Translations under genes and position numbers: made by a program
Part shown: piece after piece, positions 1 to 53,294 of the stretch
Numbering within the stretch: position 1 is the stretch's first letter
Layout: each line of letters opens with the position of its first letter
From: Campylobacterales bacterium
GTDB lineage: Bacteria > Campylobacterota > Campylobacteria > Campylobacterales > JAABSR01
Direction: 5' to 3'
Length of the DNA stretch: 53,294 nucleotides
Assembly: GCA_011390245.1 (NCBI GenBank)
Contig: JAABSR010000002.1
Span: 1 to 53,294, forward strand
The notes under the pieces: model-generated
What the model saw: only the letters and a program-made list of their open reading frames with translations
What the model was told of the DNA's origin: nothing
The model's database searches: none

Positions 1-2
1 CT

Positions 3-1028
3 TGGGCACCATTTGTTGGGATGTTTATAGCTAGAGTTTCAAGAGGTAGAACTATTAGAGAGTTTGTTTTTGGTGTGCTTTTTGTGCCTGTTGGTTTTAC
101 ATTTATCTGGATGACAGTATTTGGCAACACTGCACTAGATGCGATACTAAATGATGGCTTTATAGCACTCTCAAGTGCAGTTTCAGATGATGTCTCAGTC
201 GCTCTTTTTAAGTTCTTGGAACACTTTCCACTCTCTGGTATTGTTTCAGTTTTAGCTATTATTTTAGTTGTTACATTTTTTGTAACATCCTCAGATTCTG
301 GCTCACTTGTAGTTGATACTATAGCAAGCGGAGGCAGAGAGAATAATCCTGTATGGCAAAGAATCTTCTGGGCAGTACTAGAGGGTGTTGTAGCTGCAGC
401 TCTTCTCATAGCTGGAGGCCTAGGAGCACTTCAATCAGCCTCTATTGTCATTGCACTCCCTTTTGCTGTAATAATGCTTATAGCTTGCTGGGGGCTCTAT
501 AGGGCACTATCACTAGAGAGCATAAGATATGAATCGCTTCAACATCATATGAATGCAGGAAGACATGGCAAAATAAGTGGAACTTGGCAAAACAGACTAA
601 GCAGGCTCATAGAGTATCCAAAAGTATTAGAGACAAGAAGATATGTAAATGAAGATATAAAAAATGCTATGGAGATAGTCAAAAAGGAACTAGAGGGCTA
701 CAATTGGGTGGTAGATATCACACACAACAAAGAAAATGCGGTTGTGACTTTTACAGTTGAACACTCAGGTGATTTTGATTTTGTCTATGAGGTGAGGGCT
801 AGAACCTATGATACTCCAACTTATGCATTTCCAGATATCATAAATCCTACAAAAGAGCAGAAAAAATATGCAAGAGCAGAGGTATTTTTGCAAGATGGAA
901 ACAAAGCTTATGACATATATGGATATGATATTGATGTAGTAGCAAATGACATTATAGATCAGTTTGAAAAACATAGACACTTTTTGCATAATACTTCTAG
1001 TCTAAATCCTGCAGTACCAATAGATTAG
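3..1028 (+). CDS. BCCT family (betaine/carnitine/choline) transporter, C-terminal part (5' truncated by window edge)
   Basis: Frame is open from nt 3: WAPFVGMFIARVSRGRTIREFVFGVLFVPVGFTFIWM, typical of BCCT transporters; TM-rich then a soluble tail. Confidence 0.9.
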   Translation, partial: WAPFVGMFIARVSRGRTIREFVFGVLFVPVGFTFIWMTVFGNTALDAILNDGFIALSSAVSDDVSVALFKFLEHFPLSGIVSVLAIILVVTFFVTSSDSGSLVVDTIASGGRENNPVWQRIFWAVLEGVVAAALLIAGGLGALQSASIVIALPFAVIMLIACWGLYRALSLESIRYESLQHHMNAGRHGKISGTWQNRLSRLIEYPKVLETRRYVNEDIKNAMEIVKKELEGYNWVVDITHNKENAVVTFTVEHSGDFDFVYEVRARTYDTPTYAFPDIINPTKEQKKYARAEVFLQDGNKAYDIYGYDIDVVANDIIDQFEKHRHFLHNTSSLNPAVPID

Positions 1029-1064
1029 AAGATTGCATGTGTTAAATTTAAGTTTGATTTAAAT

Positions 1065-2351
1065 TTGAATATAATTAGTAAAAAAGGGGTTTCTTTGAGT
1101 GATATTATTAGTATTATAGGATTAGGGTATGTAGGACTTCCTCTGGCTGTGGAGTTTGGCAAAAATGAGAAGACTATAGGTTTTGATATCAACAAAGATA
1201 GAATAGAAGAGCTAAAAAGTGGTCATGATAGAACTCTAGAGGTGGAGAGTAGTGAACTAAAAAATACTCCATATCTAAGCTATACTGATAGCTTAGATGA
1301 GATAAAAGAGGCAAACATCTACATAGTCACTGTCCCAACTCCTATAGATATCTACAAAAAACCTGACCTCACTCCAATACTAAAAGCCTCAATAAGTGTA
1401 GGAAAAGTACTAAAAAAAGGAGACATAGTCATCTATGAATCTACTGTATATCCAGGGTGTACAGAGGAGGATTGTGTGCCTATTTTAGAGAGAGAGAGTG
1501 GGCTAAAATTTAATATCGACTTCTTTTGTGGCTACTCTCCTGAGAGAATAAACCCAGGCGATAAAGAGCATAGATTGCCTTCAATCAAAAAAGTCACTAG
1601 CGGAAGTACACCTGAGATTGCCAAAAAAGTAGATGAGCTTTATAAAAAAATAATAACTGCTGGCACTCACCTAGCAAGCTCTATAAAAGTAGCTGAAGCT
1701 GCAAAGGTGATAGAGAATGCACAAAGAGATGTAAATATAGCATTTGTAAATGAGCTCTCTTTGATTTTTGATAGGATGGGAGTAGATACGCTAGAGGTTT
1801 TGGAGGCTGCTGGGACAAAATGGAACTTTCTACCATTTAGACCTGGACTAGTTGGTGGTCACTGTATAGGAGTAGATCCCTACTATCTAACGCACAAAGC
1901 AGAATCGCTTGGATATCACTCACAAGTTATCCTCTCAGGAAGGAAAATAAATGACAATATGGGCGTTTTTGTTGCAAGTAAAATAGTAAAACTTATGATA
2001 AAAAACTCCCAAACAATAGATAAATCAAGGGTTTTGGTTTTAGGCATAACCTTTAAAGAGAACTGCCCTGATATAAGAAACTCTAAAGTTATAGATGTCA
2101 TAAATGAGCTAAAAGAGTTTGGTTGCAAAGTAGATGTATATGATAGCTGGGCAGATTCTAAAGAGGTCTTAAATGAATATGGATTTTCACTACTTGAATC
2201 ATTAGAGGGCAGAGAGTATGAAGCTATCTTGTTGGCTGTAGGGCATAAAGAGTTCAAAGAGATAGACATAAAATCGCTCAAAGCCAAAAAAGGTATCATC
2301 TATGATGTCAAAGGTTTCTTGCCAAAAGATCAAATAGATGGTAGATTGTAA
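1065..2351 (+). CDS. Nucleotide sugar dehydrogenase (UDP-N-acetylhexosamine dehydrogenase, WbpA/TviB-like)
   Basis: N-terminal NAD motif [28 protein letters not shown] motif; true start may be TTG at 1095. Confidence 0.88.
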
Positions 2352-2362
2352 GAGATTTGTAG

Positions 2363-2989
2363 ATGAAAAAAGAGATAGCAAAAAGGGCTTTTGATCTCTT
2401 CTTTTCACTTGCTATATTGTTACTATTTTTGCCTATAGTGATCATATCTTTTGTGGCTATATTTTTTGAGCTAATCTCTAGAGGGAGAATCTCTCCATTT
2501 ATCATAAGTGAACAAAGAATCTCAAGAGACAAACCTTTTGAGCTTTATAAATTAAATATGTATAAACCAAAAAGCCTAGAGAATTATAAAAAAAATAGTA
2601 GCCAATTCCAAAAATATGGAACTTTTTCATATCTCCAAAAAGATATAGATTCTATTCATGGCTTTGGCAAAATAATGAAAAAACTCTATCTTGATGAGCT
2701 AGGGCAGCTTTTTAATATCATAAAAGGAGATATGAGCATAGTTGGACCAAGACCTCTACCGCCTCTATATGAAGAGAACAAAGAAGATGTGAGAAAAATA
2801 CTAAAAGCAGGACTGGTATGTTTTGCCTCAAATGGATCAAAAAATGAGGGCTCAGTGCTTAGTGGCAAAATAGATGATAGAGAGTATCTTAGGATTTATG
2901 AGAGTGGAAATACAATAGAGCTTATAAAGACAGATCTAGTAGTGATGCTAGATGGATTTAGAGCGATGCTAAAAGCAAAGGGTTACTAG
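2363..2989 (+). CDS. Bacterial sugar transferase (undecaprenyl-phosphate glycosyl-1-phosphate transferase family)
   Basis: KRAFDLFFSLAILLLFLPI..., DELGQLFNIIKGDMSIVGPRPLPP; C-terminal motif divergent (AGLVCFASNGS). Confidence 0.85.
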   Translation: MKKEIAKRAFDLFFSLAILLLFLPIVIISFVAIFFELISRGRISPFIISEQRISRDKPFELYKLNMYKPKSLENYKKNSSQFQKYGTFSYLQKDIDSIHGFGKIMKKLYLDELGQLFNIIKGDMSIVGPRPLPPLYEENKEDVRKILKAGLVCFASNGSKNEGSVLSGKIDDREYLRIYESGNTIELIKTDLVVMLDGFRAMLKAKGY

Positions 2990-3017
2990 TGTCTTATATA
3001 CATAGAAATAGATATAG

Positions 3018-3782
3018 ATGAAAATTTTACTCAAATATGCTATCTCACTTCTTAGAGGAATCCCATTAGCATATCCCAAAATTAAAGAGCACAGCATATC
3101 TATAGAGGGTGAAGCTGGAATAAAAAGAGTTGTACATATTAGTGATCTTCACATAGGTGAATTTGCAACTCTTAAATTTTGTAAAGAGCTTATTAGAAGA
3201 ATTGATACTATTTTTCCAGATATTATACTTATTAGTGGAGATATGATTACTAGTAGAAAAAAGAGATACATAGATATATTTAAGATATTTAGTACTCTTA
3301 AATCAAAAGATGGAATATTCTTTGTAGCTGGGAATAGAGAGCTTGAGTGCTTCTCTCTAGTTGAGCTAAAAGAGCTATGCGAAGAGGTTGGCTTTAGACT
3401 TTTAGAAGATGAGGTAGTTTTGGTTGGAAATCTAAAAATAGCTGGGATAACAAATGGCGGTGAAAACCTGAAAAAGAATCTATCTAAAATATCTCCAAAA
3501 GAGGTAGATATACTCTTCTCACACCAACCAAAAAGTATAAAAGCAGCACTAAAACTTGGCATAAAAACCAAACTTTTTGTATGTGGACACACGCATGGGG
3601 GTCAGCTAAATCCTTTTGGCAAAAACTTGCTAAAAAAGCAAAATCAGCCCTACTTTAGCGGTATGTATTCAAAAGATAAGATGTTGGTATATGTAAACTC
3701 AGGAGTTGGCTCTACAGTAGTGCCACTAAGATTTCTCTCTACATCTGAAATCGCTTCTCTAAACATAGAATCTAAACCATAG
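3018..3782 (+). CDS. Metallophosphoesterase (YaeI-like)
   Basis: ISDLHIGE, SGDMI, GNRE, CGHTHGGQ metallophosphatase motifs. Confidence 0.9.
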   Translation: MKILLKYAISLLRGIPLAYPKIKEHSISIEGEAGIKRVVHISDLHIGEFATLKFCKELIRRIDTIFPDIILISGDMITSRKKRYIDIFKIFSTLKSKDGIFFVAGNRELECFSLVELKELCEEVGFRLLEDEVVLVGNLKIAGITNGGENLKKNLSKISPKEVDILFSHQPKSIKAALKLGIKTKLFVCGHTHGGQLNPFGKNLLKKQNQPYFSGMYSKDKMLVYVNSGVGSTVVPLRFLSTSEIASLNIESKP

Positions 3783-5601
3783 CATCACCTATCATCTGCT
3801 TTTTAAATCTAACAACCCTATCTCTCCCACTCTCCTTAGCTTTATAAAGTGCAATATCTGCAAATTTTATCCCTTTCCAAATCGTTGAGGCATCTTGAGG
3901 GAAAAGAGCAATTCCAATACTTATAGTTTTGCTAATCTCATCTCTGCCAGCTGAAAATTTCTTCTTTGAGAAGTGTATCCTAATCTTCTCTGCTATATCA
4001 TTTATCACCTCTACATCTGGATTGTAGAGTAACACTACAAACTCTTCACCACCAAATCTTATGGAGAGATCAGACTCTCTTGTGCACTCTTTTAGCGATT
4101 TGGCTAGGGAATTTATAACAACATCTCCGACATCGTGCCCATAGGTATCATTTACTGCCTTGAAGTAGTCAATATCAACCATCAGTATGCCATATACTGT
4201 TTTAGACCTTAGAGAGATAGAAGTGACACTCTCAATATACTCATCTAAAAATTTTCTATTATATAGCCCAGTTAGAGAATCTCTAAGAGAGCTCTCTTTT
4301 AGCATCTCTGTATATATATTATTTTGAGCTACTGGCTTTAGTGCGTCAAGATAGTTGAAAATTAGAGGGATATGATCTTTTATTTTTTGCAAAACTATAT
4401 GATCTTTTACTAAGATTGAGAGCAAAAGTGTGAAGTTTTGAGATACATGGTATTTTATATCTATAAATTTCTGCTCATTATTACAAACCAAAAGTGCTCT
4501 ATTTTCATCTTCATCTACAAAAAGCACTTTTGCATCATCTAATCTTTTGGATTCTATATCTATGTATAGCCAAAATTCACTCTCTTTTGGAAAAAGTAGC
4601 TCTTTGGTGTTATTTTTAGAATCTATCTCAACAAGTGCAAACTCTTCTAAATCAAATCTGTTTTTTACAAGAAAATAGAGCGATTCATACATCTTCTCTC
4701 TCTCATCTAGAACCTCTATAGTCTTTTTGAATTTATAGATATCTGCTAACTCCCAAATAATCTCTTTTGTTCTAATAAGAGGGTTTTTATTATAGACTTT
4801 TTCACTGTAGTTTAGAAGTATTGATATCTTTTTATCTATATCATCTACTGTATCTTTTAGCATCTCATTTAGTGAATTTAACCAAACAGCTACCTCTCCT
4901 GCTTCATCTTTTAGTTTAGTTTTTACCTTTTTGGAGTAATCACCCTCTTTTATGGCATGTATAGAGCCAATAAGTCCCTCATATAAAATCATATATGGCT
5001 TCATCAAGATATTTGAGATCAAAAGAGCAACAAGAAGGAGGGCTATTGAGATTAAAATAATCTTGACAATAGTATGTAAACCACTCTCCCTAACATCACT
5101 CACATCAAAAACCATAGAGATAGCACCTAGCACCTCTCCATCTTTTGCGTTATGGCACTCCAAGCAGTTTGGCAAACCCTCAGAGCTTGCAATATATGGA
5201 ATTGTCACTCTTAGTGTAACGCTCTGACTTGATTCATCTAGAATATTAAAAGCAACGCCGCTTTTTAAAACATCTAAATCTATACCATCTTTTGCTCCCT
5301 CATTCAAAATAGTACTTTTGCCAAATTGCTCTTCTACAGATTTAGATCTCACAAGCCAAAGATCTTTTACATTTTGAGAGTTTGTTATCTTTTCAAGAAA
5401 GTAGCCTCTTTTGTCCATGATACCATTAACCATGTGTGCAGTTAGCGAATCCCTTACAAATTCAGCGGTTAGTTTTGATTTATCTTTTGCAGATTCTATA
5501 CCAAGCTCTCTAAAGCTAAGAGCCACCATAGCGATAACTATAAATGTAAAAATTGAGAGAATTACGACTGGAAGTAGGGTTATTTTTCTCCTTAGAGACA
5601 C
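3772..5601 (-). CDS. Diguanylate cyclase with periplasmic CXXCH (heme-c-like, DUF3365/Tll0287-like) sensor domain and HAMP-like linker
   Basis: N-terminal TM, CLECHNAKDGEVLGAISMVFD, second TM, C-terminal GGDEF domain with RFGGEEF and upstream RESD (I-site RxxD). Confidence 0.85.
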   Translation of the reverse strand: MSLRRKITLLPVVILSIFTFIVIAMVALSFRELGIESAKDKSKLTAEFVRDSLTAHMVNGIMDKRGYFLEKITNSQNVKDLWLVRSKSVEEQFGKSTILNEGAKDGIDLDVLKSGVAFNILDESSQSVTLRVTIPYIASSEGLPNCLECHNAKDGEVLGAISMVFDVSDVRESGLHTIVKIILISIALLLVALLISNILMKPYMILYEGLIGSIHAIKEGDYSKKVKTKLKDEAGEVAVWLNSLNEMLKDTVDDIDKKISILLNYSEKVYNKNPLIRTKEIIWELADIYKFKKTIEVLDEREKMYESLYFLVKNRFDLEEFALVEIDSKNNTKELLFPKESEFWLYIDIESKRLDDAKVLFVDEDENRALLVCNNEQKFIDIKYHVSQNFTLLLSILVKDHIVLQKIKDHIPLIFNYLDALKPVAQNNIYTEMLKESSLRDSLTGLYNRKFLDEYIESVTSISLRSKTVYGILMVDIDYFKAVNDTYGHDVGDVVINSLAKSLKECTRESDLSIRFGGEEFVVLLYNPDVEVINDIAEKIRIHFSKKKFSAGRDEISKTISIGIALFPQDASTIWKGIKFADIALYKAKESGRDRVVRFKKQMIGDAMV

Positions 5602-5616
5602 TTTTAAGACTCCTCT

Positions 5617-7428
5617 CTATTCAACTGTTACACTTTTGGCAAGATTTCTTGGCATATCTACATCATTTCCAAGTCTAATAGAGACCTCTAGTGCAAATAG
5701 TTGTAACACTACCATCATCTCAAAAAACTCGACCATGTAAGAATCACTATTTTGAATATAGATCATATCATCAGCACTATCAATACAAATAGGCGATATA
5801 GCAGCAATTGTTGCATCTCTGGCTGCAATCTCTTCTACATTGCTTTTGATCTTCTCAAAAAGGAGATTTTTTGGCATCAAAGCTATAGTAAAAAGCTCAC
5901 TATCTGCTAATGCGATAGGACCATGTTTCATCTCACCAGCAGGATATCCCTCAGCGTGAAGATAGCTAATCTCTTTGAGCTTTAATGCACCCTCTAGTGC
6001 CAGAGGGAAAAATATGTCTCTTCCTATAAAAAAGAATCCATGTCCATGCAAAAATCTTTTTGAAAGCTTCTTTAGTCGCTCATGCAACTTCTCATCAACC
6101 TTTGTAGAGGCAGCAGATTCTATCATCTTGTGTAGCTCTTTTTTTATATCACTCTTTTGTAGGTGACCTTTAAATTTTGCAAAAAAGAGAGAGAGCATCC
6201 ATAAAACCATGATCTGAGTAGCAAATGCTTTAGTAGATGCGACACCTTTTTCAATGCCTGCACGAGTTAGTATTGTAAAATCTGCAAGCCTAACTATTGA
6301 GCTATTATCTACATTGCAAATTGCTAATGTTTTTAGCCCAGATGCTTTTGCAATCTTTAAAGCCTCTAATGTATCAGCTGTCTCTCCACTTTGTGAGATA
6401 ACTACAAAAAGCTCACTCTCTTTGAGTATTGGCTCTTTGTATCTAAACTCACTAGCGATCTCTACATGTGTTCTTATTTTTGCTATCCTCTCAAGCAGAT
6501 ATGAACCAGCAAGAGCTGAGTGATAGCTTGTACCACATGCACAAATTTTTATCGATTCTACGCCTACTAAAATACCAGCATCAAACTCCTCAAAAACTAT
6601 ATCATGCTCTAAAACTCTGCCCATCATAGTCTCTAGCAATATTTGATGCTGCTCATATATCTCTTTTTCCATAAAGTATCTAAAGCCATCTTTTTGGGCA
6701 AAAGTCTTATTTACATGAAGCTTTTTGAACTCTGGATTTAACTCTTTAAAATCTAAGAAAAATTTCTCTTCACTGTTTGTAGCATATCCATACTCACCAT
6801 CTTCAAGATATACCACTTCACTTGCACTTCCAATCAAAGGTGCATCTGAGGAGGCAAAATAGATTCCATTTTCTCCTTTTCCATAAATAAGCGGAGAGCC
6901 ATTTTTTGCAAAATAGATAGTCTCAGGACTATTTTTTGTAATCAACAAAATAGCATAGGCTCCCTTCAAAGAGGAGATTGTCTTCTCAAAAGCGACTAGA
7001 GTATTTTTGTGCTCTTTTAGATTCTCCTCAAAAAGATGTACAATAACCTCTGTATCTGTTTGTGATAGAAATGAACAACCCTTTTTAGTAAGCTCTTTTT
7101 TTATCTCAGAGTAGTTCTCGATGATACCATTGTGCACAACATAGCTAAACTCGGCAAAATGTGGGTGAGCATTTGCCTCTGTAGGTTTTCCATGAGTTGC
7201 CCATCTAGTGTGTCCTATGCCTATTCCAAAGGTATCTCCACTACTATACTCTTTTGCCTTCTCTCTTAGATTTTCAAGCTTTCCAGTAGCTTTGTAGATG
7301 GAGAGATCACTCTCTTGAAGTATAGCAATCCCAGCAGAATCATACCCTCTATATTCAAGCTCGGCCAATCCATCTAGAAGTCTATTTTTTATATCATCTT
7401 TTCCTATGTATCCAACTATTCCGCACAT
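5617..7428 (-). CDS. glmS: Glutamine--fructose-6-phosphate aminotransferase (isomerizing)
   Basis: MCGIVGYIG N-terminus, SIS domains, C-terminal DMPRNLAKSVTVE. Confidence 0.97.
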   Translation of the reverse strand: MCGIVGYIGKDDIKNRLLDGLAELEYRGYDSAGIAILQESDLSIYKATGKLENLREKAKEYSSGDTFGIGIGHTRWATHGKPTEANAHPHFAEFSYVVHNGIIENYSEIKKELTKKGCSFLSQTDTEVIVHLFEENLKEHKNTLVAFEKTISSLKGAYAILLITKNSPETIYFAKNGSPLIYGKGENGIYFASSDAPLIGSASEVVYLEDGEYGYATNSEEKFFLDFKELNPEFKKLHVNKTFAQKDGFRYFMEKEIYEQHQILLETMMGRVLEHDIVFEEFDAGILVGVESIKICACGTSYHSALAGSYLLERIAKIRTHVEIASEFRYKEPILKESELFVVISQSGETADTLEALKIAKASGLKTLAICNVDNSSIVRLADFTILTRAGIEKGVASTKAFATQIMVLWMLSLFFAKFKGHLQKSDIKKELHKMIESAASTKVDEKLHERLKKLSKRFLHGHGFFFIGRDIFFPLALEGALKLKEISYLHAEGYPAGEMKHGPIALADSELFTIALMPKNLLFEKIKSNVEEIAARDATIAAISPICIDSADDMIYIQNSDSYMVEFFEMMVVLQLFALEVSIRLGNDVDMPRNLAKSVTVE

Positions 7429-7463
7429 ATATTTCTAAACCTTTATTTGTATTAACAACCAAC

Positions 7464-7481
7464 AAAAAAGCAGAATTGCTT
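7464..7481 (-). terminator. Weak rho-independent terminator candidate after the glnD-like gene
   Basis: Read on minus strand: AAGCA-ATTC-TGCTT hairpin followed by TTTT, just after the stop at 7485. Confidence 0.35.
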
Positions 7482-7484
7482 ACG

Positions 7485-10004
7485 CTATTTTGTCGCTACA
7501 ATCCTGTTCACTACTCTATCCCAATTATTCCAAAAGTTTCTATTTTTTTCTATTAAAAAAGTATCCATTACCCTATCATTGTAGGTGTGAACTTTTGCAG
7601 CAACAATCTCTATTCCATATTCATCTAAAAGTGAAGCGATATATGCCAAAAGACCTTTTTGGTTTTTTGTGCTCAAGATAAATTCTGCAAGCTCTTTTGA
7701 GTGATTTTGGTTTATTTTGATACCTCTTTTTGAGATTTGGGGCTTTATAAGTTTTGCCTTTTTGCTCATATCAAAACTAGAATCTATCAACTCCTCTATA
7801 CCTAAAACATCAATATCTTCTATCACCTCATCAAAATCTATCCTAAAATACTTCTTGCCGCCAAAAATTTTGAAAATATCCATAGAAGCGATACTAAAAT
7901 TTGAGAGCCTCCCTAGAAGATATCCAAGATTTAGATCAATACCACGAATAATTTCAATAGTCAAAAAGTGCTCATTTCTTATCTTGTAATCATATCTACT
8001 AACCTCTTCTGCCATTTTTGAAATATTTATTATATCATCATTTTTTAGTTTCAAGAAGAACATATTTGATTTTATAGAAACAATCTTTTTTTGCAAGTTT
8101 ATTGGCAGGGATAAAAACTCACTACCTTTTTTTAGATTCTCAACCCTTCTTATTCTTTTTTGAGTTTGGGTTAATAGTTCATCTTTATTCATAACCCCTA
8201 AAGCGTTATGGTATAGCTCAAAAAGAAGCTTCTCCAAAAACTTTGTAAATCTCCCCTCACTAACTCCGCTAACATCAGCATAAGTTAGTATAAAAAGCAT
8301 CTCTAGAAGCTCTTTTGAGCGGATTTTTGAGACAAACTCTAAAATAGTGTTCTCATTGTATATATCCTCTTTTTGGACAACTGAGGTCATCAAGGTGTGG
8401 TATCTAATCAAAATAGAACCCATATCTGCATGCTCAAGCTCAATTTTTTCTGCAAATTTTTTAAATATCTCCTCACCCACGATTGAGTGTTCTCTCTTTC
8501 TGCCCTTTCCGATATCGTGAAAAAAGAGAGCTATTTTTAGCATCGATCTTTTGTTGATATCTAGGTTTTGATATAGAGACTTTAAAAAGCTGTTTTGGAT
8601 ATTTTCTATGTGGTAGATTGAGTGAATTGAGTGCATATCAACTGGTAAACTATGGTACCCATCAAATTGTGGAAGGTAGAGCACCTTTTTAAAAGCTGGG
8701 ATAAAATACTCAATCAAATTTGCATCATAAAAAGCTTTTAGTATTGAGTATGTGTATTTTCTAAAAAAGAGTTTTTTGAAAGCTGTGTTTATATTTTTTG
8801 TTGATATTGCTGGTTTTTTTGCTCTTTTTAGCATATATATTGCTGAAGAATCAAAAGAGAACTCTCTATCTTCAAGCCTCAAAAGAAAATCTAGTATCTC
8901 TATTAAATTTATAGGTTCTAGATTAAATGAGCAGTAGATTCTATTCTCAAATTCAAATATTCCCTCTTTCAATCTAACCTGCTTTAATTTATATATATTT
9001 TTGGGATTATAAAAAAATCTCCTAGTGATTCGTGAAAGATTGATATCAGAGAAAAGATAGACTCTATGCATCGCCTCTAGTGCTCTTTTTGCACAATCAA
9101 TAACCCCTTTTTGATTCTCTTCAAAACCTAATTTTTTTGCAACTTGAGGCAAAATTTCTAAAACTAGCTTATCGCTCTTCTTTCTACTGCTTAGATGCAA
9201 AGCACTTCTTATACGAAAGAGAAACTCTAGATACCCTCTAAACTCTTTATACTCATCCTCCTTGAAAAGGATCTCTTGAAGATCGCGTAAACTTTTGACT
9301 TTATATATTGTATTACTTATCCAAAAGAGTGTATTTGCATCTCTAATACCACCATATCCCTCTTTTATATCAGGCTCCATAGAGTAGGGATATTTTGTGT
9401 GTCTCTTTTGGTACTCCTCTATCTTTTCTAAGGCATACTCTTTTTGATTTTCATTTCTTATCCTATTTAGTTTGGATTCTACCTCTACATATAGCACTTT
9501 TGAACCACATATAAAACGAGATTCGATCATTGCTGTTTTGATTGTGATATCTTCTCTGCTAGCATCTATTAGCTCTCCTACTTCATGAGCTCTATGACCA
9601 AGCTTCAATCCCGCATCCCAAGCGATATAAAAAATCTTTTTTATTATTGGCTCTATATTGTAGCCCTCTATCTTTTTATAAACAATCATCAAATCAATAT
9701 CAGAATACATAGCAAGCTGCTCTCTACCATAAGAGCCTAATGCAACAAGGGTGATTGGGAGTTGATTTGTCAAGGGTATGTAATCTTTGAAAAAAATTCT
9801 TAGAGAGGTTTTATATATTAGGTTTATAAATTTATCAAGCTCTTTTGTGTGGTGATATAAAAATTGCTTGCCTTGTGTTTTTTTAAATCTCTCCTCAAGT
9901 GAAGATAGATAGCTCTTTATCTCAACTTTAATAAGTTTTGAAATCTCAAAATCATCACAACTTGAATATAACTTATCCTCAACATCAATCTCTAAACTCA
10001 TCAA
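7485..10004 (-). CDS. glnD: [Protein-PII] uridylyltransferase family protein (GlnD-like)
   Basis: GSYGREQLAMYSDIDLMIVY nucleotidyltransferase motif, HD motif FFHDIGKGR, C-terminal ACT-like domain; ATG at 10001 is a likely start. Confidence 0.88.
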   Translation of the reverse strand: MMSLEIDVEDKLYSSCDDFEISKLIKVEIKSYLSSLEERFKKTQGKQFLYHHTKELDKFINLIYKTSLRIFFKDYIPLTNQLPITLVALGSYGREQLAMYSDIDLMIVYKKIEGYNIEPIIKKIFYIAWDAGLKLGHRAHEVGELIDASREDITIKTAMIESRFICGSKVLYVEVESKLNRIRNENQKEYALEKIEEYQKRHTKYPYSMEPDIKEGYGGIRDANTLFWISNTIYKVKSLRDLQEILFKEDEYKEFRGYLEFLFRIRSALHLSSRKKSDKLVLEILPQVAKKLGFEENQKGVIDCAKRALEAMHRVYLFSDINLSRITRRFFYNPKNIYKLKQVRLKEGIFEFENRIYCSFNLEPINLIEILDFLLRLEDREFSFDSSAIYMLKRAKKPAISTKNINTAFKKLFFRKYTYSILKAFYDANLIEYFIPAFKKVLYLPQFDGYHSLPVDMHSIHSIYHIENIQNSFLKSLYQNLDINKRSMLKIALFFHDIGKGRKREHSIVGEEIFKKFAEKIELEHADMGSILIRYHTLMTSVVQKEDIYNENTILEFVSKIRSKELLEMLFILTYADVSGVSEGRFTKFLEKLLFELYHNALGVMNKDELLTQTQKRIRRVENLKKGSEFLSLPINLQKKIVSIKSNMFFLKLKNDDIINISKMAEEVSRYDYKIRNEHFLTIEIIRGIDLNLGYLLGRLSNFSIASMDIFKIFGGKKYFRIDFDEVIEDIDVLGIEELIDSSFDMSKKAKLIKPQISKRGIKINQNHSKELAEFILSTKNQKGLLAYIASLLDEYGIEIVAAKVHTYNDRVMDTFLIEKNRNFWNNWDRVVNRIVATK

Positions 10005-10076
10005 TATACCTCTGACACTAATTTGTAATATTAGCTAAAAAGATTTTTTTGTAACTATCTTGAAATAACTACTCTT

Positions 10077-10082
10077 TATAAT
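10077..10082 (+). promoter_or_regulatory. Candidate -10 element (TATAAT) upstream of small ORF
   Basis: TATAAT 25 nt upstream of an ATG with strong SD; -35 not clear, as is common in Campylobacterota. Confidence 0.4.
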
Positions 10083-10106
10083 TCACAAAACCAAAAAGGA
10101 GTAGCA

Positions 10107-10217
10107 ATGCAACCGCCAAAAGATGTATCATTTGATCCAAAAAAGCAGACTCACCAGATGCTAAAAGGGAGTAAAGCTATAAAAAAATTCCTAAAAAATA
10201 GAACTAAAGAGCTCTAA
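10107..10217 (+). CDS. Small basic protein (36 aa), hypothetical
   Basis: MQPPKDVSFDPKKQTHQMLKGSKAIKKFLKNRTKEL*, SD AAAAAGGAG before ATG and TATAAT upstream; not in supplied ORF track. Confidence 0.6.
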   Translation: MQPPKDVSFDPKKQTHQMLKGSKAIKKFLKNRTKEL

Positions 10218-10231
10218 AAAGAGCTTTTTAG
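10214..10231. terminator. AT-rich hairpin between convergent small ORF and folB
   Basis: CTAAAAA-GAGC-TTTTTAG perfect inverted repeat overlapping both stop codon regions. Confidence 0.4.
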
Positions 10232-10537
10232 GCTTACAACACAATCTTCAAATATATCAGGTTTTGAGATCTCTATACTTCCATCTTCGATAGTAGTATA
10301 TTTTTTCTTCAAAGTTTCTATTATCTCAATGATGGCATCTTCTAAAAGCCCAAACTCTCTATCTTTAAAGAGTGAAATAAGATCATCTCTTAGTGAACAA
10401 TAATTCAAAAAAATACCGTTATATCTATAACTTAACTTTAAATCAACAACTACTTTTTGTGGATTCTCTCTCTCAAAATCTTCTATACCTATGATACATT
10501 CAATCTCTAAAGACTCTATTTTTATCTCAAAAATCAT
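10214..10537 (-). CDS. folB: Dihydroneopterin aldolase family protein
   Basis: IKIESLEIECIIGIEDFERENPQKVVVDLKL, typical FolB N-terminus. Confidence 0.85.
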   Translation of the reverse strand: MIFEIKIESLEIECIIGIEDFERENPQKVVVDLKLSYRYNGIFLNYCSLRDDLISLFKDREFGLLEDAIIEIIETLKKKYTTIEDGSIEISKPDIFEDCVVSLKSSF

Positions 10538-11161
10538 CTAAATTTTTGCTTCAGTTTTTGTTGCAAGCCTTATAATATTTGGAATATGTTTATAGACTAT
10601 TATAAAGGTTATAAGAATAATAGGAGCATGTGAGTTGATATCTGGAATTTCTGGATGAATAATAAAACTTGAGACTGTAAATACTAAAAGACCTACTAGT
10701 GAGGAGAGTGAGGAGATTTTTATAACTTTTGCAAATACAAACCAAGCTACTATCCCAATAATAGCTTCAATAGGCAGCATTATAGCCATAACACCAAATC
10801 CTGTAGCAACACCCTTACCACCTTCAAACATCAAGTATGGAGAGAAACAGTGCCCTACAACTGCTAAAAATGCAATAGCCCACTGTGTTTCAGGTGAAAG
10901 CCCTAAATATTTTGCTATCAAAATAACTACTAGACCTTTTAGTGTATCAAGTGTAAAAGTGCTTACAGCTATTAGTTTTGCTTTTTGTGGGTATTTCTCT
11001 TTTACAACTCTTAGTACATTTGTAGCACCGATGGAGCCGCTACCATGCTCTTTTATATTAATTCCGGTAAATAATTTTGCCAAAATTAGACCAAAAGGAA
11101 TACCACCTACTAAGTAGGCTATTAAATAAAATTGTATATTTATATTTGAAAAAAATTCCAT
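10538..11161 (-). CDS. plsY: Glycerol-3-phosphate acyltransferase PlsY
   Basis: YLVGGIPFGLILAKLFTGINIKEHGSGSIGATNVLRV; FEGGKGVATGFG. Confidence 0.95.
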   Translation of the reverse strand: MEFFSNINIQFYLIAYLVGGIPFGLILAKLFTGINIKEHGSGSIGATNVLRVVKEKYPQKAKLIAVSTFTLDTLKGLVVILIAKYLGLSPETQWAIAFLAVVGHCFSPYLMFEGGKGVATGFGVMAIMLPIEAIIGIVAWFVFAKVIKISSLSSLVGLLVFTVSSFIIHPEIPDINSHAPIILITFIIVYKHIPNIIRLATKTEAKI

Positions 11162-11544
11162 TAACTCTCTTTGCTATTTATCTCTATTGTTGTATGAACA
11201 TTTCCTCTTGGATTAAAATCCATCTTCAAGTTCATCTCTTTTGGCTCTACTCTTTTATGGATAGTATCATATATCTCATTTGCAGAATCTTCATGTGAGA
11301 TATATCTATTCATAAAAGTATTTATATAGAGTTTCAAAGCCTTAAGCTCTACTACATACTTATCTGGAATATAGTCAATATATACTGTTGCAAAATCTGG
11401 ATATCCACTTCTAGGACATCTGCATACAAACTCTGGTAGTTCTATTTTTATCCAGTAGTTTTTGCTATTTTTGTTCTCCCAAATCTCTAGATTTGTTTTG
11501 ACACAAAAATTATCTAACTCTTTTTCTCCATAAAGCTTTGACAC
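11161..11544 (-). CDS. queF: NADPH-dependent 7-cyano-7-deazaguanine reductase (preQ1 synthase)
   Basis: EFVCRCPRSGYPDFATVYIDYIPDKYVVELKALKLY; FNPRGNVHT. Confidence 0.95.
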   Translation of the reverse strand: MSKLYGEKELDNFCVKTNLEIWENKNSKNYWIKIELPEFVCRCPRSGYPDFATVYIDYIPDKYVVELKALKLYINTFMNRYISHEDSANEIYDTIHKRVEPKEMNLKMDFNPRGNVHTTIEINSKES

Positions 11545-11552
11545 TGAAGTCC

Positions 11553-13871
<2,319 letters not shown>

Positions 13872-13901
13872 CTACTCTCTCAATCCTCTTTTATTGTATT
13901 T

Positions 13902-14969
13902 TTACATCACTATTGGCATTACAATAGTTTGGAAGTTATCACTTTTTAGTATAAAAGGTTGGTTTGTATCATTTAATCCAATTATAAATTCACTTGTATC
14001 AATTTGTGATAGAAAATCTAAAATGTATCTTGAATTCATTGCTATTACAAAATCATTTTCAAATTGTGTTTCAAACTCAAATTGTGTTTGAGCTTCTGAG
14101 TTTTCTTCGCTTAAAGCTTCAAATCCTATCTCATCTCTTCTAAATGTCACTTTTATCTCAGTTGAAATTGAGTTTATCAACTTTATAGATTCTATAACTT
14201 TATCTTTTGGAAGTGTTATATGGTTTTTTATATCTTTTGGGATTATTCTCTCATAATCTGGATACTTACCATTTATTAACTTTGTAAAAAAGAGATAGTT
14301 TGTAGATTTTATGATTAGATTTGTCTCATTGTAGTAAAGCTCTATGTCATTAAAAAAGAGCTTTTGAATCTCAATTATAGCCTTTTTAGGGATGATTAGT
14401 GAAAGTTTATCAACTGAGGGATTTTCAAATTTTACAACAGCCAATCTTCTTGTATCAGTTGCTACAAAATTTATAGAGTACTCTTTTATATCAATTAATG
14501 CACCATTTAGCTCATATTTTGGATTGTTTGTATCAATTGCTGGTATTATTTTTTTAATCGATTGAATTAGATTTAGTGAATCTATTTCTACTTTTGGATT
14601 TCCTTCTACTGTTGGAAATGTTGGAAATTCATCTGCTCCAAATGTTGGTAACTTAAATGAGCTTCTCCCCTGTTTTATATATAAAAATCCATCTTCATCT
14701 TTTAGATTTACCTCTTCATCTTTTAGTCTCTTTATAATATCTAAAATCTTTCTTCCATTAACAGTTGCCTTACCACCTTCATTGAGAGTAAAAGAGTCTG
14801 TAGAGCCTCTAAGTCCTATCTCGTAGTCTGTTGCTTTTATTGTTAGATTCTCTTCACTAGCTATAAATAGTACATGAGATGTGATCTGTGAAGAATCTTT
14901 TTTTTCCAAAAAAGGTTGTAGATTTGTGAGTATATTATCGAGAATACTTTTAGAAATAGAGATATTCAT
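13902..14969 (-). CDS. dnaN: DNA polymerase III subunit beta (sliding clamp)
   Basis: 355 aa clamp fold, C-terminal ...TIVMPIVM, located next to dnaA. Confidence 0.95.
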   Translation of the reverse strand: MNISISKSILDNILTNLQPFLEKKDSSQITSHVLFIASEENLTIKATDYEIGLRGSTDSFTLNEGGKATVNGRKILDIIKRLKDEEVNLKDEDGFLYIKQGRSSFKLPTFGADEFPTFPTVEGNPKVEIDSLNLIQSIKKIIPAIDTNNPKYELNGALIDIKEYSINFVATDTRRLAVVKFENPSVDKLSLIIPKKAIIEIQKLFFNDIELYYNETNLIIKSTNYLFFTKLINGKYPDYERIIPKDIKNHITLPKDKVIESIKLINSISTEIKVTFRRDEIGFEALSEENSEAQTQFEFETQFENDFVIAMNSRYILDFLSQIDTSEFIIGLNDTNQPFILKSDNFQTIVMPIVM

Positions 14970-14980
14970 CTGAGGACTCC

Positions 14981-15108
14981 TTTATATTATAATTTTAAAT
15001 AGTAATAGTAGTATAGGCAATGAATTTGTGAAAACTACTCTTTTTGCCTTATTTTATATAGGCTCTGGCATTGAAAGATATAGAGCTTATTTTTCACATC
15101 TTTTCACA
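14981..15108. promoter_or_regulatory. oriC: Candidate oriC part 1 (dnaN-dnaA intergenic): AT-rich DUE, DnaA-trio-like repeat and DnaA boxes
   Basis: 20-bp all-A/T tract 14981-15000; TAG-TAA-TAG-TAG-TAT 15000-15014; TGTGAAAA 15027-15034; TTTTTCACA 15090-15098 and TTTTCACA 15101-15108 at 10-bp phase. Confidence 0.65.
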
Positions 15109-15144
15109 ATATTCTAGCTAAAATATTCTAAATATTCATACTTT

Positions 15145-16509
15145 TTACTCTTTTGAGCTTATTTTGTTCTTTAGTTCATCTACTACTATTTTAAAGTCAG
15201 CACTTCCATTTAGTAACTCTTGGACTTTTTTCATGGCTTTACTTACTGAGCTGTGATCTTTCATTCCAAAGTAGTGAGCAAGAGCTGGCATAGAGTTTGG
15301 AGTAAGGTTTCTAGCTAGATATATGACAATCCTTCTTGCATTTGCTATTTGTGTAGATCTGCTTTTACTTTTTATTTCACTTGGTTTTATGTTTAGCTCT
15401 TTTGAGACTACTGAGATGATATCATCTATTGTGATGCTCTCTTTTTTCTCTTTTATTTGCTCTTTTAATATATTTTTTGCAAACTCTAAAGTGATATCTT
15501 GATTCATCAAATTTGCAAAAGCATTGAGTTTTATGATAATTCCCTCAATTTCTCTTATGTTGTTATCCATATTTGTAGCAATATAATCAATAATCTCTCT
15601 ATCAAGATAGATTCCATCAAATTCGCACTTCTTTTTAATAATTGCTATTTTTGTTTCAAGTTCTGGAGGCTGTATATCTGCAACCAAACCCCACTCAAAA
15701 CGACTTTTTAGCCTCTCTTCTAGTCCAGCTATCTTTTTTGGTGGTTTATCACTTGTTAGGATTATCTGCCTGTTTTTGGAGTGAAGCTCATTAAATGTAT
15801 GAAAAAATTCCTCTTGTATTCTCTCTTTGCCCCCAAAAAACTGAACATCATCAATAAGAAGATAATCACATGCTCTATACTTTTCACGGAATCTATCCAT
15901 AGTCTGGTTTCTAATGTGAAATTGCCAATCATTTAAGAACTGCTCACTTGTTATATAGATGACTGATTTTTGCTTTGTTATTGCATGATTTCCTATCGCA
16001 TTTAGGAGATGAGTTTTTCCAAGTCCTGTTCCACCATAGAGCAAAAGCGGATTGAAAGCTAGTCCCTGTTTTGCACAGACAGTTTGCGAGACCTCATAAG
16101 CTAGCTGATTGGATGAACCAACAACAAAAGCATCAAAAGTGTATGAGGGATTTAATATAGTCGATTTTTGCTGCTTATATTCATTGAGCATAACCTTTTT
16201 TGGCACGCTCTTTTTTTCAGTTGACAAAATTATATTAACTTCTGGTTTTACACCAGTATTCATCTCAAAAAGGTGTGCTATTTTTTCGCTATATTTTGTT
16301 TTTACCCAATTTTGAATAAATGGATTTGGTGCTTCATATACGGCAAGGTCGCTTCTACTTGCTTCTTCTGAATACCTTAAGTTTTTTATGTACTTCTCAT
16401 ACTCAAAATTTGATATCTCATCTTTAAGTTGAGATAGTGTAGTATCTCCAAGCAAAAATACCCCCAAAGTTGGTTTCACTATGTGAAAATTATGTGAATA
16501 ATCTAACAC
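15145..16509 (-). CDS. dnaA: Chromosomal replication initiator protein DnaA
   Basis: YGGTGLGKTHLLNAIGNH Walker A, YLLIDDVQFFGGKERIQEEFFHTFN, MKDHSSVSKAMKKV DNA-binding signature; probable real start TTG at 16455. Confidence 0.97.
   Translation of the reverse strand: MLDYSHNFHIVKPTLGVFLLGDTTLSQLKDEISNFEYEKYIKNLRYSEEASRSDLAVYEAPNPFIQNWVKTKYSEKIAHLFEMNTGVKPEVNIILSTEKKSVPKKVMLNEYKQQKSTILNPSYTFDAFVVGSSNQLAYEVSQTVCAKQGLAFNPLLLYGGTGLGKTHLLNAIGNHAITKQKSVIYITSEQFLNDWQFHIRNQTMDRFREKYRACDYLLIDDVQFFGGKERIQEEFFHTFNELHSKNRQIILTSDKPPKKIAGLEERLKSRFEWGLVADIQPPELETKIAIIKKKCEFDGIYLDREIIDYIATNMDNNIREIEGIIIKLNAFANLMNQDITLEFAKNILKEQIKEKKESITIDDIISVVSKELNIKPSEIKSKSRSTQIANARRIVIYLARNLTPNSMPALAHYFGMKDHSSVSKAMKKVQELLNGSADFKIVVDELKNKISSKE
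16474..16501. promoter_or_regulatory. oriC: Candidate oriC part 2 upstream of dnaA: DnaA-box cluster
   Basis: TTTCAC-TAT-GTGAAA inverted pair (16474-16488) followed by TGTGAATAA (revcomp TTATTCACA, 16493-16501). Confidence 0.55.
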
Positions 16510-16570
16510 ATTATTGCTTCTAGTTAGCTTTTAATTGACATGACAGTAGTGAAAAAAGGTTGAAAATTTA

Positions 16571-17050
16571 GTGAATATTTTAGGTATTGATCCAGGAAGT
16601 ATAAATTGTGGATATGCCATTATTGAGCTTGATAGACCCATGTTGAGGCTGGTTGAAGCAGGTTTGATAAAGATAAAAGAGAGAGATCTGCAACATCAAA
16701 TACTAGAGTTTGTAGAGGGAATAGACTTGGTTCTTAAAAGATTTCACATAGATGAGGTGGCGATAGAGGATATATTCTTTGCACACAACCCAAAGACTGT
16801 AATAAAATTAGCTCAATTTCGTGGAGCACTCTCTCTAAAAATTCTTCAAGAAATAGGAAATTTTTATGAATACACTCCTTTGCAGGTCAAAAAAGCACTT
16901 ACTGGAAAAGCAAAAGCAGATAAAGTTCAGGTAGCGTATATGGTCAAAAAAGTTTTAAATATAAAAAAAGATATTAAACCTCTTGATATTACAGATGCAA
17001 TGGCTGTAGCAATCACACACTCTCAAAGAGTTAAGTTAAAAAGGTCTTAG
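16571..17050 (+). CDS. ruvC: Crossover junction endodeoxyribonuclease RuvC
   Basis: [44 protein letters not shown] start. Confidence 0.96.
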
Positions 17051-17051
17051 A

Positions 17052-17615
17052 GTGGATAATACTATTTCAAATGAGGCAAATCTACCTACAAAATATGGCA
17101 ATTTTAAGATCAGAGTCTTTCAAGAGGATAGCAAAGAGCATCTAGTTTTGTTTACAAAAGATTTAAGCCAAAATCCACTCCTTAGAGTTCATTCAGAGTG
17201 CCTAACTGGCGATGTTTTTGGCTCCTTGAAGTGTGATTGTGGAGGAGAGCTTGCAATTGCTCTGGAGAGAATCTCAAAAGAGGGTGGTATGATAATCTAT
17301 CTTAGACAAGAGGGTAGAAATATTGGTCTTTTAAACAAGATAAATGCTTATGCACTTCAAGATGTTGGTTATGACACTGTTGAGGCAAATTTGGCTCTTG
17401 GCTTTAGAGATGATGAGAGAGACTATAGTATTTTAGATAAGATTTTTAAGTTTTTTGAGATAAAAAGTGTTAAGCTTTTGACAAATAATCCAAAAAAGGT
17501 AGAAGAGGTCTCTAAATATATAAAGTCTCAAAGAGAGCCGATATTAGTAGAGCATAACTGCTATAATAGAGATTATCTAAAGACAAAAAAAGAGAGATTA
17601 GGACATATATTATGA
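17052..17615 (+). CDS. ribA: GTP cyclohydrolase II
   Basis: [49 protein letters not shown]. Confidence 0.95.
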
Positions 17616-18943
17616 CAAATATTATTCTTTGTGGAGGAAGCGGAACGCGGCTTTGGCCAATGAGTAGGTCTCTTATGCCAAAACAGTTTGTACAGATTTT
17701 TGAAGGAGAATCACTCTTTCAAAAGACGATTGATAGGAATAGTAAAATATGTGATAAGATATTTATTGTCTCAAATGAAGAGCACTACTTTTTAGCTTTA
17801 GATCAGATAGAAGAGAGCAAAGATATAGTCATAGACTTTAGATTTTTATTGGAATCTATAGCTAAAAATACTGCTCCCGCAATAGCTTTGGCTTGCATGA
17901 GTCTTGAAAGTGAAGAGATTGTTTTAATTACTCCAAGTGATCATCTTATAAAAGATCAAAACCGCTATAAAGAGGCTGTTGATAGAGCTTGTGAGTTAGC
18001 TTCTGAAGATTATCTAGTGACTTTTGGGATAGAACCTACATATCCTGAGATTGGCTTTGGATATATAAAAGCTGATGGTGAGAATGTCTTAAGCTTTAAA
18101 GAGAAGCCTACTATTGAGGTTGCAAAAGAGTATTTGAGTGAGGGCAACTACTACTGGAATAGTGGAATGTTTGCTTTTAGAGTAGGCTATTTTTTGGATG
18201 AGCTAAAAAAATATTCGCCAAAAATTTATGAGACCTCTTTGAGTGCTTTTGAAAAATCTGACAAAAGTGAGATGATAAGAATCAAAAGAGATGATATGGA
18301 ACTTATACCTGAAGATTCTATAGATTATGCACTACTTGAAAAGAGTAGTAGAGTTAAAGTTGTGAGGTCAAGCTTTGGTTGGAGTGATGTAGGTAGTTTT
18401 GATTCCTTATCATCTGAGCTAGAAAATGATAGTAACAATAATCTAGTGATCGCAAATAAAGAGGTAGCACTTATTGATGTAGAAGATTTAATAGTAGTGG
18501 ATACTGAAGATGCACTTTTGATATCAAAAAAGGGCTCATCTCAAAAAGTCAAATCAATCGTAAACTCTCTAAAACAAAGAGGCTCACTACTTCCTATTGT
18601 CCATAAGTGCGTACATAGACCATGGGGAACATATACTGTTCTTGAAGATTGTGCTGGCTTTAAGATAAAAAAAATAGAGGTAAAACCTGGCAAAAGACTC
18701 TCTTTGCAAAAACATTTTCATAGAAATGAGCACTGGATTGTTGTAAGTGGCACTGCTACTGTAGAGGTAGGTGGAGAAAAAAAATATATCTGCCCAAATG
18801 AGTCAACCTATATAAAAATGGGTGAAGCTCATAGATTGGCAAATGAGGGAAAAATACCAGTAGTCCTTATTGAAGCTCAAGTTGGTGAATATACTGGAGA
18901 GGATGATATTGTAAGATTAGAAGATGATTTTAAGAGAGCATAA
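17612..18943 (+). CDS. manC: Mannose-1-phosphate guanylyltransferase / mannose-6-phosphate isomerase
   Basis: [23 protein letters not shown]-terminal cupin [46 protein letters not shown]. Confidence 0.95.
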
Positions 18944-18973
18944 TAGGTATATTTCTATCCTGCAATCAATTTT

Positions 18974-19066
18974 TTAATTTTTATACGCATAATAGATAAA
19001 TCCACCAACACCAATAATAGTCACGACTACTAAAAAAACAATCAACACAATATCAACTGATCCCAT
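18974..19066 (-). CDS. Small single-TM membrane protein (30 aa), hypothetical
   Basis: [39 protein letters not shown] on minus strand within the rlmN 3' end; overlaps rlmN stop region; not in supplied ORF track. Confidence 0.6.
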
Positions 19067-20123
19067 CTCTACTCCTTTCTCTAAGTTGTCCGCAAGCTGC
19101 ACTTATATCTAAGCCTTTGGATTCTCTAATAGTACATAGCACTCCTCTATCTACGAGGTATTGCTGAAAATTTAACATATCCTCTTTTTTAGGTCTTTTA
19201 TATTCTGTCCCTGGATATGGATTGAAATAGATTAAATTCACTTTTGACTTTATCCCCTCAAGTAGTTTTATGAGTTTTTTTGCAGATTTTATATCATCAT
19301 TTTTCTCTCCGATGACTAGATATTCAAACATTATTCTCTTTCTAGAATCGATAGGATATTTTTTTATTGCTTCAATGATTGATTTTATGTTATAGGCTCT
19401 ATTTAACGGTATTAGCTCACTTCTTAATTCATCATCAACAGCATGGAGAGATATTGCAAGCATTACCCCAAGATTCTCTTCTCCAAGTTTTGTGATTTTT
19501 GGTGAGATGCCACTTGTTGATATTGTCTGTCTTTTGGGTGAGATTGAAAGTCCATCTTCGCAAGATAGTATTTTTATAGCTTTCAAAAGATTTTCAAAGT
19601 TATCAAGTGGTTCACCCATGCCCATATAGACTACATTTACTCTTTTCTCTACTGGGATGTCATTATCTCTTTTTATCGCTAAAATCTGAAAAACTATCTC
19701 TCCAGCACTCAAATCTCTAGTAAAACCACCTTTTGCGGTTAGGCAAAATGAGCATCCAACTTTACAGCCTATTTGGGTAGATACACAGATTGTATATTTT
19801 TCACTTGTTGTAATATTCCCAGATTCGTCATACTTTTTATCTTTCATTTTTAGCAGAACAGATTCAAAGCTGTTCTCTTTGCTATCAACAAAGAGATACT
19901 TTTTTGAGCCATCACTTGAGCATTCACAATTTTTGATTTTTATGCTATCAATGAAAAATCTCTTCTCTAAGTCATCTCTTAGATCTTTTGGTAGGTTTGA
20001 CATCTTTTCAAAACTATCGCTATAGTTTATGTAGAGCCAGTTGTATATTTGTTTTGCTCTAAAGCTTGGTTTTATAAGCCCTTTTAGATCTTCAAGCTCT
20101 ATTGAGTAGATATCTTGTTTAAT
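19053..20123 (-). CDS. rlmN: 23S rRNA (adenine(2503)-C2)-methyltransferase RlmN, N-terminus extended to an ATT start
   Basis: Radical [33 protein letters not shown]; conserved N-terminal [14 protein letters not shown] lies upstream of the first ATG (20003) in the same frame. Confidence 0.9.
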
Positions 20124-20655
20124 TTTTTCTCCTCTTTTCTATGTGATTTTTTAAGATCTCCATAGCTCTATTGTGATTTTTGACAAAGTCGTTATGAGCA
20201 TTTTCGTTGCAATAATTTGTTATCACAAATATGCCAAAAGCTGGAATCCCAAACTCTTTTGCTACAGATAGCACAGAAAAAAACTCCATATTTTCTATCT
20301 CAAGACCTATTTTTCTAAATCTTTTTGATGAATCTAAATCTTTTGTTATGTAGTTTGATGAGTTTACAATTGTTTCACGTGAAACAATTATATTCTCAAC
20401 TTTTATAACATTCTCAATTGGAGTGAAAGATCTATCTTGCAGATATGATATTTCAATATTAGATGCTATATTTGATTCTACAATATCAAAAATCTCTCTA
20501 TCACCGTAACTACCAGCACTACCTACAAAAACTATAATATCAGGCCTATCCATAAGTGCTAATCTTGTTAGGTTTATAGTAGATTCTACCATGCCAATTC
20601 CAATAGGAAGTGCGAAATCAAAAGTCTCCATAGAGCCAGCAGAGATAAAAAGCAC
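20119..20655 (-). CDS. Purine-nucleoside phosphorylase / nucleosidase superfamily protein
   Basis: [62 protein letters not shown]. Confidence 0.75.
20368..20389. promoter_or_regulatory. parS: Perfect parS (ParB-binding) site within a 22-bp palindrome
   Basis: AATTGTTTCACGTGAAACAATT; core TGTTTCACGTGAAACA (20371-20386) matches the canonical parS 16-mer. Confidence 0.9.
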
Positions 20656-21410
20656 TACCTAACCACCAAACCATTTTCCCTGAGATACTCTTTTAAGTGC
20701 GATATTTCAATCTCTCTAAAATGGAAAATAGAGGCCGCTAATGCAGCATCAGCTCCAGCTAAAAAAGCATCTTTTAGATGAGACATCTCTCCAGCACCAC
20801 CACTTGCAATTACAGGGATATCTACTGCTTCGCATATCAATCTAAGCATATCTAAATCATAGCCTGCTTTTGTGCCATCACTATCCATAGAAGTTAGAAG
20901 AATTTCACCCGCACCTCTGCTCTCCATCTCTTTTGCCCACTTTAGTGCATCTAATCCAGTATCAATTCTTCCTCCATTGATATATACATTGTATGAATCT
21001 CCAACTCTTTTTGCATCAATTGCTACTACAATACATTGAGAGCCAAATCTTTTTGCCCCTTCTTCTACAAAATATGGATTTTTTACTGCACTTGAGTTTA
21101 TAGAAACCTTATCACAGCCAACATTTAAAAGAGAGTAGATATTATCCATAGTCCTAATCCCACCACCTACAGTTAGTGGGATAAAAACCTCTTTTGCTAC
21201 ATCTTTTACTATCTCTACAATAGTATCTCTCTTTTCATGGCTTGCGGTAATGTCTAAAAATGTTATCTCATCAGCACCCTCTTGGTTGTATCTCTTAGCA
21301 ACTTCTACAGGATCTCCAGCATCTTTCAATCCTACGAAATTTATACCCTTTACAACTCTCCCCTCTTTCACATCAAGACATGGGATAATACGCTTTGCAA
21401 AATAGTTCAT
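20655..21410 (-). CDS. hisF: Imidazole glycerol phosphate synthase subunit HisF
   Basis: [42 protein letters not shown]; upstream in-frame extension to 21617 judged spurious. Confidence 0.96.
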
Positions 21411-21522
21411 ATATATCCAATTTAAATAATTTATAAATGAAATAGTATAGAAAAAGGGATAAAATATAGGATAGTTAAAGAAAGTATGTTGTACTATATA
21501 ATAGAAATGTTGGCGGGAAGCA

Positions 21523-22302
21523 GTGGTAAAAGCAGAAATTGTAGCAAAAAAGAGATTTGGACAAAACTTTTTAAAAGATGAAGTAGTCCTAGAGAAGATC
21601 ATCAAATCGATCCCCAATGATAATACTCCTATATGTGAGATTGGGGCTGGATTAGGTGATTTGACGAGAAAACTGTTGGAACTCTCAAGAGTTATTGCCT
21701 TTGAGATAGATAGAGAGCTATTTGAGATACTTAGTAGGGAATTTGCAAAAGAGATAGGGGAGAAGAGATTAGAGATTATCCTCTGTGATGTTTTAGACCT
21801 GTGGAGAGAAAATTTACACGAAAAGCCATACAGGCTGGTTGCAAATCTTCCCTATTATGTAGCTACGAATATAATTCTCAAGGCTCTTAAAGATAGTAAC
21901 TGCAAAGAGTTGGTAGTGATGATTCAAAAAGAGGTAGCATTAAAGTTTTGTGCCAAAAGAGGGGATCGCAATTTTTGTGCTTTATCTGTTTTAGTAGAGA
22001 GTGCAGGAGAGGCAGAGATGCTTTTTGATGTGCCTCCATCCTCTTTTGAACCAGAGCCAAAAGTGTTCTCATCTGTAATAAGAGTAAGAAAAAGAGCAGA
22101 GCTAGAGAGTTCTGAAGATTTTGAGAGGTTTCTAAGAGTGGCATTTGCCTCCCCTAGAAAAAAACTTTCAAAATCTCTATCTCAGAGATACTCAAAAGAG
22201 AGGATTTCTGAACTTTTTCTAGAACTTGGAATAGATGATAGAAGCAGAGCACATGAGATTCCAACAATCCTTTATCACCAAATTTACAATTCACTTAGAT
22301 AA
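21523..22302 (+). CDS. rsmA: 16S rRNA (adenine(1518)-N(6)/adenine(1519)-N(6))-dimethyltransferase
   Basis: [45 protein letters not shown]. Confidence 0.95.
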
Positions 22303-22311
22303 AGGCAAAAA

Positions 22312-24285
22312 ATGATAGATGAAAATCAAGAAAGAGATATGACAACGGAAAATCAACAAGAGAACAAAAATGATCTTGTGGAGTTTGAAAAAGGGAGCGA
22401 GAGAGCAGAGGGAGAGGAGGCTAAGGCAGGAGATCAAGGTGCTGACAAGAGAGATAGAAACAGAAAGCCTAGACCTCCTAGAGGTGCAAAAGGTAGTAAA
22501 AGTGATTTTCACAATGTGACAGGTTCACCAACTGGAATATACAGAGATCTCAAAAAAGGCGTAGAGGCAAACAACAAAATACAGATAAATAGACTAAATC
22601 CTCACTACAAGCTAAATCTCAACACAAATGCAAAAATAAGATACACACCACTTGGTGGCTTAGGTGAAATAGGCGGAAATATTGCTGTTCTTGAGAGCGA
22701 AAATTGCGCTATTATTATCGATTGTGGTATGAGTTTTCCATCTGAAGATATGCATGGTGTTGATATTTTAGTGCCTGATTTTTCATATCTTAGAGCTATT
22801 AAAAACAAAATAGTAGCTATAGTTATCACACATGCGCATGAGGATCACATTGGGGCAATTCCATATCTTTTTAAAGAGATGCAGTTTCCAATCTATGCAA
22901 CACCTCTTCCTCTTGGAATGTTAGAGAATAAATTCAACGAACATGGGCTAAAGCAGTATAAAAATCTCTTTAGAATCGTGGAAAAAAGAAGACCTATCAA
23001 GGTGGGTGAATTTGATGTGGAGTGGATTCATATCACCCACTCAGTGATAGATGCATCAGCTCTTGCAATACAGACTGAGGCTGGGACTATCATCCATACT
23101 GGGGATTTTAAGATAGATCATACACCAATTGATAACTTTCCTACAGATTTGCAAAGATTTGCATACTATAGTGAAAAAGGGGTAATGCTACTGCTTAGTG
23201 ATAGTACAAATTCGCACAAAGCAGGCATAACAGCAAGTGAGAGCTCTGTAGGACCAACTTTTGATAATATCTTCTCAAAAGCAAAAGGAAGGGTTATCAT
23301 GTCCACCTTCTCTTCAAATATCCACCGTGTTTATCAAGCCATAGAACATGGTATAAAATATAATAGAAAAATAAGTGTCATAGGTAGATCCATGGAGAAA
23401 AACCTAGAGATGGCAATGGAGTTAGGTTATATAAACATACCTACAACACATTTTATTGATGCACATGAGGTAAATAAGTATGATGATAGTGAGGTATTGA
23501 TCGTAACAACTGGAAGCCAAGGAGAGACAATGAGTGCTCTTTATAGAATGGCAACTGATGAGCATAGGCATATCAAGATAAAACCAACTGATACTATCAT
23601 AATCTCAGCCAAAGCTATACCAGGTAACGAATCCTCTGTCAGTTCAGTACTAAACTATCTACTAAAATCAGGAGCTACTGTAGCTTACCAAGACTTTAGT
23701 GAGATTCATGTAAGTGGACATGCTTGCCAAGAGGAGCAGAAATTTATGCTAAGGCTTGTCAAACCAAAATTCTTCTTGCCTGTGCATGGAGAGTACAATC
23801 ACTTGGTAAAACATAAAGATACAGCCATAAAATGTGGAATCCCAGAAAAGAATATATTTTTGATGCAAGATGGAGATATGATTGAAGTATGTCCAAACTA
23901 CATGAAAAAGATCAAATCTATAAAAACAGGTAAAACATTTATAGATAATCAGATAAATTCACAAATAGAAAATGATGTAATCATTGATAGGCAAAAGCTT
24001 GCAAACGATGGAATCGTGATGATAATAGCTCAAATTTCAGAAAATGATCAAAAGCTTATAAATAAACCAAAAGTCTCAAGCTATGGATTGGTGCCAGATA
24101 AAGATGATAGGGCGTTTTCAAAAGAGATGGAGGATGTTTTGATCAATTTCATGAAAAACATAAAACCAGAGGTGCTTTCAAACCATAGAGCTTTGGAGAA
24201 TGATATAAGACAAGTTGTTAGGAAACATATATTTAGAAAAACAAAAAAATATCCTACAATCGTACCAACTGTTTTTGTGATGTAA
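22312..24285 (+). CDS. rnj: Ribonuclease J
   Basis: PLGGLGEIGGNIAVLE, THAHEDHIGAIPY, VHGEYNHLVKH; N-terminal charged extension. Confidence 0.93.
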   Translation: MIDENQERDMTTENQQENKNDLVEFEKGSERAEGEEAKAGDQGADKRDRNRKPRPPRGAKGSKSDFHNVTGSPTGIYRDLKKGVEANNKIQINRLNPHYKLNLNTNAKIRYTPLGGLGEIGGNIAVLESENCAIIIDCGMSFPSEDMHGVDILVPDFSYLRAIKNKIVAIVITHAHEDHIGAIPYLFKEMQFPIYATPLPLGMLENKFNEHGLKQYKNLFRIVEKRRPIKVGEFDVEWIHITHSVIDASALAIQTEAGTIIHTGDFKIDHTPIDNFPTDLQRFAYYSEKGVMLLLSDSTNSHKAGITASESSVGPTFDNIFSKAKGRVIMSTFSSNIHRVYQAIEHGIKYNRKISVIGRSMEKNLEMAMELGYINIPTTHFIDAHEVNKYDDSEVLIVTTGSQGETMSALYRMATDEHRHIKIKPTDTIIISAKAIPGNESSVSSVLNYLLKSGATVAYQDFSEIHVSGHACQEEQKFMLRLVKPKFFLPVHGEYNHLVKHKDTAIKCGIPEKNIFLMQDGDMIEVCPNYMKKIKSIKTGKTFIDNQINSQIENDVIIDRQKLANDGIVMIIAQISENDQKLINKPKVSSYGLVPDKDDRAFSKEMEDVLINFMKNIKPEVLSNHRALENDIRQVVRKHIFRKTKKYPTIVPTVFVM

Positions 24286-25247
24286 TGAATTATATAGAGA
24301 TAGCAAAAGAGGTTTTGGAGATTGAATCTAGAGAGCTTCTTTTGGCATCAAAAAGCCTTGATGATGAGTTTGTAAAAGCAGTAGAGATAATCTTTAATTG
24401 TGAAGGCAAGGTTATTATTACAGGTGTGGGAAAGTCTGGCCTTGTAGGGAGCAAAATAGCAGCAACTCTAGCAAGTACAGGCACTAGTAGCTTTTTTATC
24501 CACCCAACTGAAGCTATGCACGGTGATCTTGGAATGATTCAAAGAAGAGACACTATTTTGGCTATTAGCTATAGCGGAGAGAGTGAAGAGCTAGTAGGAA
24601 TCTTGCCACATCTAAAAAGATTTGGACTAAAGATTATCACAATGAGTAGAAGTATGTCCTCTTCATTAGCAAAAATGGGAGATGCCAATCTCTCCATAGA
24701 GGTAAGCAAAGAGGCGTGCCCACTAAATGCAGCACCTACTAGCTCAACCACTCTAACTATGGCTCTTGGAGATGCACTTGCTGTGGTGCTAATGAAAAGA
24801 AGAGATTTCAAAAAGAGTGATTTTGCATCATTTCATCCAGGTGGAATGCTTGGCAAAAGATTGTTTGTAAAAGCAAAAGATATCATGCAAAAGACCAATC
24901 TTCCCATAGTACATAAAGAGACTACCCTAAAAGAGGCGATAGCCAAGATGAGCGAGGGTAGGCTTGGCAATCTTTTTATATTAGACAAAGATGGTAGAAT
25001 AGAGGCGATTCTTTCAGATGGTGACCTTAGGCGTGCACTTATGAGGGATGATTTCTCTTTGCAAAAAAATGCTCTAGATTTTGCTAGTAAAAATCCACTC
25101 ATCTGCGAAGATGAGAATATGCTAGCTTCTGAAATATTGGAGCTTATAGAGGAGAGAAAAGTTCAAATTATTGCTATAGTCAATAGCAAAAAAGAGCTAA
25201 TAGGTGCTATCCATATCCATGCACTTGTTGAAGCAGGAATAAAATAG
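24285..25247 (+). CDS. kdsD: Arabinose-5-phosphate isomerase (KdsD/KpsF, SIS + CBS domains)
   Basis: VIITGVGKSGLVGSKIAATLASTGTSSFFIHPTEAMHGDLGMI. Confidence 0.93.
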   Translation: MNYIEIAKEVLEIESRELLLASKSLDDEFVKAVEIIFNCEGKVIITGVGKSGLVGSKIAATLASTGTSSFFIHPTEAMHGDLGMIQRRDTILAISYSGESEELVGILPHLKRFGLKIITMSRSMSSSLAKMGDANLSIEVSKEACPLNAAPTSSTTLTMALGDALAVVLMKRRDFKKSDFASFHPGGMLGKRLFVKAKDIMQKTNLPIVHKETTLKEAIAKMSEGRLGNLFILDKDGRIEAILSDGDLRRALMRDDFSLQKNALDFASKNPLICEDENMLASEILELIEERKVQIIAIVNSKKELIGAIHIHALVEAGIK

Positions 25248-25268
25248 AGAATATGTGGAGGATGTAAC

Positions 25269-25508
25269 ATGTTTGAAAAAATAGAGATGATTTTACGCGA
25301 TATCGAAGAGGCTAGAGAGGAGATTGCTATAGTTTTAAATATGGCAAATATCTCATTTTTAGATTATATAGAGATAAAAAGAGGCGATAAAGAGATCCCT
25401 CAAACGCTAGGAGCTTGGAATCTTAGTGCACTTGATGAGGAGGTTTCTAAGCTTAAAGAATCTATCTCAAAGCTAAACAAGATAAAAAATGAGGTTCTAA
25501 CTTTTTAA
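25269..25508 (+). CDS. Hypothetical small protein (79 aa, partly coiled-coil)
   Basis: ORF with own start shortly downstream of kdsD; no recognised motif. Confidence 0.55.
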   Translation: MFEKIEMILRDIEEAREEIAIVLNMANISFLDYIEIKRGDKEIPQTLGAWNLSALDEEVSKLKESISKLNKIKNEVLTF

Positions 25509-25521
25509 GAATCTAAGCTTT

Positions 25522-26082
25522 TTAAAGAAGCTTTGAGAGTACCTCTTTTATCTCATTTGGATTTGTAAAATGATCTATCTTTTTAACAAACCTTCCATCC
25601 CTATCAAATATATAGATAAAAGATGTATGAGCAACAGAGTAGTCCATCTTAGAATCCTCTAAATATACTTTTTCATAATATGACTCATATCTTTTGGTGA
25701 TATCATCTAGATTCTCCTTATCACTTGTAGCACCTATAAATCTTTTATGAAAATACTTGGCGTATTCATCTAAATCTTTTAATGTATCACGATCTGGATC
25801 AACACTGATAAAAAGTCCCCTAAACTCTTCTAACTCTTTTTGACTAAACCCTTCAAGTGAATAGGCTAGAGTGCTAAGAGAAGTAGGGCAGACATCAGGG
25901 CAGAACATATATCCAAAATATACTGCCAAAACTTTCCCCTTGAAGTCCTCTTTTTTGATTTCACCATCTACACTAGTGACACTAAAATCATACTTTTTCA
26001 TCTCTTTTTGATTGTCAATCATTGGTTTTAGTAAAAATAGCAATAGCAGCCCAATAGCAGCTGCTACTAAATATATTCTCAT
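25522..26082 (-). CDS. SCO1/SenC family copper protein
   Basis: YFGYMFCPDVCPTSL copper/thiol motif, FISVDPDRDTLKDL, HTSFIYIFDRDG. Confidence 0.93.
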   Translation of the reverse strand: MRIYLVAAAIGLLLLFLLKPMIDNQKEMKKYDFSVTSVDGEIKKEDFKGKVLAVYFGYMFCPDVCPTSLSTLAYSLEGFSQKELEEFRGLFISVDPDRDTLKDLDEYAKYFHKRFIGATSDKENLDDITKRYESYYEKVYLEDSKMDYSVAHTSFIYIFDRDGRFVKKIDHFTNPNEIKEVLSKLL

Positions 26083-26085
26083 GTC

Positions 26086-26553
26086 TTAGTCCGTCTCAAA
26101 TTTAAATCTAGCTCCTATTGCTTTAGGAAGCTTTTTTATCTCTACATCTGCATTCCATTTCATGTTGCCAACTGGGCATGTTGGGAGTGTTGCTCTAGTG
26201 ATATATTCACCCTCTCCTATTTTTTTGAAATCTAGCTCGTAGATTCCCATCATCATATTTGTAGCATAGATTGTTAAGCTCACATTTTCAAGATCAGATT
26301 TTGAGCTTTTTAGTCTAAACTCCAAAGGCTCCATAAGTGGTATATGTTTTGGCAAAATCTCTAGCTCCAAAATAGTGCCATCTTCAATAGTTACTTTGCA
26401 AGTTGAGTTTTTGAGATTGCAACTTTCATCTTGAAGCATGAATGAAGCCTGAGGCTTAAACTTCAGATATAGAGCATTGAAATCTACAAAAATATAGCTC
26501 AACAAAATAGCTAAAACTATAGAGATGGAGAGGAGAATCTGAAGCTTTTTCAT
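26086..26553 (-). CDS. Membrane-anchored hypothetical protein in copper cassette (FixH/YtkA-like fold possible)
   Basis: N-terminal TM, secreted beta-rich sequence ending TLPTCPVGNMKWNADVEI; between PCuAC and SCO genes. Confidence 0.55.
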   Translation of the reverse strand: MKKLQILLSISIVLAILLSYIFVDFNALYLKFKPQASFMLQDESCNLKNSTCKVTIEDGTILELEILPKHIPLMEPLEFRLKSSKSDLENVSLTIYATNMMMGIYELDFKKIGEGEYITRATLPTCPVGNMKWNADVEIKKLPKAIGARFKFETD

Positions 26554-26562
26554 TATCTTCTT

Positions 26563-27021
26563 TTAGTTCTTCATCTCTTTTTTATTGTGATGTTTCATGC
26601 CGCTCATGACATCTTTTATAGGTATCGTAATGCTCTGCTCTTCACCATTTGAAAAGCCTAAAGTTAGCTTCACCTCTTCACCTGCTTTGAGGGGCATTTT
26701 TACTAAATCAATAAGCATAACATGAAATCCACCTGGCTCTAAAATAGTAGTACTATTTGCTTTGATATCAATTTTTGGCACCTGATACATCCTCATAACA
26801 CCATCTTTCATATCATGAGTATGTAGCTCAACTATATTTGACGCACCTGATTTTGCCCAGATGAGTGCTATATCTTTATCGCTACTATTTGTAAGCTTCA
26901 TAAAAGCTGCACTATTTGGAAGACTTGGAGGGGTTGAACGAACATAGGCTTCATCTATTTTTATATCATTGGCAAATATGGTAGAAATCAATACCATAAG
27001 AAGTAGTAGGGTTTTTTGCAT
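26563..27021 (-). CDS. Periplasmic copper chaperone PCu(A)C
   Basis: Signal peptide MQKTLLLLMVLISTIFA; HTHDMKDGVMRM...GGFHVML copper motif; start moved from 27135 to 27021. Confidence 0.9.
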   Translation of the reverse strand: MQKTLLLLMVLISTIFANDIKIDEAYVRSTPPSLPNSAAFMKLTNSSDKDIALIWAKSGASNIVELHTHDMKDGVMRMYQVPKIDIKANSTTILEPGGFHVMLIDLVKMPLKAGEEVKLTLGFSNGEEQSITIPIKDVMSGMKHHNKKEMKN

Positions 27022-27061
27022 AAAAGCTCCTTTGTGTTTGTGGTTGCAATGATAAATCAAA

Positions 27062-27080
27062 AGTGTTAAAGGAGTGTTAA
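27062..27080. repeat. 8-bp direct repeat at 11-bp period in divergent promoter (candidate operator)
   Basis: AGTGTTAA-AGG-AGTGTTAA between PCuAC (-) and ovoA (+). Confidence 0.35.
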
Positions 27081-27109
27081 GTCTATAAAAAAGCAAAGTT
27101 TTTTTATTT

Positions 27110-29242
27110 TTGGTAAGATATATGGCAAAAAGCAAAAGGATGATGATGAAAGATTACATCACAAGATGCGTCTTATTGGACGAAGATAGGCCTAAAGAGC
27201 AAAAAAGAGAGGAGATTTTAGAGTATTTTTTGAAGACTTATGAGCTTTTTGAGAAGCTTTTTTTGATCTTTAAAGATGATAGTATCTTCTACAAACAGCC
27301 TGAACCACTTAGGCATAAGCTCATCTTCTACTTTGGGCATACTGCTTCATTTTTTGTAAATAAGCTAATAGTTGCAAAATTTATCGATAAAAGAATCAAC
27401 CCAAAATTTGAAAATATGTTTGCTATTGGTGTTGATGAGATGAGCTGGGATGATCTCAATGATAAAAATTATGATTTTCCTCCAGTAGATGAGGTCAGAG
27501 AGTATAGGCAAAAGGTAAAAGAGCTAGTGGTAGATTTCATAAAAAAAAGAGACTTCTCTATGCCAATCACTTGGGAAGACCCTATGTGGATTATTTTGAT
27601 GGGGATTGAGCATGAAAAAATTCATATTGAGACCTCTTCTGTGCTACATAGGCAGCTTGACATAGAAGATATAAAGCCAAGTAGCTTTTTTTTGGAGTGT
27701 GAAGAGTATAGTGATATTTACCCTACAAATGAACTACTTCCTGTAAGTGGAGGAAAAGTAAGACTTGGAAAATCAAAAGATCATCCACTCTATGGATGGG
27801 ATAATGAGTATGGATTCTATGAGGAGGATATCGAGGATTTTAAGGCTTCAAAATACCTTGTAAGCAATGGAGAGTTTTTGGAGTTTGTAGAAGATGGTGG
27901 ATACAAAAGAGCTGAGTTTTGGAGTGAAGAGGGGCTTAGATGGAGAGAGTATAAGATAGCAGAGCATCCCCCTTTTTGGATAAAAAGCAGGGATGGATAT
28001 CTTTATAGAACCCTTACAAAATTAGTCCCTTTGCCGCTTAATTTCCCAGTAGATGTCAATTTTTTGGAGGCTGAGGCTTTTTGTGCATGGAAAAGTAAAA
28101 AGATAGGTAAAAATATCACTCTACCTACTGAAGCTATGTGGCATAGACTAAGAGAAGTTAGCGGCGTAGCTGATGAACCAGAGTGGGGAGAAAAAGCACC
28201 TGCAAATATCAACCTAGAGCATTTTGCTTCCGCTTGTCCAGTAGATAGATTTAGACATGGCGAGTTTTATGATGTGATAGGAAATCTATGGCAGTGGAGC
28301 AGGACGCCAATTGATGGATTTGATGGATTTGAGATACATTATGCTTATGATGATTTCTCAACCCCTACTTTTGATAACCGTCACAATATATTCAAAGGCG
28401 GCAGTTTTATTAGCACTGGAAATGAGGCTTGTAAAGATTCAAGATACGCTTTTAGAAGACATTTTTACCAACATGCAGGTTTTAGATATGTAGAGGCAAA
28501 AGAGCAGAAGATATCAAAAAGAGATTTTTATGAAAGTGATGAACAGATTTCACAATATTGTGATTTTCATTTTGGGGAGGCACACTTAGGAATCTCAAAT
28601 TTTCACAAAAGGTATGCACATATCGCTTCAAAATACGCAATAAATAGAGGTAGTGCTTTAGAGCTTGGCTGTAGTGTAGGAAGAGGTGTGTTTGAGCTTG
28701 CAAAGGATTTTGATAAAGTCACCGGGATAGATTTTAGTGCTAGATTTATAAGAATTGGGCAGTTTTTAAAAGATGACAAGAGGATAGGATATAGTAGAAA
28801 AATAGAGGGTGATATAAAAGAGAAAGTTGAGGTGAGTGCCAAAGATTTGGAGCTTGAAGAATCAAGCTTCTCTAAAATAGAGTTTTGGCAAGGTGATGCG
28901 TGTAACCTCAAACCACACTTTAGTGGATATGATCTCATCATCAGCGTCAATCTTATAGATAGAGTTTATGACCCTGAGAAGTTTTTACTTGATATGTCCC
29001 ATAGGCTAAACAGAGATGGAATCTTCATCATAGCAAGCCCTTTTAGCTGGGATGAATCATATACCAAAAAAGAAAAATGGCTATGTAGTGAGGGCAAAAG
29101 CTCACAAGAGAAGCTAGAGGAGATTTTGAGTTGTGAGTTTATCAAAATGTGTGAGCCATTTTATGAAGAGTTTGTTATTAGAGAGAGTGAAAATAAGTTT
29201 CAACACTCAAGATCACTCTTTAGTGTTTGGAAGAAGAGGTGA
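27110..29242 (+). CDS. ovoA: 5-histidylcysteine sulfoxide synthase / 4-mercaptohistidine N1-methyltransferase (OvoA)
   Basis: 710 aa with DinB-like HxxxHxE (HEKIHIE), FGE-sulfatase-like domain (GNLWQWSRTP, FKGGSFISTGNEA, FRRHFYQHAGFRYV) and SAM methyltransferase domain (ALELGCSVGRGVFELA); start codon ambiguous (27110/27122/27143). Confidence 0.9.
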   Translation: MVRYMAKSKRMMMKDYITRCVLLDEDRPKEQKREEILEYFLKTYELFEKLFLIFKDDSIFYKQPEPLRHKLIFYFGHTASFFVNKLIVAKFIDKRINPKFENMFAIGVDEMSWDDLNDKNYDFPPVDEVREYRQKVKELVVDFIKKRDFSMPITWEDPMWIILMGIEHEKIHIETSSVLHRQLDIEDIKPSSFFLECEEYSDIYPTNELLPVSGGKVRLGKSKDHPLYGWDNEYGFYEEDIEDFKASKYLVSNGEFLEFVEDGGYKRAEFWSEEGLRWREYKIAEHPPFWIKSRDGYLYRTLTKLVPLPLNFPVDVNFLEAEAFCAWKSKKIGKNITLPTEAMWHRLREVSGVADEPEWGEKAPANINLEHFASACPVDRFRHGEFYDVIGNLWQWSRTPIDGFDGFEIHYAYDDFSTPTFDNRHNIFKGGSFISTGNEACKDSRYAFRRHFYQHAGFRYVEAKEQKISKRDFYESDEQISQYCDFHFGEAHLGISNFHKRYAHIASKYAINRGSALELGCSVGRGVFELAKDFDKVTGIDFSARFIRIGQFLKDDKRIGYSRKIEGDIKEKVEVSAKDLELEESSFSKIEFWQGDACNLKPHFSGYDLIISVNLIDRVYDPEKFLLDMSHRLNRDGIFIIASPFSWDESYTKKEKWLCSEGKSSQEKLEEILSCEFIKMCEPFYEEFVIRESENKFQHSRSLFSVWKKR

Positions 29243-30378
29243 ACACCATCTTTGATAAACACATAGATAGAAAAAATACAAGATGTGTCAAGTATGATGG
29301 ATTGAAGCGAGTCTATAAAGAGGGTGGTCTTTTTCCGCTTTGGGTAGCGGATATGGATTTTGCTTGTGCTGCTCCAATAGTTGAAGATCTCAAAAAGAGA
29401 GTAGAGCATTGCATTTTTGGTTATGAGGAGTTGGGGGAGGAGTTTTTTGGTGCTATTGTTCATTGGTATCAAAAGAGACATAGTGTAGATTTGGAGGCTC
29501 ATAATATAGCTCATGTAGCTGGTGTGGTGAGTGGACTTTCTATTGCTATTGAGGCATTTAGTAGTGAGGGGGATGAGGTGATTATTCAGCCTCCTGTTTA
29601 TCATCCATTTTTTGGTGTAGTTAAACATCTTGAGAGAGAGATAGTTTTAAATCCTCTAAAAAAAGATGGTTCTAGATATGTGATGGATATAGAGAATCTA
29701 AAAAACATCATCACAAAAAAAACTAAAATAGTAATTCTCTGCTCCCCACATAATCCAGTGGGAAGAGTTTGGAGCAAGAGTGAACTAGAGGAGCTTGTAG
29801 AAGTTTGCAAAGAGCATAAAATCTTGATTGTATCTGATGAGATTCATAGTGATTTAGTCTTTGAGAGATTTACCCCACTTTGTACACTAGAAGATAATAT
29901 CCTTACTATCAACTCCCCAAGCAAAAGCTTCAATCTAGCAGGACTAAATACCGCATATGCATTTAGCAAAAACCCTAAGATCATCAAGAGTTATAAAAAA
30001 ATGCTAGCAAAAAGATCGCTAGAGGGCAGTAATAATTTTGGCACAACAGCACTAATTAGTGCATATAGCAAGTGTGAATTTTGGTTAGAGGAGCTTTTGA
30101 AATATATAGAGGGCAATTTTGATATGGTGCTAGAATCTCTAAAAAGCACAAATATAAAAACCTATAAACCAGAAGGGACATATCTGATGTGGCTTGACTT
30201 CAAAGAGACAAATCTAAGTCATGTTGAGATTGAAGATATTTTGCAAAAAGATCTAAAGCTAGCACTCAATAGCGGACTATCTTTTGGCAAAGATGGAGAG
30301 TATTTTTTTAGACTAAATATTGCACTTCCTAGGAATATCTTAAGAGAGAAAATAGAGTTGATATCTTCTAGATTTTAA
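29239..30378 (+). CDS. ovoB: PLP-dependent C-S lyase of the MalY/PatB family, candidate OvoB
   Basis: PLWVADMDFA, SPHNPVGRVW, SPSKSFNLAGL PLP lysine motif; GTG start overlaps ovoA TGA stop (GTGA). Confidence 0.8.
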   Translation: MNTIFDKHIDRKNTRCVKYDGLKRVYKEGGLFPLWVADMDFACAAPIVEDLKKRVEHCIFGYEELGEEFFGAIVHWYQKRHSVDLEAHNIAHVAGVVSGLSIAIEAFSSEGDEVIIQPPVYHPFFGVVKHLEREIVLNPLKKDGSRYVMDIENLKNIITKKTKIVILCSPHNPVGRVWSKSELEELVEVCKEHKILIVSDEIHSDLVFERFTPLCTLEDNILTINSPSKSFNLAGLNTAYAFSKNPKIIKSYKKMLAKRSLEGSNNFGTTALISAYSKCEFWLEELLKYIEGNFDMVLESLKSTNIKTYKPEGTYLMWLDFKETNLSHVEIEDILQKDLKLALNSGLSFGKDGEYFFRLNIALPRNILREKIELISSRF

Positions 30379-30478
30379 AGGATTTAGTTACTTTGATTAC
30401 ATTATTATCACATCTTTAAACACTGTTTTTCATGCTTCAGGAAGATTTAATATGCTAAAATCACCACTTCTAAAAAAG

Positions 30479-30494
30479 TGAGGGAATGAGGGAA
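30479..30494 (+). repeat. Tandem 8-bp repeat (TGAGGGAA x2) covering the ppk1 ribosome-binding region
   Basis: TGAGGGAATGAGGGAA directly upstream of ATG at 30499, preceded by a CACTT/AAGTG hairpin. Confidence 0.4.
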
Positions 30495-30498
30495 ACTG

Positions 30499-32589
30499 AT
30501 GGTAAATTTAAAAAATCAAGAAAACTATTTCAATAGAGAGCTTTCATGGCTCAAATTTAACACTAGAGTGCTAGAAGAGGCAAAAAATACAAAAAATCCA
30601 GTGTTAGAGAGACTAAAATTTATAGCGATCTATGGAACAAATCTTGATGAATTCTACATGATAAGAGTAGCTGGACTAAAAAAGCTCTACTCAGTTGGTA
30701 TCACAGAGGCTGGAGCTGATAAGACTACGCCACTTGAGTTGCTAGAGAGCATAAGAAAATATCTTCAAGAAGAGAGAGTGATAGTAGAGGAGACTTTCAA
30801 AGATATACACAAAGAGATGCAAAAAGAGAAGCTCTACATAAAATACTACAATGAGCTAAATCAGTCACAAAAGAGGAGAATCCAAGAGCACTTCTACTCA
30901 CATCTCTATCCAGTTATCATCCCAATAGCTGTAGATGCAACACATCCATTTCCTCATCTAAACAACCTAAGCTTTGGACTTATAGTAAAGCTTAGAGATA
31001 CTGAGCATACTCATGAGATAAAATATGGTCTTGTTCGGATTCCTCGAATGTTACCAAGATTTATAGAGCTTGATAAAAATATCTATATTCCTATTGGTAC
31101 TATAGTTGGTGAGTTTATTCATGAGATTTTTCCAGGTTTTGAGATGTTGAGCTTTACCCCTTTTAGGGTCACTAGAAATGCTGATATGGCTATAGAAGAG
31201 GAAGAGGCTGATGATTTTATGGAGATTATGGAAGAGGGGTTGAAGTCTAGAAAAAAAGGTGAAATAGTAAGATTAGAGATTGGAAAAGAGGCAGATTCTG
31301 ATCTAGTGGACTTTATAGGTGGACATATAAATGTAAAAAAAGAGGATACATACGCTTATGACATACCTCTAAATCTCGGTGCTTTGTGGCAGATTGTGGG
31401 AAATAAAAATTTTGCATATCTTACATTTCCACCTTATAGCCCAAAAATATTGCCACCTCTTGATAATAATGCCAATATTTTTAGTGCAATAGAATCCCAA
31501 GATATCTGTCTCTATCACCCTTATGAATCTTTTGATCCAGTCGTAAACTTTATCCAAAGTGCCGCAAAAGATCCAGATGTATTATCTATTAGAATGACAC
31601 TATATAGGGTTGGGAAAAACTCCCCTATCGTAAAATCTCTCATAGAAGCTGCTGAAGATGGAAAGCAGGTTACTGCTCTTGTGGAGCTAAAGGCAAGATT
31701 TGATGAAGAGAACAATCTAAGATGGGCAAGAGAGCTTGAGGCTGCTGGAGCACATGTAATATATGGTATTCCAGGTTTGAAAGTCCATGCAAAAATTGCT
31801 CTAGTTATCAAAAGAGTCGGGGATGATTTAAGAGAGTATGCCCATCTAGCAACTGGAAATTATAACCCTGGAACATCTAGAATCTATACAGATATAAGCT
31901 ACTTCACATCTAGAAAAAATATTACAGTAGATTCCACTAGATTTTTCCATCATCTCACAGGATTTTCACGCCGTGCTAAGCTACATGAACTAGTGATGGC
32001 TCCTATGCAGATCAAGCCAAAAATAATCTCTTTGGTTGATGGAGAGACAAAAAAAGGAAAAGATGGCAGGATTATTGCCAAGATAAACTCTTTAGTAGAT
32101 TCTGATGTCATTAGAGCACTCTATAAAGCATCCCAAGCTGGAGTGAAGATTGACCTTATAGTTAGAGGGATATGTTGTTTAAGACCAAAAGTAGAAGGTT
32201 TGAGTGAGAATATTAGAGTCATCTCAATAGTTGGAAAGTATCTAGAGCATGCTAGAATATTTTACTTTGCAAATGCACATCCGCAAACATACTTCTCAAG
32301 TGCAGATTGGATGCCTAGGAATCTAGAGAGAAGAGTTGAGCTTATGACCCCAGTATATGATGATATTATAAATGATAAACTTTATGGCATTTTGCAGTTA
32401 CAACTAGATGATAATTCAAACGCAAAAGAGCTACAAAGCGATGGAAGCTATATAAAAATTTCAGAAAAGGGCACAACAAGCTCTCAGAAAATGATGGAGG
32501 ACTATATCTCTACAGTCTATAACTCACTCAAAGGGGATGAATCAAATAAGGCAAAAAAATTAGCTAGCAGAATGTTCAAAGAGAGTTAA
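30499..32589 (+). CDS. ppk1: Polyphosphate kinase 1
   Basis: [72 protein letters not shown]. Confidence 0.97.
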
Positions 32590-32609
32590 AAGAAGAGATA
32601 TACCAGCAG

Positions 32610-33464
32610 GTGGGAAAATTGGAAAAAATAAGAGATATCTTAAAAGTCGTAGTAGATTCTAAAAGATTTCAGTGGTTTATTACAGCACTAATTGTGATAA
32701 ATGGTATCACTATGGGGCTTGAGACTTCAAAAGAGTTTATGTCAGGCGACATTGGGCCATATTTGCTTGCACTTGATAAAGCTATCATTATTATATTTGT
32801 GATTGAGATAATCCTTAGGATCTATGTCCATAGGCTTAGTTTTTTCAAAGATCCATGGTCTTTGTTTGACTTTTTTGTCGTCTCAATCTCTATTATACCA
32901 ACTAGTGGAGACTTGGCAATTCTTAGGGTTTTGAGGGTTCTTAGGTTATTTAGGCTAATTACAGTAATTCCTCAGATGAGAAGAATTGTAGGAGCACTTC
33001 TAGCAGTCATTCCAGGTATAGGTTCAATCTCTATGATACTTACACTATTTTTTTATGTGTTTGCTATCATGGCAACAAATCTTTTTGGGGATAAGTTTCC
33101 GCAGTGGTTTGGAACAATAGGCGAATCCATGTACTCACTTTTTCAGATTATGACACTAGAATCATGGTCGATGGGAATTGTTAGACCTGTAATGGAGATA
33201 TATCCTTATGCGTGGATGTTTTTTGTTCCTTTTATATTGATAGTCACTTTTGTCATGGTAAATCTTTTTGTAGCTATCATAGTAGATGCTATGAGTGCTC
33301 TTAAAGAGGATGGAGAGGAGAAACTTCATGAAGAGCTTGAGGTGAGCAGTAAACATATAGAACAAGAGGTTAGTAGAGAGATAAGTGAGCTAAAAGATGA
33401 GATAAGAGGATTGAGAGAGCTTATCAAAGAGAGTAGCCTTGCTCAAAACTCTAGGCATCCATAA
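32610..33464 (+). CDS. Bacterial voltage-gated sodium channel (NavAb/NaChBac family)
   Basis: S4 [23 protein letters not shown]; selectivity filter [13 protein letters not shown]6 [18 protein letters not shown]-terminal coiled coil. Confidence 0.95.
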
Positions 33465-34689
33465 CGATTCTGTTCTTGCCATCATGCTTTGCTTTGACCA
33501 TCAAGGAGTAGGCATTTTCTACCATGTTTTCCAAAGAGCTATCAAAATATGTAGTGATCCCAATAGAGACGCTAAAGCCTATCTCCTCACCTTCAAATAG
33601 AAGAGGCTCACTTTCTAGCTCTTTTTTGAATGCCTCATAGAGAGTATAGATTTTGTTTTCATCTACACCTATATCTAGCAATGCAATAGTATCCCCACCA
33701 AATCTAGTAGCTATTGTCTCATCATCTGTTACCTCTAAGATATCTCTAGCTATCTTTATAATTAGCTCATTTCCAGCTTGATAACCATACTTTTTGTTTA
33801 TGATGTTTAAATCATCAATGCCAATAACTGCCATAGATGTAACTACAGACTCCTTTTTTGCAAGTAGATAAGGAATTTTGCAGAGTTTGTAAAAATATGG
33901 AAGAGTGTAAGCACTGGTCATATAGTCATACTTATCTTTGCTAATAGAGTTTTCCACCTCATCTACGCACTCTAAAATATTATCTATTTTGTATGCAAAA
34001 AGTGAGTACTCCATGGCCTCTACCATATAGTCATCAACTCCAATTTTCATAAGCTCTGAGAGTTTAGTTGCATCAAATTTACTAACTGCAGAGATGATTT
34101 TTACAATCTTTTTACTACTTTTTATCTCTCTAGTTAGATTCTTTATCACTTCAAAATCGATTCTATCATCAATAATCACTACTTTGATATCACTACTCTC
34201 TTGAAATTTTAGCAGAGCCGCACTGCTATCTTTGAAATATGCATGATCTATCAATATCCTATTGAAATTTGAGCCAATAACTTTTAGAAACTCTTCATCT
34301 TCAGAGAGCACTAAAGCTTTGTAGTTTATGTTTCTTCTAACGCTTTTGATAGTTTTGATTATTCGCTCTGCATCATCTGTACCGCCTTTTGTATTTAGGT
34401 GGATTATATTGTTCGCTTCTTTTATTTTATCTTTTATAACAGATGTGTTTCCAGTTAGTACAATAGTTGGAAGGTTTTTTTCTTTTAAAAAATCTATCAC
34501 CTCTCCATCAAGTGCATCTTGCAATACCAAGCCACTAACTGCAAGTAAAAAGCTGTTTCGCTCCACTAGCTCTTCTGCCTCTTTTAGTGAATTTGCCATT
34601 TTTGCATGTACTGTAAGCTCACTCTCTATAGAGTTTTTGAGGTGCTTTGTAAGTGCTTGAGAGCTATCAATTAATAATATTTTCTCCAT
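33451..34689 (-). CDS. Response regulator-like protein: two receiver-like domains plus degenerate GGDEF domain
   Basis: ILLIDSSQ...AVSGLVLQD (receiver 1 lacks the acceptor Asp), VVIIDDRID (receiver 2), [10 protein letters not shown] instead of RFGGDEF. Confidence 0.8.
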
Positions 34690-34736
34690 TTTTCGCCTCC
34701 TAAATCAAGTACATTCTATAAAAACTTTCTTAAAGC

Positions 34737-36569
34737 TTAATTATTTCCTTTTGGTAAAGTGATGATAAACTCTGCACCAAATTCACTATTTCTAGCTTTT
34801 ATGTTGCCCTTTAGTGTATGTTTTATGGAGTTTTTGACATTATACAATCCAAGCCCCTTCTCTCTTGATTTGAAGCTTGTAGTGGTGTAGGGCTCAAACA
34901 ACTTTGTAGGAAGTAGCTCTTCATCTATACCACCACAATTATCTCTGATATATATTAAGAAGTGATCCTCTCTTGCTTCACAGCCACAAGATAGCTCTAT
35001 TTTTGGCTCCTTGATTTTTCTAGCAATTGAGATATCTCTAACATTTAGCATCATTGAGAATAGGATATCAACAATAGCACCCTTTTGTACTTTGAATTCA
35101 CAATCTTGGCAAGATTTATAGACATACTCTATGTTGGCACCTACAATGATATGACCTGCAAGTTTTTTGGAGAGTTCATAAGCTTTTTTTAGGTTGATAT
35201 ATTCACTATCTGCACTTTTGTAGTGGGAGGTTAGGTCTGTTATGGTTTTTGAGAGGGCAGAGAGTTCATCTACTGATTTCGAGATTATCTCATTTATCTT
35301 TTGTGGATTGCCATCATCGTATTCTATCAAATCCCCTATGTTTTGAATGCTAATTGCTACAACATTTAGAGGCTGTCTCCACTGATGTGCTAGATTTAAG
35401 AGTAGCTCGCCCATAGCCTCATTTTTCATCTGCTCTTGCATGATTAGCTGCTGCTCTTTCTCTTTCTCTATGGCCTTCTCTATTTTTATTTGCAGGTTGG
35501 CATTTAGCTCTTTTAGCTCGCCTTCTCTACTTTTTATAGATTCAAGCATCCTATGGAAACTCTCTGAGAGGGGCTTTATCTCTTTATAGACAAAAGTTGG
35601 CATATCAATATCATATCTACCTTGTGATATCAGCTCACTTTTTTGGGCAAAAACCTCTAGAGGCATAAATATATTTTTTGAGCTAACTCTATAAAATATA
35701 TATATGTACACTGCTTCTATTATAATTGCCAAAAAAATCAAGTAATAAAAAAGTGACAAAAGACTAAAAGCATCACTTTTTTTAGCGAAAATACCCATGT
35801 ACAAATCTCTATCTTCTAGTCTTTTTACTTTTCCAACTAAAGACTCATCACCCTCTTTGTACACTATACTGTTGATCTCATCTTTGCTTTTCAAGAGAGG
35901 GTGGTTTGAGATATTTACCCTCTCTTTGACCATCTCTCTATCTTCTGAACTAAAGATTAAATTTCCGCTACTATCTACTAAAAAAGCTTGATAAAAGCTC
36001 TCTTTTCCAATATCACTCACTATCTCATCAAGCTTTTGTAGGTTTAGATTTGCAAAAACAATAAACTCTTCATATCTTTTTACATAGACTATTGTTGGTT
36101 CATTGCTAAAAATAGAGGTAGAGATGTTTTTGCTTATCTTTTTATCCTCCAAAATATTAGTAAAAAAATCCATATTTGAGAAATCAAAACCTATTAGATA
36201 CTCCAAGTCATCATCTTGTTTTGTAGTAAACTTTAGAAGCTTTCCACTTTTAGAGAGGATTCCTGCTGCTTCAAAGTAGCTATTGTGCTCTAGAAAATTA
36301 TTCAAAAGTGATTTTTGCATCTCATTAGGGCTTAATTTTATAGTTTCGCTTAGTGTTAAAAAGTAGAGCTCAGTAGAAGAGAGAAACTCATCGACCCTTT
36401 TTAGGGTGGTTTTTTCTATTAGTGCAATATTGCTATCTAGATTTGCTCTAATTTCCTCTTTTATAAAAAAGGATGCTAGGATAATTGCAATAATTGAGGG
36501 TAATATCACACCAAGAAAAATATAAAGAGAGTATTTCCCTTTTAGGCTAGAGCTTTTCAAATCTTCCAT
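34737..36569 (-). CDS. Membrane sensor histidine kinase with extracytoplasmic (dCache-like) domain
   Basis: LLNLAHQWRQPLNVVAISIQNI H-box; REKGLGLYNVKNSIKH ATPase motif; two TM segments. Confidence 0.9.
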   Translation of the reverse strand: MEDLKSSSLKGKYSLYIFLGVILPSIIAIILASFFIKEEIRANLDSNIALIEKTTLKRVDEFLSSTELYFLTLSETIKLSPNEMQKSLLNNFLEHNSYFEAAGILSKSGKLLKFTTKQDDDLEYLIGFDFSNMDFFTNILEDKKISKNISTSIFSNEPTIVYVKRYEEFIVFANLNLQKLDEIVSDIGKESFYQAFLVDSSGNLIFSSEDREMVKERVNISNHPLLKSKDEINSIVYKEGDESLVGKVKRLEDRDLYMGIFAKKSDAFSLLSLFYYLIFLAIIIEAVYIYIFYRVSSKNIFMPLEVFAQKSELISQGRYDIDMPTFVYKEIKPLSESFHRMLESIKSREGELKELNANLQIKIEKAIEKEKEQQLIMQEQMKNEAMGELLLNLAHQWRQPLNVVAISIQNIGDLIEYDDGNPQKINEIISKSVDELSALSKTITDLTSHYKSADSEYINLKKAYELSKKLAGHIIVGANIEYVYKSCQDCEFKVQKGAIVDILFSMMLNVRDISIARKIKEPKIELSCGCEAREDHFLIYIRDNCGGIDEELLPTKLFEPYTTTSFKSREKGLGLYNVKNSIKHTLKGNIKARNSEFGAEFIITLPKGNN

Positions 36570-37647
36570 CTTTTATATGTAGGAGCATATTATCATGATC
36601 TATGATATCGCCAAATCTATTTAGTTTATACTCTTTTTGAAGACCATCAAATTTGCCAATCTCTAAAATGCTCTTTTTTAGTTTTGAAATATCGCTATCT
36701 TTTTTTAGTGCTTGAGCTATAAAATTTATAGTCTCATAAGATCTTAGAGCGTAGGCTTTAGGCTCAACACCAAATCTCTTTTTGTATTTTTCTTTGAACT
36801 CTAAAAATTTTGGCTCTTGTGAGCGATGATAGTAGTTGCTAACAATCACCATCCCCTCAACCGCTTTTCCACCAAAAGAGATAAGCTCATCTGAATAAGC
36901 AGAAGCTGAGGAGTAAAATTTTACATCATCTCTGTAGTTTTTAATTATTTGAGCTATTTTTGCAGTAGTTGATGCATCAGAAGAGATTACAACCGACTCA
37001 ATAGTGCTATCTAGATTCTTTAAGATATCCTCTTTAAAATTGGTACTATTATCCACTTTGAACAAAATAGATTCTCCTCCATTATCTTTGAAGATACTTT
37101 GAAATCTCAAAGCCCAATCCATAGAGTAGGTGATATTTTTAGAATCATAAATCATCAAAACTTTGTTGATATTTTCACTTATTATGTGACTAGTTATCTT
37201 GCCTATTGCGTTTTTATCTTCTGGTATGCCAAAACGGATAAAGTTATCATCTTTGTTGTTGAAGTAGTCACTGCTTACAGTTGGACTAATGAGTAGGAAA
37301 TCCTTAGAAATTTGATTTTCAAGCAGCTCTTTTGCCATAGAACTTGTCACTGGACCAAGGACAATCATTGAACCACTATTTTTGATTTTCTGAGCTATTT
37401 TGTTTATTTCTGAGCTATTTTGTTTATCATCGTGTATCTCTATCTCTACTTTTTTGCCACCAATTCCACCTTTGGAGTTTATCTCCTCAACTCCAAGAAG
37501 CAAACCATCTCTTACTTGTATCCCTATTGATGAGTATTCGCCCGTGATTCCAGCTATTAGAGCTATTTTTATATGCTCCTCTTTCATTGAAGAGAAGAGC
37601 ATAAATGCACTCAAAAATATCAAAAATAGTACAATAAATACTTTCAT
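36547..37647 (-). CDS. ABC-transporter-type substrate-binding protein (Leu/Ile/Val-binding, periplasmic binding protein type I)
   Basis: Signal peptide, IALIAGITGEYSSIGIQVRDGLLLGVEEINSKGGIGGKKVEIEIHDDKQ, VLGPVTSSMAKE. Confidence 0.88.
   Translation of the reverse strand: MKVFIVLFLIFLSAFMLFSSMKEEHIKIALIAGITGEYSSIGIQVRDGLLLGVEEINSKGGIGGKKVEIEIHDDKQNSSEINKIAQKIKNSGSMIVLGPVTSSMAKELLENQISKDFLLISPTVSSDYFNNKDDNFIRFGIPEDKNAIGKITSHIISENINKVLMIYDSKNITYSMDWALRFQSIFKDNGGESILFKVDNSTNFKEDILKNLDSTIESVVISSDASTTAKIAQIIKNYRDDVKFYSSASAYSDELISFGGKAVEGMVIVSNYYHRSQEPKFLEFKEKYKKRFGVEPKAYALRSYETINFIAQALKKDSDISKLKKSILEIGKFDGLQKEYKLNRFGDIIDHDNMLLHIKDGRFEKL
37388..37427. repeat. Perfect 20-bp tandem duplication inside the substrate-binding protein gene
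   Basis: TTCTGAGCTATTTTGTTTAT x2; period not a multiple of 3, so copies are read in different frames (KQNSSE / INKIAQK). Confidence 0.9.
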
Positions 37648-37788
37648 GTGGCTATCTTTTTAGCAAGAGAGCTGCAAGAAAAGAGATTTTTTGAAAATAT
37701 ACAAAATAGATACCTTATTTTGAATTTTATACGATTCTATCAAAAATAATATAGAACTATTATAATTTTGATATTTTTTAAATATCTA

Positions 37789-38781
37789 TTATCTTTTTAC
37801 AAACCTGCACATCTTAAATCTATCTCCCATAAACATAGGGTCAATTAGTGTTTTTACCTTGTTTAGCTCTCTTAGATAAATATTTTGGCTGCTATTTTTT
37901 TGAAGAATATCAAGTAGCTCTAAAAGCCCAAAGTCAATTAATGCACTATTTTGATTTTTGATTTTTTCAGTTAAAAAGCCAGCTCTTTTGAACTCATCTA
38001 CCAAAAAACCAAAGAATAGATCATAGGTTATATCGCTTTTTCCATACAGCTCTTTTAGGTTTGCTTCTTTATCAAAGAGAGGCAATACTTTATGGTCTTT
38101 ATAGATTCTGATATTAAAATCACCCCTATGAAGCTCTTTGCCATAATCAAAAGCTATAAACTCTACGCTATCTCCACACTCAAAAAGCTCTTTTGCAAAC
38201 TTATAAAATCCTAGAGGAATTTCACCTCTTTTTATGTTATATTTTTTTGCAACCTCAAAAGCTTCATTTTCACATTTTGCAAACTCTATTTTGAAATCCT
38301 CAACAAAAGCCAACTTCTCCTCGTGTAAAAGCTCACATGGAAAGGCATCAAAAAGCTCATTTGCATACGCAAAAACTGATTTCTCTTCTATCTCTTCTAT
38401 CTCTTTTACATGATTGATTTTTATCTCATCTCCAAAAGATTTGTAGAAGTAGCTCTTTTGAATCTTCTCTAGATAGGGCAGGGGTTCTACTACAGTAAAT
38501 TTCAAAGAGTAAACAAGCTCTCGCTCAAGAGTGTACAAAAACTGAATAATATCTGCCATGAGATACCCTCTATCAGCTCCTATCTCTATGATGGTTGATT
38601 CTCTATCTAACCTTTTTGCATCTATCTCTTTTTTGATATGATTTGCAATAGAACCCCCAAAAAATCTACTAGCACTTACAGATGTGTAAAAATCACCCTC
38701 TTTTCCTATGCTCTCTATATTTGAATAGTAACCACTCTCCCCATAGAGCCACTCTTTGAAAAACTCACTAAAGATGGTCAA
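37789..38781 (-). CDS. SAM-dependent methyltransferase, MidA/NDUFAF7 family
   Basis: GESGYYSN, GDFYTSVSASRFFGGSIANHI, IIEIGADRGYLMADI, ANELFDAFPCELLH. Confidence 0.88.
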   Translation of the reverse strand: MTIFSEFFKEWLYGESGYYSNIESIGKEGDFYTSVSASRFFGGSIANHIKKEIDAKRLDRESTIIEIGADRGYLMADIIQFLYTLERELVYSLKFTVVEPLPYLEKIQKSYFYKSFGDEIKINHVKEIEEIEEKSVFAYANELFDAFPCELLHEEKLAFVEDFKIEFAKCENEAFEVAKKYNIKRGEIPLGFYKFAKELFECGDSVEFIAFDYGKELHRGDFNIRIYKDHKVLPLFDKEANLKELYGKSDITYDLFFGFLVDEFKRAGFLTEKIKNQNSALIDFGLLELLDILQKNSSQNIYLRELNKVKTLIDPMFMGDRFKMCRFVKR

Positions 38782-39977
38782 CTTTTTATCTTTGCATAGA
38801 TATCTAACAAAATAAGATCTCTATCTATATCAAAAATCTCTAGTTCTAGCTCTTTTTGCTCTTTTGAGTTTCTCATAACGGAGAGATCATATATTGTGCT
38901 CTCTCCAGCCTCAACCCTATCTTTGGTACTTTTTAGAAGTGAGGAGTATTTTTTGATGTTCTCTTCTGATATCTCTTTCTTTTTCTTTATGATCTCTAGT
39001 TTGTTTAGGCTTTTTTTGTAGAGGTTTCTCTCCTCTTCTTTTTTTTGGTTTAGAGCTAGTGATGCTTGTAGATACTCTATGTTGCTAATCTCTATTCTGT
39101 TTTTGATGTTTATATCAAATAGGGGCATGGAGAATACTAATCCAACAGTAGAGTACTCATTTTTGCCAGCTTGGGAGCCTCTAAAAGGGTTTTCTACTCT
39201 TTGGTTTATATATTCAGCATTCAGCGATATAGTAGGTAAAAATGTCGTAATAATACCAGCTCTTTTGTATCTCTTCTGCTCTATCTCATCTTTGGCTACT
39301 GCTAGTTCTATGTTTTTATTTATGAATCTATCCATCTCTACTAGCTCAAATTTTGGAGGCTCTATCTCTTCTATTTTTTTATCACTCAAATTTGAGAAAA
39401 CTTCTAGGAGATTCTCTTTTGATTTTTCAAGTTCAAGTATTGCCATCTCAGCACTATTTTTATCCACTATGGCATTATCTAATATATTTCCATCTATTAG
39501 CCCAGCTAAGAAGTGCTCCTCTTTTCTTTCAACATCTATTTTCGCATTTTCTAGTAGAAGTTTTGCTTTTTTTATCTCCAAATCTATTTTTTTGAAATTC
39601 AAAGTTGTAGAGAGAAGTGTTTTTATAAGTTCCCTCTCCTTTTTTTCTATGAGTTTAAGCCCGACCTCTTTTGTGGCAGAGGCGTACTTTATACCATAGT
39701 AGATACCTCCACTTTTGAATATAGGCTGAGATAGTGAAATTTTAAAAATCCTACTCTCTTGAGCTGGGCTGCTATCTCTATTTCTAAGATCAGAGTAGCT
39801 AATAAATACTCTCTCAACCCAATCTGTGCTAAGTTTGCTACTCTCCTCTTTTAGTTTCTCTTTCTCTAAATCTATCTCTCTATTTTTTAGGGATGAGAGT
39901 AGCTCATTTTGAGCAAGAAGTGGAGATAGAAAAAAAGAGAAAAAAAGAGAAAATATTAGGGTTAAAAGTATCTTCAT
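38778..39977 (-). CDS. TolC family outer membrane efflux protein
   Basis: Signal peptide, long coiled-coil repeats, LSQPIFKSGGIYYGIKYA, MPLFDINIKNRIEISNIEYLQ. Confidence 0.85.
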   Translation of the reverse strand: MKILLTLIFSLFFSFFLSPLLAQNELLSSLKNREIDLEKEKLKEESSKLSTDWVERVFISYSDLRNRDSSPAQESRIFKISLSQPIFKSGGIYYGIKYASATKEVGLKLIEKKERELIKTLLSTTLNFKKIDLEIKKAKLLLENAKIDVERKEEHFLAGLIDGNILDNAIVDKNSAEMAILELEKSKENLLEVFSNLSDKKIEEIEPPKFELVEMDRFINKNIELAVAKDEIEQKRYKRAGIITTFLPTISLNAEYINQRVENPFRGSQAGKNEYSTVGLVFSMPLFDINIKNRIEISNIEYLQASLALNQKKEEERNLYKKSLNKLEIIKKKKEISEENIKKYSSLLKSTKDRVEAGESTIYDLSVMRNSKEQKELELEIFDIDRDLILLDIYAKIKS

Positions 39978-41158
39978 ATATCCTCTAGTGCCCTTATTAA
40001 TCGCTCAAACCCCTCATCTATCTCGTATTTGCTAATAGTGAGAGGAGGTAAAAATCTAACGGTATTTTTGCCTGCTTTTAGAAGTAGCAATCTCTTTTGA
40101 AAAGACTCCTCGATAACCTTTTTTTGAATATCACTGCTTTTTGCTCTCAAGCCTCTAATTAGACCTAGCCCCACCTCTAAGTCAAAAAGAGTGCTATATT
40201 TGTTGCAAACATCTCTTAGTCTCTTCTCAAAATAGATTATAGACCTATCAAGCTCTCCACTATCTTTAAGCTCTCCTAGTATATTCATCACCTCCAAGCC
40301 TGCTGCACTTGAGAGGAAATTGCCTCCAAAAGTGCTACCATGATCTCCTGGTGAGAAGATATCTTTAAGCGTAGTTAGCACACAACCTATAGGAACTCCA
40401 CCTGCTAGAGCTTTTGCTAAAGTTATGATATCTGGCTCTATCTCGTATAGATTTGAGGCAAGCATCTCCCCACTTCTATAGATTCCAGTTTGCACTTCAT
40501 CAATTATTAGTAGTATGTCCTTGCTCTTTAAAACCTTTTCTAGAGATTTTACCTCCTCTTTATCCATTGGCTCTACGCCACCCTCACCTTGCACTAGCTC
40601 TATCATTACAGCTACTGTGTGATCATCTAGATTCTTATAAACATCATCTATATTTTTTGCATGAACAAAACCATCAGGATATGGGCCAAAGTAGTTGTGC
40701 ATACTCTCTTGACCAGTCGCTCTTAGTGCAGTTATTGTTCTGCCATGAAAAGAGTTTTCAAGGGTTACTATTTTGTATCTTTTGGGTTTCCCCTCAACCT
40801 CACCATATCTCCTAGCCATCTTTATGGCACCCTCATTTGCCTCGGCCCCACTATTGCAAAAAAAAGCTCTCGCATCAAGTCCACTCTCTTTGACTATTTT
40901 TTGGGCTAGTTTTGCTTGAGGCTCTATGAGGTATAGATTTGAAGTGTGAATGATTTTTGATACCTGCTCACATATGACTCTACTAAGCCTCTCGTTGCCA
41001 TGACCTACATTGCACACGGCTATACCTGAACCAAAATCTATATAATCTACCCCATTTTCATCAAGAAGAGTAGCATTTTTACCACTTTTGAAATTTGTAT
41101 AATTTCTAGCATAAGTGTGTAGTACAAACTCTTTGTCTATCTTCTCTAATTCACTCAT
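39974..41158 (-). CDS. argD: Acetylornithine / succinylornithine aminotransferase
   Basis: FGSGIAVCNVGHGN, FCNSGAEANEGAIKMARRYG, LIIDEVQTGIYRSG, ALAGGVPIGC, GDHGSTFGGN. Confidence 0.95.
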   Translation of the reverse strand: MSELEKIDKEFVLHTYARNYTNFKSGKNATLLDENGVDYIDFGSGIAVCNVGHGNERLSRVICEQVSKIIHTSNLYLIEPQAKLAQKIVKESGLDARAFFCNSGAEANEGAIKMARRYGEVEGKPKRYKIVTLENSFHGRTITALRATGQESMHNYFGPYPDGFVHAKNIDDVYKNLDDHTVAVMIELVQGEGGVEPMDKEEVKSLEKVLKSKDILLIIDEVQTGIYRSGEMLASNLYEIEPDIITLAKALAGGVPIGCVLTTLKDIFSPGDHGSTFGGNFLSSAAGLEVMNILGELKDSGELDRSIIYFEKRLRDVCNKYSTLFDLEVGLGLIRGLRAKSSDIQKKVIEESFQKRLLLLKAGKNTVRFLPPLTISKYEIDEGFERLIRALEDI

Positions 41159-41918
41159 CTGCTTTTTCCTTTTTTATCTCTATTTTTACTAGCTCTGAAA
41201 AGATCTCCCTACTATCAACTCCTAATACAACCTCATAAGATGAGATGTTTTTTACATCTGCTACTCTACTTTTTCTAATTATCTTAACCTCTTTTTTCTC
41301 TCCATCTATGTAGATATTTCCACTATCTAGGTTGTCCATATCCTCTCTGCTTACAAATATAGTAAGTTTGCCTCTTGAGAGATCATGAAGATGGGCTATT
41401 TTTGCTCCAGGTGAGAGATAGTCTCCCTCTCTTGGGTATATTTTATCAACATAGAGATTTTTGACTCTTATCTCACTCTTTTTGATTATATCTCGCTCTT
41501 TTGCAATTTGTAGCTTAGTCTCTGCTAGAGAACTTTTTGTTAGATTTAGAGAGTTTTTTGCATCTATTAGTGAGATTAGCTCTCTATCTTTTTCTGTTTT
41601 TGATTTTGTTTTGAGATCTTTTATGGAGTTGTAGTGCTCATCTTTGATTATTACTATCTCCTCTAAAAGTGCTATCCTCTCCTCTATCCTCTTTTTTACT
41701 TCAAGTAGAAGCTCTAGATTCTCCTGATTTATGCTACTATCAATTTTTACTACCACTTCATTTCCTGGCGTTTTGCCCTCAAGTGCAGAATTTACAAAGA
41801 TCACACCACCTGAAGATAGAGATTTTAGCTCTATTGTCTCAATTGGTTCTATTTTTGAGTAGTAGATCTCACCAAAAATGTAACTACATAAAATAAGAGT
41901 AACTAAAATATGTCGCAG
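41151..41918 (-). CDS. HlyD/efflux periplasmic adaptor protein; apparent start CTG
   Basis: IEPIETIELKSLSSGGVIFVNSALEGKTPGNEVVVKID, coiled coil, beta-barrel end; signal peptide (RHILVTLILCSYIFG) lies upstream of the first GTG (41804) in the same frame. Confidence 0.75.
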   Translation of the reverse strand: MRHILVTLILCSYIFGEIYYSKIEPIETIELKSLSSGGVIFVNSALEGKTPGNEVVVKIDSSINQENLELLLEVKKRIEERIALLEEIVIIKDEHYNSIKDLKTKSKTEKDRELISLIDAKNSLNLTKSSLAETKLQIAKERDIIKKSEIRVKNLYVDKIYPREGDYLSPGAKIAHLHDLSRGKLTIFVSREDMDNLDSGNIYIDGEKKEVKIIRKSRVADVKNISSYEVVLGVDSREIFSELVKIEIKKEKADE

Positions 41919-43396
41919 TTTTCATCCTTTTTTTCTCTATTTTTTTTCAAGATTTTTGCTATCTCACCCTTTGAGATTTTAAAATTACCATTTTCATATA
42001 TGCTCTCCTCGATTCTATCTACAATTTCCCCAATCTCTCTACTCTCCTCTTTGAGTGGTAGTAGAATTTTCAAAAGTTCTTTGTTACTTTTTGCTCCCTT
42101 TATCCTTTTTTCAATCTCTAGCTCTACCTCTTTGTTGTTGCCAACTCTTATCTTTTGGGCAAAAAATAGACTTAGACCTCCTAATATAAATCCAATCAAA
42201 AATAGAGACACTTTTTTTATCAAGGGATATTGATAGCTCTCTATCTTTTCGTTGCTTCCATCTTCTATGTCAAGTTTTTGTAGCTTTAAGTCCTCTCTAT
42301 CCTCTTTCTCACCTACTATATCTATCTCTATAGCCTCAGTTCTTTTGGTAAATACACTTCCTAGTTCTGGGTTGTAATACTTTATATAAAAGGGTGGAAT
42401 CTTAAAGCTCTTATTTGCAATTATTGCAAAATCTCTCCTATACTCACCTCCATATCTCCCATCTGTAACATTATAGATCTTTTCTGGCTTGTTGGAATAG
42501 ACTGCACTATCTTCCAAGGTAAGTTCATAATCATCAATATCATCCATATTGCCACTACCGCTAATTTTTATAGTCAAATTTATCGGAGTATTGGCGTTGG
42601 TTTTTTGCTTATCAACAATTGCTTCAATTTCAAAGTCCCCAACTAACTTGATATCTTGAGGTGTTGGTTTTGCTGTAATCTCTAGCTTATTTGACACTAT
42701 GTTTTTATATTTTGCTACATTTTGAAGCATCAAACCAAACATATCACTTTTTCTATTTGGCTCTCCCACTCTCATGATAGCAGAGGGAATCTCTATTTTT
42801 CCAGCTTTTTGTGGAAAAAGAACATAATTTATTTTGTGGATTATAAATCTACCATCTCTATAGTTCTCTTCGCCTCCAACTTGTTTCACCCACAAATCTT
42901 TGAAATCTGGTCTGTTGTATTGTAAGTCTATGGTTTTTGCATTGACATCCCTTTTGAAAATAAGAGACAAACTTACCTGCTCACCTATAAAAACTTCACT
43001 TTTATCCATAATCATTTCAAAAGAGTAGAAACCATCATCTACTGTCTGCCCTTTATCTACTTTGACCTCTATAGGATTTGTTGTGTATTCTCCCTTTGAG
43101 GTTACAACTTTAAAGCTAGGTATCACTAAAGAATCTGTAGGCATAAACTGATATCTTTGGGCTATTGTTTGTGTAACTTTACCATTTATCATGCTGACAT
43201 TTGAAGATTTTCCACTACTAGTTATTTTATAGCCCTCTATCTCATCAATCGCTGGAAATATAGCACCACCCTCATCACTCTCAATAGTCAAAATGAGGGC
43301 ATCGCCAAGTGTTATATGATCTCTATCTACAAAAGCTCTAACACCCCCTAAAGAGATAGAGATAAAAATAGATAATAAAATCAAAATCCTAATCAA
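41903..43396 (-). CDS. BatD family protein
   Basis: Signal peptide, ...FVDRDHITLGDALILTIESDE, GYKITSSGKSSNVSMINGKVTQTIAQRYQFMPT, single C-terminal TM. Confidence 0.85.
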   Translation of the reverse strand: MIRILILLSIFISISLGGVRAFVDRDHITLGDALILTIESDEGGAIFPAIDEIEGYKITSSGKSSNVSMINGKVTQTIAQRYQFMPTDSLVIPSFKVVTSKGEYTTNPIEVKVDKGQTVDDGFYSFEMIMDKSEVFIGEQVSLSLIFKRDVNAKTIDLQYNRPDFKDLWVKQVGGEENYRDGRFIIHKINYVLFPQKAGKIEIPSAIMRVGEPNRKSDMFGLMLQNVAKYKNIVSNKLEITAKPTPQDIKLVGDFEIEAIVDKQKTNANTPINLTIKISGSGNMDDIDDYELTLEDSAVYSNKPEKIYNVTDGRYGGEYRRDFAIIANKSFKIPPFYIKYYNPELGSVFTKRTEAIEIDIVGEKEDREDLKLQKLDIEDGSNEKIESYQYPLIKKVSLFLIGFILGGLSLFFAQKIRVGNNKEVELEIEKRIKGAKSNKELLKILLPLKEESREIGEIVDRIEESIYENGNFKISKGEIAKILKKNREKKDENCDIF

Positions 43397-43398
43397 CT

Positions 43399-44499
43399 CT
43401 AGCCTCCTAAATACAGCTCTTTGTACTTTTCACTAGCAAATCTATCGCTCATTGAGGCGATATAATCTGCTATCACTCTATGCTTTTTTTGCCCATCTTC
43501 TATCTTCTCTACAAGCGAAAATGGAAGCAACCTACTATCGCTATCAAAAGCCTCATAAAGAGATTTTATACAAAGCTTTCCAAAAAACATCCTGCTTACA
43601 ACAAACTCATTTTTGTAGAGCTTATCAAAAAGTATCTTTTTAGTTAGCTTGATTTTTCTCTTCATCTCTTCACTAAAGCCAAATTCAAGCTCAGTTGTTG
43701 CATCTATTTTTGAAGATATTGGCTCACTTTTTATATGTTTGCACCCTTTTGAGTTTTCCAAAAAATCATATACTAAAGTGTTTATAAGATGAGCTGAAAA
43801 TCTATACCTAAAAACCTTATTTTTCTCTTCTATTCCCTCTTTTTTCACAAGCTCTATGACATCTCTTACAAGCTCACTCTTTTTTAAATCCTCAAAAGAG
43901 ATAAGATTGCATTTGATTCCATCATCAATATCGTGACTTACATAAGCTATTTCATCTGAATTATCAACCACCATAGCCTCCAAGGAAGGATGTTTATCTA
44001 ACTTAAACATATCTTCTATCTTAGAATCTATAAAACTCTTTTTGTATGGATATGAGTGTTTTAAGATTCCTTCCAAAGTTGCATAAGTAAGATTTAATCC
44101 ATCAAACCCACTATATCTCTTCTCAAGTTTTGTAACAACCCTAAAAGATTGGTAGTTGTGCTCAAAGCCATTGCTAAATCCCTCACTTTTTAGCACTCTA
44201 TCAAGCTCATCTCCGCCAGCATGACCAAAAGGTGTATGGCCTAGATCATGAGAAAGTGCAATAACCTCAGCTAAAGCCTCATTTAGCCCTAGGTTTTTGG
44301 CAATCGATCTTGAGATTTGAGAGACCTCAAGAGAGTGCGTAAGTCTAGTTCTAAAGTAGTCTCCAACTGAGTTTAGGAAAACCTGTGTTTTGTACTCTAG
44401 CCTCCTAAAAGAGCCAGAGTGAATAACTCTATCTCTATCTCTAGCAAAAGGATCTCTAAAATCATCTTTTATATCAAAAAATCTATTATGTGGAAGCAA
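43399..44499 (-). CDS. dgt: Deoxyguanosinetriphosphate triphosphohydrolase-like protein (HD domain)
   Basis: RDPFARDRDRVIHSGSFRRLEYKTQVF, TRLTHSLEVSQI, ALSHDLGHTPFGHAGG. Confidence 0.95.
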   Translation of the reverse strand: MLPHNRFFDIKDDFRDPFARDRDRVIHSGSFRRLEYKTQVFLNSVGDYFRTRLTHSLEVSQISRSIAKNLGLNEALAEVIALSHDLGHTPFGHAGGDELDRVLKSEGFSNGFEHNYQSFRVVTKLEKRYSGFDGLNLTYATLEGILKHSYPYKKSFIDSKIEDMFKLDKHPSLEAMVVDNSDEIAYVSHDIDDGIKCNLISFEDLKKSELVRDVIELVKKEGIEEKNKVFRYRFSAHLINTLVYDFLENSKGCKHIKSEPISSKIDATTELEFGFSEEMKRKIKLTKKILFDKLYKNEFVVSRMFFGKLCIKSLYEAFDSDSRLLPFSLVEKIEDGQKKHRVIADYIASMSDRFASEKYKELYLGG

Positions 44500-44565
44500 A
44501 TAAAAACCTTTTTATGCACTATATTGTAGAATGCAATATTAACAAATATAGTTTAAAGGTAGAAT

Positions 44566-45168
44566 GTGAAATTAAACTTCAAGCCATGTGGCGATTTGGG
44601 CACAAATTGCTACATATTGAGCACTAAGAGCGGAGATATAATTATCGATCCAGGAATGAATGCTGCATCTTTTGTCTTAGAAAATGCAAAAAATCCAATA
44701 GCAATACTAAATACTCATGGGCATTATGACCATGTTTGGAGCAACAAAGAGCTAAAAGAGAAGCTAAATATTCCTATATACATCCACAAGGAAGATGCAT
44801 TTTTTTTAGAAAGAGACATCTTTGGATTGGGTGTGCCAACTTCAGAGGCAGATTTTTTGTGTGAAGAGGGCATAATGGTTGATATAAAGGGCGTAGAGGT
44901 CAAATTTATGCATTTTCCAGGACATACTCCAGGTTGTTCTATGATAGAGATTGGAGATTTTATCTTTAGTGGAGATTTTATATTTAAGAACTCTATAGGG
45001 AGAAGTGATTTGCCATACTCAAGTGATGAGGTGATGTTAAAGTCTCTGAAAAAATTTCGGGAGCTTGATTTTGATAAAAAGCTATATCCAGGACATGGAG
45101 AGAGCACTACTATCAAAAATGAGCAGAAAAATACAGACTACTTTTCTGCTCAAATCAGAATGATCTAA
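44566..45168 (+). CDS. MBL-fold metallohydrolase (glyoxalase II-like)
   Basis: THGHYDHVW, HFPGHTPGCSMIE, SGDFIFKNSIGRSDLPYS, YPGHGEST. Confidence 0.92.
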   Translation: MKLNFKPCGDLGTNCYILSTKSGDIIIDPGMNAASFVLENAKNPIAILNTHGHYDHVWSNKELKEKLNIPIYIHKEDAFFLERDIFGLGVPTSEADFLCEEGIMVDIKGVEVKFMHFPGHTPGCSMIEIGDFIFSGDFIFKNSIGRSDLPYSSDEVMLKSLKKFRELDFDKKLYPGHGESTTIKNEQKNTDYFSAQIRMI

Positions 45169-45187
45169 GCCCCAAAAAGGCTTAGAT
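45163..45187. terminator. Hairpin between convergent MBL hydrolase and nifU (candidate bidirectional terminator)
   Basis: ATCTAAGCC-CCAAAAA-GGCTTAGAT, 9-bp perfect stem overlapping both gene ends. Confidence 0.55.
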
Positions 45188-46159
45188 TGGCATAACTCTT
45201 ATGCTGGTATCAAGTTTTTGTCTAAGGACTGTCTCTATGGCATAAAGCGTGCCTGTGGAGCTACTAGCGCATCCAGCACATGCACCTGTATATCTGATAT
45301 AGATGTCTATGTTTTTTTCGCTATCTTTGACATCAATAATTTCCATATTTCCACCATCCATCATAAGCATCGGTCTGATGTTTGCATCTATTACTTTATC
45401 AATCGCTTTGATTTTTTGAACCATAGTCATATCTGCAAAGGCCAACTCTCCAGATTCTGAGCTATTGGCATTTGCTTTTAGTTTCTCCTCTTCCATCAAA
45501 GCTCTAGTATCTCTTAAAATATCTACTAGATAGTACTCTCTATCTTCATGACCGCCAGGTTTTATACAGCTTTTGCAAAATGCTCCAGCTTTTGTATAAT
45601 CTGTAATCTCTTCTACTGTTTTTAGATCATTTATCCTTATCACCTCTTGTATGGTTGAGAGCGAAACTCTTGCACATTCACACACTATAATCTCACTCTC
45701 AAAGCTATCCATATCTACACCTTTGTAGATAGAAGCTGCCTTTTTTATAACATCATACGCCATAACTGAGCAGTGCATTTTTTGACCTGGAACAGCTGGT
45801 GTTTCAGGGTCATCACGCAAAGACATCTCTACATCGATGTTTGTAATTTTTACAGCCTCATCTACAGTTTTTCCTAGACATAGTTCACACATCATATCAC
45901 TTGATGCAATAGCAGTCCCGCAACCAAAAGATCTAAACTTTGAATCTATAATCCTTCCAGAATCATCAACTACCCAATAGAGTCTAACCGCATCACCGCA
46001 TGATTCTGCACCATAATCTGCAACTATTAGCTTTCCTCCTTTTGCTTTTGCATCTTCTTCTGTGATTGTCCCTAGATTCCTAGGTTCATTCATCCTATCA
46101 GCTACTTTTTTAGAGTATTGTTCCCACAATGCTCCACCCAAAAGATCATTTTTTGCCAT
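45182..46159 (-). CDS. nifU: NifU-type Fe-S cluster assembly scaffold (IscU-like, BFD-like [2Fe-2S] and NifU C-terminal domains)
   Basis: DYGAESCGDAVRLYW, SFGCGTAIASSDMMCE, CECARVSLSTIQEVI...FCKSCIKPGG, YTGACAGCASSS. Confidence 0.95.
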   Translation of the reverse strand: MAKNDLLGGALWEQYSKKVADRMNEPRNLGTITEEDAKAKGGKLIVADYGAESCGDAVRLYWVVDDSGRIIDSKFRSFGCGTAIASSDMMCELCLGKTVDEAVKITNIDVEMSLRDDPETPAVPGQKMHCSVMAYDVIKKAASIYKGVDMDSFESEIIVCECARVSLSTIQEVIRINDLKTVEEITDYTKAGAFCKSCIKPGGHEDREYYLVDILRDTRALMEEEKLKANANSSESGELAFADMTMVQKIKAIDKVIDANIRPMLMMDGGNMEIIDVKDSEKNIDIYIRYTGACAGCASSSTGTLYAIETVLRQKLDTSIRVMPI

Positions 46160-46182
46160 AATTATTTCCTTTTTCTATATTT

Positions 46183-47364
<1,182 letters not shown>

Positions 47365-47460
47365 TTATAAAGAAGTGTAATAAAAAATCTATAAAAGCCA
47401 AATAGTATCTAAAACTTAGTAGCAACAACTCTTAAATATTGTTCAATTTTTATGCAATGA

Positions 47461-48783
47461 CTACTCTTTTTTTGCAATTTCACTCAGCATATTTAAAGAG
47501 TCTTCATAAGTTATGTTTTCACCCATATCCTGCCTCAAAAAAGCATCCATCTTCCCCTTTTTTGATATAGCTTCATCTAGCTCTGCATCACTACCTTTTG
47601 TGTACGCACCAATCCGCACTAGAACTTCATTCTCTTTGTGTAGTGAATATAGCCTTCTAAATTTTTGTGCATACTCTCTGTGCTCTTTGCTGACTAAATC
47701 ACCCATCAATCTAGATGCTGAGTTCAGTATATTAACAGGCGGATAGATCCCAAAATCAGTCAACTCTCTGCTTAAAACGATGTGACCATCCAATATACTT
47801 CTGCTCTGATCAGCAATAGGATCACTCATGTCATCGCCCTCTACAAGCACCGTAAAAAAAGCAGTTATTGAGCCTTTGCCCTTCTCTTTTCCAGCTCTCT
47901 CCATAAGTTGAGGGAGAAGTGTCAATACTGAGGGTGGATAGCCTTTTGAGGTTGGTGGCTCACCTAAAGCCAAGCCTATCTCTCTTTGTGCCATGGCAAA
48001 ACGGGTTACAGAATCCATCATAAAAAGCACATCTCGCCCCATATCTTTGAAGTATTCAGCTATGGTCATGGCAGCAAAAGCACCATATTTTCGCATAAGA
48101 GGTGAGTCATCGCTTGTGGCTACTACTAGAACAGTATTTGTCAAATCTCCACCTAAGTTTTTCTCTATAAACTCTGGAACCTCTCTACCCCTCTCTCCAA
48201 TAAGGGCTATAACCTTTATAGGAGCTATGCTTCCTTTGACAATCATACCCATAAGTGTACTTTTACCAACACCGCTTCCTGCAAAGATTCCTAGTTTTTG
48301 CCCCTTGCCACAAGTTAGGAGACCATCTACTGAGCGAACTCCAACACTAAAAATCTCATCAATAATTCCTCTTTTTAAGGCTTGAATAGGGGGTCTAATA
48401 ATTGACATCATACTATCCCCAGATATTGGCTCTCCGCCATCAATAGGAGTTCCCATAGGATCTACAACTCTTCCTAAGAGTTCATTTCCTACAGGGACTG
48501 TAAGACCTGCATTGTTTATAAAAACCTTATCCCCAATCCTAAATCCCTCTACAAAAGAGAATGGCGATATAGAAAAAGAGTTGCTCTCCAAAGATGTTAC
48601 CATCCCAAAAGTCTCTCTCTCTTCACTACTTTTTGAAACTTTTACTATATCCCCAACTGAGGGGGTAATACCTATGCCAATAAGTGAAGTAGCTGAAACC
48701 TTTGAGATCGTGCCAAAAGTGGGGGATAGATGTTTTTGCCCAAGGTGAGTTTTTATCTTTCTAAAAGGCAAATAGCTCTCCAT
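47461..48783 (-). CDS. fliI: Flagellum-specific ATP synthase FliI
   Basis: GIFAGSGVGKSTLMGMI, LIGERGREVPEFIEKNL, DSVTRFAMAQREIGLALGEPPTSKGYPPSVL. Confidence 0.95.
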   Translation of the reverse strand: MESYLPFRKIKTHLGQKHLSPTFGTISKVSATSLIGIGITPSVGDIVKVSKSSEERETFGMVTSLESNSFSISPFSFVEGFRIGDKVFINNAGLTVPVGNELLGRVVDPMGTPIDGGEPISGDSMMSIIRPPIQALKRGIIDEIFSVGVRSVDGLLTCGKGQKLGIFAGSGVGKSTLMGMIVKGSIAPIKVIALIGERGREVPEFIEKNLGGDLTNTVLVVATSDDSPLMRKYGAFAAMTIAEYFKDMGRDVLFMMDSVTRFAMAQREIGLALGEPPTSKGYPPSVLTLLPQLMERAGKEKGKGSITAFFTVLVEGDDMSDPIADQSRSILDGHIVLSRELTDFGIYPPVNILNSASRLMGDLVSKEHREYAQKFRRLYSLHKENEVLVRIGAYTKGSDAELDEAISKKGKMDAFLRQDMGENITYEDSLNMLSEIAKKE

Positions 48784-48915
48784 TTAATAAGTGGTTATCT
48801 TATAATTTTGAGGTAAGGGTAGCACCATTATGCTTAATCTAGAGGTAGCAATAAATTAATATTAAACATATTTTTGGTAGTATCCATTGAGAAATTTATA
48901 ATAGAAGGTATCATA

Positions 48916-50211
48916 GTGGAGATAAAAGTAAACAGATCTAACAGTGCAAACGCAAGTGCTACTGCAATAGTGGGAAAAGATATATTAGAGAAGAAGCTTC
49001 AAAAAGCTGCAAGTGATGCGGCAAAAAATATGAAAGTTGATGGTTTCAGAAAAGGAAAAGTTCCAGTATCAATAGTAAAATCAAGATACGCAGAGCAGCT
49101 TCAGCAAGATAGCGAACAAGCAATCCTTAGAGAGGTAGTAGATCACATAATAAAAGAGCTAGAGATAGAAGCTTCAAAAATAATAGGCGATCCTCAAATT
49201 ACAAGATTTGATAGAAGTGATGATGGTCTTGATTTGGAGATAAAAATTGGAATAGTTCCTCAGATCGATCTCTCAAGGGTTGAAGAGTGTATTCCTGAGT
49301 TCAAAGAGGAAGAGGTTGGCGAAGATGAAGTCTTGAAGAGATTGGAAGATATAGCGCTATCTCAGGCACCTCTAGAGAATATAGAAGATGATAGGGCTTT
49401 AGAAGGCGGTGATTATGCAGTTGTTGACTTTGAAGGTTTTATAGATGGCGAGCCTATGGAAAATGGAAGTGCAGAAGGTTACTCTCTCCATATAGGTAGC
49501 AACTCTTTTATTGAGGGCTTTGAAGAGCAGCTCAAGGGGATGAAAAAGGGCGAAGAAAAAGAGATTGAGGTTACATTTCCAAAAGAGTATGGCAATAGCG
49601 CAATAGCTGGCAAAGAGGCAAAATTCAAAGTCAAGCTAAATGAGATTAAGATTAAAAAACCACTTGAAGTAGATGATGAGCTAGCAAAAAAACTTCTAAA
49701 AGAGGATGATGCAGATTTAGGAAAACTAAAAGAGAAGATAAAAGATCAGATTCTTAGCGAGAAGATGAGTAAACTCTACAATGAAGATCTAAAACCAAAA
49801 GTGCTTGAGAGTTTTGCTGAGACTATCATCTTTGATGTGCCTGATTTTGTTGTAGAGCAAGAGATTGATTTAGCTTTTAGAAACGCACTTCCGACTATGT
49901 CAGAAGAAGAGATAGAGACACTAAGAAAAGATCCAGAAGCTGCAAAAGCAAAAAGAGAAGAGTATAAAGAGAATGCACATAAGAGTGTAAAAGTGACATT
50001 TATAGTTGATGCTTTGGCAAAACAAGAGGGTGTAGAGGTTGATGATAATGAGATAGTTCAGACTATCTACTATGAGGCATTAAATAGTGGACAAAATCCC
50101 AAAGAGACGCTTGAACTATATCAAGAGAGAGGGCTTATGCCAGCTATAAAGATGTCAATGATTGAGGATAAACTACTATCCCTACTTCTTGATAAAAAGC
50201 TAAAAGGCTAA
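48916..50211 (+). CDS. tig: Trigger factor
   Basis: MEIKVNRSNSANASATAIVGK, VDGFRKGKVP, FKBP domain GDYAVVDFEGFIDGEP; start GTG 48916 preferred over 48874. Confidence 0.95.
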   Translation: MEIKVNRSNSANASATAIVGKDILEKKLQKAASDAAKNMKVDGFRKGKVPVSIVKSRYAEQLQQDSEQAILREVVDHIIKELEIEASKIIGDPQITRFDRSDDGLDLEIKIGIVPQIDLSRVEECIPEFKEEEVGEDEVLKRLEDIALSQAPLENIEDDRALEGGDYAVVDFEGFIDGEPMENGSAEGYSLHIGSNSFIEGFEEQLKGMKKGEEKEIEVTFPKEYGNSAIAGKEAKFKVKLNEIKIKKPLEVDDELAKKLLKEDDADLGKLKEKIKDQILSEKMSKLYNEDLKPKVLESFAETIIFDVPDFVVEQEIDLAFRNALPTMSEEEIETLRKDPEAAKAKREEYKENAHKSVKVTFIVDALAKQEGVEVDDNEIVQTIYYEALNSGQNPKETLELYQERGLMPAIKMSMIEDKLLSLLLDKKLKG

Positions 50212-50214
50212 TTT

Positions 50215-50805
50215 GTGAGCTATACGATTCCCTATGTTATAGAAAAGACAGGAAGAGGCGAGAGAAGTTATGATATCTACTCTAGGCTTCTAAAGGATAG
50301 AATAGTTATGTTGAGTGGAGAGATAAATGATATGGTTGCTAGCTCTGTTGTAGCTCAACTTCTTTTTCTAGAGGCCGAAGACCCAGATAAAGATATCTAT
50401 ATCTATATAAACTCTCCAGGTGGAGTTGTGACAAGCGGACTCTCAATTTATGACACCCTAAACTACATAAAACCAGATATTTGCACAATCTGTATTGGGC
50501 AGGCTGCATCTATGGGAGCTTTTTTGTTAAGTAGTGGAACAAAGGGGAAAAGATTTGCTCTGCCAAATAGCAGGATAATGATACATCAACCTCTAGGTGG
50601 TGCACAAGGTCAAGCGACAGATATTGAGATTCAGACAAAAGAGATATTGAGAATGAAAAGAGATCTCAATAGAATAATCTCAGAGAATACTGGACAAAAA
50701 ATTGAAAAAATCACAAAAGATACCGATAGAGATTTTTACCTAGGCGCCAAAGAGGCAGTGGATTATGGTATTATTGATAAAGTACTAGATAAAAGTTTTA
50801 AATAA
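50215..50805 (+). CDS. clpP: ATP-dependent Clp protease proteolytic subunit
   Basis: [66 protein letters not shown]. Confidence 0.98.
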
Positions 50806-50813
50806 GGGTGTGA

Positions 50814-51959
50814 ATGATTCACCTAAGTGATGATAGCGATAGCAATGGAAAAAGATTGACTAGAGGCTCTTTTCTTGATGGAGATGATGAATTTGATGAG
50901 GAATATAATGAGGGTGAATCAGGTCATGAAAATGGTGGTGAGCAGACATTAGAATCCTTCTCAAAAGAGGTGCTCTCAAGACTACATGATGATGGAGTCC
51001 CGCCAATTCCAAATAATTTCCACCTCTATTTTGATCGTTTGCTAGATGAGAAGCCAATTGATTTCAAAAAGCAAATCCAGCAGATTTTAGAGATTGAAGA
51101 GGACGATAGCTCAGATGAGAAGAGAGTGAATCTTGAGAAGAGAGTAAAAGATTCCTTTGCTCAAACAAAGCAGATTTTAGACATCGTAGCACTTCTGTAT
51201 AAAAACCTAAATCTAATGCTGGATATTGCAAAAAAGAGAAAAGAGGATGCTACAAAAGCAGCCAATGTTTCTGCTTTTCAAAATACACTCACAGCTTTTA
51301 AGCAGGAGATAGAGAAGCTTTTAGGGATTTTTACCAACCAAAGAGGTGCTTTGAAAACACTCTATCAAAAGAGTGCAAAAATCGCAGGTGAAGTAGAGAG
51401 TGAAACTATCTATGATAGCACTTATGGAATCTACAATAAACGATATCTGGTTAGAGAGCTCCAAAAAGAGCTTAAGATGATAGAGAAATTTAACCACAAT
51501 ACAACACTAGTGATGACAAAGCTTTCAAGTCCGATTGAGAAAAAGATAAAAAGTGATAAGGGCAGGCTACTTGTCACAAGAACACTCTCAAGATTGCTTC
51601 TAAAAACCTCAAGAAGAAGCGATATTATTGCCCACTATAACAATGGAGTCTTTGCACTACTGCTTAAGCACTCCAATATTTTAAGTGCAAAAAAGGCAAG
51701 TGAGAGGTTATCAGATTTAGTCTCTTCAACAAATTTCTTTTTTGGTGATAGCGAGTTGCAACTAAAGCTCTCCATAGGGATTGCAAAAGTTGATCTTGGT
51801 CGTGAGCTAAAAGATAATATCAAATGTGCAATAGAGGCACTTAATATGTGTGATGAAAATGGTGAGGTTTTTGTAGTCTATCCAGATGATGAGATAGAGG
51901 CTAGCCATGATGATGATTTTGATGCATCCGAAGATGAGGAGTTTGAAGATTTTGCTTGA
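50814..51959 (+). CDS. GGDEF-fold protein with degenerate active site and acidic termini
   Basis: YDSTYGIYNKRYLVRELQKEL (GGDEF-fold start), AHYNNGVFALLL in place of GGDEF, SIGIAKVD; acidic N- and C-terminal tails. Confidence 0.75.
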   Translation: MIHLSDDSDSNGKRLTRGSFLDGDDEFDEEYNEGESGHENGGEQTLESFSKEVLSRLHDDGVPPIPNNFHLYFDRLLDEKPIDFKKQIQQILEIEEDDSSDEKRVNLEKRVKDSFAQTKQILDIVALLYKNLNLMLDIAKKRKEDATKAANVSAFQNTLTAFKQEIEKLLGIFTNQRGALKTLYQKSAKIAGEVESETIYDSTYGIYNKRYLVRELQKELKMIEKFNHNTTLVMTKLSSPIEKKIKSDKGRLLVTRTLSRLLLKTSRRSDIIAHYNNGVFALLLKHSNILSAKKASERLSDLVSSTNFFFGDSELQLKLSIGIAKVDLGRELKDNIKCAIEALNMCDENGEVFVVYPDDEIEASHDDDFDASEDEEFEDFA

Positions 51960-52464
51960 AATTTTGACATATCCTGATAAGAGACTAAGAAATAAATCAG
52001 AAAATGTTCGCTCTTTTGATGCGAAGTTGCACGATTTGTTAGATCAGATGTATATGACTATGATTGCAAAAAATGGTGTAGGATTAGCAGCTATTCAAGT
52101 TGGAGTACCACTTAGGGCGTTGATCATAAATCTGCCAGATGAAAATGGAGATCAGAGCATCAAGAATCTAATAGAGGTTATAAATCCTGAGATTATAACC
52201 AAAGAGGGCTCAATAAAATTCAACGAAGGGTGCCTCTCTGTTCCTGAGTATTATGATGATGTTGAGCGATTTAGTGATATTGTTGTAAGGTTCAAAGATA
52301 GATTTGGCTCAGATAAAGAACTAGAAGCAAAAGAGTACCTAGCAGTTGCTTTTCAGCATGAGATGGATCATCTAGAAGGCAATCTTTTTATAGACAGAAT
52401 CTCAATCATGAAGAGAAAAAAATTTGAAAAAGAGCTTAAAAAGAATAGAAAAAAGAAGTTATGA
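51934..52464 (+). CDS. def: Peptide deformylase
   Basis: GVGLAAIQVGV, EGCLSVPEYYDDV, AVAFQHEMDHLEGNLFIDRIS; exact start uncertain, overlaps the end of the GGDEF gene. Confidence 0.95.
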   Translation: MRSLKILLEILTYPDKRLRNKSENVRSFDAKLHDLLDQMYMTMIAKNGVGLAAIQVGVPLRALIINLPDENGDQSIKNLIEVINPEIITKEGSIKFNEGCLSVPEYYDDVERFSDIVVRFKDRFGSDKELEAKEYLAVAFQHEMDHLEGNLFIDRISIMKRKKFEKELKKNRKKKL

Positions 52465-53294
52465 AGAGAGTAAATTCTGCTTCTTTTAGCGGAATAGATG
52501 CCGAGATTGTAAATGTCGAAGCAACTTTCACAAAAGGGCTTCCAGGTTTTTCCATTGTTGGTTTAGCAAATAACTCAATCCAAGAATCAAAAGATAGAAT
52601 AAAGTCTGCACTTTTGGTAAATCATTTCACTTTTCCTCCACTAAAAATCACTATCAATCTCTCACCCTCTGACATCCAAAAAAGTGGTTCTCATTTTGAT
52701 TTGCCAATAGCACTTATGATATCTTTGCAAGATGAGACTATCAATCTAGATGACTATTTTGCTTTTGGTGAACTAGGGCTTGATGGTTCACTAAAAGAGT
52801 GCTCATCAATATTTCCACTGATCTTATCACTTGCTAGAGAGGGAGTTATAAAAAAGGCTATAATCCCAGAAGAGTCGCTACATAAATGTTCTAAAATATC
52901 AAATGTAGAGTTTTTTGCATTTAAGAATCTAAGCTCGCTTGTTGATAGGCTCAAAGAGGGCACTATGAATCCTTGCCTAGAGAAGCAATCTTTTGGAGAT
53001 GAGTATATAGAGATAGATAAAGAAAAATACTATTTTGATATGGACTTTAGAGAGGACTTTTATGATGTAAAGGGGCAAGAGATTGCAAAAAGAGCAGCAC
53101 TTATAAGTGCATGTGGTATGCACAATATCTTGCTTGAGGGGAGTCCTGGTTGTGGTAAAAGTATGATTAGTAAAAGATTAAAAGAGATATTGCCCCCACT
53201 TAGCAAAGAGGAGATTTTAGAGAATGCAAAAATCTTAAGCCTTGAGGGAAAAGATGATATTTTTATGGTAAAAAGAGCATTTAGATCTCCTCAT
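52461..53294 (+). CDS. comM: YifB/ComM family Mg-chelatase-like AAA ATPase (3' truncated by window edge)
   Basis: MKRVNSASFSGIDAEIVNVEATFTKGLPGFSIVGLANNSIQESKDRIKSAL; NLSPSDIQKSGSHFDLPIA; LLEGSPGCGKSMISKRLKEILPPL. ATGA overlap with def stop; not in ORF track because it is incomplete. Confidence 0.93.
   Translation, partial: MKRVNSASFSGIDAEIVNVEATFTKGLPGFSIVGLANNSIQESKDRIKSALLVNHFTFPPLKITINLSPSDIQKSGSHFDLPIALMISLQDETINLDDYFAFGELGLDGSLKECSSIFPLILSLAREGVIKKAIIPEESLHKCSKISNVEFFAFKNLSSLVDRLKEGTMNPCLEKQSFGDEYIEIDKEKYYFDMDFREDFYDVKGQEIAKRAALISACGMHNILLEGSPGCGKSMISKRLKEILPPLSKEEILENAKILSLEGKDDIFMVKRAFRSPH

Follow-up and report, generated by a model that had tools for sequence, protein, structure and literature searches.

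Both oriC2 unwinding and bipartite looping have been described for Arcobacter butzleri, Sulfurimonas denitrificans and Wolinella succinogenes (PMC5043019). The locus analyzed here comes from an uncultured Campylobacterota bacterium with a 1.68-Mb draft genome in 186 contigs, and lies within a 53,294-nucleotide stretch, hereafter the window. It resembles those three oriC2 regions in its site between dnaA and dnaN, its TTCAC box core, the boxes that also occur upstream of dnaA, the proximal box directed toward the DUE, the distal box of opposite orientation, and the DnaA-trio, which was reported in all three; they differ in having been footprinted and unwound in vitro. The oriC of Campylobacter jejuni (PMC6052347) likewise occupies the dnaA-dnaN gap, with twin boxes overlapping by 1 bp and a trio-like array (degenerate in C. 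jejuni), but it is reported to be monopartite and to need boxes inside dnaA. Helicobacter pylori oriC1/oriC2 (PMC8235120) shares the bipartite organization, the adjoining boxes (ts1-ts2) and a trio, needed for unwinding in H. pylori, while differing in gene neighbourhood, in box consensus and, according to PMC5043019, in a distal oriC2 box that is not oppositely oriented; the basal unwinding system (BUS) of H. pylori is functional (PMC8287927). Box pair, spacer, trio and A/T tract are also found in the incC basal unwinding system of Bacillus subtilis (PMC6669920), together with a distal box that acts in helical phase but tolerates many distances and both orientations. Judging from its elements, our locus adds a new example to the epsilonproteobacterial origins already known, which are of the BUS type (a DnaA-box combined with a DnaA-trio), and it very probably represents oriC2, that half of the chromosomal origin in which DnaA-dependent unwinding takes place. 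Taken by itself such a locus is ordinary, and the comparison of its relatives is more useful.

In the window, dnaN (13902 to 14969) and dnaA (15145 to 16455, with its C-terminus at 15145) both lie on the minus strand, gyrB is found past dnaN, and ruvC (16571 to 17050, plus strand) is divergent and upstream of dnaA; dnaN, dnaA and ruvC were identified by their Pfam domains. The earlier note had let the plus-strand genes begin at ruvC, which starts at 16571. Co-localization of ruvC, dnaA and dnaN, which characterizes epsilonproteobacterial origins according to PMC5043019, recurs in most relatives' loci whose ends were covered. The TTCAC core and the orientation of the proximal box toward the DUE with the distal box opposite, described in the same source, are also present in the window, and the helix-5 stretch of its DnaA, KDHSSVSK, agrees with the K/S/S/K residues reported there for the class.

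Read from dnaA to dnaN, the gap contains inverted boxes TGTGAAAAG and TGTGAAAAA, a 54-bp spacer and a box GTTTTCACA aimed at the trio, followed by a degenerate AAATTCATT, the triplets CTA CTA TTA CTA, an A/T tract and the dnaN Shine-Dalgarno sequence. Direct reading placed every element where the earlier note had located it, save that the A/T-only tract, the DUE core (14981 to 15001, minus strand), measures 21 bp, one more than the 20 bp announced. This tract abuts the Shine-Dalgarno CTCCTTT (14977 to 14983), and when relatives are aligned, the columns on the downstream side of the trio are A/T-rich. The trio array (15000 to 15014, minus strand) reads TAG-TAA-TAG-TAG-TAT on the plus strand and ATA CTA CTA TTA CTA on the minus strand (3'-GAT-5' type on the plus strand). 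The DUE-proximal box, twin 1 (GTTTTCACA, 15027 to 15035, minus strand), which the earlier note had read on the plus strand as TGTGAAAA at 15027-15034, points at the trio and lies 15 bp from the first CTA; the BUS definition of PMC8287927 asks for three or more trios no farther than 16 bp from a DnaA box, as is the case here. A tandem second box is the commonest BUS arrangement without being obligatory (PMC8287927). In the window the candidate for such a box is twin 2 (AAATTCATT, 15019 to 15027, minus strand), which is degenerate and devoid of a TTCAC core while keeping the conserved 8-bp pitch from twin 1. We infer that twin 2 is a bound box; the lead comes from C. jejuni, in which the degenerate twin AATTTCAAC was shown to be bound without a TTCAC core (PMC6052347), so that AAATTCATT may be bound by DnaA as well. 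On the other side of the spacer (15036 to 15089), distal box 2 (TTTTTCACA, 15090 to 15098) and distal box 1 (CTTTTCACA, 15100 to 15108), both on the plus strand and read directly, are set at a 10-bp pitch, which agrees with the one helical turn previously noted between TTTTTCACA (15090-15098) and TTTTCACA (15101-15108). A degenerate third, direct box, ATCTTTCAA, occurs within the spacer (15071 to 15079, minus strand), and 29 of 96 relatives carry a direct TTCAC near this place. The order in which a box points at the trio, followed by the A/T tract, is that described for epsilonproteobacterial oriC2 (PMC5043019) and for BUS (PMC8287927; PMC6669920), and it recurs among relatives.

Loci of relatives were gathered via DnaA plus further stretches and yielded 107 dnaA-dnaN gaps. 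Removal of redundancy left 96, which represent 18 labelled families as well as named records, all sampled genomes belonging to one order; the relatives share ancestry, and the counts given below are not independent events. The closest DnaA among the sampled genomes is about 68% identical, and the sampled relatives include no second genome of the window's family. Out of five consecutive triplets, three or more were of the trio type in 92% of the 96 relatives vs 27% of shuffles, and at least three CTA were found in 71% vs 0.3%. Conservation of the triplets, on which the earlier note had made its proposal depend, is therefore observed in most relatives. In the first 48 gaps, the sequence ahead of the A/T tract was inspected individually, and an 8-bp pitch was the top-scoring choice for the second proximal box in 40 of them. 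The box models and anchors used for this scoring, for the degenerate-core pairing within 62-66 bp and column profile, and for the motif search reported below had been adjusted by eye to the very sequences analyzed. Among all 96 gaps, we counted 54 TTCAC-to-TTCA pairs at the 8-bp pitch and 53 cases of a distal inverted pair at exactly 10 bp. The candidate oriC is thus supported by its elements, their polarity and their recurrence in the 18 families and named records.

DnaA also regulates genes through its boxes. The gap could hence serve to regulate dnaA/dnaN expression through DnaA, the origin lying elsewhere, a reading to which the contact between the A/T tract and the dnaN Shine-Dalgarno sequence lends some weight. 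TATAAT-like strings, which occur within the spacers of L019, L022, L079, L082, L091 and L092 and are possibly a promoter toward dnaN, also speak for it. We nevertheless consider this reading very unlikely. We know of no part that a trio array plays in controlling transcription. In relatives with a published oriC2, unwinding occurs in the dnaA-dnaN gap (PMC5043019). As to GC skew, proposed earlier as a check, the complete relative G002 has its cumulative minimum in the chunk 1616001-1636000, within which dnaA is located (1623397-1624719), as measured on forty 20-kb chunks covering about one third of the chromosome of this relative rather than of the window's own genome. The cumulative skew within the window turns near 16 kb and falls lower near 49 kb, and is therefore not diagnostic.

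The locus had been called a compact candidate oriC, which is incomplete, as box cores cluster upstream of dnaA too. In 67 ruvC-dnaA gaps, we counted 292 box cores vs 19 reversed-core controls. Relative to the TTG at which dnaA is likely to start, the window's own cores lie at −99, −44, −33 and −25, and a probable oriC1 spans 16472 to 16501, with cores at 16474-16479 (plus strand), 16482-16490 and 16493-16501 (both minus strand). Boxes upstream of dnaA, the mark of a bipartite origin in PMC5043019, are seen here by sequence only, and suggest that the origin is probably bipartite with oriC1 between ruvC and dnaA. Since the C. jejuni oriC is reported as monopartite, the need for oriC1 may vary. 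As to the start codon, GTG 16509 is where the open frame of dnaA begins, DnaA matches of relatives mostly start near residue 15-19, and GGGGG directly precedes TTG 16455; because of these last two observations, TTG 16455 is the likelier start.

Within the 1.68-Mb draft genome, TTTTCACA occurs 171 times, so that about 0.013 occurrences would be expected in 128 bp vs the three observed. The strict pattern TTTTCACA-N3-18-(YTA)4 has a single match in the whole draft genome, at the 14981-15108 locus, and its reversed control has none. A pair-plus-box pattern also matches once in this genome, at the same locus, with no control match. Across the order, it was found in 172 of 299 genomes, although not all matches are at dnaA-dnaN, vs approximately 40 of 299 for its reversed control (hand count of the table). 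Looser versions were rejected: a TTCAC core with relaxed triplets gave 7 matches vs 8 for the control in the window's genome and is unspecific, and a loose box-plus-trio pattern was about as frequent as its reversed control over 120 genomes.

The main result of the comparison is the distance between the two opposed sets of boxes. Using exact cores and no anchor, the distance from an inverted GTGAA to a direct TTCAC is 63-65 bp in 66 of 96 gaps; the 63-65 bin was picked after the pitch and pair counts had revealed the peak. The 60-62 bp bin is empty and the 66-68 bp bin holds two, while shuffled gaps average about 0.02 at 63-65 bp. Further filled bins near 72-74 and 81-83 bp arise because the same geometry is measured from the other member of each pair. 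With exact cores, 29 gaps miss at 62-66 bp; in many of these the first proximal box is degenerate and reads TTTTCATC (family f8 and Arcobacter-named records) or TTATTCAAC (f13). If one admits the degenerate cores TTCA[CTA] and GTGA[AT] and keeps the best pair found within 62-66 bp, 82 of 96 gaps fit, 80 of them at 63-65 bp; this figure is selected by construction and therefore descriptive, the 66 of 96 being the test. The 14 misfits are L011, L012, L033, L034, L035, L054, L076, L080, L084, L087, L108, L115, L117 and L120.

Relatives are linked by descent, and the count of 82 depends on choosing the best pair within 62-66 bp, so a spacing inherited without selection, or produced by the choice of boxes, has to be weighed. 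We regard this as improbable, given that the anchor-free count takes every exact core pair and leaves the adjacent bins nearly empty. Moreover, over the 82 gaps, the distal-to-proximal distance has a standard deviation of 0.8 bp vs 36 bp for the interval between the stop codon of dnaA and the distal box, and equal-length spacers have a median identity of 0.358 vs 0.288 when shuffled, which is near background and indicates that the sequence has diverged while the length (52-54 bp) has not. The four-species study, with A. butzleri, S. denitrificans and W. succinogenes among its subjects, reports no conserved box arrangement or pattern, in contrast to the near-fixed spacing measured here. In the texts that we could read, among them the main text of PMC5043019, we found no report of a fixed box spacing in these origins. 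The spacing bears on the view that they share no box arrangement, and provides a simple sequence rule for locating origins in draft genomes of the group. The distance between opposed DnaA complexes, measurable and near-fixed throughout the order, also offers a handle on whether the origin uses a loop of set size.

By analogy with published relatives, DnaA would bind the DUE-proximal box together with its weak tandem partner, aimed at the trio array; ATP-DnaA would then assemble on single-stranded trios and open the A/T tract, so that the helicase can be loaded. About 62 bp upstream, another DnaA complex would form on the distal, opposed pair, and a short loop of set size would bring the two complexes together. 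We infer this loop tentatively, because the spacing is near-fixed and close to six helical turns, and hold it to be possible, if somewhat short of likely. For the helically phased distal box of B. subtilis, too, action by way of a loop has been proposed, with the phase apparent from 44 bp outward and many positions tolerated (PMC6669920). Such origins can thus do without a rigid loop in general, and a fixed size would set the present ones apart. HobA may bridge the two complexes: the window's genome encodes a protein of this family (L166, G000:C146:4609-5148; PF12163, E 3.7e-76), whereas none was found in 14 control genomes. HobA promotes DnaA-dependent DNA bridging in H. pylori, according to work cited in PMC6669920.

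The spacer itself retains a few preferred positions. Upstream of the proximal core, G reaches 79% at −17 and C 56% at −27 and −26, outlining a CC-N8-GG-like element. An unsupervised motif search returned AAtaCCtnaatttnGG, which in 62 of 82 gaps stops 11-13 bp short of the proximal box, whereas shuffled spacers gave no preferred position. Near this place the window has GCCT-N10-AGGC (15046 to 15063, minus strand), possibly an inexact form of the element suggested by the relatives' column profile; the motif search picked another stretch there. Some protein may sit on this element. The spacing could then matter through a single spacer-bound protein touching both complexes instead of a direct DnaA-DnaA loop. 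The fixed position of the motif argues for such a bridge; we nonetheless think it rather unlikely, with the window's version inexact, no candidate protein at hand, and HP1021-type TGTTAC sites, tried as the spacer element, present in just 2 of 82 gaps. We know of no protein that binds the CC-N8-GG-like element. Coming back to the loop of set size, these features might together form a module in Campylobacterota, in which an inverted pair at 10-bp pitch is followed by a spacer of 52-54 bp that carries a CC-N8-GG-like protein site, and then by an overlapping pair at 8-bp pitch that feeds the trio, the length of the spacer being selected and most of its sequence not; this is a tentative model, to which we lean slightly less than to its contrary.

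The spacer region also includes the 9-bp stem with one G-U pair pointed out earlier (ATAGGCTCT, 15058-15066, and AGAGCTTAT, 15082-15090), which does exist and could be taken for a functional hairpin or a terminator. The spacer folds no better than shuffles (z of −0.7 in the window, mean z of −0.49 over 46 relatives), coherent complementary covariation was looked for in relatives and none was seen, and the transcribed strand has no T-run after the stem. Such a function is extremely improbable; judging from these comparisons, the stem is incidental and not conserved. In two relatives, L042 and L044, dnaA is 2.7-3.4 kb from ruvC rather than adjoining it, and other sequence therefore lies between the two genes.
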